Source: Desulfovirgula sp. (GTDB lineage: Bacteria > Bacillota > Desulfotomaculia > Desulfotomaculales > Desulfovirgulaceae). From it: a DNA stretch of 61,380 nucleotides. Positions 1 to 61,380 of the stretch are shown piece by piece. Every line of letters starts with the position of its first letter. Position 1 is the first letter of the stretch. The notes beneath the pieces were generated by a model. The model had not been told where the DNA came from and did not search any database. It saw nothing but the letters and a program-made list of their open reading frames with translations. Location: NCBI GenBank assembly GCA_020725525.1, contig DYEX01000096.1, positions 1 through 61,380 of the forward strand. Direction: 5' to 3'. Position numbers and translations under genes: made by a program.

Positions 1-95
1 CTGGATCAAAGTTTGAAACTTTCAAATTAAAACCTCCCGGAAATCAAGGGCTCCGGGGCAATAATTAAAGACGTACCACTACAATTTCCTTCATT

Positions 96-1428
96 TTACA
101 ATAATGAGGGTGTGTGGTAATCATCGGAAGTCCGAGCACTTTGTTTGCAGGTGCCGTTACCGTCGTTTTTGATTTCAGCTACCTTTAGGGGTGGCCGGAT
201 TCCCAGTGCTCTGAATGCTTCATATGCGTTGCCTACCAGTTCCGTGCGGCATAGGTACTTGTCTTCCCCAATACTGAGTTCCACTGCTTTTAACTGTTGC
301 AGGTCCCTGAGCAGGTAAACGTACTCCAGTTCAACTTCTTTTTCTGTCAGTTTTCTCTGTAAGGCCGATTCCAGGACCAGGGCCAGGAAACAGACCATGA
401 TGTGTCCCCGGACACGGCTGTCTTTCCAGTGGTAGACCGGGCGCAGGTCCAGACTGGATTTCATTTCCCGGAAGGCCCGCTCTACACGCCAGAGGTCTTT
501 ATAGGCCAGGGCCACTTCTTCGGTACTGAGTTGAGAGTTGGTACGCAGGACGTACTTGCCGTCATACCGGGCTTCTTCTTTCAGGGCTTCCTGATCTATA
601 CCCACCACGGCGTCTTTGTTAAGCAATAGATACCGGCGGTAACCACGGTTGCCCACCATAAGCTGTTCTTCCAGCTTCCGGCACATTTCCTCCCGGGCCT
701 TTTTGTCGTGTTCGGCCTGGACGGGATTGTGGCAAACGATGTACCGGTCAGCATCGTACCAGACTTCTTTTACTTTCAGGTTTCCTTTGACGGTCCGGTA
801 CCTGCCGCCTGTTTTGAGTACTTCGCCGACGTCTTTGACTTTACGCATGCGCATACCCACAATATATTCGATGTGATTTTTGTCCAAATGTTCCAGAATA
901 TCCTGGCTGACCATGCCCCGGTCGCCTACAAAGACGACTCGGGTCAGTTGAAACCGTTCGCGGACGCCGGCAATAATTTGGCTGAATGTGTTGACATCAG
1001 CTGTATTGCCGGGAAAAACCTCATGGGCTATAGGTATGCCGGCACGGGTCATTACCACGCCGACCATTACCTGGATTCTGTCCGGTCGATGATCTTTGGA
1101 ATGGCCGTAACGACCCAATTCCTCCGGCCCTCTGCCTTCAAAATATGTGGATGTGGTGTCCCAGAAAATCATGTCCACTTCCAGATCGAACAGGTTTCTG
1201 GTGCTGTCAAAAAGGTCCAGTTCTATCCTCTCTTTATATTCGGCCAGAAAATCAAGGGCACGGTAAAGATGGTGCAGTTCCAGCTGGTCAAAAGACGGCC
1301 GGTAAACTTCTTTGAGCCATTCATTAACGCCCCGTTTGGAAAGCGGGTCGCTGATCCGGTTCAGCACCATGGCGTAGACGGCCTCAGCCAGTTGGCTGCA
1401 GGTGTATGCCTGGGAGAAATGGTGTTAG
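96..1428 (-). pseudogene. IS1634-family transposase, C-terminal part
   Basis: This is the larger, C-terminal part of an IS4/IS1634-like DDE transposase. It contains the first catalytic Asp region (IFWDTTSTYFEG), the second Asp (VVFVGDRGMVSQ) and the C-terminal Glu region (LWRVERAFREMKSSLDLRP). An in-frame TAA just upstream of codon HFSQAYT comes from the insertion junction, so an internal ATG at 1370 is only an apparent start. The missing N-terminus lies at 6702-7005. The catalytic residues are all present, but the N-terminal domain is separated, so a working transposase is unlikely. Confidence 0.85.
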
Positions 1429-1529
1429 TGTAGATCGTAAAATAGAATTGACCCCCGATCGTCAAATAAAACTGACCCACCTCATGATAAAATCTCCCTC
1501 GAGAGGGGGAGGCAAAAGAGGTGGTAAGC

Positions 1530-3014
1530 ATGTACAAATGGCAACGCATCAAAGCACTGCATACCCAGGGGGTCAGCATCAGGAAAATAGCCCGGACACT
1601 GGGTATATCCAGGAATACCGTTAAGAAGTACCTTAAAGACGCCAACCCGCCACAATTTAAAGCCAGGAAGTATGATAAACAACTGGATCGGTACAGGGAA
1701 GAAATCCAGGCCATGCTTAATAAGGGTTATATTGGCACAAGAATACACAAAGAACTGGTTCAAAAAGGCTACAACGGCTCATTGTCCAGTGTACACCGCT
1801 ATCTGCGAGAACTTAAAGAAAATGATAAGACCGCTAAATTAGCCACCACCCGGGTGGAAACCGGCCCGGGTGAGCAGATGCAGTACGACTGGAAGGAGTG
1901 GCTGCTGCCGGTTGATGGAAAACTGATAAAGATATATATCCACGAAGTAGTCTTATCTTGCAGCCGGATGAAGTATTACGCCTTCTCTTTGAGCATAACC
2001 ACTGCCGATGTAATTCGCGCCCTAATTGAAGCCTTTATCTTTTTTGGCGGCTATGCCCTGGAGCTGGTGATGGATAATGGTAAGCAAATGGTTATCACCC
2101 ACCGGAAGGACGGTATTGTCCGTTACAATGACGATTTTTTGAAATTCTGCGGGCTATATGGTATCCAGCCATCGGCCTGTGAAAACTACCGTCCCAGGAC
2201 AAAAGGAAAAGTGGAACGGCCCTTTTACTATGTTCAGGAACAGCTGCTGCGTGGCCTGGAGGTGAAAAGTTTAAGTGAGTTTGCCGCTAAACTCAAAGAA
2301 TTCCAGGATGAATACAACCAAAGGCCGCATAGCAAATTGGGCCGCTCACCAGAGCAAATGTTTGAAGAAGAAAAAGCTCATCTTTTAAAAATACCTTCTA
2401 TTGAGCCGGTTCTACTGCAATTCAAAGAACCCAGGAAGGTAAGCAATGACGGTTATATTTCCCATGACGGCAATCTTTACCCCGTACCCATGCGCTACTG
2501 CACCAGGAAAGTGTGGATAGAAATCATCTATGGCCGGCGCATGAAAGTATATGACGAGGCAGGAACATTGCTGGACGAGTTCGATCTTTACCTGCAAAAA
2601 CAAACCAGCCGCCCGGTTCATCCGGAACATGAAGCTATCAATCGTCAATACCAGGAAAAGAAAACCAAAATCCGCTCCGCTCTGGCCGGGAAGTTCATCA
2701 GCACTTTTGGCGAAGCTGGTCGGATGTATCTGGAAGGGCTGCGCAACCACACAGGCGCAAATCTGTACTGGCATTTAGCAGAAATTCTGCGCTATCAAAA
2801 CATATATGCCACTGAAGTTATTGCGGCAGCCATAAAAGAATGCCTGAATATTGGCTCTTATCATAAAAACAGTATTAAAAGGCTGCTGGAGAAGAAGGAA
2901 ATTGCCCCGCTTTCTCTGGATTATGACCCGGCAAGTCTTAATCTGCCGCCGGTAAAAATCAAACGTGACCTTTCCTGTTATGCCCTGGATGAAAGCGAGG
3001 CGGCAATTTCATGA
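1530..3014 (+). CDS. istA: IS21-family transposase IstA
   Basis: IstA is the DDE strand-transfer enzyme of IS21 elements. The 494-residue protein has an N-terminal helix-turn-helix (GVSIRKIARTLGISRNTVKK, about residues 13-32). An integrase core follows, with apparent catalytic Asp120 (MQYDWKEW), Asp182 (VMDNGK) and Glu229 (GKVERPF). A C-terminal beta-rich Mu-transposase-like domain follows. The ATG at 1530 is preferred over the GTG at 1521 because of the spacing to AGAGGTGG. The stop overlaps the istB start (ATGA). The gene looks intact, but its partner istB is broken twice, so transposition would need IstB in trans. Confidence 0.93.
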   Translation: MYKWQRIKALHTQGVSIRKIARTLGISRNTVKKYLKDANPPQFKARKYDKQLDRYREEIQAMLNKGYIGTRIHKELVQKGYNGSLSSVHRYLRELKENDKTAKLATTRVETGPGEQMQYDWKEWLLPVDGKLIKIYIHEVVLSCSRMKYYAFSLSITTADVIRALIEAFIFFGGYALELVMDNGKQMVITHRKDGIVRYNDDFLKFCGLYGIQPSACENYRPRTKGKVERPFYYVQEQLLRGLEVKSLSEFAAKLKEFQDEYNQRPHSKLGRSPEQMFEEEKAHLLKIPSIEPVLLQFKEPRKVSNDGYISHDGNLYPVPMRYCTRKVWIEIIYGRRMKVYDEAGTLLDEFDLYLQKQTSRPVHPEHEAINRQYQEKKTKIRSALAGKFISTFGEAGRMYLEGLRNHTGANLYWHLAEILRYQNIYATEVIAAAIKECLNIGSYHKNSIKRLLEKKEIAPLSLDYDPASLNLPPVKIKRDLSCYALDESEAAIS

Positions 3015-3342
3015 GCAATAAGCTGACCAGTTACCTGGAAAGCCAGATGCAGGCATTAAAACTCAAAGGAATGCTTGCTCACTACCGGGAGATTACAGAA
3101 AAGGCGTCTCAAAGCAACCTGTCTTATACAGAATACCTCTCCCTGCTCTTCGAAGAGGAGTTGAAAAGGAAAAACGATGGAACAGTCAAGACTAAAATTA
3201 ACAAGGCCCGCTTTCCATTCATCAAAACACTGGAGGAATTTGACTTTGGCTTTCAGCCGTCATTGCGAGAAAAAGAAATCATCGCCTTAAGTTCTTTGGA
3301 ATTTATTGAGAAAAAAGAAAACGTGATTTTCTTAGGCCCGCC
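3011..3342 (+). pseudogene. istB: IS21 helper ATPase IstB, 5' part
   Basis: First part of IstB, the AAA+ ATPase that helps IstA choose targets. The N-terminal domain (SNKLTSYLESQMQALKLKGM) is followed by the strand before the P-loop (ENVIFLGPP). The reading frame is cut exactly inside the P-loop codons by a 2.6 kb serine-recombinase element. The P-loop resumes as GVGKTHLSVALGIKA at 5945. Joining 3342 to 5944 restores LGPPGVGKTH in frame. Confidence 0.88.
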
Positions 3343-3369
3343 CGTCCAACGACATAATGCCCCTCCTTG

Positions 3370-5457
3370 CTACATGCTTGGAAAATCTAACTTTATTTGA
3401 TGCGGATCTTCTGGTAGCGGAGACCGCCTACCTGCTTTAATGGCTGAAACCGCAGATTTCACTTCTTCAGTGTCCAAATCTTCCTTCCTAATAATCCACG
3501 GCGCATAGGGAACAATTTGCTTCCCTGGAATTATCCCTGCAGAAAGCAACCGCCGGACCGACATGGGGCTAATCCCCAGGTATTCGGCGGCCTGGGCCAT
3601 GTTTAGCCAGCCTGTTCGGGCCTGTTCCTGCGGGGAATAGGCGGGAATATCCTGGTAGTTCCTTAGCGTCCGTACCCGGCCTTCGGTCCAGGTATTGTCC
3701 TTACCTGTTTTAAGCTTTAGCCGGTTAAGGATCCGCGCAATCTCTCTATCGGAAGCAACGTGAGCCAGGTCCCGCACCAGTTCAACGACTTCCCGGCTGG
3801 TGGAATGTTGATGCTGGCCGGTGCGGTTTTTCTTGACTTTAAGGGTGGTGTGGTATCCCCCGGCCCAATGAATAACGACATCAATGAGGGCTTGTTCTTC
3901 ATCTACATCCACCAAGATTTCTTCGATGAGGGTCCGGACGATCCGTTTCTTCAGGGCTTTGTCGGTGCCGGGGTCGTGCCACACCCGAGGAAAATCCTCC
4001 GCTAAGGCGAGGAGATAAGCGAATTCTCCTGGATCAGGACAATGTTGGGGAGCTTTCTTTAGTTCTGTTTTAAGGCGCTCTACTTCTTCTAGCGCCTGGT
4101 TCCACCGCCGTTCCAATTCCGCTGCCACTAGCCTGTTCTCCGGCTCGGTAGCGTTGTACTGCCGAAAAGCCCTTTCCGCTTCATATTCGGCCTGGGTCAG
4201 GGCTAGTTCCCTGGCCCGGCGGTGTTCGGTTTCACTGCTGTAAAGCCTCTCCTGGCGGGCCAGGGTGGCCCTTAGGGCTTCCGGTTTAATGGCCTTTAAT
4301 ACTTCTTGTTCTACGGCCCGGTCTAAAGCCAATCTGCCAAAGGAAAGGCATTTGGCAGTTCCATGATTGATGGCCGCTCCACGGCAGGCATACCGGGGGA
4401 CGTTCCCTTGGCGGCCCGAATAGGCTACATGTAGTTTCCGGCCGCAGCGACGGCAGCGCAACAGGCCGGCCAAAAGACTTTTCCCCTTACGAGCAGGTCC
4501 CCGGCTGCACGTGCCCTTCATGCTAGCATTCTCCTGTATCTGCTTTTGGTTTCTTTCGTAAGTGGCCAGGGTAATATACCCTTCATGGTGGTCGGGAATA
4601 AATACCTCCCACTCCTCCTGCGGGACCCGGTAACTCCGTAATTTTATGGCCCGACCTTCTACCGTGCGCACCACGGTTTTGGTGCGGCCGTAGGCATATA
4701 CCCCAGCATAGATTGGGTTTTGCAGTATGTGGAGCACTGTATTGTAAACTGGCAGCCTCCATTGGGTCTCGGGACCCTCCAACCCATACTGGACAACCGG
4801 AAGAGAGATGCCCTCCTGCCTAAACCAGAGGAGAACCTGGCGTGCGCTGCCGTACTCGGCGAATTTGGTAAAAACGAGCTTAATGGCTTGTTGTACCCGC
4901 AGGTCAGGGTCCTTTTCCAAACGGTTGTCCCGGGTGCGGATATAGCCAGCAGGGACCACGGTAAAAAGTTCTCCTCGCCGGGCCATCCCTTTTAAAGCCT
5001 CCAGTGCCCGCTGGCGGATCAAACCCAATTCAAATTCGCTCATGGTTCCTTTTAAGCCCAGGAGCAGCCGGTCATTCAAAAGACGAGGGTCGTAAACCCC
5101 ATCATGGTCAATAATGAGGGTCCCTACCAGGGAGCAGATGTCTACCAGTTGGGCCCAGTCGCGGTTATTGCGGGCTAAGCGAGAGGCTTCCAGGCAAAAG
5201 ACAGCTCCCACTTCTTTCATGGAAACCTCGGCTACAAGCCTTAAAAACCCTGTCCTGTTATGCGAGGAAGCACCAGAACGCCCCAGGTCTTCATCAATAA
5301 TCTCAACCTCTCTCCAGCCCATTTCATAAGCCGTATCTCTTAGGGCATACTGGCGCCGCTGGCTTTCCAGGTTGTTACGTACCTGTTCCATGGAAGATTG
5401 ACGGATATATACTACCGCCCGGTGGCTTAAATGTTCAGAGGTGATCTTCGGGTTCAT
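3370..5457 (-). CDS. Large serine recombinase
   Basis: This 695-residue recombinase probably moves the surrounding 2.6 kb element. The N-terminal resolvase domain has the nucleophile region VVYIRQSSMEQ (Ser21 likely) and SRLARNNRDW. A Recombinase domain (PAGYIRTRDNRLEKDPDLRV) and a zinc ribbon (LLRCRRCGRKLHVAY, with later RYACRG and TAKC) follow, then a coiled-coil stretch (about residues 400-470). An extra MerR/excisionase-like helix-turn-helix near the C-terminus (NMAQAAEYLGISPMSVRRLL) is not part of the basic family plan. It overlaps the 64-residue ORF upstream by 23 bp, suggesting translational coupling. No damage is visible. Confidence 0.93.
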   Translation of the reverse strand: MNPKITSEHLSHRAVVYIRQSSMEQVRNNLESQRRQYALRDTAYEMGWREVEIIDEDLGRSGASSHNRTGFLRLVAEVSMKEVGAVFCLEASRLARNNRDWAQLVDICSLVGTLIIDHDGVYDPRLLNDRLLLGLKGTMSEFELGLIRQRALEALKGMARRGELFTVVPAGYIRTRDNRLEKDPDLRVQQAIKLVFTKFAEYGSARQVLLWFRQEGISLPVVQYGLEGPETQWRLPVYNTVLHILQNPIYAGVYAYGRTKTVVRTVEGRAIKLRSYRVPQEEWEVFIPDHHEGYITLATYERNQKQIQENASMKGTCSRGPARKGKSLLAGLLRCRRCGRKLHVAYSGRQGNVPRYACRGAAINHGTAKCLSFGRLALDRAVEQEVLKAIKPEALRATLARQERLYSSETEHRRARELALTQAEYEAERAFRQYNATEPENRLVAAELERRWNQALEEVERLKTELKKAPQHCPDPGEFAYLLALAEDFPRVWHDPGTDKALKKRIVRTLIEEILVDVDEEQALIDVVIHWAGGYHTTLKVKKNRTGQHQHSTSREVVELVRDLAHVASDREIARILNRLKLKTGKDNTWTEGRVRTLRNYQDIPAYSPQEQARTGWLNMAQAAEYLGISPMSVRRLLSAGIIPGKQIVPYAPWIIRKEDLDTEEVKSAVSAIKAGRRSPLPEDPHQIKLDFPSM

Positions 5458-5629
5458 CCGTTTTCACCTCCCTTTCGGCCCGCCGAAACAGCTCCATTAC
5501 CATCCGGATACACAGTGCCAGAGTTTTCTCCTGTACCTTTGGTGGCAATTGATCCCAGATCCTTTTTTCCCCGAATAGAAACACCTGTTGGTGCGCGGTT
5601 TCTTTGTTCTTCACAGCCCTCTCCTTCAA
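5435..5629 (-). CDS. Small conserved ORF of the recombinase element
   Basis: A 64-residue protein with a central amphipathic helix (IWDQLPPKVQEKTLALCIRM). Small proteins of this look commonly precede recombinase or transposase genes, but I do not know its function. Its 3' end overlaps the recombinase start (5457) by 23 bp. Its whole length overlaps the tail of the DUF5372-like frame upstream, so one of the two tails may be non-coding. Confidence 0.55.
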   Translation of the reverse strand: MKERAVKNKETAHQQVFLFGEKRIWDQLPPKVQEKTLALCIRMVMELFRRAEREVKTDEPEDHL

Positions 5630-5927
5630 CCGTTGCTCTCTTAGAAGAACTTCGGGAAAAACTGGGGTTTTCCTGCCCAGGGTGTAAAATATTCCATAAG
5701 GCTATAAGAGAATTAAGGGAGACCAGGGGTGTACCTCTAACCTCCAGGCCTTGGCATATCTCTGCACTGGCCATCCAGGCCGGGAGGTGGGTGAAGGTAC
5801 CATCCGAAAGTTGTACTACGTAATACAGGGTGCCTTGTTCCTTGTGATGCCGGTATACCTTAAGTTCCTGCCCAAAAAGCGGGTGCCAGGGATAGTAAAC
5901 CTTTATATCTCCAAGATAGTGTGCAAT
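5454..5927 (-). CDS. DUF5372-like protein, first ORF of the recombinase element
   Basis: The open frame contains VYYPWHPLFGQELKVYRHHK, then LYYVVQLSDGTFTHLPAWM and GLEVRGTPLVSLNSLIAL. This matches my memory of the small DUF5372/Y4bD-like proteins that accompany recombinases on such elements. No ATG exists near the expected N-terminus. The start is uncertain: ATT at 5927, or a truncated gene, since the element ends at 5943. The C-terminal tail overlaps the 64-residue ORF in another frame. The function is unknown. Confidence 0.5.
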   Translation of the reverse strand: MAHYLGDIKVYYPWHPLFGQELKVYRHHKEQGTLYYVVQLSDGTFTHLPAWMASAEICQGLEVRGTPLVSLNSLIALWNILHPGQENPSFSRSSSKRATVEGEGCEEQRNRAPTGVSIRGKKDLGSIATKGTGENSGTVYPDGNGAVSAGRKGGENG

Positions 5928-5943
5928 ATGTGACTGCTTCGCC

Positions 5944-6371
5944 TGGAGTCGGTAAGACCCACCTGTCAGTAGCCCTGGGCATTAAGGCATGCATGGCCAA
6001 ATATCGGGTGGTGTTTATTACTGCCCAGAAGCTGCTGGAAGAATTGATGCTCAGCGCCAGGGACGGTAGCCTGGCGGACAAGCTGCTGGGGCTATTCCCG
6101 GCTTAACCTTTTGATCATAGATGAGCTTGGCTATATGCCCGTGAGCAAAGAGCAGGACAACCTTCTCTTCCGTCTGGTCTCCATGCGCTATGAGAAGGGG
6201 AGTATTATCTTAACCAGCAACTATAACTTTAACGAATGGGGGGAGATATTTTCCGACCAGGTGGTGGCGGCGGCCATAATTGACCGGCTTGTCCATCACG
6301 CCCGGATATTCTATATCAACGGGACAAGCTACAGGCTTAAAGGCAAGCTAAAAGCAGCAAACAACCGTTAA
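5944..6371 (+). pseudogene. istB: IS21 helper ATPase IstB, 3' part, frameshifted
   Basis: Second part of IstB. It starts at the P-loop (GVGKTHLSVALGIKACMA) and continues to the Walker B region (LLIIDELGYMPVSKEQDN) and the C-terminal IDRLVHHA motif. A one-base insertion in the T pair at about 6095 moves the frame, so the first piece ends at a TAA at 6104 and the Walker B part continues in the next frame. The gene is therefore dead even if the recombinase element excises. Confidence 0.88.
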
Positions 6372-6436
6372 AATGGCAAGCCCATGACCTCTCCTCATGC
6401 TCTTTTGAGCTTGAGCTGAGCTCCCCTTTGAAATGT

Positions 6437-6606
6437 GAAAATTTTGCCTGCCTTGACAGGTGGAAGCAGCCGGTACAATGGATTGGAGCGAGGCGGTTCC
6501 TTACCCCCTTCATGCTCCCCATCGCCGTCGCCTCGCCCGTGTATTCCTGCACCGGCTGCTGCCGGTTCCTGTCAAGGCCGAGCGAAGCGAGCCAGGCAAA
6601 ATTTTC
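6437..6606. repeat. 170-bp nested inverted-repeat element in the IS21 tail
   Basis: Perfect outer arms GAAAATTTTGCCTG (6437-6450) and its complement (6593-6606) enclose further stems: CCTTGACAGG (6451-6460/6568-6577), GCAGCCGGT (6466-6474/6551-6559) and GCGAGGCG (6488-6495/6529-6536). A small hairpin, GCTCGCTTCGCTCGG when read on the minus strand, sits between the first two. It lies between istB and the IS21 right end and has no convincing ORF. The concentric stems suggest a folded RNA or a miniature element. Confidence 0.7.
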
Positions 6607-6701
6607 GTCTCATCAGGGGGGGGAGCAATGCTGGTTATTTTTGTTCTCCAGTGGGTCAATTTTATTTGCACATAGTGGGTCAATTCTATTGACAATCAAC
6701 A

Positions 6702-7005
6702 GTTTCAGGATAAAGTCCAGGCCAAGTTGTTCCCACAGATGCCGAAAAATTAAATCCAACCCCCATTCCTTGGCACTGTGAACCATCAGTTTATCAGCTT
6801 CGGCCTGTATCCATTTCGTTTTTGAGAATTTGGCCAGGCTGGCAATGAGCCGGTCAAGGCTGCCTTTCTGAAGTTCGTCGATGCGGCCCAGGTTGGCCAC
6901 CACTTTCTGGCGCACTTTGCCGTGCTCCCTGACGGCTTCGACTATCTGGACATAGGTTCTTTTTGAGCCGTCCTTGTTGGTGAAAGTTTTTGTTCTGGCA
7001 TACAT
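6702..7005 (-). pseudogene. IS1634-family transposase, N-terminal part
   Basis: The first 101 residues of the split transposase (start YARTKTFTNKDGSKRTYVQI, then VVANLGRIDEL), ending at FILKLL where the IS21 end begins. The open frame runs 29 more codons into IS21 DNA before stopping. It has an ATG start but no strong ribosome site. The catalytic domain lies at 96-1428. Confidence 0.82.
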
Positions 7006-7168
7006 GGCATAGATATTATACCATGTTAAGGCAGGTTAGAAAAACTAAATATTTACAGGCGTGGCACTACACTTTCGCAATTTTTAAGTATTCCGCCAAC
7101 TAAGACCCTTGATTTTACCGGGTTTCCAGCTTCGTTGGAAATGTATGGGACGCTAAAGTTTCAAACTT

Positions 7169-7332
7169 GAGCTGGAGAAACTGACGCTGTCGGTCCGGCT
7201 GGTGGAGCTCACCTCCCGCAGCACCCTGCAGCCGGAAGAAGAAGCCAAGCTGCGGTCTTACGCCCGGCGCCTGGCGGAGTTGACCCGCACCCCCCCCGGG
7301 GCCGGGAACTCTCCCGCCGCCTGGCCGAAGCG
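7169..7332 (+). pseudogene. Upstream fragment of the GGDEF/HD-GYP gene
   Basis: Immediately after the IS1634 end, an open frame reads ELEKLTLSVRLVELTSRS and LQPEEEAKLRSYARRLAEL, an extracytoplasmic coiled-coil-like segment. It is one frame off the downstream GGDEF/HD-GYP ORF. The shift lies in a run of eight C at 7290-7297; nine C would join the frames (TRTPPRGRELSRRLAEAVDRF). The true 5' end of the gene is lost to the left of the insertion. A sequencing error in the C run cannot be excluded. Confidence 0.7.
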
Positions 7333-9072
7333 GTGGACAGGTTCCTTTCCCTGCCCCCGGGGGTGCGGGTTCCGGTCCGTGGGGAGCTGGTGGAACTGGC
7401 CCGGGAAAATGACGCCTTCCAGCGCCGCAGGCTTGAGGAGGAGGTTGTCCTTGTCGGGAGGGACTTCCGGCGCCTCTTCGGCGTGGTGGCGGCCACCAGC
7501 GGGGCTGCCTTTTTACTGAGCGGGGCCGTGGTGGGCCTGTTGTGGATGTGGCTTTCGCGCCAGATGGAGTTAAACCAACTGGTGGTCAGGTGCACCCGCA
7601 ACGCCGTGCTGGTGGGCGACCGGCAGGGCAGAGTAGCCCTGGTCAACCCGGTCTTTGCCGGGCTGGCGGGGAAAACCCCCGGGGAACTCACCGGTCTTCC
7701 CCTGGAAGACGCGGGGCCGACGGGGGCGCTTCTGGCCCGCCGCATCAGGAGGGGCGAAGAGGTGATCGGGCGGGAAGTGCTGTGGCAGACTGCCGACGGG
7801 TGTCCGAAGTGTTTTTCCGTGGACGTCATCCTCCTGAAGGACCGGGAGAACCGGGTGCGGGGCGGCGTGGCCGTGTTGAGGGACGTCACGGCCCAGTGGA
7901 GGGAGCGGCAGAAGGCCGAGCAGGAAAAAGCCGCCTTAAAAGAGATGGCCCGGCGTGATCCCCTCACCGGGCTGTTGAACCACGGGGCGCTGGTGGAACA
8001 CCTGGGGGTACTGGTGAAAAAAGCCCGGAACGAAAACCAGCCCCTCGCCTTTTTGATGCTCGACCTGGACCACTTTAAAATCTACAACGATACCCTGGGT
8101 CACCCCGCCGGCGACAGGCTCCTGCAGGACTTTGCCCGGTTGCTGGAAAAGAACGTGCGCGCGCAGGACCTGGTGGCCAGGTACGGCGGCGATGAGTTTG
8201 CCGTGGTTTTACCCGGCACCGACGGGGCCAGTGCCTACCAGCTTGCCGAACGGCTGCGCCGGGAAATCGCCGCGCATCCCTTTCCGGGGAGGGAGGTGCT
8301 GCCCGGGCGCTGCCTGACCGCCTCCATCGGGGTGGCCGATACCACCTCTACGGGGACGGACTCCGCGGGTCTTTTAATTAAAGCCGCCGACGAGGCCCTC
8401 TATGCGGCCAAGCTGGGCACCCGCAACCGGGTGGAGCTTTACCACAGCGCCCTCTCCGAGATCAAGCAGGCCATGCAGGGGGAACAGCGGGAAGCCCTGC
8501 TGGTGGCCGTGCGCACAAACCTGCTTTTTCTCCACATGCGGGACCAGTATACCTATTATCACTCCGAGCGGGTGGTCAGGTACACGCAAATAATCGCCCG
8601 GGAGATGGGCCTCTCCCCTGACGAGGCGCGGATGCTGCGCATTGGAGCCGTACTCCACGACATAGGCAAGGTGTGCGTCCCCCCGGAAATTCTCACCAAA
8701 GAAGGCCCCCTGACGCCGGAAGAATGGGAGGAGGTGAAAAAACACCCGCAGCACGGGGTGGGGATTCTGGCGCCCTTTTCCCTTCCCGCGCCGGTAATCG
8801 AGATCGTGCGGCACCACCACGAGCGCTATGACGGAACCGGCTACCCGGCGGGCCTGAAGGGTGAAAAAATCCCCTTCCCTGCCCGCATTGTCAGCGTGGC
8901 CGACGCCTTTGACGCCATGATTGTGGACCGGCCCTACCGCCGGGCCCTTTCCCTCCCGGCCGCCCTTGAGGAGCTGCGGCGCTGCGGGAAATCCCAGTTC
9001 GACCCGGAAGTGGCCCGGCGGTTTGCCCGGGCGGTGGAGGAGGGAGCGCTGGAAGAGAGGCAAATTTTATAA
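7333..9072 (+). CDS. GGDEF plus HD-GYP signalling protein, 5'-truncated
   Basis: Cyclic-di-GMP turnover protein. A transmembrane segment (about residues 47-68, ATSGAAFLLSGAVVGLLWMW) is followed by a PAS-like domain (about 75-190). Next comes a GGDEF domain with GGDEF at 285-289 and an RxxD inhibitory site (RAQD) five residues before it. An HD-GYP domain follows, with HD at 442-443 (HDIGK) and GYP at 503-505 (ERYDGTGYP). Both active sites look intact, so cyclase and phosphodiesterase activities are possible. The 5' sensory part is missing: the ORF begins with a weak internal GTG after a C-run frameshift, and IS1634 has cut the gene upstream. Probably a pseudogene. Confidence 0.85.
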   Translation: MDRFLSLPPGVRVPVRGELVELARENDAFQRRRLEEEVVLVGRDFRRLFGVVAATSGAAFLLSGAVVGLLWMWLSRQMELNQLVVRCTRNAVLVGDRQGRVALVNPVFAGLAGKTPGELTGLPLEDAGPTGALLARRIRRGEEVIGREVLWQTADGCPKCFSVDVILLKDRENRVRGGVAVLRDVTAQWRERQKAEQEKAALKEMARRDPLTGLLNHGALVEHLGVLVKKARNENQPLAFLMLDLDHFKIYNDTLGHPAGDRLLQDFARLLEKNVRAQDLVARYGGDEFAVVLPGTDGASAYQLAERLRREIAAHPFPGREVLPGRCLTASIGVADTTSTGTDSAGLLIKAADEALYAAKLGTRNRVELYHSALSEIKQAMQGEQREALLVAVRTNLLFLHMRDQYTYYHSERVVRYTQIIAREMGLSPDEARMLRIGAVLHDIGKVCVPPEILTKEGPLTPEEWEEVKKHPQHGVGILAPFSLPAPVIEIVRHHHERYDGTGYPAGLKGEKIPFPARIVSVADAFDAMIVDRPYRRALSLPAALEELRRCGKSQFDPEVARRFARAVEEGALEERQIL

Positions 9073-9098
9073 GCCGGCAACCATTAAAAATAAACAAA

Positions 9099-9275
9099 AA
9101 GGTCACCCGCGATGTGGCTCAGATTGTCGAGCAGTTCAACAGGAACAGCCAGCAACTCGGCAGTGCCGCCCCGGACATTGAAAACGCCGTCCGGCAGACA
9201 TCTTTGCTGGCACAGGAGTTAGCCAGGCGGGCAGAAAGCCTGAATGTGGCGGTGAGCGTTTTTCGCCTAGCGTAA
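9099..9275 (+). pseudogene. C-terminal fragment of a methyl-accepting chemotaxis protein
   Basis: The frame reads VTRDVAQIVEQFNRNSQQLG, then NAVRQTSLLAQELARRAESL and NVAVSVFRLA before TAA. The heptad spacing and the ending (SLNVAVSVFRL) resemble the last signalling helix of chemotaxis receptors. There is no start codon or upstream receptor, so this is a relic left beside the broken GGDEF/HD-GYP gene. Confidence 0.6.
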
Positions 9276-9296
9276 AGTCGCAAGAAAATATGGTGG

Positions 9297-9325
9297 AACC
9301 GGGGGGACGTACCCGGTTTTCTTTT
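9297..9325 (+). terminator. Rho-independent terminator
   Basis: Stem AACCGGG/CCCGGTT with an 8-base loop, followed by TTCTTTT, closes the rightward transcription from the 7-9 kb region. Confidence 0.6.
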
Positions 9326-9400
9326 ACAGAATTCCGGGCGGGAAGACCCGCCGGTTAACGCGTGGAGATTTTATTCAGGGTGCTTCCGAACGGGGAAGCA

Positions 9401-9877
9401 CTAATTTTTTAAAAAATTGGCCAGGACATCAAGTATATCTATGGTCCGGACAACCCCCACGACCTTGCGCTCCTTGTTGAGAACGGGAATATGGTTTACC
9501 TGGTTGGCCAGAATAACGCGTGCCACTTCTTGAATCGGGGTGTTTTCGTCAACAAAAACCTGTACGACGGGCCGCATTACCTTTTTCACCTTCGTATTCT
9601 TCAGCCACTCCCTTTCAATGCGCACAAAGAAGGTTCCCCAACTGTCCGCAGACCAGATGTCTTCTTCAACGCCATAGGCAGCCAGAGCCTTCAAGATTGT
9701 TCTGGTAGTTAAAAAGCCCGCTATGTTGCCGTGATCATCCAGAACGATTAAAGTGCGGTAACCCCTGGGGATGGCGTTTCCAAACACCTCCAGGGCATGC
9801 TTTAAACTGTCGTCGGCATTAACGGTGGCGTAGTTAGAAATGGGGACCATAATGTCTTTGGCCAGCCGTTCGGGCAT
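9401..9877 (-). CDS. CBS-domain pair protein
   Basis: A 158-residue cytoplasmic protein made of two CBS domains. The first spans about residues 6-68 (MVPISNYATVNADDSLKHAL, GYRTLIVLDDHGNIAGFLTT). The second spans about 95-155 (VKKVMRPVVQVFVDENTPIQ, HIPVLNKERKVVGVVRTIDI). CBS pairs sense adenine nucleotides or regulate attached partners; nothing here identifies the ligand. A good ribosome site (GAGGGGGG) precedes the ATG at 9877. It stands alone on the minus strand, with AT-rich promoter-like DNA upstream. Confidence 0.9.
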   Translation of the reverse strand: MPERLAKDIMVPISNYATVNADDSLKHALEVFGNAIPRGYRTLIVLDDHGNIAGFLTTRTILKALAAYGVEEDIWSADSWGTFFVRIEREWLKNTKVKKVMRPVVQVFVDENTPIQEVARVILANQVNHIPVLNKERKVVGVVRTIDILDVLANFLKN

Positions 9878-10085
9878 TTTATTCCCCCCTCGTATGATTT
9901 ATGATTGATGTATAGAATAATTGATGTATAGAATAATAAATTTTTTTGATTAAACTTTTCAACAAACCGGGGCCGAATTGTTGTTTTTATAGCCCGGCGC
10001 TGAACGAAGAAAAGGCGAAAATTTCACAAAGATTGGCGAAACTTTTGCCTTAAGAAACCAGGAACTTTAAGAACAACAAATAATA

Positions 10086-10125
10086 ACCTCTCCGGCAGGC
10101 CAACCTACTGCCGGGAGGTGTTTTT
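10086..10125 (+). terminator. Strong hairpin with T-run in a gene-free stretch
   Basis: ACCTCTCCGGCAG pairs with CTGCCGGGAGGT and is followed by TTTTT. No plus-strand gene lies between 9878 and this hairpin, so it ends either a small RNA or an attenuated leader starting in the AT-rich 9900-9970 region. The rest of 9878-10351 shows no ORF I can support. Confidence 0.55.
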
Positions 10126-10351
10126 ATGATCAAAACGCGCAATCTTTACAACAGGGGGAAAGTTCGGGGGATCCTCAGTCTATATTTCCCGCCTCCATTT
10201 AAGGTATCCGCACTTACGACCCAGAATTTACCTGAGACAGCCGGCAACAGGTTCGTGAGCAAGGGAGGAAATCCTGAAAAACCCTGAACTTTTTGTTGCT
10301 CCATGCAGGATTCTGTTGCCAGAGTGAGAATAATTATATCCTGTGTTTTTG

Positions 10352-10423
10352 ATAGGGCCGCCTTATTCTGGTTAACATAATCCTGGTCTGTTTTGGCGTT
10401 AAACCGGCCCTATTTCATTTTTT
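10352..10423 (+). terminator. Terminator-like structure just before the yitT-type gene
   Basis: ATAGGGCCG (10352-10360) can pair with CGGCCCTAT (10405-10413), followed by TTCATTTTTT. The 44-base loop is unusually long. It lies 21 bp before the downstream ATG, which suggests a transcriptional attenuator rather than an end-of-operon terminator. Confidence 0.4.
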
Positions 10424-10444
10424 ACTGGAGATGGTAATTCTCCC

Positions 10445-11287
10445 ATGGCCATTTTTAGCGAATTTTTGGGAGTAACGCTGGGGGTGGCCCTTACCGCCCT
10501 TGGGCTGGATCTCTTCCTGGTGCCAAATAAGATTGCCGCCGGGGGAGTAAGCGGCCTGGCTACAGTCTTCCACTACCTCACCGGTGCTCCCGTGGGGATG
10601 ACCATGCTGGCGTTGAACGTCCCCCTTTTTGCCATGGGTATTTACCGGCTGGGTCTGAGATTTGGCTTTCGCTCCCTTTACGGCACCATCAGCCTGTCCC
10701 TGGTGGTGGACGCGCTGGCTCCCTATCTCCCCGTGCCCACCCACGATCCCCTGCTGGCCAGCATTTTCGGCGGGGTGCTCACCGGCCTGGGGCTGGGTCT
10801 GGTTTTTCGCTACCGGGGCACTACCGGCGGCACAGACCTGGCCGCCGCTGTTTTGCGCACCTACACCGGCGCCAACGTGGGCCAGCTCCTTTTCCTGGTG
10901 GACGGCATAGTAGTGCTTATTGCAGGGTTTACTTTTGACTCCTGGGAGCTGGCCATGTACGCCCTGATCACCATTTTTGTTACCGCCTGGCTTATCGACC
11001 TGGTGCAGGAGGGGATCAGCTACACCAAGGCCTTTTTCATCATTTCCCAAAAGAAGGATGAAATTGCGGCCGCGGTGCTGCGGGAGCTCAACCGCGGCGC
11101 CACCGCCTTAAAGGGCCGGGGAATGTACACCGGTATGGAGAGGGATGTCCTGCTGGTGGTGGTGAACCGCTCCGAGGTGACCCGTTTAAAGGATCTGATC
11201 TACAAGGTGGACCGGGAGGCCTTTGTCATCCTGGCCGACGTGCACGAAGTGCTGGGAGAAGGATTCAAACAGTGGCGGGAATCATGA
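10445..11287 (+). CDS. YitT family membrane protein (DUF2179)
   Basis: A 280-residue protein of the YitT/DUF2179 family. Five to six membrane helices fill the first two thirds (for example [20 protein letters not shown] and [14 protein letters not shown]), with the family pattern [15 protein letters not shown] and [12 protein letters not shown] cytoplasmic C-terminal DUF2179 domain follows (about residues 215-275, [20 protein letters not shown] and [17 protein letters not shown]). The transported substrate is unknown. The ATG at 10445 follows GGAGATGG. The leader contains terminator-like hairpins, so expression may be attenuated. The transketolase pair follows after 40 bp. Confidence 0.92.
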
Positions 11288-11327
11288 TTTTATTAACATA
11301 AAAATTTTTGTCCAGGGAGTGTTCAGG

Positions 11328-12146
11328 ATGGATGGGGAAAAAATTAAAAGGCTGGAAGAGAAGGCCCGGAAAATCCGCCGGCACATCATCCGCATGACCG
11401 GCGCTGCCGGTTCGGGCCATCCCGGAGGATCTTTGTCCAGTGCCGATATTGTCACCGCCCTCTACTTCGAGGTAATGCGCATTGATCCCCAAAATCCCCG
11501 CTGGCCCGACCGGGACCGCTTTGTCCTTTCCAAAGGGCATGCCGCGCCGGTGCTCTATGCGGCCCTGGCGGAAAGGGGATTTTTTTCGGTGGAGGATCTC
11601 CTCACCCTGCGCCGCCTGGGCAGCCCCCTGCAGGGACACCCGGACATGAAGAAATTGCCGGGGGTGGAGATGTCCACCGGTTCACTGGGCCAGGGGTTGG
11701 CCTGTGCCAACGGGATGGCCCTGGCGGCCAGGCTTGACGGCCGGGACTACCGCGTTTACGTTCTTCTGGGCGATGGGGAGATTCAGGAAGGCATGGTCTG
11801 GGAGGCGGCCATGGCGGCGGCCCACTACCGGCTGGACAACGTGACCGCCTTTCTGGACCATAATGGCCTGCAGATTGACGGGCCCGTTGCCAGGGTGATG
11901 TCCGTGGAGCCGGTGGCCGAGAAATGGCGCGCCTTTGGCTGGGACGTGCAGGTGATTGACGGCCACAGCATGGAAGAAATTCTCCAGGCGGTGGAAAAGG
12001 CCCGGGCCGTACGGGGTAAACCCCAGATGATTGTGGCCGAAACGGTGAAAGGCAAGGGGGTATCCTTTATGGAGAACATGGTGGAATGGCACGGCGTGGC
12101 CCCCAAGCCCGATGAAGTGGAACGGGCCCTGGCCGAACTGGCTTGA
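11328..12146 (+). CDS. Transketolase, N-terminal subunit
   Basis: This 272-residue protein is the thiamine-diphosphate-binding half of a split transketolase of the non-oxidative pentose phosphate pathway. It has [19 protein letters not shown], the catalytic-loop motif [18 protein letters not shown] and the TPP motif [18 protein letters not shown] chose the ATG at 11328, preceded by CAGGGAGTG, because the longer frame reaches back into the previous gene. The C-terminal half follows after 17 bp and the two must pair. Split transketolases are common in anaerobic Firmicutes and archaea. Confidence 0.94.
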
Positions 12147-12163
12147 AAAGGGGGTATTTACTG

Positions 12164-13108
12164 ATGAAAAAGATCGCCACCCGGGATGCCTACGGAAAGG
12201 CTCTGGTGGAGTTGGGGCGGGAAAACCCCGACGTGGTGGTGCTGGACGCGGACCTGGCCAAGTCCACCAAAACCATTGAGTTCGCAAAGCACTTCCCGGA
12301 ACGCTTTTTCGATATGGGCATAGCCGAACAAAACATGATTGGAACGGCCGCCGGCCTGGCCGCCGCCGGAAAAATTCCCTTTTGCAGCACCTTTGCCATC
12401 TTTGCCACCGGCAGGGCCTTTGAGATAATTCGCAACAGCGTGGCCTACTCGCGGCTCAACGTCAAGATTGCCGCCAGTCACGCCGGCATCACCGTAGGGG
12501 AGGACGGCGGCTCCCACCAGTCGGTGGAGGACATCGCCCTGATGCGGTCCCTGCCCAACATGACCGTGCTCGTCCCCGCCGATGCGGTGGAAACCCGGGC
12601 GGCGGTGCGGGCGGCGGCGCAAATCCAGGGCCCGGTTTACATCCGCCTGGGACGGCCGGGAGTGCCCGTGCTACACGGGGACGATTTTCATTTCGAGCCC
12701 GGCCGGGCGGTAGTTATGCGGGAAGGGGATGACGCCACCATTATTGCCACCGGGATTATGGTGGCCACCGCCCTGGAAGCCGCCGGCCTGCTGGAGCAGG
12801 AGGGCATAGGGGTGCGGGTGGTCAACATGCACACCATCAAGCCGCTGGATGAGGAGGCGGTGATTGCGGCCGCCCGTGAGACGGGGGTCATCGTTACCGC
12901 CGAGGAGCATTCCGTCATCGGCGGCCTGGGCGGGGCGGTGGCGGAAGCCGTCTGTGCCTGCCATCCCGTGCCCGTCTACCGGGTGGGGCTGCCCGATGTT
13001 TTTGGTGAATCGGGCAAGCCCGGGGAGCTCCTGGAAAAATACGGTCTTACGGCCGCCCACCTGGCGGCCAGAGTGCGGGAAGCAGTAACAAAGAAAGGCA
13101 GGAGGTAA
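12164..13108 (+). CDS. Transketolase, C-terminal subunit
   Basis: A 314-residue partner of the upstream gene. It contains the pyrimidine-binding domain (FFDMGIAEQNMIGTAAGLAA, with the Glu that activates thiamine diphosphate). The C-terminal transketolase domain follows (ATIIATGIMVATALEAAGLL, ending in VYRVGLPDVFGESGKPGELL). The ATG at 12164 has AAGGGGGT upstream; a TTG at 12143 is less likely. The same module occurs in DXP synthase, but the split form without a DXS-type N-terminus and the adjacent N-subunit favour transketolase. A terminator follows. Confidence 0.94.
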   Translation: MKKIATRDAYGKALVELGRENPDVVVLDADLAKSTKTIEFAKHFPERFFDMGIAEQNMIGTAAGLAAAGKIPFCSTFAIFATGRAFEIIRNSVAYSRLNVKIAASHAGITVGEDGGSHQSVEDIALMRSLPNMTVLVPADAVETRAAVRAAAQIQGPVYIRLGRPGVPVLHGDDFHFEPGRAVVMREGDDATIIATGIMVATALEAAGLLEQEGIGVRVVNMHTIKPLDEEAVIAAARETGVIVTAEEHSVIGGLGGAVAEAVCACHPVPVYRVGLPDVFGESGKPGELLEKYGLTAAHLAARVREAVTKKGRR

Positions 13109-13123
13109 AATATTACAATTTAT

Positions 13124-13162
13124 GCAACCCCTCTCTTTCCGGGAGGGGTTGCCTGCTTTTTT
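13124..13162 (+). terminator. Rho-independent terminator after transketolase
   Basis: GCAACCCCTC pairs with GAGGGGTTGC around a 9-base loop, followed by CTGCTTTTTT. It separates the transketolase operon from ftsE. Confidence 0.85.
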
Positions 13163-13252
13163 CTGGTTTTTTAAGAGGATTTCTGGAGAGATTGTCGAAG
13201 TGTATACCGGAAAAGGTTTGTACAGCATGGTTTTTGACGTAACTGAGGTGGG

Positions 13253-13942
13253 ATGATGATCCGTTTTTACGGTGTGACTAAAATCTACCCCAACGGGGTT
13301 AAAGCCCTGGATAATGTGAACCTGCATATTAGAAAAGGTGAGTTCCTCTTTCTTGTAGGCCCCAGCGGGGCGGGCAAGACTACCCTGACCAGGCTGATTT
13401 TCCGGGAAGAACTGCCCACCCGGGGGCAGGTCCTGTTTAACGGCAAGAACGTGGCCCGCCTGCGGTCCCGGGAGGTACCCTACCTGCGCCGCAAGATCGG
13501 GATGGTGTTTCAGGATTTCCGTTTGCTGCCCCAAAAGACGGTTTTTGAGAACGTGGCCTTTGCCCTGGAGGTAACCGGGGCCTCCTCCCGGGAAATTAAA
13601 AGGCGTGTCCCGGAGGTGCTCAAACTGGTGGGCCTTGAGGGTAAGGCCGGTGTGCTGCCCGCGCAGCTTTCCGGCGGGGAACAGCAGCGGGTGGGTATTG
13701 CCCGGGCCATTGTGAACAACCCCGTACTGCTCATTGCCGACGAGCCCACCGGCAACCTGGATCCGGAAACTTCCTGGGAGTTGATGGAGCTGTTTCAAAA
13801 AATAAACAATAACGGAACCACCATTCTAATGGTTACCCACGCCCGGGATATTGTGGATGCCATGAAAAAACGGGTGGTGGCCCTGGAATCCGGGCGCATT
13901 GTGCGGGACGAGGAAGGCGGGGGGTACCGCAATGAGGTTTAG
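13253..13942 (+). CDS. ftsE: Cell division ATP-binding protein FtsE
   Basis: FtsE is the ABC ATPase of the FtsEX complex, which controls septal or lateral murein hydrolases from the cytoplasm. The 229-residue protein has Walker A GPSGAGKTTL (about 36-45), Q-loop MVFQDFRLLPQKTVFENVAF, signature LSGGEQQRVGIARAIVNNP and Walker B LLIADEPTGNLD. Family-typical wording (DFRLLP, PTGNLDPETS) separates it from other ABC ATPases. The ATG follows GAGGTGGG. ftsX overlaps its end by 11 bp, and the M23 hydrolase next door is the likely target. Confidence 0.96.
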   Translation: MMIRFYGVTKIYPNGVKALDNVNLHIRKGEFLFLVGPSGAGKTTLTRLIFREELPTRGQVLFNGKNVARLRSREVPYLRRKIGMVFQDFRLLPQKTVFENVAFALEVTGASSREIKRRVPEVLKLVGLEGKAGVLPAQLSGGEQQRVGIARAIVNNPVLLIADEPTGNLDPETSWELMELFQKINNNGTTILMVTHARDIVDAMKKRVVALESGRIVRDEEGGGYRNEV

Positions 13943-14819
13943 AACCCTCGTCTACTATTTTCGGGAGGCCTTTTTGTCCATCTTCCGGAACAGCTGGCTG
14001 TCCCTGGCCGCTGTGGGGACGGTAACCATTTCCCTGCTCATTTTAGGTTGTTCCCTGCTGCTGGTGGTGAATACGGACCGGCTCGCGGATCAACTGGAAT
14101 CCAGTCTGGAAATCAGCGTTTTTTTAAAGGATGGCCTCAAACAGGAAGAAATCCGGGAGTTAAACGATAAAATCCGCTTCCTTCCCGGCGTGGTACAGGT
14201 GCAGTTTATTTCCAAAGAAGAGGCTCTGGAGGAAATGCGCCGCAGCTTCGGCCCGCGCAAAGAGATTCTGGACGGCCTGGAGGAGGATAATCCCCTGCCC
14301 GACACCTTCCGGATCAAAGCCTGGCGGGCAGATCAGGTGGTGGAAGTGGCCCGGAAGGTTGCCTCCATGGACGGGGTAGAGGATGTGCGCTACGGCCAGG
14401 GCGTGGTGGAGAGATTGGTGGTGGTGACGCACTGGGTGCGGGTGGCCGGAATAGGAGCCATGATCCTGGTCGGTGCGGCGGCGGTATTCTTAATTTCCAC
14501 CACCATTCGCCTGTCGGTCTTTGCCCGCCGACGGGAAATAGGGATTATGAAGTACCTGGGGGCCACCAACTGGTTTGTGCGTTTCCCCTTTTTAATTGAG
14601 GGGATGGTCCTGGGCCTGCTGGGGTCTTTGCTGGCGGCGGTGCTGGTATATGCCGGTTACTTTTCGCTGGTAGAACATCTTGCCCGGGTCATGCCTTTTA
14701 TTCCCCTGGTTTCCGATGGGCAGGTTGTGTTTTCCCTGCTGGGGGGCCTGGTGGGGCTGGGGCTGATTATTGGTGCTTTGGGCAGCGCTATATCCATTCA
14801 CCGCTTTTTAAATGTTTAA
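13932..14819 (+). CDS. ftsX: Cell division permease-like protein FtsX
   Basis: The 295-residue FtsX has a membrane helix near the N-terminus ([19 protein letters not shown]). An extracytoplasmic domain follows ([40 protein letters not shown]) and then three C-terminal helices. The extracytoplasmic loop passes the ATPase signal to a peptidoglycan hydrolase. The ATG at 13932 lies inside the end of ftsE; the longer frame from 13899 would only add ftsE-overlapping residues. The following gene starts within the last 8 bp, so ftsE, ftsX and the hydrolase are translationally linked. Confidence 0.95.
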
Positions 14820-15972
14820 TTGTCTGGGGGGAAAAGGCTTGAAAGGTCTTACCGGCAGGATCGTGGCCCTGGGGCTGGTTCTGGCCCTGTCCGGGGCCGG
14901 AGTGGGGGCAGCCCAGGGGGCCAGCTTGCAGGAAAAGTTAAAAGAGACCAGGCAAAAGCTTTTCCAGGAGCAACAAAAGGTGCGGGAATCAAAACAGGAA
15001 GTGCGCGGCTACGCCGACCGGGTGGCCGATTCGGAGCGGGCCATTGTGGCTGCGGAACAGCGCATCCGGGAGCTGGATGAAAACCTGCAGGTGGCCCTGC
15101 GGGAGGTTAACCGCGCCCGGCAGGAACTGGCCGAAGCCGAAGCAAAGCTGGAGGAGAGCCGGCAGGTGATGAAACAGCGCCTGCGGGATATCTACCAGTG
15201 GGGAGAAATTGATTACCTGGAAGTGCTCCTGGCCGCCAGGGATTTCAGCGACTTTATCAACCGGTACGAGCTTTTAAAGCGGGTGGTGGCCCGGGATGCG
15301 GCCATAGTGGATGATTTTACGGCCCGGCGCCAGGAAGTGGCCGAAAAGAAGGCCCGCCTGGAAGAGCGACGGGACCGCATTGTGGCTTTACTGCGGCAGC
15401 AACAGGCGGCCCGGCAGCAGCTGGTGGAGCAGCAGAGGCAGCAAAAAATACTGCTGGCACAGGCGCAGCAGGAATTGAGCCGGCATGAGGAAGAGGCGGA
15501 AAGGTTAAAGGCCCAGGAGCAGGAAATTTTGCGGCAGATCGCCCTGGAAAGGGCCCGCAGCCATCCCTCGGCGCGCCGGGGCAGCGGTGTGATGACCTGG
15601 CCGGTGCCCGGTTACTCGTCCATTTCCTCGGGGTTTGGCCCCCGCCGCCACCCCATCCTGGGTTATGTGCGCATGCATAATGGCATTGACATTCCGGCTC
15701 CTACGGGTACACCGGTGGTGGCCGCCCAGGAAGGGACGGTCATTTACGTCGGCTACATGAGTGGTTACGGTAATATGGTCATGCTGGACCACGGCGGCGG
15801 CATAACCACCCTTTACGCCCATCTTTCGGCCCAGCTTGTGTCTGTGGGCCAGGACGTGGAAAAGGGGCAAACCATTGCCCGGGTGGGCAGTACGGGGATG
15901 TCCACCGGTCCCCACCTGCATTTTGCCGTGATGGTCAACGGTAATCCGGTGGATCCCGCGGGATATTTGTAA
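14812..15972 (+). CDS. EnvC-like murein hydrolase activator, M23 peptidase
   Basis: A 386-residue secreted protein. A signal peptide (about residues 8-38, [20 protein letters not shown]) is followed by a long coiled coil (about 40-255). The C-terminal LytM/M23 domain carries [26 protein letters not shown] and GPHLHFAV. The zinc-binding residues (His and Asp of HNGID, His of HLHF) are all present, so it may be an active endopeptidase rather than only an EnvC-type activator. The coiled coil resembles the FtsX-contacting region of EnvC and PcsB, fitting its position after ftsEX. The start overlaps the ftsX end. Confidence 0.93.
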
Positions 15973-15984
15973 CTGTGATTCCTG

Positions 15985-16026
15985 CCGTGGTTCCGGCTGT
16001 CCCGGAGCCGCGGTTTATTGTTTTTT
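15985..16026 (+). terminator. Rho-independent terminator after the ftsEX operon
   Basis: CCGTGGTTCCGG pairs with CCGGAGCCGCGG (two G-T pairs) and is followed by TTTATTGTTTTTT. Confidence 0.8.
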
Positions 16027-16091
16027 CCGGGCTGGCTCCCTTCCGGTTCATTTGTCCGGCAACTGTTGTAATTACCGTGCCGTTGTTGTAG

Positions 16092-16097
16092 TATAAT
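16092..16097 (+). promoter_or_regulatory. -10 box before the S41 protease gene
   Basis: A perfect TATAAT follows the terminator. No good -35 hexamer lies at 16-18 bp, so the promoter may be weak or activator dependent. Confidence 0.45.
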
Positions 16098-16141
16098 ACG
16101 TGTGTACAGGAAAGATAAGGCAGGTGGGTGTGAAGGTGGGC

Positions 16142-17302
16142 ATGACAAATTATCACCGGACGGGGAACAGATGGATCCGCTGGCTGGCCGCACTGGGCGT
16201 TGTGGTCTTTTTAATTATCGTGGCTTTTGGGGGCGTGCTGGCCAGTAACTATAAGCACCTGGGGACCCTGCTGGAAGTCATTCGCCTGGTCCACACCAGG
16301 TACCTGGAACCGGTGAGCGCCACTACGCTTGTTGACGGGGCCATTCGCGGCCTGGTCGAGTCCTTGAACGATCCCTATTCAGTTTACCTGGACCCCGGGG
16401 AATATGCCCGCTTGCAGGAGCAAATCCGGGGCAGCTTTGGCGGCCTGGGCATTCTGGTGGGCATTAAGGATGAATACCTGACGGTGGTACGGTCCTACCC
16501 GGGTACGCCGGCCCAGCGGGCGGGGATCAGGCAGGGAGATGTGATCACCCGCATCGACGGCCGGGATGCCCGGGGTATGGACCTGGATACGGCCGTGAGC
16601 ATGATGCGGGGTCCGGTGGGCACGAAGGTGGAATTAACCATTGTCCGTAAAGGAGTGCCCCACCCCTGGGAAGTCAAACTGGTCAGGCAGGAGATCAGCG
16701 TACCCACCGTCGAAGGTAGAATGCTTCCCGGCAAAGGGATCGGTTACATTTCCCTCACCCAGTTTAATGAAAAAACGCCCGAGGAACTGGAGGCCGCCAT
16801 TTCCCGCCTGCAAAAAGAAGGGATGCGGGCACTTCTCCTGGATTTGCGGAATAATCCGGGAGGTGAACTGCGCGCGGTCGTAAAGGTGGCGGGCTATTTT
16901 GTCCCCAAAGGGCCGGTGGTCTACATCCAGTACCGTTCCGGCCGGGAGGAAACATATACCTCCGAGGGCCACACCCTTAACCTGCCGCTGGTGGTGCTGA
17001 TCAACCGGGCCAGTGCCAGTGCGGCGGAGATTCTGGCCGGAGCGATTAAAGATACCGGGGCCGGGACACTGGTGGGGGAAAAAACCTTCGGCAAGGGCAT
17101 TGTGCAGACGGTGTTTGATCTGGACAACGGTGCCGGTTTGAAACTAACCACTGCCCGTTACCTGACCCCTTCGCGGCATGACATCCATAAAAAAGGCATA
17201 ACCCCGGACGTGGTGGTGGAACAGGAGCCCCAGGCGGAAGTAGATCTGCAAATGGAAAGGGCCATTGAAATTCTGCAAAGCAAGATGGCCAGGGCTGCGT
17301 GA
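16142..17302 (+). CDS. S41 family C-terminal processing peptidase
   Basis: CtpA/CtpB-type serine protease outside the membrane. The 386-residue protein has an N-terminal anchor (about residues 14-35, WLAALGVVVFLIIVAFGGVL), a PDZ domain (about 100-170, GIKDEYLTVVRSYPGTPAQR) and the S41 core. The core has a Ser/Lys dyad: the Ser lies in RASASAAEILAGAI and the Lys in VGEKTFGKGIV. In Bacillus subtilis the equivalent gene, ctpB, lies between ftsEX and minJ, as here. Start choice is uncertain: ATG 16142 has AAGGTGGG close upstream, and GTG 16130 is possible. Confidence 0.93.
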   Translation: MTNYHRTGNRWIRWLAALGVVVFLIIVAFGGVLASNYKHLGTLLEVIRLVHTRYLEPVSATTLVDGAIRGLVESLNDPYSVYLDPGEYARLQEQIRGSFGGLGILVGIKDEYLTVVRSYPGTPAQRAGIRQGDVITRIDGRDARGMDLDTAVSMMRGPVGTKVELTIVRKGVPHPWEVKLVRQEISVPTVEGRMLPGKGIGYISLTQFNEKTPEELEAAISRLQKEGMRALLLDLRNNPGGELRAVVKVAGYFVPKGPVVYIQYRSGREETYTSEGHTLNLPLVVLINRASASAAEILAGAIKDTGAGTLVGEKTFGKGIVQTVFDLDNGAGLKLTTARYLTPSRHDIHKKGITPDVVVEQEPQAEVDLQMERAIEILQSKMARAA

Positions 17303-17378
17303 GAAAGGAGATAATATTTAAAGGTGCTGTCTTAAACCCGGGTGCAGGCGACAGTACCTGAAAGAGTGGGGTGAAAAA

Positions 17379-18623
17379 GTGTTCCCCTTCAACCAGGTAT
17401 TACCGCTGATCCTTGCCACCCTGGCCAGTGTGCTTTCCGAACCCCTGTTCTGGGTGGTGGTGCTGCTGGTGGCCCTGCAGTACCGGCGCATGGCCGCCAC
17501 CAGGAGGGAATTTTTTGGCCTGCCGGGTACCGGCGGGGTGTGGCGTGATACCCTGACCGCCACGGTATACGGTCTTCTGGGCGGTTTTATGGGCAGTTTT
17601 TTAATGGTACTGATCGGGCTCTCCCTGTCCGGTTCCGGCCTGATTTACCTCTGGCCGGTGGCTATTTTACTGATGCTCATCGATGCCCGGTTTCTTTGTT
17701 TTGCCTATGCAGGAGGGGTGCTGGCGCTCTGCAACCTCCTTTTTGGTTTTCCGGAGCTGAACATTGCCCAGGTGCTGGCTTTAGTGGCCGTTTTACATAT
17801 GGTGGAGAGCGTGCTGATTCTGGCCAGCGGTCACCTGGGAGCCGTGCCTGTCTACTTTAAATCACCCGCCGGGCAGGTGGTCGGCGGTTTCACTTTACAG
17901 CGCTTCTGGCCCATTCCCATCGTTGCCCTGGCTGTGGTGGGGCCGGCAACGGCACAACAGGGCGTGGCCATGCCCGAGTGGTGGCCCCTGCTCAAACCTG
18001 GGGTAAGCGGTGACGCAACGGAGCTGGTTTATACTTTGATCTCGCTGGTGGCCGGGTTGGGCTACGGAGATCTGGCGGTTTCCCGCAGCCCGGAGGAGAA
18101 GAGCCGCCTCTCGGCCCTCGTTCTGGGGACCTATAGCCTGGGTTTGCTCCTGCTGGCGGTGCTGTCCCAATATTTTCGGGGTCTGGCTTTTCTGGCCGCC
18201 CTCTTTTCCCCCCTGGGGCACGAAATGGTCATCCATATCGGCAAAAAAGTCGAATTTCGGCGGCGCCCCCTCTTTATACCCCCGGACCGGGGAGTGGGCG
18301 TGCTGGACGTGGTTTCCGACAGCCCGGCGTGGCGGGCGGGGATACGATCCGGGGATGTGGTGTTGTCGCTTAACCAGTATCCGGTAAATTCCCGCTCCGA
18401 GCTGGAAATGGTTCTGGCCAATCTTTGGGGTCCGGTAGAGGTGCAGTTCCTGCACGGGCCAAAACGGGTCTTTCACCGGGAGGTGGTCTTCCGCGGTTCC
18501 TTCACCCAGCCCTTTGGTCTTCTGCCCGTGCCCGAAGGCACTGAGGAAGCGGTAATGGACCTGTCCACCGCTGGCCCCCTGGGGCGCTGGTGGGCAGGTT
18601 TCTGGAGGCGCATCAGGCGTTAA
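17379..18623 (+). CDS. MinJ-like PDZ-domain membrane protein
   Basis: A 414-residue protein with about eight membrane helices (for example PLFWVVVLLVALQY, ATVYGLLGGFMGSFLMVLIG, YSLGLLLLAVLSQYF). A C-terminal PDZ domain follows (about residues 305-375, GVGVLDVVSDSPAWRAGIRS). This architecture and the ftsE-ftsX-ctp order match MinJ (YvjD) of Bacillus subtilis, which bridges DivIVA and MinD at poles and septa. Sequence identity cannot be judged here, so the role is inferred from synteny. The GTG at 17379 follows GGGGTGAAAAA. Confidence 0.8.
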   Translation: MFPFNQVLPLILATLASVLSEPLFWVVVLLVALQYRRMAATRREFFGLPGTGGVWRDTLTATVYGLLGGFMGSFLMVLIGLSLSGSGLIYLWPVAILLMLIDARFLCFAYAGGVLALCNLLFGFPELNIAQVLALVAVLHMVESVLILASGHLGAVPVYFKSPAGQVVGGFTLQRFWPIPIVALAVVGPATAQQGVAMPEWWPLLKPGVSGDATELVYTLISLVAGLGYGDLAVSRSPEEKSRLSALVLGTYSLGLLLLAVLSQYFRGLAFLAALFSPLGHEMVIHIGKKVEFRRRPLFIPPDRGVGVLDVVSDSPAWRAGIRSGDVVLSLNQYPVNSRSELEMVLANLWGPVEVQFLHGPKRVFHREVVFRGSFTQPFGLLPVPEGTEEAVMDLSTAGPLGRWWAGFWRRIRR

Positions 18624-18666
18624 TCCTTCATGCAATAGTGTTCTCGAAACCGGGCATAATTTGCCG

Positions 18667-18696
18667 TTGACACTCGCCGGAAACCGGGGCTATAAT
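18667..18696 (+). promoter_or_regulatory. Sigma-A-type promoter of cooT
   Basis: A perfect TTGACA (18667-18672) and a perfect TATAAT (18691-18696) are separated by 18 bp, 28 bp before the cooT start. Confidence 0.85.
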
Positions 18697-18723
18697 CGTT
18701 TATGAAAAAAGGTGGTGAAACGC

Positions 18724-18915
18724 ATGTGTGAAGCAAACGCTTACCTGCGTAAGGACGGCAAAGAAGAACTCTTTTTAGAAAATGTGGACCGGGTGATCCC
18801 CCACGAGGACGGGATTTTGCTGGAGGACATCTTCGGGCGGCGCAAAATAGTGAAGGCCAAAATTGTGGAGCTGGCCCTGGTGGATCACCGCATTATTTTA
18901 GAGAAAGAAGAATAA
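18724..18915 (+). CDS. cooT: CooT-family nickel-binding protein
   Basis: A 63-residue protein beginning MCEANAYL, with the body of the CooT family (VDRVIPHEDGILLEDIFGRR). In Rhodospirillum rubrum, CooT binds one nickel per dimer through Cys2 and helps mature CO dehydrogenase. Here Cys2 is present if translation starts at ATG 18724. The upstream in-frame GTG codons (18712) would bury that cysteine, so I reject them. It is monocistronic, with a strong promoter and a terminator. No CO dehydrogenase gene is nearby, so its client enzyme is unknown. Confidence 0.88.
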   Translation: MCEANAYLRKDGKEELFLENVDRVIPHEDGILLEDIFGRRKIVKAKIVELALVDHRIILEKEE

Positions 18916-18940
18916 GCAGCATGACAAAGGCTTAAAGCGA

Positions 18941-18970
18941 AAGGGGCAGTGAAACCTGCCCCTTTTCCTT
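18941..18970 (+). terminator. Terminator of cooT
   Basis: AAGGGGCAG pairs with CTGCCCCTT around TGAAAC, followed by TTCCTT. Confidence 0.85.
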
Positions 18971-18997
18971 AGAGTGTGCACTGGCGGGGTGAGAGAG

Positions 18998-19636
18998 TTG
19001 TTCTGGTTGCAGGAAAACCTGTTCGGCGATCCCGGGTGGGATCTCTCCGGGATAAACGATATGGCCGTCCTGGAGGAAAAGGTCAAAACATGCAACCGCT
19101 GCGGCCTGCGGGCGGGCTGCCGGGGAGTGGTTTTTGGCGAGGGCAACCCTGCGGCCAAGGTGGTGCTCTGCGGTGAAGGGCCGGGGGCTGACGAAGACCG
19201 TTTGGGCCGGCCCTTTGTGGGAAAAGCCGGCCAGTTGCTGGACAGGATTCTGGAGGCCTGCGGTTTCGGGCGTTTTGAGCACGTTTACATATTAAACACC
19301 GTAAAATGCCGGCCTCCCGGCAACCGGATACCCACCGAGGAGGAGCGGGCGGCCTGCCGTCCCAACCTGGAGGCCCAGCTGCGTATTTTACAGCCCCGGA
19401 TCATGGTATTGCTGGGAGCCACTGCCCTGCAGGCCGTGCTGGACCCCCGGGGGCGCATTACCAGGGACCGGGGTCGCTGGGTGGAAAAAGACGGGGTCTG
19501 GATCATGCCCACCTATCACCCGGCGGCCTTACTGCGCAACCCCAACTTGAAAAAGGATACGTGGGAAGACTTTAAACAGGTGGTGGCCAGGTACCGGGAG
19601 CTGATCGACCCCAATCACTACTCTCCCCACTGCTGA
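18998..19636 (+). CDS. Type 4 uracil-DNA glycosylase
   Basis: A 4Fe-4S uracil-DNA glycosylase, which removes uracil produced by cytosine deamination. The 212-residue protein has CNRCGLRAGC (first two Fe-S cysteines), the active-site loop GEGPGADEDRLGRPFVGKAG, NTVKCRPPGNR, a fourth cysteine in RAACRPNLEAQL, and the MPTYHPAALLRNP motif. The family is common in thermophiles. The start is uncertain: TTG 18998 has GGGGTGAGAG upstream, while GTG 18974 and 18989 are in frame. It lies just upstream of a repeat-rich intergenic region. Confidence 0.93.
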   Translation: MFWLQENLFGDPGWDLSGINDMAVLEEKVKTCNRCGLRAGCRGVVFGEGNPAAKVVLCGEGPGADEDRLGRPFVGKAGQLLDRILEACGFGRFEHVYILNTVKCRPPGNRIPTEEERAACRPNLEAQLRILQPRIMVLLGATALQAVLDPRGRITRDRGRWVEKDGVWIMPTYHPAALLRNPNLKKDTWEDFKQVVARYRELIDPNHYSPHC

Positions 19637-19701
19637 AATTGCTTCGGAGCGACGGGGGACAACCGTTACCCGTGCAAAAAAAAAACAGAAGATGAAAATG
19701 G

Positions 19702-19909
19702 CTGTCGTTTTGCACGGAGCGAGCGACCTTGAGCCGAGCAGGTGCCAAACTTAGCGAGACCGAGAGCGGAGGCGGGGCCGAGGGCATGGATGCCCGAGGC
19801 CGGCCCCTGAGGCATGGATGCCGAATGGGCCGGGAACCCCGCCGGAGCCCGAGGTCGAGCGCTAGTTTGGCCTGCGAGGCGAACGGAGCGAGCGCGTGCA
19901 AAACGACAG
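19702..19909. repeat. 208-bp palindromic structured repeat, copy 1
   Basis: Perfect 14-bp arms (CTGTCGTTTTGCAC at 19702-19715; complement at 19896-19909). Inner stems are GGCGGGG/CCCCGCC (19771-19777/19837-19843) and CCGGCCC/GGGCCGG (19800-19806/19827-19833), with GGGCATGGATGCCC and GGCATGGATGCC hairpins. Copy 2 at 39012-39220 has the same layout with compensatory base changes. It is intergenic, after the UDG gene, and contains no convincing ORF. Confidence 0.85.
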
Positions 19910-19962
19910 GTAAGGGTAGGTAAGCCGATATTTCGTCCGGCCCGTAGCACGGAGCGACCCAG

Positions 19963-20059
19963 CCCAGCACTCACTGGAACACCTTTCTCTTTGGAATAGC
20001 TATTGCTCATGTGCCTGCAACGCTACTTCGAAAGAAGTGTTTTACCAGTGAGTGCTGGG
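19963..20059. repeat. 97-bp inverted-repeat element, copy 1
   Basis: Arms CCCAGCACTCACTGG (19963-19977) and CCAGTGAGTGCTGGG (20045-20059) flank an interior whose ends also pair (AACAC/GTGTT). GTGAGTGCTGGG is repeated once more immediately after. Copy 2 lies at 35568-35663. It resembles a miniature inverted-repeat element; no target duplication is obvious. Confidence 0.75.
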
Positions 20060-20090
20060 TGAGTGCTGGGCCGTCCCGGGTAGGTATGCG

Positions 20091-20336
20091 TCAGTATCCG
20101 CTGGTGGTTCTGACGGGTCCCGGCAGGTCCGGGGGCCAGGCGGTAACTCCCGTGCGCCGGGCCTGGAGTAAAAGCGCGATAAACCTCCGCTCCGCGGTAT
20201 TAATCTTGAAAATTACATAATCAATCATTTCATTATCCACCAGGTGAAATTCCCTTATGGCTTCCTGCCAGTCCCGGCGGGCCTCATCTATGATTTCCAC
20301 CAGGGTCGGCATCCGGCGCTGGCAAAACGATCCCAT
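20091..20336 (-). CDS. DUF2508 (YaaL-like) protein
   Basis: An 81-residue, mostly helical protein matching the DUF2508/YaaL family (ARRDWQEAIREFHLVDNEMI, DYVIFKINTAERRFIALLLQ). The function is unknown; in Bacillus the family member sits near recR. The open frame continues upstream to 20480, but the family size and an AGGAG 13 bp upstream favour the ATG at 20336. It stands alone on the minus strand between repeat elements and a divergent lipoprotein gene. Confidence 0.75.
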   Translation of the reverse strand: MGSFCQRRMPTLVEIIDEARRDWQEAIREFHLVDNEMIDYVIFKINTAERRFIALLLQARRTGVTAWPPDLPGPVRTTSGY

Positions 20337-20594
20337 CCATCTTAAAAAGCTCCTGAGCAGTGATTTCCAGAGAGCCGGCAGTTTATTCAAAGGGGACCAC
20401 CTCCCATAACCTATGGTTATGAGCCTTCTGCCCCCTGTAGAAGGGCTTATTTTGTTGAACGCAAAAAGCCCGATAATCAATTATATTTCCGGCAGCACGT
20501 AAGCATAATACGCTTTAAGGATGCATTCCACGCGAGGCAATTTCGGGTTCAAATGTTGTAACGTATTAGAACTTTCACTGCAGGGGGGGTAAGA

Positions 20595-22097
20595 ATGAGG
20601 GGCCGGTGCGCCGGGTGGCTGCTCATTTTCCTGGCCGCCTTGCTGATGTTAACCGGATGTCCCGGGCGGGGTGAACAGCAGCAAATGACCCCCCAGCTGC
20701 GGATTGCCGTCAGCCTGGCCGATATGCAGCGGGACGGCAACCAGATCATCAAGCAGGTGATGAACCGGCGTAAGCATGAGGAAAAGGTGGATATCATCTG
20801 GCTGGATGCGAAAAACGATCCCGCGCAGCAGGAAAAACAGCTGCAGCAGCTTGCCGGACGGCGGATTAAAGTCGTGGTACTGCAGGCGGTGGATCCCGGC
20901 CAGGCCCCCCGTCTTGTGCAGCAGCTGGTGCAGAATAATATAAAGGTCGTGGCGCTGGAAACGTTACCCGCCGACACACCGGTGGACGCCTATGTGGCCT
21001 CCGACCATGCCAGGGCGGGAGAACTGCAGGCCCGGTTCATTGACGAGGCCCTGAAACAGGCCGCCGGTATGCCTGCCGGGACGGGCGCTTCCTCCAGCGG
21101 CCAGGGCCAGGGCCAGTCGGGCGGCCAGAACGGCGGGCAGGGCCGGGGGGGTGACCGGGCCGGAGGTGGCGGTCAGGGGCAGAGTGCTGCCCGGATGACC
21201 ATGCCGGGCATGCAGCTGCCTTCCAGGCGCCCCCTCAACGTAATGATCCTGGCCGGCGATCTCCGGGATAACGCCGCCCGGGAAATTGTGGCTGCGGTCC
21301 GGGAAGCGCTTGAGGGGAACCCCCAGGTGCGGGTGGTGGAAGAGACCCGGCAGCCGGGAAATGAACCGGCCATGGCCTCACTCGCCGTGCAGCAGGCCCT
21401 GATTAAATTCAATAATAAAATAGATGTAATTTTGGCCAGTGACAGCCGGCTGGCCATGGCCGCGGTGGAGGTCTTGAAGGCGGCGGGTTTGGACAACCGC
21501 GTGCTCACAGCAGGGGTAGGGGCAGATAAAGAGTCTTCCCGGGCGCTGCTGGCTGGCGAGCATGACGGGGAAGTGGATACCAGGCCCGATTTGCTGGGGC
21601 AGTACGCCCTGGACGCGGCGGTCGGCCTGGCCAAAACGGGACACTGGCAGTTCGACACCCGGGTGACCAGTGGCGACTACAGCATTCCGGCCCGCATTGT
21701 ACCCGTGCGGTTGATTCAGTCCGCCAACGCCTATTTGCTGCAGGAGCGCTGGGGAAAGGAAGTGGTCCAGAAGCAGGACGGCGGCCAGGGCCAGAGCGAA
21801 AGCCAAACTGGAGGGAGCGACCAGGGGGGTAGTTCTCCCGATCAGGGCAGCCAGCAGAGCGGCCAGGCCGGTGGGGGTAAACAAAAGCCCCGGACTACTT
21901 TGCGCATTACCACCCGCGAGGGAAAAACGGTGGAGGTGCAGATCCAGGGCGAAGTACAACGTATTGAAAGTGTGGAGGGCGGCCGGGCCGCTCCACAGCA
22001 GATGCCCTCCCAGGCCGGTGGCGGAGGCGCCGGTGGTGCCGGCGGGGGAGGCGGTGGAGCCGGTGGTGGCGGTGGTCCCGGCGGCGCTGGTACCTGA
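20595..22097 (+). CDS. Sugar-binding-type lipoprotein with low-complexity insert and tail
   Basis: A 500-residue exported lipoprotein with lipobox LMLTGC (Cys22). It has the fold of periplasmic binding proteins of the xylose/ribose type (Peripla_BP_4): MTPQLRIAVSLADMQRDGNQ, VVLQAVDPGQA, and KIDVILASDSRLAMAAVEVL. A Gly/Gln-rich insert (about residues 158-195) splits the domain. A long tail follows, rich in Gln, Ser and Gly (about 395-500), including a small domain (TTLRITTREGKTVEVQIQGE) and ending in almost pure glycine. No permease or ATPase gene is adjacent, so it may be a sensor or orphan receptor rather than a transporter part. Confidence 0.82.
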   Translation: MRGRCAGWLLIFLAALLMLTGCPGRGEQQQMTPQLRIAVSLADMQRDGNQIIKQVMNRRKHEEKVDIIWLDAKNDPAQQEKQLQQLAGRRIKVVVLQAVDPGQAPRLVQQLVQNNIKVVALETLPADTPVDAYVASDHARAGELQARFIDEALKQAAGMPAGTGASSSGQGQGQSGGQNGGQGRGGDRAGGGGQGQSAARMTMPGMQLPSRRPLNVMILAGDLRDNAAREIVAAVREALEGNPQVRVVEETRQPGNEPAMASLAVQQALIKFNNKIDVILASDSRLAMAAVEVLKAAGLDNRVLTAGVGADKESSRALLAGEHDGEVDTRPDLLGQYALDAAVGLAKTGHWQFDTRVTSGDYSIPARIVPVRLIQSANAYLLQERWGKEVVQKQDGGQGQSESQTGGSDQGGSSPDQGSQQSGQAGGGKQKPRTTLRITTREGKTVEVQIQGEVQRIESVEGGRAAPQQMPSQAGGGGAGGAGGGGGGAGGGGGPGGAGT

Positions 22098-22126
22098 GGA
22101 TAGCGGCATTGTCTTTGAAAAAAAAG

Positions 22127-22159
22127 ACCATCTCCTGTTCCCCGGGGAGATGGTTTTTT
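22127..22159 (+). terminator. Rho-independent terminator
   Basis: ACCATCTCC pairs with GGAGATGGT and is followed by TTTTTT. An A-run before the stem could make it work in both directions. Confidence 0.85.
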
Positions 22160-22187
22160 GCACCCGGACCGCAAAATATAGTATAAT
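22158..22187 (+). promoter_or_regulatory. Promoter of the YkgJ-type gene
   Basis: TTGCAC (22158-22163) and TATAAT (22182-22187) are separated by 18 bp, starting in the T-run of the previous terminator. Confidence 0.65.
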
Positions 22188-22241
22188 ATCTCGTTACAGG
22201 GCAATCTGGTTATCTGGTTGCTTAACGGGAGGAGAACCCCT

Positions 22242-22949
22242 TTGAAAGTAGAGGTCAGCCACTGCCTTCTGGGCGGAGAACCGGCCTATGATGTGCAGAT
22301 AATTGACGAAGGCGCCACGGTGCAGGATTACCTGGATGCCTTAAACGATTTTATCCGGGAACACTGTCCTCCCTGCAACGGCTGCACCGCCTGCTGCTGG
22401 GAGAGGGTCCCCCTTACCTACCCCGATGTGGCGGCCTTTTTGCGGGACGGCCGGTTCGGGCGGCAGTTTAAGGGCCTGCCCGCGGCCCTGTCATCCTTCC
22501 TGCAGCAGTACGGTTATGTTTATGTGGAAGGTCCGGTGGTAGATATCAGTCTGGGATTTAAATCCGATGGTTCCTGCATTTTCCTTGATGCCCGGCGGGG
22601 TCGCTGCTCCATTTATCACCTTCGCCCCCTGGTGTGCCAGACCTACATCTGCCGCCGGGCCACCCGGCAGGCTAAGGAACTCAGGAGCCTGGTGGTGAAT
22701 GCCGGCATGGACGAACTGGTCCGGCACTGGTTGATGGAGGGCCGGCGCTGCGGCCGGCCGCCGGTGATCCACGAAGGCCGCCGGCCCCGGCCCCGCCTGC
22801 GGGATTACCCTCCCGGAGCTTTCAGCGGCAGGGAGCGCTTTGCAGAGGTCCGGTTGAAGAATCTCTGCCCGCCCGTGCTGTGGCGGAAATTGTATGGTTT
22901 GCCTGGAACTGGCTCCGGCCGCATTGACAGGCAATTAAAAGGAGGATAG
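22242..22949 (+). CDS. YkgJ-family cysteine cluster protein
   Basis: A 235-residue protein with the zinc- or iron-binding cysteine cluster of the YkgJ/UPF0153 family: CPPCNGCTACCWERVPLTYP near residue 40, then CIFLDARRGRCSIYHLRPLV and VCQTYICRR. These eight or so cysteines probably bind a metal centre; the biochemical role is not known. The TTG at 22242 follows GGGAGGAG, which makes it a better start than the longer frame from 22218. uvrB follows after 18 bp, so they may be co-transcribed. Confidence 0.85.
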   Translation: MKVEVSHCLLGGEPAYDVQIIDEGATVQDYLDALNDFIREHCPPCNGCTACCWERVPLTYPDVAAFLRDGRFGRQFKGLPAALSSFLQQYGYVYVEGPVVDISLGFKSDGSCIFLDARRGRCSIYHLRPLVCQTYICRRATRQAKELRSLVVNAGMDELVRHWLMEGRRCGRPPVIHEGRRPRPRLRDYPPGAFSGRERFAEVRLKNLCPPVLWRKLYGLPGTGSGRIDRQLKGG

Positions 22950-22967
22950 AATCATAGAAGAAGTGGG

Positions 22968-25019
22968 GTGGGGAAATTGGCTTTCCAGGAACGTCCTTTC
23001 AAACTGAAATCGGATTTCCAGCCCCGGGGCGACCAGCCCAGGGCCATTGCCCGGCTGGTGGAAGGGCTGCAAAAGGGCTACCCCATGCAAACCCTTTTAG
23101 GGGTCACCGGTTCCGGGAAGACCTATACCATGGCCCAGGTAATCCAGGCGGTGCAGCGCCCCACCCTGGTGCTGGCCCCCAACAAAACCCTGGCCGCCCA
23201 GCTCTGCAGCGAGTTCCGGGAGTTCTTTCCCGAGAACGCGGTGGAATACTTTATCAGCTATTATGATTACTACCAGCCGGAAGCGTATATTCCGCAGACG
23301 GATACCTATATCGAAAAGGATTCCTCCATCAACGACGAGATTGATAAGCTGCGCCACTCGGCCACCTGCGCCCTTTTTGAGCGGCGGGATGTGATCATCG
23401 TGGCCAGCGTATCCTGCATCTACGGTTTGGGTGACCCCGAGGAATACCGCACCCTGGTGCTCTCCTTGCGCAAGGGGGGTACCTATGACCGGGATGCGGT
23501 GTTGCGCAAGCTGGTGGAGATCCAGTACGAGCGCAACGACGTGAACTTCACCCGGGGGAAATTCCGGGTGCTGGGGGATGTGGTGGAGGTCTTCCCCGCC
23601 TCCTACACCGAAAGGGCCATCCGCATCGATTTCTTTGGGGACGAAATCGAGCGCCTGCTGGAGTTCGACGTGCTCACCGGGGAGATTATCGGGGAGCGCC
23701 AGCACGTGTCCATCTTCCCGGCCAGCCATTACACCGTTTCCCGGCCCCGCATGGAAAGGGCCATTGCGGCCATTGAGGCCGAACTGGAAGAAAGGCTGGC
23801 CGAGCTGCGGAAGCAGGGCAAGCTGCTGGAGGCCCAGCGGCTGGAGCAGCGGACCCGGTATGACATCGAGATGATGCGGGAGATGGGTTACTGCAAGGGC
23901 ATTGAGAACTACTCCCGCCACCTGACGGGCAGGGCCCCCGGGGAGCCCCCCTATACCCTGCTGGACTACTTCCCCCAGGACTTCCTGCTCTTCATTGACG
24001 AATCCCACGTGGCCGTGCCCCAGGTGCGGGGGATGTACGAGGGCGACCGCTCCCGCAAGGCGGCCCTGGTGGAATACGGCTTCCGCCTGCCCTCGGCCTT
24101 TGACAACCGGCCCCTCAAGTTTGAGGAGTTCGAGCGGAAGATCAACCAGGTCATCTTCGTCTCCGCCACCCCCGGCCCCTATGAACTGGAGCACAGCAGC
24201 CAGGTGGTGGAGCAGATCATCCGGCCCACGGGGCTGGTGGATCCCGAGCTGTCGGTGCGGCCCACCAGGGGTCAGATCGACGACCTGGTGGCGGAGATCC
24301 GGCAGCGGGTGGCCAAAAACCAGCGGGTGCTGGTGACCACCCTGACCAAGAAAATGGCGGAGGATCTCACCGGCTACCTGCGGGAGCTGGGCATCAGGGT
24401 GCGCTACATGCACTCGGAGATCAACGCCATCGAGCGCATGGAAATTGTCCGGGACCTGCGCCTGGGGGTCTTCGACGTGCTGGTGGGGATCAACCTTTTG
24501 CGGGAGGGCCTGGACCTGCCCGAGGTCAGCCTGGTGGCCATCCTGGATGCCGACAAGGAGGGTTACCTGCGGTCGGAGCGCTCCCTGATCCAGACCATCG
24601 GCCGGGCCGCCCGCAACGCGGAGGGCAAGGTGATCCTCTATGCCGACCGCATTACCGAATCCATGGACCGGGCGATCAAGGAAACGGAACGCCGGCGCCG
24701 CATCCAGATGGAATACAACGAAAAACACGGCATCATCCCCCGCACGGTGGTCAAGGGGGTGCGGGACGTGATTGAGGCCACGCGGGTGGCGGAGCCAAAG
24801 GCCGCGTACCAGGCCAAGGATAAGCCCCGGCCGAAGAAGCGGACCAGGAAAGAGCTGAAGCAATTGATTGCCCGCCTGGAAAAGGAAATGCGGGAAGCCG
24901 CCCGCCACCTGGAGTTCGAAAAGGCGGCGGAGCTGCGGGATGCGATCATCGAATTGCGGCTGGAGCTCCAGGGCCTCGACAGGCGCCTGGTGCCCATAAG
25001 GGAAGTGGTGGGGGAGTAG
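22968..25019 (+). CDS. uvrB: Excinuclease ABC subunit B
   Basis: UvrB is the damage-verifying helicase-like subunit of nucleotide excision repair. The 683-residue protein has Walker [11 protein letters not shown] (about 45-54), the beta-hairpin region [20 protein letters not shown], the DEAD-like [11 protein letters not shown] and helicase motif VI ([11 protein letters not shown]). The C-terminal UVR domain ([17 protein letters not shown]) contacts UvrC. All motifs are intact and the length is normal. The GTG at 22968 is the likely start. uvrA and uvrC lie downstream, separated by an opposite-strand Uma2 gene. Confidence 0.97.
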
Positions 25020-25020
25020 A

Positions 25021-25584
25021 TCATGCCCAAACCTTCGAAAGGTCTATGGCCAGTCCCGGAAAAATTTCCGGTTTAAAGGGTTCGCTACCGGTGACCCGGC
25101 TGACCAGGGTGTAGGCCCCTTCCTCCAGGCGGTACTCTTCCACCGTGGTGGTGTCGGGGTCGACCAGCCAGTAATAGCACACCCCGTAAAGGGCGTACAC
25201 GTGGGCTTTGGTGATTTTGTCCCTGCGGGAAGTATGGGGAGAGAGAATTTCCACCACCAGGTCGGGGGCACCGGCAATATTTTTCTCGGTTATAATTTCC
25301 GCCCTGGCGTGGGAAACAAAAATAAGGTCCGGCTGGGCAATGCTGATATTGGAAAGGATTACGTCCAGGGGGGCATAAAAAACCTCTCCCAGGTCATGTT
25401 CCAGGACGTGGGCATCAATAATCCGCTGCAGGTTGCGGGAAACCCGCTGGTGACGGGTGGTGGGGGAGGGCGTCACGTGCAGCACTCCTTCCAGGATTTC
25501 ATAACGGTTACCGTCGTCGGGCAGGTCAAGATAATCCTCATAGGTGAGGATGATCTTCCCTGCCGGGGGAGTGGGGATGCTCAT
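25021..25584 (-). CDS. Uma2-family putative nuclease
   Basis: A 187-residue protein of the Uma2/DUF820 family, which has a PD-(D/E)XK nuclease fold. The motif residues are visible: [18 protein letters not shown] (Asp), then [18 protein letters not shown] (Glu and Lys). Members are abundant in cyanobacteria and thermophilic Firmicutes, and their role is not established. It lies antiparallel between uvrB and uvrA, with only 1 bp to the uvrB stop, an arrangement that suggests later insertion into a uvr operon. The ATG at 25584 has GGAGG upstream. Confidence 0.9.
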
Positions 25585-25736
25585 GGCCGGGCCTCCTTTG
25601 CGCTCAAATATGCCTGAGTGGCTTTTGTTTTGCTACCGTCAATTGTATAATATATCCCCGGGACAGTCAAAGGGGTTCCTTTGCCCTTTTCCGTGGCGCT
25701 ATAGTGCGGCAAAGGGCATTATATGGAGGAAGAGTT

Positions 25737-28634
<2,898 letters not shown>

Positions 28635-28648
28635 GGGAGGGAAGTTAA

Positions 28649-30508
28649 ATGACCCCCGAGGAAAAACTGCAGCACCTCCCGGACAAACCCGGCGTGTATC
28701 TCTTCCGCGATACGGCCGGGGAAATTATTTATGTGGGCAAGGCCGTTTCCCTGAAAAACCGGGTGCGTTCCTACTACCAGTCCGGCGCCCGGCTCAGTCC
28801 CAAGGTGCGGGCGCTGATGAACCGGGCGGCGGACTTTGAGTACATTGTGACGGACAACGAAGTGGAGGCCCTGATCCTGGAATCAAACCTGATCAAGGAG
28901 CACCGCCCCCGCTACAACATCTACCTTAAAGACGATAAAAGTTACCCTTACCTGAAAGTAACCCTGGGGGAGGACTTCCCCCGGGTGCACGTCACCCGCA
29001 GGGTGGTCAAGGACGGCTCCCGTTATTTCGGCCCCTACACTTCGGCGGGGGCGGTGCACGAAACCCTGGATCTTTTGCGCCGGCTCTTTCCCTTCCGCAC
29101 CTGCAAGCAAAAGCTGACGCAGGGGGTGGTGCCGGCCAGGCACCGTCCCTGCCTCAACTTTCACATTGGCCGCTGCCTGGCCCCCTGCTCGGGCCAGGTG
29201 GGCAGGGAGGAGTACCTGGCCATGATCCGGGAGATCTGCCTGTTCCTGGAGGGCCGCCAGGACGACCTGATTAAGGAGCTCACCAGGCGCATGAACGAGG
29301 CGGCGGAAAAACTGGAATTTGAGCGGGCGGCCCGTCTCCGGGACCAGCTGCAGGCCGTGCGCCGGGTGCTGGAGAATCAAAAGGTGCTGTCAACCAGTAA
29401 GGAGGACCGGGACGTGGTGGCCCTGGCCCAAAACCATGACCTGTCCCTGGTGATGGTTTTCTTTGTGCGGGGCGGCAAGCTCATAGGGCGGGATCAATTC
29501 CTGGTGCCCGGTGCGGAAAACACCCCGGCGGAAGTGATCACCGCCTTCGTCAAGCAGTATTATGCCCGCGCCGATTTTATCCCCGGCGAAATTCTCCTTT
29601 CAGAAATAGACCCCCAGGAACGCCCGGCGATGGAAGAATGGCTTTCCGGCATCAGGGGGGCCGGGGTGCGCCTGGTGGTGCCCCGCCGGGGAGAAAAGAA
29701 ACAACTGGTGGACCTGGCGGCCAAAAACGCCCTTCTGGCCCTGCAGGAGGTAGAGCAGGATCAGAAGTCCCGGGGGCAGGGCAGGGATGCCTGCGGGGAG
29801 CTGGCCCGGGAACTGGGCCTGGAGAGCATACCTTACCGCATCGAATGTTTTGACATATCCAATACCCGGGGCGAGGAAAGCGTGGCCTCCATGGTGGTTT
29901 TTGAGGAGGGGCGGCCGGCGCCCGACCAGTACCGGCGGTTTAAAATCCGCACTGTGGAAGGGCCAAACGATTTTGCCTCCCTGAAGGAAGTGCTCACGCG
30001 CCGCTTTACCCGCGCCAGGGAAGAGCGGGAACTGGTCCGGACCGGGCAGCTGTCCACCAGGCAGGCCAAATTTTACCGCCTGCCCGACCTGGTCATTGTG
30101 GACGGGGGCAAAGGCCAGCTGTCGGCGGTACGGGAGGTCATGAAGGAGCTGGGCTTTGCCCACATCCCGGCCTTTGGCCTGGCCAAAGAGGAAGAATTGC
30201 TCTTTGCCGAAGGGCGCTCCGAACCCATTCGCCTGCCCCGGAATTCCCGGGCCCTGCACCTGCTGCAGCACCTGCGGGATGAGGCCCACCGCTTTGCCGT
30301 GACCTATCACCGGCAGCTGCGCACCCGGCGCAACCTCAAGTCCCTTCTGGACGAGATCGAGGGCATCGGTCCCGTGCGCCGCCGCGCCCTGCTGAAAGCC
30401 TTCCCTTCCCTGGAGGACATGGCCCGGGCTACGGTGGAGGAACTGGCCGCCGTGCCGGGAATGAACCGGTCCGCCGCCCTGGCCGTTTACCGTTTTTTGC
30501 GTGGTTAG
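28649..30508 (+). CDS. uvrC: Excinuclease ABC subunit C
   Basis: UvrC makes both incisions in nucleotide excision repair. The 619-residue protein starts with a GIY-YIG nuclease domain (KPGVYLFRDTAGEIIYVGKA). It continues with the Cys-containing linker (CLNFHIGRCLAPC), a UVR motif (LEFERAARLRDQLQAVR) and the RNase H-like 5' nuclease domain (IECFDISNTRGEESVASMVV, LVIVDGGKGQLSAV). It ends with paired helix-hairpin-helix motifs (IEGIGPVRRRALLKAFPSLE). Length and motifs are normal. The ATG has GAGGGAGG upstream. Confidence 0.97.
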   Translation: MTPEEKLQHLPDKPGVYLFRDTAGEIIYVGKAVSLKNRVRSYYQSGARLSPKVRALMNRAADFEYIVTDNEVEALILESNLIKEHRPRYNIYLKDDKSYPYLKVTLGEDFPRVHVTRRVVKDGSRYFGPYTSAGAVHETLDLLRRLFPFRTCKQKLTQGVVPARHRPCLNFHIGRCLAPCSGQVGREEYLAMIREICLFLEGRQDDLIKELTRRMNEAAEKLEFERAARLRDQLQAVRRVLENQKVLSTSKEDRDVVALAQNHDLSLVMVFFVRGGKLIGRDQFLVPGAENTPAEVITAFVKQYYARADFIPGEILLSEIDPQERPAMEEWLSGIRGAGVRLVVPRRGEKKQLVDLAAKNALLALQEVEQDQKSRGQGRDACGELARELGLESIPYRIECFDISNTRGEESVASMVVFEEGRPAPDQYRRFKIRTVEGPNDFASLKEVLTRRFTRAREERELVRTGQLSTRQAKFYRLPDLVIVDGGKGQLSAVREVMKELGFAHIPAFGLAKEEELLFAEGRSEPIRLPRNSRALHLLQHLRDEAHRFAVTYHRQLRTRRNLKSLLDEIEGIGPVRRRALLKAFPSLEDMARATVEELAAVPGMNRSAALAVYRFLRG

Positions 30509-30533
30509 GGCTGGTTTTTTCAGAAAACCATGG

Positions 30534-30539
30534 TATAAT
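30534..30539 (+). promoter_or_regulatory. -10 box before the HAD phosphatase gene
   Basis: A perfect TATAAT lies after a TGGTTTT/AAAACCA inverted repeat that may end uvrC transcription. No convincing -35 is visible. Confidence 0.4.
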
Positions 30540-30608
30540 ATCCAGAGATATGCTTAACTCATTACCTGCGGCGGCAGGGTAAGGCTGTTTTTCTGGGGGA
30601 ATGAGTCT

Positions 30609-31418
30609 TTGTATCGATTACTGGCTGTAGATCTTGATGATACCCTTTTGAATAAAGACCTGCGCATCAGCGAAGACAACCGGCGGGCCCTGGCCCTGGC
30701 CCGGCGTGCCGGCGTGGTGGTTACCCTGGCCACGGGGCGCATGTACCGGGCCACCCTGCCCTTTGCCCGGGAACTGGAGATTGACGCCCCGCTGATTACC
30801 TACCAGGGGGCCCTGGTTAAGCATGCCGTTACCCGGGAAGTGGTCCTCCATCGGCCGGTGCCCCTCGCTTACGCCCTGGACATCATTGCCCGGGTGGAGT
30901 CCAGGGGTTACCACATCAATATCTACCTGGACGACCACCTTTACGTTGAGCGGCACACTGGTGAAAGCAGGCTTTACCAGTCCATTTCCGGGATCGAGGC
31001 CCGGGCGGTGGGACCGCTCGTTCCCTTTTTGAAAGAAGCGGGGCAGGATCCCACCAAGGTACTGGTGATTGCCCCGGAAGAGAAACTGGACGAACTGGCC
31101 GCGGAATTAAAGCCCCTTTACGGGGATGACCTTCATATCACCAAGTCCAAGCCTTACTTTCTGGAATTCTCCCACCCGCAGGCCACCAAGGGGCACGCCC
31201 TGGCGGCAGTGGCCGCCGTTTACGGTTTCAAGCCCGCGGAGGTGATTGCCGTGGGGGACAGCTACAACGACCTGGAAATGATTGAATGGGCCGGTCTGGG
31301 AGTGGTGGTGGCCAATGCCCAGCCCCAGGTCAAGGCCCGGGCCGACTACGTTACGGCTTCCAATGAAGACGGCGGCGTGGCCCGGGTGGTGGAGAAGTTT
31401 ATCCTGGGTTGTGCCTGA
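30609..31418 (+). CDS. Cof-type HAD phosphatase
   Basis: A 269-residue HAD-superfamily hydrolase of the Cof/YidA type (subclass IIB cap), likely acting on sugar phosphates or related metabolites. Motif I is AVDLDDTLLNKD (nucleophile Asp8 or so), motif II is VVTLATGRMYRA, motif III lies around TKSKPYFLEFSHPQATKG, and motif IV is IAVGDSYNDLEMIEWAG. All catalytic residues are present. The TTG start follows GGGGGAATGAG. It overlaps the upstream end of the glucokinase ORF region and probably forms an operon with the next three genes. Confidence 0.92.
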   Translation: MYRLLAVDLDDTLLNKDLRISEDNRRALALARRAGVVVTLATGRMYRATLPFARELEIDAPLITYQGALVKHAVTREVVLHRPVPLAYALDIIARVESRGYHINIYLDDHLYVERHTGESRLYQSISGIEARAVGPLVPFLKEAGQDPTKVLVIAPEEKLDELAAELKPLYGDDLHITKSKPYFLEFSHPQATKGHALAAVAAVYGFKPAEVIAVGDSYNDLEMIEWAGLGVVVANAQPQVKARADYVTASNEDGGVARVVEKFILGCA

Positions 31419-31432
31419 AGAGGTGGGTGGTA

Positions 31433-32419
31433 GTGAGGGGATTTGTTGCCGGCGTTGATCTGGGAGGTACGAAAATCTATACCGCCCTGGCCGATCAAAA
31501 CGGCCGTCTGCTGGCCGAAGTGAAGGTTCCCACCAGGGCCCGGGAGGGTCTACAATCCGTAATCGGGCGGATTGTGGAAACCGTGCATCACGTGAAAAAG
31601 CAGGCCGGTGTAGAAGGCCCGCTCCTGGCCCTGGGTATTGGCGCTCCCGGTCCTCTGAACGCCGCCACCGGGGTGGTGTACCAGGCTCCCAATCTGGGTT
31701 GGGACAATGTTCCCCTAAAGCAAAAGCTGGAGGAATTGCTGGGTGTTCCCGTGGCGGTGGACAATGATGCCAACCTGGCCGCCCTGGGGGAACATGTGTA
31801 CGGAGCCGGGCGTGGCGAGTCCGAGATGGTCTACGTCACCGTCAGTACCGGTATCGGGGGCGGTTTGATCCTGCACGGGCGCATTTACCATGGTACCGGC
31901 TATGGGGCCGGGGAAATCGGCCACATGACCATTGACCCTGCCGGTCCCCGGTGTAATTGCGGTAATTACGGGTGCCTGGAGGCCATGGCTTCCGGGACGG
32001 CAATGGCCCGGGCGGCCCGCCGCCTGGTGGAGTCCGGCGGGGGCAGGGCCATCCTGGAGGCGGCGGGAGGGGATGCGGACGGCATCACTGCCCTGGCGGT
32101 GGCCCGGGCGGCCGCTGCGGGTGATGGCGAGGCCCGGCAAATAATTATCAACGCTGGCCGCGCCCTGGGTATCGGGGTGGCCAATATTATTAACCTGTTA
32201 AATCCGGCCCTGGTGGTGCTGGGGGGCGGGGCCATGCAGGTGGGACCCCTTTTGTGGGAGGCCATGGAAGGGGAAGTGGCCCGGCGTGCCCTGGCTGCTT
32301 CCCGCAAGCAGGTCCGTCTGGTGCCGGCTGAGCTGGGCGGGCAGTCCGGCCTGCTGGGGGCAGTGGCTCTGGCCCTGCAAGGGGTTGAAGCTGGGGTGCC
32401 CCCGGCCACCATGGTATAG
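31433..32419 (+). CDS. ROK-family glucokinase
   Basis: ATP-dependent glucose (or related sugar) kinase of the ROK family. The 328-residue protein has the phosphate-binding loop AGVDLGGTKIYTALAD at the N-terminus. Sugar-contact and catalytic residues lie in VDNDANLAALGEHVYGAGRG, and the zinc-binding ROK motif is CNCGNYGCLEAMASG. There is no N-terminal helix-turn-helix, so it is a kinase rather than a repressor. The GTG at 31433 follows GAGGTGGG. With the debranching enzyme and PGI/PMI downstream it would feed glycogen-derived glucose into glycolysis. Confidence 0.92.
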   Translation: MRGFVAGVDLGGTKIYTALADQNGRLLAEVKVPTRAREGLQSVIGRIVETVHHVKKQAGVEGPLLALGIGAPGPLNAATGVVYQAPNLGWDNVPLKQKLEELLGVPVAVDNDANLAALGEHVYGAGRGESEMVYVTVSTGIGGGLILHGRIYHGTGYGAGEIGHMTIDPAGPRCNCGNYGCLEAMASGTAMARAARRLVESGGGRAILEAAGGDADGITALAVARAAAAGDGEARQIIINAGRALGIGVANIINLLNPALVVLGGGAMQVGPLLWEAMEGEVARRALAASRKQVRLVPAELGGQSGLLGAVALALQGVEAGVPPATMV

Positions 32420-32496
32420 AAGGTGGCTTTATGGATTATTCTATGCACGGTGGCACGGTAGTAAAAATCCGGGCTTTTGGGAAAGGAGGAGATGCG

Positions 32497-34470
32497 TTGC
32501 GCTTTGGCAAAGGGGAGTGGCGCAACTATGAACGGGGTATTGAGAAGGAATGGCTGGTTACCAACGGCCTGGGTGGTTATGCCTCCTCCACCATTATCGG
32601 CGTCAATACCCGTAAGTACCACGGCCTGCTCGTGGCTTCCCTTTCCCCGCCGGTACGGCGCAACTTGATGCTGGCCAAACTGGATGAACGCCTGGAAACC
32701 CCCGAACGCACCTACAACCTGGCCACCAACCACACCGTGGGGGGTGTGACGGAATTTGGATTTATCCACCTGCAGCAGGTATTGTTTAATCCCTTTCCGA
32801 CCTTTATTTCATCCTTTGGCGACATTGCCCTGCAAAAACAAATTTTTATGATTTACGGTGAAAACACCACGGTCATCCTGTACCGCATTCACAACGGTGC
32901 GTCCCCCGCCGTCCTGCGCTTGACTCCCCTGGTCAACTGCCGGGATTTCCACTGGACCGTCCGGCGCGGGCAAATCAGCTTTTCCTGCGAAGAAATTCCG
33001 TTCGGCGTAGCGGTAAAGGTGATACCGGAAATTCCACCCCTTCGTCTGGTCTGCAGCGCGGGTAATTTTACCGTCCGCGAGGACTGGTTTTACGACATGT
33101 TCTATATCGAAGAGCAAAAGCGCGGGCTGGAGGACCGGGAGGATCATTTTATCCCCGGGGATTTTACCATCCAGCTGGCTCCGGGGGAGGAAAAAACCAT
33201 TACTTTTATTGCTACCCTGGAAGATATCTTTACCCTGGACGGAAGGGCCCTGCTGCACCTGGAAAATCGACGTATGCAGGAACTGGTGAGGAGGGCCGGA
33301 TACCGGAGCGCTTTTGCCCGCCAGCTGGTGCAGGCTGCCGATAATTTCATTGTCTATCGTCAATCTACCGGTGCGAAAAGTATCATTGCCGGTTATCACT
33401 GGTTCAACGACTGGGGAAGGGATACCATGATTGCCCTGCCCGGGCTTACCCTGGTTACCCGCCGTTATGAGGATGCCCGGGATATCCTGGTTACCTATGC
33501 CCGTTACTGCAAAGACGGGCTTTTGCCGAATATGTTTACCGATACCGGTAAGGAGCCCCTTTACAATACGGTAGATGCTTCCCTGTGGTATTTTTGGGCG
33601 GTCTGGAAGTACCTGCAGTATACACAGGACCATGCTTTTATCCGCCGGGAGATCTATCCGGTTCTGAAAGAAATTGCCCATCACTACATCAAAGGTACTC
33701 GCTTCAACATTAAAGTGGATGAAGATGGGCTCCTGGCGGCAGGCTCTCCGGAGTTGCAGCTGACCTGGATGGATGCCAGGGTGGATCAATGGGTGGTTAC
33801 GCCCCGGCACGGTAAACCGGTGGAAATCAACGCCCTCTGGTACAATGCGCTGTGCATACTGCGGGAACTGGCTTCCCGGTATGGGGATAACTTTCCCTAC
33901 CAGGACCTGCTGGAAAAGCACAGGGAAAGTTTTTTGCGGGAATTCTGGTTTGAGGAGGGTGGATATCTCTACGATGTGGTCGGTGAGCAGGGGAAGGACG
34001 CTTCCATGCGCCCCAACCAGGTTATTGCCTTAAGCCTGCCCTTCACCATAGTTGATGCCGGAAGGGGGCGAAGGGTGCTGACCCGTATCAGGCAGGAACT
34101 ATACGCCACTTACGGGCTGCGCACCTTATCCCCCGGCGATCCCAGGTACCGGGGGGTCTATAGCGGCGACCGGTGGCAGCGGGATGGAGCCTACCATCAG
34201 GGGACGGTCTGGAGCTGGTTAATCGGGCCCTTTGTTACAGCCTGGCGCCAGGTGCATAACTATTCCCCGACCAGCCGGCTGCAGGCGGCACGTTTTCTTG
34301 CTCCTTTCCAGGACCAGCTGCGGGACCACGGGGTGGGCTTTATTTCCGAGATCTTTGACGGCAACGAGCCCATTATCCCCCGGGGTTGCATGGCCCAGGC
34401 CTGGGGTGTGGCGGAAGTGCTCCGGGCCTATGTGGAAGACGTGCTGGAAATCAGACCGCAACAGGTTTAA
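32497..34470 (+). CDS. Glycogen debranching enzyme (amylo-alpha-1,6-glucosidase)
   Basis: A 657-residue GDE-family enzyme. The N-terminal GDE_N domain has EWLVTNGLGGYASSTIIGVN and TRKYHGLLVAS. The C-terminal (alpha/alpha)6 barrel has GYHWFNDWGRDTMIALPGLT, including the Asp of the DWGRD motif, and GTVWSWLIGPFVTAW. It would remove alpha-1,6 branches from glycogen-like polymers. I prefer the TTG at 32497, which has AAAGGAGGA upstream, and because known homologues start near RFGKGEWR; the ATG at 32431 remains possible. It lies between glucokinase and PGI/PMI in one operon. Confidence 0.9.
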   Translation: MRFGKGEWRNYERGIEKEWLVTNGLGGYASSTIIGVNTRKYHGLLVASLSPPVRRNLMLAKLDERLETPERTYNLATNHTVGGVTEFGFIHLQQVLFNPFPTFISSFGDIALQKQIFMIYGENTTVILYRIHNGASPAVLRLTPLVNCRDFHWTVRRGQISFSCEEIPFGVAVKVIPEIPPLRLVCSAGNFTVREDWFYDMFYIEEQKRGLEDREDHFIPGDFTIQLAPGEEKTITFIATLEDIFTLDGRALLHLENRRMQELVRRAGYRSAFARQLVQAADNFIVYRQSTGAKSIIAGYHWFNDWGRDTMIALPGLTLVTRRYEDARDILVTYARYCKDGLLPNMFTDTGKEPLYNTVDASLWYFWAVWKYLQYTQDHAFIRREIYPVLKEIAHHYIKGTRFNIKVDEDGLLAAGSPELQLTWMDARVDQWVVTPRHGKPVEINALWYNALCILRELASRYGDNFPYQDLLEKHRESFLREFWFEEGGYLYDVVGEQGKDASMRPNQVIALSLPFTIVDAGRGRRVLTRIRQELYATYGLRTLSPGDPRYRGVYSGDRWQRDGAYHQGTVWSWLIGPFVTAWRQVHNYSPTSRLQAARFLAPFQDQLRDHGVGFISEIFDGNEPIIPRGCMAQAWGVAEVLRAYVEDVLEIRPQQV

Positions 34471-34498
34471 AGATCAACCAGTAAGGAGGGGGTCCATC

Positions 34499-35560
34499 TT
34501 GCCCATTCTGGATGATGTGCAGGCCATGTATAATGCCGATACGAAGGGAATGCTCAAAGCCCTGTGGGAGCTGCCCGAACAGTGTGCCCGGGCCTGGGAG
34601 CTGGGCATGGCCGCCGGCGTTTCTCCCGTGGATGATCTCCGCCAGGTAGTGGTTACCGGCCTTGGGGGTTCGGCCATCGGGGGTGATCTCCTGCGGGTAT
34701 ATGCTGCGCAGCGCCTTTCGGTGCCGGTGGTGGTCAACAGGGACTATGTTCTGCCCGCGTTTGTCGGGCCGCACACACTGGTTTTTGCCGTCAGTTATTC
34801 CGGAAATACCGAAGAAACATTGAGCGCCTACGCCCAGGCCCGGGAAAAGGGTGCCAGGCTTGTGGTTTTAACTACCGGCGGAAAGTTGGGGGAGCTTGCC
34901 AGTAACGACGGTGTACCGGTTATTACCGTTCCCGGCGGCATTGCCCCCCGTTCGGCAACGGGATACCTCTTCATTCCCACCCTGGCCGTGCTTTACCGGA
35001 TGGGCCTGTTGCCGGACCTCAGCGACGAGGTGGCCGAGTGCACTTCCCTGTTGCAATCCATGCGGGAAAAGCTCAAGCCGGAAGTTCCCCGGGATTCCAA
35101 CCAGGCCAAGATGCTGGCGGCCGGTTTCCATAACCGCATTCCGGTAATCTGGGGTTCCAGCGGGACCACGGAAGTGGTGGCCCAGCGCTGGAAGGGGCAG
35201 ATCAATGAAAATGCCAAGGCCCCGGCCTACTGGAATGTTTTCCCGGAATTGAACCACAACGAACTGGTTGGCTTTGAGGCTCCAGAAGAACTCCTGCGCC
35301 GGCTATACGTGGTTATTTTACGGGATCCCCAGGATCACTCCCGGGTACAGAAGAGGTTTGCCATTACCCGCGAGATCATGGAAGGTGCGGTGGCCGGCGT
35401 TGTCGAAATTATGGCTGAGGGCAGCGGTGCTCTGGCCCGCATGTACTCGCTGGTTTATATCGGCGATTATGCCAGCGTGTACCTGGCCATGCTGTACGGC
35501 GTGGATCCCGGCCCGGTCAGGGTGATCGACAGGCTCAAAGCGCGGCTGGCGGAGGAGTGA
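34499..35560 (+). CDS. Bifunctional phosphoglucose/phosphomannose isomerase
   Basis: This 353-residue enzyme interconverts glucose 6-phosphate or mannose 6-phosphate with fructose 6-phosphate. It has two SIS domains: VVVTGLGGSAIGGDLL and FAVSYSGNTEETLSAYAQAR in the first, and PVIWGSSGTTEVVAQRWKGQ with AYWNVFPELNHNELVGF in the second. The ERxxT-like and WNVFPELNHNE patterns mark the bifunctional PGI/PMI family of archaea and Firmicutes. The TTG at 34499 follows AAGGAGGGGG. The gene ends 7 bp before an inverted-repeat element. Confidence 0.93.
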   Translation: MPILDDVQAMYNADTKGMLKALWELPEQCARAWELGMAAGVSPVDDLRQVVVTGLGGSAIGGDLLRVYAAQRLSVPVVVNRDYVLPAFVGPHTLVFAVSYSGNTEETLSAYAQAREKGARLVVLTTGGKLGELASNDGVPVITVPGGIAPRSATGYLFIPTLAVLYRMGLLPDLSDEVAECTSLLQSMREKLKPEVPRDSNQAKMLAAGFHNRIPVIWGSSGTTEVVAQRWKGQINENAKAPAYWNVFPELNHNELVGFEAPEELLRRLYVVILRDPQDHSRVQKRFAITREIMEGAVAGVVEIMAEGSGALARMYSLVYIGDYASVYLAMLYGVDPGPVRVIDRLKARLAEE

Positions 35561-35567
35561 GTGAGGA

Positions 35568-35663
35568 CCCAGCACTCACTGGAATACTAGCTCTTCCCAA
35601 AACCTGATGTGTCAATTAAACCTGAAACACCGGGAGCAGAGTCATATTGTGGTGAGTGCTGGG
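35568..35663. repeat. 96-bp inverted-repeat element, copy 2
   Basis: Arms CCCAGCACTCAC (35568-35579) and GTGAGTGCTGGG (35652-35663). The outer 17 bases match copy 1 at 19963 almost exactly, but the interiors do not align; the interior ends still pair. It starts 7 bp after the PGI/PMI stop codon, where it could also act as an mRNA 3' hairpin. Confidence 0.75.
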
Positions 35664-35747
35664 CCGCATCCAACCGGGTTCACTGAATATTTACAACAGA
35701 CGAGCCTTTTGATGCGCAGTTGAGCCGGGCAACGAGTGGTGATAATT

Positions 35748-36599
35748 ATGCGTCTGGTAATTGTTACCGGCCTTTCGGGGGCCGGAAAGACCCAGGCCTT
35801 AAGGATTCTGGAGGATCTGGGCTTCTTTTGTGTGGACAACCTGCCTCCCAGGCTCATTCCCAAGTTCCTGGAGCTTTGTTCACAATCTTCCCGGGGGATT
35901 AATAAAATAGCAGTGGTGGTGGATATCCGGGGTGGGGAATTTTTCGACGCCCTTTTTGAAGTGCTGGCCGACCTGGAGCAGGAAGGGCTGCGCTACGAGA
36001 TATTGTTCCTGGAAACCTCCGATGCCACCCTGGTGCGCCGGTATAAGGAGTCCCGGCGCAGCCACCCCCTGAGTGTGGACGGAGAGGTGCTGCAGAGCAT
36101 ACGGCAGGAACGGGAGCGGCTGCGGGAACTGCGGGGGCGGGCCCATAAGATAATCGACACTTCCGAAATGACCCCCCAGCAGCTGAAAGAAGAACTGGTC
36201 AGCTTGTTTGGCGATAATGCCGGGGCGCCTTTGCGCATTACGGTTGTTTCCTTCGGGTACAAGTACGGGATACCCCTGGACAGCGACCTGGTTTTTGACG
36301 TGCGTTTTTTGCCCAACCCCCATTATGACCCGGAACTGCGCCCGCTGACCGGAAACGATCCGGCCGTACGGGATTATGTCCTGTGCGCCCCGGTGAGCCA
36401 GGAATTCGTCCAGCGGTTCTATGAGTTTATAGATTTTCTCCTTCCACACTATGTCCAGGAAGGGAAGACAACCTTAACCATTGCCGTTGGCTGTACCGGC
36501 GGCCAGCACCGTTCCGTAACCCTGGCCAACTGTCTGGGGGCCCACCTGGCAGAGCAGGGTTACCGGGTAGCCGTGCGGCACCGGGATCTCTCCCGTTAA
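35748..36599 (+). CDS. rapZ: RapZ-family nucleotide-binding protein (YvcJ)
   Basis: A 283-residue P-loop protein. Walker [21 protein letters not shown] is near the N-terminus, and the C-terminal domain has [17 protein letters not shown] and [17 protein letters not shown]. In Escherichia coli, RapZ binds glucosamine-6-phosphate and guides RNase E; in Bacillus, YvcJ affects competence. The target in this organism is unknown. The ATG at 35748 is a weak choice over GTG 35736. It heads the conserved rapZ-yvcK-whiA block; yvcK starts 17 bp downstream. Confidence 0.94.
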
Positions 36600-36616
36600 G
36601 ACGGGGGTGAAAGTGC

Positions 36617-37951
36617 ATGAAACTGTTCAAGTGGCTTTACCCCGGGTTGCATTTCAAGCGGTGGCTGGCCCTGGCCTTCCTGGGCTTTGTCCTGGCCGCT
36701 ACCGGCACCGGCCTTTTAGGCCGCTTGCTGCCCTGGGAGCACCAGGCGGTGCTTCTGGCCTGGTTTGGTGAGCTTTTCGGTCCCGGACGGGTTTGGATTG
36801 GGGGCATGCTTTTTCTGGCCCTGGGCCTGCCGGCGCTGGTCTATGGTATTTTAAAGGCCTTTCGTTCGGTGGTGGATGCCCTGGCCCCCGAAGAGCGTAC
36901 GCCCCTGGCGGATATTATGTATACCCGCCGGCACCTGCGCCGGGGGCCCCGGATAGTGGTAATTGGGGGAGGAACGGGGCTATCGGTATTGTTAAGGGGT
37001 TTAAAACAGTATACCAGCAACATTACGGCCATTGTCACCGTGGCCGATGATGGTGGGAGTTCCGGCCGGCTGAGGGGGGAGCTGGGCATGCTTCCCCCGG
37101 GGGACATCCGCAACTGCCTGGTGGCCCTGGCGGATAAGGAATCGTTGATGGAGGACCTGCTCCAGTACCGCTTTAAAAGCGGGGACCTGGCCGGCCACAA
37201 CCTGGGTAACCTGCTCCTGGCGGCACTGACCCATGTGGCCGGGGGATTTCACGAGGCAGTGCAGGCCTTAAGCAAGGTGCTGGCCATCAGGGGGCAGGTA
37301 CTGCCGGTTACCCTGCAGAATGTGGTTCTGGGGGCGGAACTCTCCGACGGCACGCTGGTATATGGGGAGTCTTCCATTCCCCGGTGCAGGAAGCCCATTA
37401 AACGGGTCTTCCTGGTGCCCGGGGACTGCTACCCCCTGCCCGAAGCGCTGCAGGCCATTGCCGGGGCGGATGCGGTGGTATTGGGACCGGGGAGCCTTTA
37501 CACCAGCATCCTGCCCAACCTTCTGGTACGGGGAATTTCCGAAGCCATCGCCCGTACCCGGGCCGTCCGTATTTATGTCTGTAACGTGATGACCCAGCCC
37601 GGGGAAACCGACGGTTACGCCGCCAGCGATCACCTGCAGGCCATTTTCCACCACGCCGGTCCCATTGTGGATTACGTGGTGGTCAACCAGGGCGGCATAC
37701 CGGCCCGGTTAAAGGCACGCTATCGCCGGGAGGGAGCAGTGCCGGTGGTGGTGGATGGGGATAAGCTGCGGCAGATGGAAGTTGAGGTAATTGGTGCCAA
37801 CCTGGTGCACGAAGGCAACGTGGTCCGCCACCACCCCGATAAGCTGGCCCGGTTGATACTGGAGCTGGTCCTTCTGGAGCGAAAAACGGGGGAACCCTTA
37901 AGGTCGTTTAACAACTCTTTAAACGGCAGATTGCGTTCGGGGCGTATGTGA
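36617..37951 (+). CDS. yvcK: Gluconeogenesis factor YvcK
   Basis: A 444-residue YvcK/CofD-like protein that binds UDP-sugars and supports cell shape and growth on gluconeogenic carbon. The core starts with VVIGGGTGLSVLLRGLKQYT (about residue 115) and TAIVTVADDGGSSGRLRGEL. An N-terminal extension of about 110 residues contains two membrane helices (WLALAFLGFVLAATGTGLL, VWIGGMLFLALGLPALVYGI), absent from the Bacillus protein but known from other clostridial homologues. It lies between rapZ and, after an inserted deacetylase gene, whiA. Confidence 0.94.
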   Translation: MKLFKWLYPGLHFKRWLALAFLGFVLAATGTGLLGRLLPWEHQAVLLAWFGELFGPGRVWIGGMLFLALGLPALVYGILKAFRSVVDALAPEERTPLADIMYTRRHLRRGPRIVVIGGGTGLSVLLRGLKQYTSNITAIVTVADDGGSSGRLRGELGMLPPGDIRNCLVALADKESLMEDLLQYRFKSGDLAGHNLGNLLLAALTHVAGGFHEAVQALSKVLAIRGQVLPVTLQNVVLGAELSDGTLVYGESSIPRCRKPIKRVFLVPGDCYPLPEALQAIAGADAVVLGPGSLYTSILPNLLVRGISEAIARTRAVRIYVCNVMTQPGETDGYAASDHLQAIFHHAGPIVDYVVVNQGGIPARLKARYRREGAVPVVVDGDKLRQMEVEVIGANLVHEGNVVRHHPDKLARLILELVLLERKTGEPLRSFNNSLNGRLRSGRM

Positions 37952-37965
37952 ACCAGTTAGTGAGC

Positions 37966-38000
37966 CAGCCGGCCTTCCGCGGCCAGCGGGGGGCTTTTTT
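37966..38000 (+). terminator. Terminator-like hairpin after yvcK
   Basis: Imperfect stem built on CCGGCC/GGCCAGCGG, followed by GGGGGGCTTTTTTG. Confidence 0.45.
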
Positions 38001-38032
38001 GTCGAAATGGCAGTTGTCAGGGCTAAAGGCAG

Positions 38033-38128
38033 GTGTTAAGATCTTGTTACAGGAAAAGAGTCCCCCTGGTTTGATGATTTAGTGAACAAAACTTTTGAGT
38101 GTTAAGATCTTGTTACAGGAAGAGAGTC
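38033..38128 (+). repeat. Two 30-bp direct repeats before the deacetylase gene
   Basis: GTGTTAAGATCTTGTTACAG, continuing as GAARAGAGTC, occurs at 38033-38062 and 38099-38128, with a single mismatch and 66 bp start to start. It could be a pair of regulator sites or a local duplication. The second copy ends 11 bp before the start codon. Confidence 0.85.
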
Positions 38129-38139
38129 TGGAGGACTGG

Positions 38140-38991
38140 ATGAGCACGAGAATTTTGATCGTCATCGTGACGCTGCCGTTGCTTTTGTTGCTGGTTCTGG
38201 CGGGTGCCCGGCACGCGGCCGATTCCCTGGCCCAGAGCCTGGCTCCCCCCCTCCCGCCGCCTGAGCGGGGAGAGATGGAGATACCCATTCTGATGTACCA
38301 CAAGGTAAACCCCGATCCCCGCACGGGAGGTCTGGGCCTGCGGGTGCCCCCGGAAAAGTTCGCCCGGCAAATGGAATACCTGGCCAGCCACGGGTTTCAT
38401 ACCGTTTCCCTGACCGATGTGGTGGATCACTTCCAAAGTGGCAAACCTCTCCCGCCCCGGCCGGTGGTAATTACCTTTGACGACGGCTACCTGGACAATT
38501 ATACCTATGCCTTTCCCATCTTAAAAAAGTATGGTTTTACCGCTACCGTCTTTGTGGTGGCGCATACGGTGGGTAAAACAAATATTTTCGATGCCGGAAG
38601 ACAGCCGGTAAATAAAATGGCCGGCTGGCGGGAGCTGAAGGAGATGGCCGATTACGGCATAACCATTGGTTCCCATACTCTGGATCACCCGAATTTGACC
38701 CGGCTTTCTTTAGCGGAAGCCCGGCACCAGATTAAAGAAAGCAAGGCCCTGCTGGAAGCCCATCTGGGGCGGCCGGTAGAGGTTTTCAGCTACCCCTATG
38801 GTAAGTACAACCATGAGCTGGCCCGGGTGGTCAGGGAAAGCGGTTACCGGGCCGCCGTTACTACCGGGCAGGGACTAGCCGGTTCCAGGGATGACCCCTT
38901 TACCCTGAAACGGGTGCGGGTTATGGGCAGCTACGACCTGCATAAGTTCATTACGGAACTGGTGAAACATTATTATCCCCCCTCACCCTGA
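38140..38991 (+). CDS. Polysaccharide deacetylase
   Basis: A 283-residue NodB/CE4-type deacetylase, N-terminally anchored or secreted (ILIVIVTLPLLLLLVLAGAR). Conserved motifs are PILMYHKVNPDP, VITFDDGYLDNYTYAFPILK (metal Asp-Asp), GSHTLDHPNLTRLS (metal His-x-His) and VFSYPYGKYNHELARVV. Likely substrates are peptidoglycan or another N-acetylated surface polysaccharide. The ATG at 38140 follows CTGGAGGA. It interrupts the usual yvcK-whiA adjacency and has its own upstream direct repeats, suggesting separate control. Confidence 0.9.
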   Translation: MSTRILIVIVTLPLLLLLVLAGARHAADSLAQSLAPPLPPPERGEMEIPILMYHKVNPDPRTGGLGLRVPPEKFARQMEYLASHGFHTVSLTDVVDHFQSGKPLPPRPVVITFDDGYLDNYTYAFPILKKYGFTATVFVVAHTVGKTNIFDAGRQPVNKMAGWRELKEMADYGITIGSHTLDHPNLTRLSLAEARHQIKESKALLEAHLGRPVEVFSYPYGKYNHELARVVRESGYRAAVTTGQGLAGSRDDPFTLKRVRVMGSYDLHKFITELVKHYYPPSP

Positions 38992-39011
38992 GGTGTCCCC
39001 AGTTTTTTAAG

Positions 39012-39220
39012 CCCTGTTTTGGCTCGGTAGCGAGCGACTTGAGCCGAGCAGCCAGCCAAACTTAGCGAGGCGAAAAGCGAAGGCAGGCCCGAGGGCATGG
39101 ATGCCCGAGGCCGGCAACTGAGGCAGGATGCCGAATTTGCCGGGAAGCCTGCCGGAGCTTTGAGCCGAGCAATAGTTTGGCCCGCGAGGCTCACCGGAGC
39201 GAGCGAGAGCCAAAACAGGG
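39012..39220. repeat. 209-bp palindromic structured repeat, copy 2
   Basis: Arms CCCTGTTTTGGCTC (39012-39025) and complement (39207-39220). Inner stems are GGCAGGC/GCCTGCC (39082-39088/39147-39153) and CCGGCAA/TTGCCGG (39111-39117/39137-39143). The layout and loop sequences match copy 1 at 19702-19909, while the stems differ and still pair. It lies between the deacetylase and whiA genes. Confidence 0.85.
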
Positions 39221-39318
39221 TAGTTTGGAAAGTGGGGATAACTCAGCCCCTCACCTTAAAGGAAAAGGCCAGAAAAATCTTTCCCCGTTGTGGTATAATA
39301 TCATCAAGGTGAATGTAA

Positions 39319-40314
39319 ATGTCCTTTTCTACCTTAACCAAAAATGAACTGGCCCGGGTGGTGGGGAGGGAAAAATGCTGCAAGCTGGCCGAACTGGCCG
39401 CCCTGGTCAGAATGGACGGCAGCCTGTCCATTGGCGCCGGGCCGAAGACCGCACTGGTCATAGGCACGGAAAATGCAGCTGTTGCGCGCAAAATTTTTTC
39501 TCTTTTCAAAGAACTCTTTGGTGTGCATACTGAGGTCCTGGTGCAGCGCAAGAACAGGCTGCGTAAAAAGAACCTTTACCAGGTGCGGGTTTCGCCCCCG
39601 TCCGGGATGGAGGACATATTGCGCCGCCTGGGTATGGTGGATGGGCAGGGCGGGTTGACCGAAGGCATCCCCAGGGGACTGGTGCGCCGGGAATGCTGCC
39701 GCCGTGCCTACCTGCGGGGAGCCTTCCTGGGAGGAGGGTCGGTGAACAACCCCGGGGGTACCTATCACCTGGAAATCATCACGGGCAATGCCGGGCTTGC
39801 CCGGGCGCTCGGCCGGCTGATGCGGGAATTCGGCCTGGAGGCACGGGTGAGTGCCCGCAAAAACTGGCATGTGGTTTATTTAAAGGACAGCGACCAGATT
39901 GTGGCCCTGCTGAATATTATGGGAGCCCATACGGCCCTTTTAGATTTTGAAAACGTACGCATATACAAGGACATGCGCAACCAGGTGAACCGCCTGGTGA
40001 ACTGTGAAACGGCCAATCTGAACAAAGTAGTGGATGCGGCCCTGCGTCAGGTGGAGAATATTCGCTTCATTGCCGCCACCATGGGGCTGGAAAAGCTCCC
40101 GCCGGCTCTGCGGCAGGTGGCCGAAGCCCGCCTGCAGTATCCCGACGCGAGCCTGCGGGAACTGGGGGAAATGCTCGAACCCCCGGTGGGGAAATCCGGC
40201 GTGAACCACCGGCTGCGCAGGCTGGATGAAATTGCTAAAAAGCTCCGCGAACCTTCGTGCGAGGTCCCCGCCGAAAAAGGGCAGGGTACGTCGCCGGGTG
40301 CTGCCGGCGCATAA
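39319..40314 (+). CDS. whiA: DNA-binding protein WhiA
   Basis: WhiA is a widely conserved regulator linked to sporulation in Streptomyces and to division and metabolism in Firmicutes. The 331-residue protein has a degenerate LAGLIDADG-type N-terminal domain ([20 protein letters not shown]) and a C-terminal helix-turn-helix ([32 protein letters not shown]). A TATAAT at 39294-39299 gives a possible promoter, so it may be transcribed apart from rapZ-yvcK. The ATG follows AGGTGAATGTAA. Confidence 0.95.
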
Positions 40315-40467
40315 CAGGTACGCGGGGGGCGGCCCCGGCATGGGGGGGGGAATGAAACAATTACCGCCCGAATATGCTGGTATCGGGTCAAAGCGGCAGG
40401 AGAAACCTCCGGCTTTAGAGAAATAGTTAACAAAGTTGACGGCGGAGCTTTGGAGGAGTGAAGCACC

Positions 40468-41883
40468 ATGCGCCTGGGTTACGGTCTTAACGTGGAACAA
40501 ACACAAAAATTAATCATGACTCCCGAGCTGCGTCAGGCCATTACCGTGCTGCAGCTGTCCTCCCTGGAGCTTTCCCTGTATATAGAACAACAGCTGCAGG
40601 AGAATCCTCTTCTGGAGTTGCGGGAAGAAGAAACGGATGAAAACGGGGAAGAAGGAGAATTTGAGTGGGAGCTTGAGGGAGGGGAAGAAAAGCGGGAGTA
40701 TGATCTGGACTGGGAGGAGTACTTCCAGGATTCAAGCGATCTGGGTTTTCCCCGCATGGAGCGGGATCCGGAACCTCCTGCCCATAATTACGAAAGCTTC
40801 CTTTCCCAGGCGCCTACCCTGATGGAACATCTGATGTTTCAGCTGTATTTAAGCAGGTGCAGTTCCGAGGCAAGGGTTATCGGCGAATACCTGATCGGTA
40901 ATATTGACGAGCACGGCTACCTCCAGACCACTGTGGAGGAGGCCGCCAAACAGCTGGCCGTACATCCCGGGGCCGTAGAAGAGGCGCTGAAGCTGATCCA
41001 GACCTTTGACCCGCCGGGGGTGGGTGCCCGCACCCTGCAGGAATGCCTGCTCATTCAGGTCAACCAGTTGGGTATTAAAAACCCTTTACTGGAGCAGATC
41101 ATCCGCTACCATCTGGTGGATGTGGCCAGGGGCAAGTTTAACCGTCTGGCCCAGCAGTTTAATGTTCCCGTGCAGGAAATTCAACGGGTGGCCGATATTT
41201 TAAAAACCCTGGATCCGAAACCCGGTCGCAATTTTTCCACTCCCAACGACGTGCGCTACGTGGTGCCGGATATAGTGGTGGAAAAAGTGGGGGACGACTA
41301 TATCATTCTGATCAACGATGTGTCCGTGCCCCGCCTCACCATCAACCCCGCCTACCGTGCGGTGCTCAGCCAGCAGGAAAACTATGATTCCCGCACCCGC
41401 CGGTTTGTGGAAAGCAAACTCAATGCAGCGGCCTGGTTGATCCGCAGCATTGAACAGCGGCGTTTGACTCTCTACAAAGTGGCCAGCTGCCTGGTGCAGC
41501 TGCAGCGGGATTTTCTTGATCACGGGGTGAAATATTTAAAACCCCTCAACCTCAAGCAGGTGGCTGAAATGGTTGGCCTGCACGAATCTACGGTGAGCCG
41601 GGCCACTTCCAACAAATATATCCAGACCCCGCAAGGGGTATTTGAAATGAAATATTTCTTTCCGACGGGCATTAACAGCGATGGCGGGACCCTGACCTCC
41701 GCCGAGAGCATTAAGAAGATGCTCCAGGAAATTGTGGCGGCGGAAAATCCCAAAGAGCCGTTGAATGACCAGAAGATTGCGGAAATTTTGTGTGAAAAAG
41801 GTATTCGTATCTCCCGGCGCACCGTCGCCAAATACCGGGGGGAGCTGGGTATTCCTCCCGTCCAGCAGCGGAAGCGCTATTAG
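40468..41883 (+). CDS. rpoN: RNA polymerase sigma-54 factor
   Basis: A 471-residue sigma-54. The Gln/Leu-rich region I (LNVEQTQKLIMTPELRQAIT, VLQLSSLELSLYIEQQLQEN) contacts enhancer-binding activators. It is followed by an acidic region II (about residues 50-95), the core-binding domain, the helix-turn-helix (LKQVAEMVGLHESTVSRATS) and the RpoN box (SRRTVAKYRGELGIP), which reads the -24 element. All regions are present. It is directly upstream of gap, where many Firmicutes carry cggR; no cggR is found. Confidence 0.96.
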   Translation: MRLGYGLNVEQTQKLIMTPELRQAITVLQLSSLELSLYIEQQLQENPLLELREEETDENGEEGEFEWELEGGEEKREYDLDWEEYFQDSSDLGFPRMERDPEPPAHNYESFLSQAPTLMEHLMFQLYLSRCSSEARVIGEYLIGNIDEHGYLQTTVEEAAKQLAVHPGAVEEALKLIQTFDPPGVGARTLQECLLIQVNQLGIKNPLLEQIIRYHLVDVARGKFNRLAQQFNVPVQEIQRVADILKTLDPKPGRNFSTPNDVRYVVPDIVVEKVGDDYIILINDVSVPRLTINPAYRAVLSQQENYDSRTRRFVESKLNAAAWLIRSIEQRRLTLYKVASCLVQLQRDFLDHGVKYLKPLNLKQVAEMVGLHESTVSRATSNKYIQTPQGVFEMKYFFPTGINSDGGTLTSAESIKKMLQEIVAAENPKEPLNDQKIAEILCEKGIRISRRTVAKYRGELGIPPVQQRKRY

Positions 41884-41971
41884 GTACTGCTTAAAACCGT
41901 CCGGCGGCGCTCGTCCCGTTGCTCCGGGGTCCGGGCCGGCTGAATTTAATATGCACATAGCCTGCAACCAG

Positions 41972-42006
41972 GGTACCGGTTATTTGGCCGGTACCTTATA
42001 ATTTTT
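41972..42006 (+). terminator. Terminator after rpoN
   Basis: GGTACCGG pairs with CCGGTACC around an 8-base loop, followed by TTATAATTTTT. Confidence 0.7.
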
Positions 42007-42121
42007 CCTATCAATTTGCCAGAAAAGGAGGAACTATTTAACTGGGTAGCGAATAAGGATATCATAATTCAAATAATTTTTAGTAAATGAGGCATACTAA
42101 TGAAAGGAGCGGTAGGGAATA

Positions 42122-43153
42122 ATGACGGTAAAAATAGGGATTAATGGTTTCGGCCGGATTGGGAGAAATGTTTTGCGGGCGGCGCTCCGGTATCCGGACA
42201 TCCAGGTCGTGGCCGTAAACCACAAATCCCGGCGGCTTCCCGTAAATGAAAACTATACCCGTACCCTTGCCTATGCTTTAAAATACGATTCAGTACACGG
42301 CCGCCTGGATGCGGATGTACAGGCGGATGAGCGTTCCCTGGTGGTAAACGACCGGGAGATCCTCGTCCTGGCCGAGGCAGATCCCGCCAGCATCCCCTGG
42401 GGCGAACTGGGAGTGGATGTGGTGGTGGAGTCCACCGGTAAGTTTAAAACAGCGGAAGATGCTTCCCGGCACCTCTCCGGTGGGGCCAAAAAAGTGGTCA
42501 TCAGCGCTCCGGCCAGGGGAGACGTCCTGACGATAGTCATGGGTGTAAATGAGGAACTGTATGACCCCGCCGTGCATCACGTTGTCTCCAATGCCTCCTG
42601 TACCACCAACTGCCTGGCGCCGGTGGCCAGAGTGCTGGATGAGCAGTTTGGGATTGTCAAGGGCCTCATGACTACCGTCCATGCGGTGACCAACGACCAG
42701 CAGATTCTGGATATGCCCCACCGGGACGTGCGCCGGGGCCGGGCTGCCAGCATGAGCATTATTCCCACCACTACCGGCGCGGCCAGGGCGGTGGAACTGG
42801 TCCTCCCGCAGCTAAAAGGCAAACTGAACGGTATGGCCATGCGGGTGCCTACTCCCAACGTCAGCGTGGTGGACCTGGTGGCCCAGCTTAGCCGGCCCGT
42901 TACCGTGGAGGAAGTCAATGGTGCCCTGAAAGACGCTTCCGAGGGTAAGCTCAAGGGTATCCTCGCCTATAGCGACCTGCCACTGGTATCGGTGGATTAC
43001 TGCGGAGACCCCCACTCGGCCATTGTGGACGGCCCGTCCACCATGGTCATCGGGGAGGACATGGTGAAAGTGGTAGCCTGGTACGACAATGAATGGGGTT
43101 ATTCCAACCGGATCCTGGACTTAATTTTATACATGGCCAAAAGAGGATTTTAG
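42122..43153 (+). CDS. gap: Glyceraldehyde-3-phosphate dehydrogenase, type I
   Basis: A 343-residue GAPDH that oxidises glyceraldehyde 3-phosphate to 1,3-bisphosphoglycerate. The Rossmann start is INGFGRIGRNVLRAAL, the catalytic Cys160 lies in SNASCTTNCLAP, and the C-terminal YDNEWGYSNR is present. The dinucleotide site is unusual: after strand VVAVN the normal acidic residue is replaced (NHKSRRL, residues 33-39), with a short insertion before LKYDSVHG, so NADP or dual use is possible. The ATG at 42122 follows AAGGAGCGG. It begins a glycolytic cluster with pgk, tpiA, gpmI and eno. Confidence 0.95.
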   Translation: MTVKIGINGFGRIGRNVLRAALRYPDIQVVAVNHKSRRLPVNENYTRTLAYALKYDSVHGRLDADVQADERSLVVNDREILVLAEADPASIPWGELGVDVVVESTGKFKTAEDASRHLSGGAKKVVISAPARGDVLTIVMGVNEELYDPAVHHVVSNASCTTNCLAPVARVLDEQFGIVKGLMTTVHAVTNDQQILDMPHRDVRRGRAASMSIIPTTTGAARAVELVLPQLKGKLNGMAMRVPTPNVSVVDLVAQLSRPVTVEEVNGALKDASEGKLKGILAYSDLPLVSVDYCGDPHSAIVDGPSTMVIGEDMVKVVAWYDNEWGYSNRILDLILYMAKRGF

Positions 43154-43189
43154 TAAAACATGTCAAAGAGTATACATAGGCAGGCATTT

Positions 43190-43219
43190 CCGGCGGGCCC
43201 CTGACGCGGTGCCCGCCGG
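43190..43219 (+). other. Intercistronic hairpin between gap and pgk
   Basis: CCGGCGGGC and GCCCGCCGG form a perfect 9-bp stem with a 12-base loop and no following T-run. It may stabilise the gap mRNA or mark a processing site. A run of 13 G follows at 43282-43294. Confidence 0.5.
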
Positions 43220-43346
43220 AACAGATAATGGGCAAGACCGGAGATAAAAAGGGCGGCAGTCCTTCCGCGGCCCTTTCGCCAGGGGGGGGGGGGGAAGAGT
43301 ACCGCCCGAATATTATGTTACAATTTCCATCAGGGAGGTATATGCA

Positions 43347-44534
43347 TTGATCAAAACCATCCGGGACATGGACGTGACCGGCAAACGGGTGCTGGTGCGG
43401 GTGGATTTTAACGTGCCCCTGGATCAGCAGGGTGAAGTGGCCGACGACACCCGGATCAGGGCGGCACTACCGACCATCCAGCATCTTATGGACAGGCAGG
43501 CCAGGGTAATCCTGGCCTCCCATTTAGGGCGTCCCAAAGGAAAAGTGGACGACCGCTACCGCCTGGACCCGGTGGCCCGGCGTCTTTCCGCACTGCTGGG
43601 CAAACCGGTGGTCAAGGTGAATGACTGTATCGGAGAAGAGCCCAGGGCGGCCATAGCCGCGATGCGGCCCGGTGATGTGGTGTTGCTGGAAAATGTGCGC
43701 TTTTACCCTGGAGAAGAAAGAAACGATGAAAAATTTGCCCGGCAGCTGGCGGAACTGGCCGACGTATACGTCAACGATGCCTTCGGCACCGCACACCGGG
43801 CCCATGCATCCACCGAGGGGGTTGCCCATTTCCTGCCCGCCGCAGCCGGGTTTCTCATGGAAAAGGAAATTACCGTCCTGAATCAGGCCCTGTCCAACCC
43901 CACCCGTCCCTTTGTGGCCATTCTGGGCGGAGCCAAGGTTTCCGATAAGATTGGTGTCATTGAAAACCTCCTGGGCAAGGTGAATGCCCTGCTCATTGGA
44001 GGGGGTATGGCCAATACCTTTTTGGCCGCCCGGGGATATGCCCTGGGCAAGTCGCTGGTGGAAGCGGACCGGGTGGCCCTGGCCCGGGATTTAATGACCC
44101 GGGCGGAAAAGGCAGGCGTCAAACTGGTGTTGCCCCTGGACCTGGTGGTTGCCGAGGCGGCCCGTCCGGAAGCGGAACCGAGGGTGGTACCGGTGGACGG
44201 TGTGCCGGAGGAATGGATGGCCCTGGATATCGGTCCCGAAACGGTAAAATCTTTTGCCGCTGAGGTGCGTGACGCCGGTACCGTTATCTGGAACGGCCCC
44301 ATGGGTGTCTTTGAGATGGCTCCCTTTGCGGCGGGTACCTTTGGCCTGGCCCGGGCGCTCGCCGAAAGCAAAGCCACCACCATCGTGGGCGGGGGAGATA
44401 CGGCGGCGGCGGTGGAAAAGGCCGGGGTGGCCGGCAGGATGTCCCATATCTCCACCGGCGGTGGTGCTTCCCTGGAGTTTCTGGAAGGGAAGGTCCTGCC
44501 GGGTGTGGCAGTGCTGATGGACAGAGGGAAATGA
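43347..44534 (+). CDS. pgk: Phosphoglycerate kinase
   Basis: A 395-residue ATP-forming glycolytic kinase. The N-domain has [20 protein letters not shown] and [10 protein letters not shown]. The nucleotide domain has [18 protein letters not shown] and ends with [20 protein letters not shown] and [15 protein letters not shown]. All substrate-binding arginines and the hinge appear normal. The TTG start follows AGGGAGGTATATGCA. tpiA begins 10 bp downstream, so the two are co-transcribed. Confidence 0.97.
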
Positions 44535-44544
44535 GGGAGAGATC

Positions 44545-45306
44545 ATGCGCATACCCTTACTGGCAGGCAACTGGAAAATGTACAAGACCGTCACCGAAGC
44601 GGTAGAATTTGTGCGGAGGCTGAAGGAGGCCCTTTCCGGTGTCCGGGGAGTGGAAGTGGCCGTCTGCCCCCCTTTTACCGCCCTCTATGCCGTGGCCCGG
44701 GAACTGGCGGGCGGCAACATTGCCCTGGGTGCTCAGAATATGTACTGGGTCGAAGAGGGAGCCTATACGGGAGAAGTTTCTCCGGTTATGTTGAAAGAAA
44801 TCGGCTGCCGTTATGTGATCCTGGGTCACTCGGAGCGGCGGCAGTATTTCGGCGAGAATGATGAAAATGTCAATGCCAAAGTAAAAGCGGCTTTAAAACA
44901 CGGGCTCGTCCCCATTGTCTGTGTGGGCGAACGCCTGGAGGAAAGGGAAGCGGGGCAGACGGAAGAGGTTATTGCCGGGCAGGTGCGGCGCTCCCTGGCC
45001 GGCCTTTCCGGGGCCGAGTTGGCCGGCCTGGTGGTGGCCTACGAACCGGTATGGGCCATTGGCACCGGCCGCACGGCCTTGCCGGAAGATGCCCAGCAGG
45101 TGAACGCCTTTATCCGCCGCCTGCTGGCCGAAATGGGCGGCCGGGAGGCGGCCCGGCAGGTGCGCATCCAGTACGGCGGCAGCGTCAAGCCGGAAAATGC
45201 CGCCGAATTGCTCGGGCAGCCCGATATAGACGGCGCCCTGGTGGGCGGTGCCAGCCTGAAGGTGGACAGCTTTGCCGGCATTGTGCGGGCGGCGGTGCGG
45301 GGATGA
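44545..45306 (+). CDS. tpiA: Triosephosphate isomerase
   Basis: A 253-residue TIM barrel. The catalytic Lys is in GNWKMYK, His in [13 protein letters not shown] and Glu in [15 protein letters not shown]. The flexible loop 6 and the phosphate-binding [13 protein letters not shown] and VGGASLK are intact. It lies between pgk and gpmI in the glycolytic cluster. Confidence 0.97.
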
Positions 45307-45446
45307 ACGTAATTGATGGCGGTCGCCCCCTGCACCGGAATTGTTGTTTTAAAAAACCGGCCCGGCACTGCGCAAATCATGCGCTCGTGACAACGCCCTC
45401 CCTTCAGCAGGCCAGGTCAATATTTTCGACACCCTGGAGGTTTCTC

Positions 45447-48322
<2,876 letters not shown>

Positions 48323-48352
48323 TTGTCAATTATTATTGTTGTGTGCTATAAT
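48323..48352 (+). promoter_or_regulatory. Promoter of secG
   Basis: TTGTCA (48323-48328) and TATAAT (48347-48352) are separated by 18 bp and lie immediately after the enolase stop. Confidence 0.65.
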
Positions 48353-48382
48353 AACAACGAATGGAAGGGGAGGTGTCGGCGA

Positions 48383-48610
48383 GTGCTAAAAGGCGTTTTA
48401 ATTGCCTTTCATGTGCTCTTAAGTATTGCCCTCATCGCAACGGTGCTTTTGCAGTCGGGAAGAAGTGCCGGGCTCTCCGGAGCCATTGCCGGGGGAGCTG
48501 AGGTTTTGTTCGGTAAAAAGAAAGGATTGGATGAATTTCTGGGCAAGCTGACTACGGTAGTGGCGGTGCTGTTTGCCATTACATCAATGGTTTTGGGCTT
48601 ATGGTTATAA
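48383..48610 (+). CDS. secG: Preprotein translocase subunit SecG
   Basis: A 75-residue, two-helix subunit that assists the SecYE channel. Helices are [20 protein letters not shown] and [20 protein letters not shown]. They are separated by the conserved [20 protein letters not shown] and [10 protein letters not shown]. The GTG at 48383 is the start because upstream codons lack hydrophobic character and GGGAGGTG precedes it. secG after eno is a common Firmicute arrangement. Confidence 0.93.
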
Positions 48611-48775
48611 GCCCGCCTCTTGTTCTTTTGCAGGCCGCTGGCCACCAGCCAGAGATTGATAAAAAGGTGTTCAGGGCCTGGTTTTGGGGAAGGGGAGGTG
48701 ATCCGGGAGAAGGAGGTCAGGTAGTTTTTATTGCCGGATTGCGTTTTAAAATTTAATTATGGGGGGGAATATTCT

Positions 48776-50794
<2,019 letters not shown>

Positions 50795-50815
50795 TAGACA
50801 ACTGGCAATGGGAAC

Positions 50816-50847
50816 GCCCCTGCCTCGTCGGCAGGGGCATTTTTTTC
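50816..50847 (+). terminator. Terminator of hppA
   Basis: GCCCCTGC pairs with GCAGGGGC around a 7-base loop, followed by ATTTTTTT. Confidence 0.9.
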
Positions 50848-50947
50848 GAGGGTCCTGTGAATGCGTGAACGGGCACCAGCGGATTGGAAGTCTCTTGTTC
50901 TATCCAGCCGGACTACTGTATGATTCGCTTGCCTATTTACTACCGCA

Positions 50948-51232
50948 TTAACCGAGCAACCCCTGGATGGAAAGGCGGCGCCATACGCCTTTGCCGGTGA
51001 TGTCTATGCTCACCCCATCCGGGGCTACCCTGGCATTTTTGGGGAGAAACACCTTGAGGCCGTTGGCCTCGGTCTGGTGGAACCTTTCCACATCGGCAGG
51101 TATGCCTGCATACACGGCAGGCTCATAGGTCATGCCTCCTCACCCGCCGCAGAGTTCCATAACCAGGGTGATGGTATCGGTTTGTTGCAGTATATAGTCC
51201 CTGGCCTCGTCGGAAACATGTACCTGAACCAC
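50948..51232 (-). CDS. Small probable selenoprotein, CC/Se-motif type
   Basis: Read through an in-frame TGA (51142-51140), this gene encodes about 94 residues. The N-terminus VQVHVSDEARDYILQQTDTI leads to TLVMELCGG-Sec-GG, then MTYEPAVYAGIPADVERF, NGLKVFLPKNARV and DITGKGVWRRLSIQGLLG. Both halves are in one frame and together match the layout of a small clostridial family annotated as CC/Se-motif (seleno)proteins. Without readthrough only a tail with an ATG at 51133 would be made. The GTG at 51232 follows AAAGGAG at 9 bp. A SECIS-like hairpin lies after the TGA. The gene sits 28 bp after a FrmR-like repressor gene, probably in one operon. Biochemical role unknown. Confidence 0.78.
51104..51142 (-). 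promoter_or_regulatory. UGA codon with candidate bacterial SECIS hairpin
   Basis: In the mRNA the UGA (51142-51140) is followed 17 bases later by GCCUGC, loop CGUGUAU and GCAGGC (51122-51104). The 6-bp stem, a G within the first two loop bases and a loop about 23 bases from the UGA fit the published bacterial SECIS rules. Confidence 0.65.
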
Positions 51233-51260
51233 AAAAACCACACTCCTTTCGAGCGTTTTG

Positions 51261-51545
51261 TTAAGTGAACTTGCGAAAGACCTGCATGAATTCAGCCATT
51301 ATGTCTTTAAGCTCCTTGCCTCCCGCCAGGCCCTCCATGATCTCGTCGGCCAGGTGGCAGGCCAGGGTGGTCATGGCCACCTGGCTGATGGCCGCTTTGA
51401 TGGCCGCCAGCTGGATAACCACTTCGCCGCAGTCGCGCTGGTCCTGGATCATCCTGGACACTCCCCGCACCTGTCCTTCAATGCGTTTTAACCGGGCCAG
51501 CAGTTCCTCCTGTACTTCACGCCGGTAAACCGGGTCTTTTTTCAT
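51261..51545 (-). CDS. CsoR/RcnR/FrmR-family repressor, FrmR-like ligand set
   Basis: A 94-residue all-helical DUF156 repressor. Putative sensing residues are Cys39 (DQRDCGEV), His64 (LACHLADE) and Glu68. The spacing of 25 and 29 matches CsoR Cys-His-Cys positions, but the third ligand is Glu, as in FrmR of Salmonella, so copper sensing through Cys3 geometry is unlikely; formaldehyde, another electrophile or another metal is possible. An additional Cys63 precedes the His. It is transcribed from its own TTGACA promoter overlapping an operator-like palindrome, so it probably autoregulates. The ribosome site is AAAGGAG. Confidence 0.9.
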   Translation of the reverse strand: MKKDPVYRREVQEELLARLKRIEGQVRGVSRMIQDQRDCGEVVIQLAAIKAAISQVAMTTLACHLADEIMEGLAGGKELKDIMAEFMQVFRKFT

Positions 51546-51592
51546 GAAGCCTGCTCCTTTCCCGGAAGGTTAAATCACAACTTCAAAGCCCC

Positions 51593-51642
51593 ATACCCCG
51601 TATGGTATATAAAAGTTTACTATCAGTCCTGCAGTTTGTCAA
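51593..51642 (-). promoter_or_regulatory. Promoter and operator of the repressor-selenoprotein operon
   Basis: Reading the minus strand: TTGACA (51642-51637), 17 bp, TAAACT (51619-51614). A palindrome ATACC-N6-GGTAT at 51593-51608 covers the expected start point. GC-tract palindromes with ATACC/GGTAT arms are the usual operators of CsoR/RcnR/FrmR proteins. Confidence 0.7.
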
Positions 51643-51667
51643 GAGCAAGTCCCTAGTTAATATGGTA

Positions 51668-51724
51668 TTGACAATCTGAAAGGACGCGGGTAATATTATA
51701 TATGCGATATACCCCTACGGGTAC
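51668..51724 (+). promoter_or_regulatory. Divergent promoter and operator of the polyferredoxin gene
   Basis: TTGACA (51668-51673), 17 bp, TAATAT (51691-51696). Just downstream lies ATACCCCTACGGGTAC (51709-51724), a second operator-like palindrome placed near +7 to +22, where a bound repressor would block transcription. Confidence 0.7.
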
Positions 51725-51796
51725 CTGTAAAGGGGCATAAAAGTTTTTTCAGTAAGTCAGCAATCTTGTAGATGGTCCGGAAAAGGAGGAATCACC

Positions 51797-52480
51797 ATGC
51801 TCAAGGAAAAACAGAAACAGCGCAAACTAAGGCAAAGCTTAACCTGGGTGGGCCTGCCCCTGGTGGCTGTGCTGGGATGGTTCTACCCCTGGCTGGGCTT
51901 TTTGCTCCTCGGGTGTATGGTCGGGGCGGTGGGGGTGGCGGCCTTCCGGGGACGGGCCTGGTGCGACTGGATGTGCCCCCGGGGAGCCTTTTTCGATCTC
52001 TTTGTGCGACCCCTGTCTCGGAAGAAAGCCATCCCTGCCTTTTTCCGCAATCGAGCGGTGCGGGTTTTCATGCTGGGCTTAATTTTCACCATGATCGGCG
52101 TCCAGTGGTACCTGGCCGGTGGAGATGTAGCGGCCATGGGACTGGCCCTGGTGCGTATACTTACTGTTACCACCGTGGTCGGAATTATCCTGGGACTGGT
52201 TATTCATCCCCGGATCTGGTGTCACATCTGCCCCATGGGTACCCTGGGCCACTGGCTCTCCCGGGGCAAGGAACCCCTCTCCATCAACCAAACCTGCACC
52301 GTCTGCCAGGCCTGCGCCCGGGCCTGCCCCATGCAGCTGAAACCCTATGAGTACCGGCTCGGGGGAATTATGGGTGATCATGACTGTGTAAAATGCGGCT
52401 CCTGCGTGGCCGCCTGCCCCCGCCGCGCCCTGTCCTTCAGCTCCGGTCACGGGGAAAAGGAAACCGGCCTTGCGGCCTGA
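51797..52480 (+). CDS. NapH-like membrane polyferredoxin
   Basis: A 227-residue membrane Fe-S protein. It has about four helices (TWVGLPLVAVLGWFYPWLGF, VRVFMLGLIFTMIGVQWYLA, ILTVTTVVGIILGLVIH) and two CxxxCP motifs on the membrane face (WCDWMCPRGAF, WCHICPMGTLG), as in NapH and CcoG relatives. Two 4Fe-4S clusters lie at the C-terminus (CTVCQACARACP, CVKCGSCVAACP). It probably passes electrons from the quinone pool to a partner protein; no partner oxidoreductase is adjacent. It is divergent from the FrmR-like repressor and likely controlled by it. The start ATG follows AAAGGAGGAATCACC. Confidence 0.9.
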   Translation: MLKEKQKQRKLRQSLTWVGLPLVAVLGWFYPWLGFLLLGCMVGAVGVAAFRGRAWCDWMCPRGAFFDLFVRPLSRKKAIPAFFRNRAVRVFMLGLIFTMIGVQWYLAGGDVAAMGLALVRILTVTTVVGIILGLVIHPRIWCHICPMGTLGHWLSRGKEPLSINQTCTVCQACARACPMQLKPYEYRLGGIMGDHDCVKCGSCVAACPRRALSFSSGHGEKETGLAA

Positions 52481-52512
52481 GCCCACCCGGTTCTGCTGAA
52501 GGCTGGCGCTAA

Positions 52513-52538
52513 AAATGGCCGGCGACAGCCGGCCATTT
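52513..52538. terminator. Bidirectional terminator between convergent genes
   Basis: AAATGGCCGGC and GCCGGCCATTT form a perfect 11-bp stem with a GACA loop. It serves the polyferredoxin gene and the converging radical SAM gene. Confidence 0.8.
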
Positions 52539-52558
52539 GCCTTGAGAAGGGGTTGTTT

Positions 52559-53941
52559 TCAGAGACCTTGTGCCTTTTTGAGCCGTTGGCGCTCCGCCCA
52601 GAGCCGGTCGGCCACCCGGCCCCACTCCCGGGAGCGACCGTCCAGGCAGGCGGCAATGGTGCCCTCCAGGACGGTGTCCGCCCCTTCGTGGGTCGGGCGG
52701 GCGCCGGATTCTTTGACGATGTCCCTCAACGCCTGGGGTACGTCGATAATCGGGCAGGGACGGAGCAGGTTATCGTGGAAGGGCTGGCGCTTCTGGTAGG
52801 CTGCGAACAGGGGCGAGCGCAGTACTTCGATCAGGCTCTTATCATTAATGTTGTCCACGGCAAAGTGGACGAAGGCGCAGGGTTCCACTTCCCCGGCGGC
52901 GTTGATGTGAAAGTAGCGCCGTCCCCCGGCAATGCACCCCTCCACCAGTTCGCCGTCGTTCCAGAAGTCGGCAATCTGGATGGGTTTGTGGGTGCGGATG
53001 TAGGGTATGCGTTCCGCCAGATATGCCCGTTGTTCCGGAGTAACCATCAAATCCACATTGGGGTTGCGGCCGATGGGAATGTAATGGAATGTCCAGCCGT
53101 AAATAACCCCTTTATCAATAAGGAAATCGATAAACTCGTCGCTGGTTACTTCCATCACGTTCTCCCTGGTGATGGTAATGGAAACGCCAAAGGCCGCGCC
53201 CCTTTCCCGCAGCAGGTCCATGGCCCGCATGACCCTGTCAAAGGTTCCCGGGCTGCGCCGGGCATCGGTGCGTTCCCGCCAACCTTCCAGGCTGATGGCC
53301 GGGGAGAAGTTTCCCACCTCGATAATTCTATCGGCCATTTTTTCATTGATCAGCGTACCGTTGGTGTAGGCCATGAAGGCCATATCGTGATGTTTGGCCA
53401 TCAGGTCGAACAGGTGCGGGTAGACCAGGGGCTCTCCGCCCGAAAAGACTATCCAGTAGATGCCCAGCTCTTTGGCTTCATTGAAGAGGCGGTCCAGCCG
53501 TTCCGGGCTCAAGGAGTTTTTGGGGGAATATTTGCCCGCCCAGCAGCCCTCGCAGGCCAGATTGCAGGCGCTGGTGGGATCTACCAGGATAAAGTTGGGA
53601 ACACTCACCCCCAGTTTTGCGGACATACTCCTCTGGCGGGGAATACCGAAAATCATGGCGTTCATAAACCAGTTATACGCCAGGCGGTTACGCACGTTGG
53701 GATGGAGATTTTGGGCCAGCCTGTTGACGTACTCCCGGATGGCCGGGTTTTCCCGGTAGGCGGCGGCTACCGTTTCCACCTGACGCTTGTGTCGTTCTTG
53801 AATGGCCAGTAACTTCACCAGGTTTAAGAGACGCGGAAAATTCGTTTCCGGGTTTTTACTCACGTAGGCCAGAACGTTTTGAGAAAGGTGCGCGGCAAGA
53901 AAATTTTTAGCTCGTCCCGGTTTGGAAGTCCCAGGATGCAT
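52559..53941 (-). CDS. Radical SAM protein with C-terminal SPASM-like cysteines
   Basis: A 460-residue protein. An N-terminal helical region of about 125 residues precedes the radical SAM core with cluster motif TSACNLACEGCWAG, then IVFSGGEPLVYPHLFDL and SLEGWRERTDARRSPGTFDR. Downstream cysteines (LVEGCIAGGRRYFHIN, VEPCAFVHFA, LLRPCPIID) resemble a SPASM or twitch extension holding an auxiliary cluster. The substrate is unknown. The ATG at 53941 has ACAGGAGG upstream; the longer frame to 53983 is less likely. The leader upstream is unusually structured. Confidence 0.9.
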   Translation of the reverse strand: MHPGTSKPGRAKNFLAAHLSQNVLAYVSKNPETNFPRLLNLVKLLAIQERHKRQVETVAAAYRENPAIREYVNRLAQNLHPNVRNRLAYNWFMNAMIFGIPRQRSMSAKLGVSVPNFILVDPTSACNLACEGCWAGKYSPKNSLSPERLDRLFNEAKELGIYWIVFSGGEPLVYPHLFDLMAKHHDMAFMAYTNGTLINEKMADRIIEVGNFSPAISLEGWRERTDARRSPGTFDRVMRAMDLLRERGAAFGVSITITRENVMEVTSDEFIDFLIDKGVIYGWTFHYIPIGRNPNVDLMVTPEQRAYLAERIPYIRTHKPIQIADFWNDGELVEGCIAGGRRYFHINAAGEVEPCAFVHFAVDNINDKSLIEVLRSPLFAAYQKRQPFHDNLLRPCPIIDVPQALRDIVKESGARPTHEGADTVLEGTIAACLDGRSREWGRVADRLWAERQRLKKAQGL

Positions 53942-54037
53942 AAACAGCAACCTCCTGTAAGTTTTTTGCATAACCGTTTGCATTTACTGGCTGGGGGAGA
54001 ATATCACTAAACTGCCTGGCGGTGGTCGTCCCCCATC

Positions 54038-54107
54038 GCGAAAGACACCATCCAAAGGGAATATTCTGGGGTGCATCTCGATATGCATAGGATTTCCCCC
54101 CTTTCGC
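54038..54107 (-). ncRNA. Candidate structured leader of the radical SAM gene
   Basis: GCGAAAG/CTTTCGC closes a 70-bp unit that contains a TGCAT/ATGCA hairpin inside a GGGG/CCCC pairing. It lies about 97-166 bp upstream of the radical SAM start on the same strand. I do not recognise it as a known riboswitch class. Confidence 0.4.
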
Positions 54108-54166
54108 CAAAAAATTCCCCAAGAAACCTAACAGACCCAAAAGACCCAAAAATATTTTAAAAAAAA

Positions 54167-54859
54167 TTACCGTGAACGTTGCAGGGCTTCCGTTAAAAAG
54201 CTGGCCAGGAGCCTGCGCTCCTGATTGTCGCATTCGGAAATATGATCTTCAAAGCGGCGGATGCAGGAAAGGATTTTACTGTTAACCGCATCTTTCATGC
54301 TCTTGAGCATGGTTCCGATTGCCGAGCCGGCAAAGAGGCTTAAGACCAGCTCGGGCCTGGGGGCCAGTTCGAGGATGTGCTTCAGTGCCGCCATGCCCCG
54401 GGAGTTAATTTCGTGTAAATGGGTGATTAAAAGGGCGATGGTATAGGCACTGAACACCACCGGTAGCTCTATCCGGGACATTTCCTCCAGGAGTTCTTCC
54501 TTGATTTTTTTGGGGTTCAAGTTTTTCATATTATCAACCAGGGATAACAGTTTGCTCCGGGCTGTCGACCAGTCTTCCTGGATTTTTGATTTTGCTTCCT
54601 GTGGGGGCAGGAGCTTAAGAGCCTTTTCCGTCGGCCGGAAAACCACCATTGAACGTCCGGGAGCCTTTTCGTTGCGACTGAGGGTGTACTCCCTGCGCAG
54701 AAAGTCTCCTTTTTCCAGTTCCTTAAGGATGTCGTAGGCCGTCCACTTGCTTACGCCCAGTGCCTGGGCAACGGTGGCATAGTGGACGGGAAGGCCGGTC
54801 TGGCGGAAGAGGTTGACAATTTTATAGAGGAATTCTTTACGCCGTTGGGTAAGGTTCAT
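54167..54859 (-). CDS. Winged-helix transcriptional regulator
   Basis: A 230-residue protein. The N-terminal winged helix (PVHYATVAQALGVSKWTAYD, ILKELEKGDFLRREYTL) resembles LexA- or MarR-like DNA-binding domains. The helical C-terminal part (about residues 90-225) has no family I recognise. It lies upstream of the radical SAM gene on the same strand, with the structured leader between, so it may regulate that gene or itself. Confidence 0.75.
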   Translation of the reverse strand: MNLTQRRKEFLYKIVNLFRQTGLPVHYATVAQALGVSKWTAYDILKELEKGDFLRREYTLSRNEKAPGRSMVVFRPTEKALKLLPPQEAKSKIQEDWSTARSKLLSLVDNMKNLNPKKIKEELLEEMSRIELPVVFSAYTIALLITHLHEINSRGMAALKHILELAPRPELVLSLFAGSAIGTMLKSMKDAVNSKILSCIRRFEDHISECDNQERRLLASFLTEALQRSR

Positions 54860-55096
54860 GGGGCGTCACTCCCAGCGAGAAATGAATCAGGCCTTATTCC
54901 CAAAAAACCAAAATTTAATTATTATTATACTTTTCCTTTCCTGGCTGTCAAGGTTCCCTCGAAACGTCACCCGTTCTTATTCAGCGCCGGCCCGGCGCCA
55001 CTTGCGATGTGACAAATTTTTGGTAAAATATCTGTATACCGTGTTCAAAGAGGGACATTTCCCCAAAAGTGTGGCGAGTACCCAAAAGCAAGGTGA

Positions 55097-55525
55097 ATGA
55101 AGGTCATGTACGGTGTTAGCCGGAGTGACGGCATGTGTTTTGCCTGCAGCCCCAAAAATCCCATTGGCCTGCACCTGGAGTTTTCCCTGGAAGGCGATGT
55201 TTGCCGGGCCACCTTTACGGCCGGGGAAGAACACCAGGGGTGGGACGGTTTGCTGCACGGCGGTTTGATTGCCACGCTGCTGGACGAGGCCATGGCCCAG
55301 TGGCTCTGGCACCGGGGCATTGCGGCCATGACGGCGGAAATGCTCACCCGTTTCAGCCTCCCGGTGCCCGTCGGCGTGCCGGTGACCGTGGAAGCCTGGA
55401 AGGTGGGCGGTAAAGGGCGGCTGTGGGAGCTTTCCGCCCGCCTCATCCTTCCCGGCGGCAGGGTGGCCGCCCGGGCCACGGCCAAGTTTCTGACTATAAA
55501 AGAAGAAGGGAGTCTTCAAACGTGA
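55097..55525 (+). CDS. PaaI-family hotdog thioesterase
   Basis: A 142-residue hotdog-fold acyl-CoA thioesterase. It has the N-terminal CFACSPKNPIGLHLEF found in the PaaI/YbgC-type subgroup and the active-site helix GLLHGGLIATLLDEAMAQ. The substrate is not predictable. Its stop overlaps the GTG start of the HD hydrolase (GTGA), indicating coupled translation. The start ATG at 55097 or 55106 follows AAGGTGAATG. Confidence 0.88.
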   Translation: MKVMYGVSRSDGMCFACSPKNPIGLHLEFSLEGDVCRATFTAGEEHQGWDGLLHGGLIATLLDEAMAQWLWHRGIAAMTAEMLTRFSLPVPVGVPVTVEAWKVGGKGRLWELSARLILPGGRVAARATAKFLTIKEEGSLQT

Positions 55526-56073
55526 CGCGGGATGAAGCCTATACTCTTCTCACCAGGCATTTGAAAACACGCAACCTGGTAAAGCATTCCCTGGCCGTGG
55601 AAGCGGTCATGCGCGGCCTGGCCAGGCATTTCGGCCAGGACGAGGATGTTTGGGGCCTGGCCGGGTTGCTCCACGACATCGACTACGACTGGACGAAGGA
55701 CGAGCCCGCCCGGCACAGCATGGAAGGGGCGGACCTTCTGGCCCGGGAGGGTTTGCCGGAGGAAATAGTCTACGCCGTCCGGGCCCACAATGAAGTCCAC
55801 GGCCTGCCCCGGCAGAGCCTGCTGGACAAAGCCCTTTACGCCAGCGACCCCCTCACGGGGCTGATTGTGGCCGGAGCCCTGATCAGGCCGGAAAAGAAGC
55901 TCTCCGCCATAGACGTCCCCTTCCTCCTCAACCGCTTCCACGAAAAATCTTTTGCCCGGGGGGCGAACAGGGAGCAGATCAAAAGCTGCACGGAGATGGG
56001 ACTTTCCCTGGAGGAGTTCATGGAAATCGGGCTTAAGTCCATGCAGGGTATAGCCGGGGAGATGGGGCTTTAA
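55522..56073 (+). CDS. HD-domain phosphohydrolase
   Basis: A 183-residue single HD domain. Metal-binding residues are in LVKHSLAVEAVM (His), GLLHDIDYDWTKD (His-Asp) and ARHSMEGADLL, followed by AVRAHNEVHGLP and a distal Asp in LYASDPLTGL. Such stand-alone HDIG proteins act on nucleotides or phosphoesters; the substrate is unknown. The GTG at 55522 overlaps the thioesterase stop. Confidence 0.9.
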   Translation: MTRDEAYTLLTRHLKTRNLVKHSLAVEAVMRGLARHFGQDEDVWGLAGLLHDIDYDWTKDEPARHSMEGADLLAREGLPEEIVYAVRAHNEVHGLPRQSLLDKALYASDPLTGLIVAGALIRPEKKLSAIDVPFLLNRFHEKSFARGANREQIKSCTEMGLSLEEFMEIGLKSMQGIAGEMGL

Positions 56074-56164
56074 AGGATGCCGGCCGGCAGGTTCTTTCAG
56101 CCGGCTTTTTTCCCATGCGTCCGGTTGCCCCCAGGGTCTTTGGGCCAGAAAATGGAATTGCCTG

Positions 56165-56192
56165 TTGACATTTGTGCATAGACTGCTATAAT
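56165..56192 (+). promoter_or_regulatory. Promoter of smpB
   Basis: A perfect TTGACA (56165-56170) and a perfect TATAAT (56187-56192) are separated by 16 bp. Confidence 0.8.
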
Positions 56193-56276
56193 AAGTATAG
56201 GCTGTTGTAATAAGTATAAAGTTACTTAGCCCAGCCGCCTGAAGGTAGGGCTTTATTTATCGCAGGGGAGGTGGTC

Positions 56277-56732
56277 ATGGTGGGAAAGGTGGTCACGGTG
56301 AACAGGAAGGCCCGCCATGACTATCACATCCTGGAAACCTACGAGGCCGGCATTGCCCTGACCGGTACCGAGGTCAAGTCCCTGCGGGCAGGGCGGGCCA
56401 ACCTGCAGGACAGCTTCGCGCGTGTTGAAAATGCCGAACTGTTCCTGTATAATATGCACATCAGCCCCTACGACCAGGGCAACCGCTTCAATCATGAGCC
56501 CAAGCGGACGCGCAAGCTCCTGATGCACAAAAAGGAGATCCTGCGCCTCTTGGGCAAGAGCCGGGAAAAGGGGTTGGCCCTGATCCCGCTGAAGGTGTAC
56601 TTCAACGACCGGGGCAAGGCCAAGGTGGAACTGGCCCTGGCCCGCGGCAAGAAGGTGTACGACAAGCGGGAAGACATGGCCGCCCGGGACGCAAAGCGGG
56701 AAATGGAGCGGGCCCTGCGGGGGAAGATGTAA
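56277..56732 (+). CDS. smpB: SsrA-binding protein SmpB
   Basis: A 151-residue partner of tmRNA in ribosome rescue. It has the OB-fold core ([57 protein letters not shown]) and the basic C-terminal tail ([20 protein letters not shown]) that enters the mRNA channel. The ATG at 56277 follows GGGGAGGTGGTC. The ssrA gene begins 10 bp downstream. Confidence 0.97.
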
Positions 56733-56742
56733 TATGTGACAT

Positions 56743-57095
56743 GGGGGCGAAAGGTTTCGACGGGGGAAGCGGTGGCAGGAGCAGCGAGCCGGGGTTCCAT
56801 CAGCCCGTAAAACGGTGGAAAAACAATAACTGCCAACGAAGAATACGCTCTGGCTGCTTAATTTAGCGGCCACATCCTACCTGCGTCCGGCCCGTGATGC
56901 GGCATAGGGTGTCAAACTAACGGGCTTGCCGCCGGGACGGTTCTCGGAGGCCCGGCGGGACACCAAAACGGGATAGCCCCTGCGGAGGCTGGCTGTGGCC
57001 GCCAAAGGGGCGAAGGCCAAAACACAGCCTGCGCTCGGAGAAACTCCTGTGGCTGTTCTTCCGGACGGTGGGTTCGAATCCCCCCGCCTCCACCA
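56743..57095 (+). ncRNA. ssrA: Transfer-messenger RNA
   Basis: A 353-nt tmRNA. The acceptor stem GGGGGCG (56743) pairs with CGCCTCC before the encoded CCA (57093-57095), and the T-arm reads GGTTCGAATC. The tag reading frame, 56832-56861, encodes ANEEYALAA followed by TAA, beginning at resume codon GCC. It is adjacent to smpB. Foreign DNA follows directly at the 3' end, a common integration site. Confidence 0.96.
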
Positions 57096-57097
57096 CT

Positions 57098-57235
57098 CAA
57101 ATCCACAGTTATCTTAAACAACACTTCAATTTTTTCTTTGGTTGCGATAACCTTTTCCACAAACTGCTGGACGAGGGGCTTTAAGTGCTCTTCGTCCTTT
57201 TCGTTTTTGAATTGCTCGTAAATGGTTCGAGATAT
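57098..57235 (-). pseudogene. C-terminal fragment of a site-specific serine recombinase
   Basis: The frame ISRTIYEQFKNEKDEEHLKP, then LVQQFVEKVIATKEKIEVLF and KITVDL matches the last segment of large serine integrases. Translation would run on into the tmRNA 3' end without a stop. The rest of the gene is missing. It is the footprint of an element integrated at ssrA. The following stretch to 57585 has one 78-residue ORF (57353) that I do not consider convincing. Confidence 0.65.
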
Positions 57236-57585
57236 CGTTACACCGGGCCGTGAGCGCGCGCGGGGCAGGGTGTAGGAGAAAAGGATGGGGCGGCAGAAAT
57301 AGCCAGGGCCCTTTATGAGACCGGGGCACATTTAAAGAGTCTGCCTGACTCAGTGCTAATTGAAAGTCAGGTTTCCGGCAGCCATAGGGGTAATTATTTG
57401 TGGCTTCTAAATATGCTTTTGGCGTTCCAATCTCCTGAAGTTGCCCTTTCAGTCATACAAAGGGGGTCACTGCGGACAGAGTTAAGGCAAAAAATTTTCC
57501 GGAGCGCAATTTTTAGTGACCGACAGATATATGTCACAACCGCCTTGTTAAAATCAAAACCAAACGTAATAAGGAGATGGTGGGC

Positions 57586-57756
57586 GTGACAGTTTTGGCG
57601 GATTTCTTGCACACTTTGCGGGTGGGTGAGCCTCAGGCATTCGAGAACCTGACCGTCTTCCCGCTGATCGGGGCGCAATTTCAGGAGCCCGGCTACCTTT
57701 TACTGGACGAAGCCCTGGTACAGGGCCTGCTTGAGGTGCGGGAGGTTGCCAGATGA
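57586..57756 (+). pseudogene. Truncated ARPP-1/DUF6569-like protein
   Basis: A 56-residue ORF: MTVLADFLHTLRVGEPQAFE, NLTVFPLIG, then EPGYLLLDEALVQGLLEVRE. This matches the start of ARPP-1 (DUF6569) domain proteins, which normally run to about 250-300 residues. It stops at a TGA that overlaps the ATG of the next gene. GTG 57586 has AAGGAG upstream. It could be a remnant or a real short protein fused by overlap to YhaM. Confidence 0.6.
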
Positions 57757-58694
57757 ATGTGCTGCTGGTTGAACAGATCCGGCCCGGCCTAAACGTGCGC
57801 GGGGTATTCGCCCTGAAGGCAAAAAAACTCCTCCCCTACCGGGAGGCTCCGGGGCACTTCCTGGCCGTTACCCTCGCTGACCGCACCGGCGAGGTGGAGG
57901 GGCGGGTCTGGGAAGGGGCCGAAGAAGCCGGCGCCCGCCTGAAGGTGGGAGACATCGTCGCTGTCGAGGCGCAGGCCGTGGCCTACAACAGGGTAGTGCA
58001 GTTGCGCATCGATTCAATAGTTAAAGAGAATGGTAAAATTGACCCGGCAAGGTTCATCCCTTCCGCCGAAGGGTTGGAAGGGGCCAAAGTAAAGCTCCAA
58101 CAGTTGATTGCTTCATTAATCAACCCGTACTTAAAAGCACTGCTCTCTCTCCTTTTTTCTAATCGGGATTTTTATGAAGCCTTCTGCCTGGCCCCCGCCG
58201 CGGCTCAGTACCACCACGCCCTGTTGGGCGGGCTATTGGTCCACAGCGTTACCGTGGCTGCGGCCGCGGACGGTATCGCCAGAGGTTACCCGCAGGCTGA
58301 CCGGGACCTGCTGGTGGCCGGGGCGCTCCTGCACGATATCGGCAAGGTGTATGAATACCGCTGCCGCGGCGCCATAGAGCAGACCGACGAAGGGCGGCTT
58401 TTAGGGCACATTGTTTCCGGAACACTGCTCTTAGACCGCTATATAGCCAGGGTGCCGGACTTTCCGGAAGACCTGCGCCTGAAGCTATTGCACATCCTCA
58501 TCAGCCACCACGGGCGCTATGAGTGGCAGTCGCCCAGGCGGCCCAAGTTTTTGGAGGCGGCCCTGCTGCACCAGCTCGACCTGCTGGACGCCCAGGCGGA
58601 CATGTTCTCCCGCGCCGCCGCCGGCCGGGAGGACAAAGATTCTCCCTGGACGGACTGGGTGAAGGGGCTGGACCGGTGCGTTTACTGCCGGTGA
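57753..58694 (+). CDS. yhaM: 3'-5' exoribonuclease YhaM family
   Basis: A 313-residue protein. An N-terminal OB-fold (LAVTLADRTGEVEGRVWEGA, LKVGDIVAVEAQAVAYNRVV) and a C-terminal HD domain (QYHHALLGGLLVHSVTVAAA, LLHDIGKVYEY, ILISHHGRYEWQSP) match the YhaM exoribonuclease plan. The metal-binding His-Asp pairs are intact. The start overlaps the truncated ARPP-1 stop. It is the best preserved gene in the region downstream of ssrA. Confidence 0.9.
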   Translation: MNVLLVEQIRPGLNVRGVFALKAKKLLPYREAPGHFLAVTLADRTGEVEGRVWEGAEEAGARLKVGDIVAVEAQAVAYNRVVQLRIDSIVKENGKIDPARFIPSAEGLEGAKVKLQQLIASLINPYLKALLSLLFSNRDFYEAFCLAPAAAQYHHALLGGLLVHSVTVAAAADGIARGYPQADRDLLVAGALLHDIGKVYEYRCRGAIEQTDEGRLLGHIVSGTLLLDRYIARVPDFPEDLRLKLLHILISHHGRYEWQSPRRPKFLEAALLHQLDLLDAQADMFSRAAAGREDKDSPWTDWVKGLDRCVYCR

Positions 58695-58720
58695 GGCAGG
58701 GTTAAACAGATACTTTTGAG

Positions 58721-58831
58721 TACGGTGAGGCAATACCCCGGAATTGGCTGGAAAGGCTGGCGCGGTTTGAAGAAATCCTGGCCCTTTTTGAAAAGTTCGC
58801 CTCCCTGCTAACCAGAAACAGCCTTCATTAA
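58721..58831 (+). pseudogene. Short C-terminal gene remnant
   Basis: An open frame without a start, EYGEAIPRNWLERLARFEEI, LALFEKFASLLTRNSLH, ends at TAA. It reads like the end of a helical protein. The family is unknown. Confidence 0.35.
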
Positions 58832-58868
58832 CTCTTTTTTGCCGCCTTACAGAGAGAGGAGGTATGGC

Positions 58869-59150
58869 ATGGCTCAAAAATGCGCCGACTGCGGAAAAGA
58901 GCTTTCCTTTTGGAGCAAGCTTTTTCCGTCCGACCGCAAGCGGGACTCTCTACATCACAAATAAAAGGGTGGTTTTCGCCGGAACAAAGAAGAACGTTAC
59001 TTACCCGCTGAACAAGATCGTCAACTTCGTCAGGTACCGGGACGCCGTCCAGTTTCAGAAGGAAAACGAGGACAGGCCTAAATACTTTCTGATCGACGAC
59101 AGGACAGCATCGATGAAATCGGGTTGATCCTGGCCCAGCTTGTTTCTTGA
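58869..59150 (+). pseudogene. Zinc-ribbon plus PH/GRAM-like protein, frameshifted
   Basis: The frame from ATG 58869 encodes a zinc-ribbon start (MAQKCADCGKELSFWSKLFP) and stops at 58959-58970. The next frame carries a PH/GRAM-like strand set (GTLYITNKRVVFAGTKKNVT, YPLNKIVNFVRYRDAVQFQK). A third frame holds the expected ending SIDEIGLILAQLVS before TGA. At least two frameshifts therefore break a gene of about 95 residues. AGAGAGGAGGT precedes the ATG. Confidence 0.6.
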
Positions 59151-59428
59151 AAAAAAACCTGTGTCGGCGGCAACCACCCCGATCGTTTTATTTGAAATAT
59201 CGGCAAAAAAGAGATTCAACAACTTGCAGTTGGGCGGAGCTTTTTTCTTTGCCTTTTGACAGGACTGTCCCTTTATCGCTTCTATCGCTTTGGCATTTAC
59301 TATGCAAAGACACTATTTGCCAGTTTTATTAACTCTTTTAGTCAGTAAAAAAATTGCTACCGTCCCAAAAGACAAAATCTTTATCTATAATCAATAAACC
59401 CGGAATTTTAGGAAAGAAACCAGTAATT

Positions 59429-59977
59429 TTACGTCCGGGAAGTTGTAGGATTAGATGAACAGGTCTTATTATTATTTATGATTATGTATGGAAATAGTTC
59501 CTTCGCTTGGGGGCTGGATAGCGCCTGATGGGGGTAGAGGAATGGCGGAAAAAGGGGATAACTAACCAGCATGGCGAAAATGGAAAATTTCGCCGGAAGG
59601 AAAGCAGCAGTGGTGTAAGTTAAGGTTACGCGACCTGCTCTATCCCGATAATATCGCCAAGCGTTATCTGGGACTCGGCAACCCAGGCATCCAGGTGCTG
59701 GTTGTTTGCCCCAAGGTGAGCCGCCAGATGATCCTTTCGCGCAGACGGGGGTACCGTCTTTAGCCACGGTAAACCCCGGAAGGGAAAGCATGCCCTGCTT
59801 TCTGGTGTTTAAATCAATAAACCTGGCAAAGACGAAATCGGGGTAAAGATACTCAAACAAAACCCTTAGATCGAGCACGCTGTCGTTTCGGGAAGTCTGG
59901 CCCATACCAATGTGAATGGGCAAATCATGAAAGCTGTCCGCCGCTGTAATCTCGTAGGTGGTATACCCAAAATCCCA
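59429..59977 (-). pseudogene. Decayed gene, transposase-like relic
   Basis: On the minus strand the frame WDFGYTTYEITAADSFHDLP, IHIGMGQTSRNDSVLDLRVL, FARFIDLNTRKQGM and KDGTPVCAKG resembles part of a DDE transposase of unassigned family. A different frame then reads HLAAHLGANNQHLDAWVAES, QITLGDIIGIEQVA before TAA (59627-59735), the apparent end of another coding segment. No start and several frame changes are seen. The rest of 59151-60097 shows nothing I can support. Confidence 0.4.
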
Positions 59978-60097
59978 TTTTTCCCGGTAGCTTAGGGGGT
60001 GTGAAGCTCAAAAAGGAGGGCAAAGGAAAGGCTTTAGCGGAGGCTCGTGAGAGTTTTTGAAAATTTACATAATTTTTGTTAAGGAGGGGAGTAAACA

Positions 60098-61246
60098 ATG
60101 AAATTTAATCGTGCCCATCTTATTGTCATTGGGTTACTCTGTTTTTGGGGAGTCTTCTTGGGGTGCATAGCTATTGGCAGTGCAGGAAATGTATTACAGT
60201 CGATAGCTGTCGATTTTTACGCCGTGAAGAAGATTATTATCGATGGTGCTGATAAAACCCCGTCTGCCGACAAAAGACCTTTTGTTTATAACGGAACAAC
60301 CTATGTACCACTACGTTATATCTCGGAGGCTCTTGGTAAAAACGTTCAATGGGACAGTGCTTCAGGAACAATAATTATTGGCTCTGGTACAAGTATGGAT
60401 TCTACTAAAAGCAGTACAAGTCAGGTTGATGTTTTTGAAGAAAACTTTACACAACCATTGAGTAAAAATTGGGACTTGGCAAATTCAGGAGGTGCCTGGT
60501 CAATCGAGCCATCGCTGGGAGCTTTCTGCGAGAGTCACGAGGGTTATTTAAAGTTGAAACCTCAATACGTGGTTTCAAATAATTATATTGTCGAGTGTGA
60601 CATATTATTATCAACGAAAAATAACACAGAGGTTGGGATACTTTTTGGAATGTATGATTCTAGCTTTCCGTTCGGGCCTAAACAGGCTAATCCTCGCATA
60701 TATCTTGGACGTTGGTACGATAAAGCATATTTGAAAACCGCTAACTTTGGAGGGAAGTCTCAGGAAAAAGAGGTTCCACTTAAAAACGATTATTACAGGT
60801 TAAAGATTCAAGCAAGAGGACGTTCCTTTGACGTATATTTGGATAATGAATATCAATTCTCAACAGAAATATCAACAGAGGATTATAAGCGAGCTAAGTA
60901 CAATGATATTGTCCTGTATTTTGATACTTGGAACCCTGGTTGGCCCGCTTACTTTAAAAACTTTAGAATAACCTTTAATGAACAAATAACTGAAGACCTG
61001 GATCCTCCTAGATTGTCAGTATTCCCTGATGGAGGAACCATTTCTCCAGGAAGCTCAATTGTTTTAACAGCTGATGATCCAAGCGGCATCCACCATATTG
61101 GATATGTATGGGATGATGGTGATAAAACTACGCCCGTTTATAATACTTCCACGGCGAAAATAACAGCCCCAGTAACTCCCGGCAAACATATACTTCATTA
61201 TTATGCTAAAGACAATTCCCCAAATTTTAATTCGTCAGGACAGTAA
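60098..61246 (+). CDS. Secreted protein with copper-amine-oxidase N-terminal repeat
   Basis: A 382-residue exported protein with a hydrophobic N-terminus (HLIVIGLLCFWGVFLGCIAI). A Cu_amine_oxidN1-type domain follows (about residues 48-105, RPFVYNGTTYVPLRYISEAL, GKNVQWDSASGTIIIGSG). A beta-rich jelly-roll region comes next (about 125-300, VFEENFTQPLSKNWDLANSG, GRSFDVYLDNEYQFSTEIS), then an Ig-like domain (DLDPPRLSVFPDGGTISPGS). Probably a cell-surface or extracellular carbohydrate-binding protein. Base composition is clearly richer in A and T than most of the window. AAGGAGGGG precedes the ATG. Confidence 0.8.
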   Translation: MKFNRAHLIVIGLLCFWGVFLGCIAIGSAGNVLQSIAVDFYAVKKIIIDGADKTPSADKRPFVYNGTTYVPLRYISEALGKNVQWDSASGTIIIGSGTSMDSTKSSTSQVDVFEENFTQPLSKNWDLANSGGAWSIEPSLGAFCESHEGYLKLKPQYVVSNNYIVECDILLSTKNNTEVGILFGMYDSSFPFGPKQANPRIYLGRWYDKAYLKTANFGGKSQEKEVPLKNDYYRLKIQARGRSFDVYLDNEYQFSTEISTEDYKRAKYNDIVLYFDTWNPGWPAYFKNFRITFNEQITEDLDPPRLSVFPDGGTISPGSSIVLTADDPSGIHHIGYVWDDGDKTTPVYNTSTAKITAPVTPGKHILHYYAKDNSPNFNSSGQ

Positions 61247-61380
61247 TTTCTAAGACAAACCGAAGAACAATTTAAAGGCATTAAACCCAGTAATTATGGG
61301 CGATAGTTTTTGATAATGTAACCCGATATCTGTCTGCAACAGAGTCCTGTAGCCACCTTTTAACTGTTGCCATACTGAAG
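61247..61380. other. Right edge, no feature recognised
   Basis: I see no ORF, hairpin with T-run or promoter that I can support in this end segment. Confidence 0.4.

Follow-up and report, generated by a model that had tools for sequence, protein, structure and literature searches.

An in-frame TGA almost certainly encodes selenocysteine in a Desulfovirgula gene of the CC/Se motif family, whose product is predicted to adopt an IscA-like fold

A minus-strand gene at positions 50948-51232 of the 61,380-nucleotide stretch of Desulfovirgula sp. DNA analysed here (the window) carries an in-frame TGA, which, on the comparison of homologous sequences, almost certainly encodes selenocysteine (Sec) and makes the gene a selenoprotein gene. 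Ordinary gene finders split this gene in half, and our analysis corrects the mis-called gene and provides its uncharacterised family with a predicted fold and an alignment that places Sec on a known metal ligand. Taking the full proposal together, we lean modestly towards a selenoprotein with an IscA-like fold, in which a CxxU motif would form a site for a soft metal(loid) or electrophile, be reset by thioredoxin and be co-expressed with a CsoR-type repressor.

The gene comprises 94 codons and a stop, running from a GTG at 51232-51230 to a TAA at 50950-50948 on the minus strand. Its TGA, at 51142-51140, falls at residue 31, and once it is read as Sec a single open frame extends from 51262 through the stop codon ending at 50948, as expected from the first-pass annotation, which had seen one continuous coding frame split by a TGA. 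Cys28 and Sec31 are the sole Cys/Sec residues of the 94-residue protein. The GTG at 51232 is likely to be the start codon, since an AAGGAG ribosome-binding site (51248-51243) lies 10 nt upstream and an ATG occupies the same position in a congener (G061, locus L043), in line with the N-terminus and ribosome site that had been proposed upstream of the TGA. By comparison, the mechanical ORF list holds just the C-terminal 61 codons (50948-51133), counted from an ATG at 51133-51131, which is what a standard gene caller had been said to report. The further claim that this downstream part lacks a ribosome site stands only with regard to spacing: AGGAGG does precede the ATG, yet at a distance of 1 nt.

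Conservation of the sequence extends across the TGA. The TGA is present in 7 of 7 genomes compared, all 46 aligned proteins have Cys or Sec in the corresponding column, and homologues align across the TGA and extend upstream of ATG 51133 rather than beginning there, whereas two congeners (G064 and G065) have Ala in place of the Met of this decoy ATG. Against each of five congeners, codons 2-30 carry 1 to 7 differences, every one of them synonymous (0 non-synonymous), and codons 32-94 give a pN/pS of 0.05-0.22; against G066, from another genus, the ratios are 0.20 and 0.48 for the two parts, respectively. Purifying selection therefore acts on both sides of the TGA. If instead the TGA were a true stop or an error, with a 61-residue protein translated from ATG 51133, the standard ORF call and the AGGAGG just ahead of that ATG would be accounted for; we give this reading very little probability, given that seven related genomes retain the TGA with selection on either side, that the ATG is not conserved, and that Sec machinery, Cys homologues and a covarying hairpin are all found. 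A pseudogene, a sequence error and a 61-residue gene were considered and rejected on the non-conserved ATG, the Cys/Sec column and the selection.

The genome of the window encodes the machinery for Sec insertion, which the first-pass annotation had named as a check. Profile searches identify selA (636.7 bits), an adjoining selB (375.6 bits) and selD (405.7 bits), together with a tRNA-Sec (74.9 bits, anticodon UCA). The tRNA-Sec model is passed by three tRNAs here and also matches in 14 of 14 control genomes, exceeding its cut-off in 5 of them; ARAGORN assigns the best of the three as tRNA-SeC(UCA) and the other two as tRNA-Cys and tRNA-Ser. A tRNA-Cys(GCA) of ~94 nt in the same genome (L002:1500-1593, plus strand), unusually long for tRNA-Cys, passes the tRNA-Sec model with 52.6 bits (cut-off 47), and the selD gene has an in-frame TGA of its own (L016, G000:C148:2016-2939, minus strand).

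Across the genomes sampled from the phylum, selA exceeds the cut-off in 256 of 398. A strong selA accompanies the family in 75 of 78 TGA-bearing genomes, all at E 5.7e-92 or better among the matches listed (Fisher's p 2.8e-13, a value that ignores relatedness). As for the three others, G348 has selB (267.3 bits) without selA, and in G276 (90% complete) and G284 neither selA nor selB is over the cut-off, the family match of G284 being partial at 51 positions. By comparison, selA is over the cut-off, with an equally strong match, in 10 of the 12 genomes whose family members all lack a TGA, the weaker matches among no-TGA genomes being those of G279 (2.5e-66) and G357 (just 6.7e-22). The presence of selA thus tracks the family more than it tracks the choice of Sec or Cys.

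With Cys in place of Sec, the window protein scores 95.5 bits (E 1.5e-27, cut-off 40) against the NCBIfam model NF041239, the "CC/Se motif family (seleno)protein" (Moor_selen_rel), over positions 2-91 of the 91 in the profile, and the genome itself, with the TGA left in, scores 88.9 bits. The protein also shares the CxxU motif, nothing places it outside the family, and the earlier guess at a CC/Se motif protein was correct. NF041239 is listed in PMC13188914 as a predicted selenoprotein family with the motif CxxU, noted from Moorella thermoacetica, in a table entry that gives no function; this paper alone was returned by a full-text literature search for the accession. Because the literature already lists this family as predicted selenoproteins, the window gene is an additional member of a published but uncharacterised family and not a discovery; our analysis adds the predicted fold, the alignment of Sec with Cys35 of IscA, the missing CxC and the gene neighbours. 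A Pfam search of the window protein gave no credible family, the sole row up to E 1 being TnpW (E 0.2), and a PADLOC search gave no match up to E 1.

NF041239 matches occur in 45 of 113 genomes of the class and in 90 of 398 genomes sampled from the phylum, where 78 of the 90 have at least one TGA-bearing match and 12 have only stop-free matches. The 157 loci that were read (71 of 82 class match rows and 86 of 129 further phylum rows) comprise 108 with a single TGA, 11 with two and 38 with none. Homologues with Cys at the TGA position, another check that had been proposed, are indeed found alongside those with TGA. Cys stands at -3 from the Sec site in just 34 of the 108 single-TGA members, and the CxxU pair is consequently not general. 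TAA or TAG interrupts two of the 38 no-TGA loci, both in G019; these two copies (L073, G019:C13) are apparently decaying in a genome that has several family members. The genome of the window contains a divergent second member without a TGA on contig C93 (L020 / L050:4959-5270, minus strand), with the motif GGCCC, a score of 49.5 bits and a different gene setting. A pattern scan of the genome contigs yielded 11 loci out of 54 pattern matches, none beyond the results of the whole-genome searches.

Downstream of the TGA, a candidate bSECIS hairpin is found at 51122-51104 (minus strand), at the place and with the features previously described for it. Its 6-bp stem, GCCUGC paired with GCAGGC, begins 17 nt past the TGA and closes a 7-nt loop, CGUGUAU, with G at loop position 2; the distance from UGA to loop is 23 nt and the hairpin alone has a free energy of -9.1 kcal/mol. 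These values lie within all the bSECIS limits given in the Fig. 2 legend of PMC13188914, namely a stem of 4-16 bp, a loop of 3-9 nt, a G at loop position 1 or 2, a UGA-to-loop distance of 16-37 nt and an MFE at or below -7.5. Free-energy z-scores of -1.00, -0.42 and -2.03 for segments of 41, 45 and 57 nt, respectively, reveal that free energy alone does not single out the hairpin, and its support is comparative. An Rfam search of 50700-51800 gave a sole match, nse_sRNA, at 22.8 of 75 bits, which we took as chance.

As the stem lies in the codons of a conserved E-P-A-V-Y-A-G segment, which could mimic conservation of the hairpin, genes with TGA were compared with genes with Cys. Hairpin scores cover 107 of the 108 single-TGA genes and 25 of the 38 no-TGA genes; pairs were counted in the 85 of 107 TGA genes with Pro at +7 (77 distinct) and in 18 of the 25 Cys genes (15 distinct), numbering from the T of the TGA as 0 and using shuffled means, which take no account of relatedness and do not amount to probabilities. 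All 77 TGA hairpins have a standard pair at 24-34 (G-C 50, A-T 15, G-T 12) against a shuffled mean of 67.3, and 76 of 77 have one at 25-33 against 67.5, whereas the 15 distinct Cys hairpins keep these pairs in 3 and 13 cases, respectively. The TGA genes thus retain both pairs through linked base changes. Pairs at third codon positions hold in 75 of 77 for 23-35 (mean 72.4) and in 58 of 77 for 20-38 (mean 52.8); the out-of-stem pairs 18-40 and 19-39 show no excess over shuffles among the 77 TGA hairpins. The loop starts with CGTG in 71 of these 77.

Residues at +8/+11 after Sec are Ala-Ala in 41 sequences, Thr-Val in 15, Val-Thr in 7, Ala-Val in 7 and others in 7, mostly combinations that preserve the stem, and the hairpin is a clear case of a coding-region RNA signal that limits the residues of its protein. 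Best-hairpin energies average -8.7 kcal/mol in the 107 TGA genes and -5.7 kcal/mol in the 25 Cys genes; a value of -7.5 kcal/mol or better is reached by 69 of 107 and 7 of 25, respectively, the remaining 38 of 107 TGA genes being weaker, and 97 of 107 and 13 of 25 have a G at loop position 1 or 2. At least one Cys gene (L096) retains the hairpin, which would be expected if Cys recently replaced Sec there. Comparison therefore supports the decoding of the UGA as Sec, the role of the hairpin and the family assignment, each as read from sequence.

The AlphaFold2 model of the window protein, built from 46 sequences, has a mean pLDDT of 92.7, and a Foldseek comparison with the PDB places IscA and SufA best (top E 2.1e-4). 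VIA-align superposes the model on IscA (1r94) with a Z of 10.2 over 85 residues at 2.6 A. Residue 31 falls on IscA Cys35 in the hhalign alignment (E 6.3e-4, yet a probability of 27.9%), and a PDB search with the sequence profile gave none up to E 10. Judging from the model, the window protein very probably has the IscA/SufA fold; a limited literature search did not find this predicted fold in print for the NF041239 family. C35, C99 and C101 are common to the four A-type carriers compared, whereas the window protein has no counterparts of C99 and C101 and thus lacks the C-terminal CxC that completes the three-Cys set with Cys35; it has no Pfam match to such a family and scores 14.5-14.8 of 136.2 bits against the SufA model. 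Owing to the missing CxC ligands, a role as an ordinary Fe-S carrier is unlikely. The HesB-like selenoprotein TIGR01911 is also small, and a kinship with the HesB/IscA group would fit the fold. In the motif list of PMC13188914, however, its motif is UxGP, distinct from the CxxU of the window protein, and this identity was rejected, TIGR01911 being absent among matches up to E 10.

The neighbour in the window's genus is a regulator. A gene of the CsoR/RcnR/FrmR superfamily (51261-51545, minus strand; PF02583, 77.2 bits) lies 28 nt upstream of the selenoprotein gene on the same strand. The sensor had been called FrmR-like in the first-pass annotation; the superfamily holds, but FrmR specifically goes too far, the score being under the NCBIfam cut-offs for RicR (56.1/175 bits), FrmR (NF008464, 38.5/133 bits) and RcnR (35.4/138 bits). 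With respect to E. coli FrmR, Cys39 and His64 presumably correspond in the sensor, which has no Pro2. The sensor adjoins the family gene in every one of the six genomes of the genus, where it is probably its operon partner, and is found beside it in no other locus fetched. As a hint of the role, as it had first been taken, it therefore applies within that genus and tells little about the whole family, and a family-wide role for a CsoR neighbour was rejected. The operon is flanked by a radical-SAM/SPASM gene (52559-53983, minus strand) and a divergent NapH-like ferredoxin gene (51797-52480, plus strand). G066 keeps the ferredoxin and radical-SAM neighbours, while the sensor gene is absent.

Other partners appear among the genes within 4 kb of the 157 loci; for one branch, each neighbour cluster was scanned through a single representative. 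In 11 of 157 loci, nine in genome family f31 and two in f60, the next gene downstream on the same strand, at -20 to 96 nt, encodes a thioredoxin. Same-strand ArsR genes at a distance of 150 nt or less are seen in 6 of 157 loci from five genome families, against 0.06 expected from the ArsR density in 16 genomes, picked since most have such neighbours, or about 0.4 if each kb holds one gene and each locus has two adjacent genes; within 4 kb, the observed 12 of 157 compares with 3.3 expected. ArsR, SBF-type (PF01758), ArsP_1 or heavy-metal P-type ATPase genes occur within 4 kb at 20 of 157 loci in 15 genomes, PF01758 being the family that includes the arsenite exporter ACR3. The window gene itself has no thioredoxin, ArsR, SBF-type, ArsP_1 or heavy-metal P-type ATPase neighbour within 4 kb.

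These genomic partners suggest a testable chemistry. SelB and tRNA-Sec would decode UGA 51142 as Sec, directed by the hairpin at 51122-51104, and Sec31 would occupy the place of the IscA ligand Cys35 in the predicted fold, with Cys28, three residues ahead, as its thiol partner. The CxxU selenol-thiol pair may then bind or reduce a soft metal(loid) or electrophile and be re-reduced by the thioredoxin system; in the window's genus, the gene would be co-expressed with the CsoR-type repressor, which would sense the same stress and leave the DNA under it. We put this function forward tentatively, as a possibility somewhat short of an even chance.

Two other functions were weighed against it. A general thiol-disulfide oxidoreductase that works with thioredoxin and has no metal role would suit the CxxU motif and the thioredoxin genes directly downstream in two genome families, but it appears unlikely: the loci read from the window's class show no thioredoxin neighbour, the partner of the window gene is CsoR-type, metal(loid)-type genes lie within 4 kb at the 20 loci above, and the minority of members with Cys at -3 fits poorly with such a pair. 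Still less likely is an iron or Fe-S carrier that contains Sec, with iron or a cluster held by Sec31 and Cys28, perhaps across a dimer. The IscA fold and the position of Sec31 at Cys35 are consistent with it, as are the Cys pairs in which some distant members end (e.g. L086 and L082), whereas the window protein has Cys28 and Sec31 alone and its SufA score is far under the cut-off.

Outside the window, 11 loci in 10 genomes of the phylum have a side-by-side pair of in-frame TGA codons at the Sec site (L208-L218, e.g. L211:2995-3285, plus strand) and possibly encode Sec-Sec proteins. A wider proposal, which falls only a little short of even in our estimation, is that an IscA-fold selenolate family serves in thioredoxin, ars-type, CsoR-type and aldehyde:ferredoxin oxidoreductase circuits, that adjacent UGAs would both be decoded (Sec-Sec) with one downstream hairpin, and that the hairpin would dictate the residue pairs at +8/+11 family-wide. 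If both codons are decoded, this branch would test how SelB handles consecutive UGA codons. A limited literature search did not find the branch in print. Three of the 11 proteins, with Cys for Sec, score 45.6, 33.7 and 45.7 bits against NF041239, and the model of a double-TGA protein gives a weak match to IscA (Z 5.5). A stem follows the TGA pair at each locus; numbered from the first TGA, its pair 23-34 is kept in 11 of 11, by three types of base pair, and each of the six remaining pairs in 10 or 11 of 11. All 10 genomes have selA, and in seven of them genes for aldehyde:ferredoxin oxidoreductase and iron-hydrogenase-like proteins lie nearby, four also with a ThiS-type gene.
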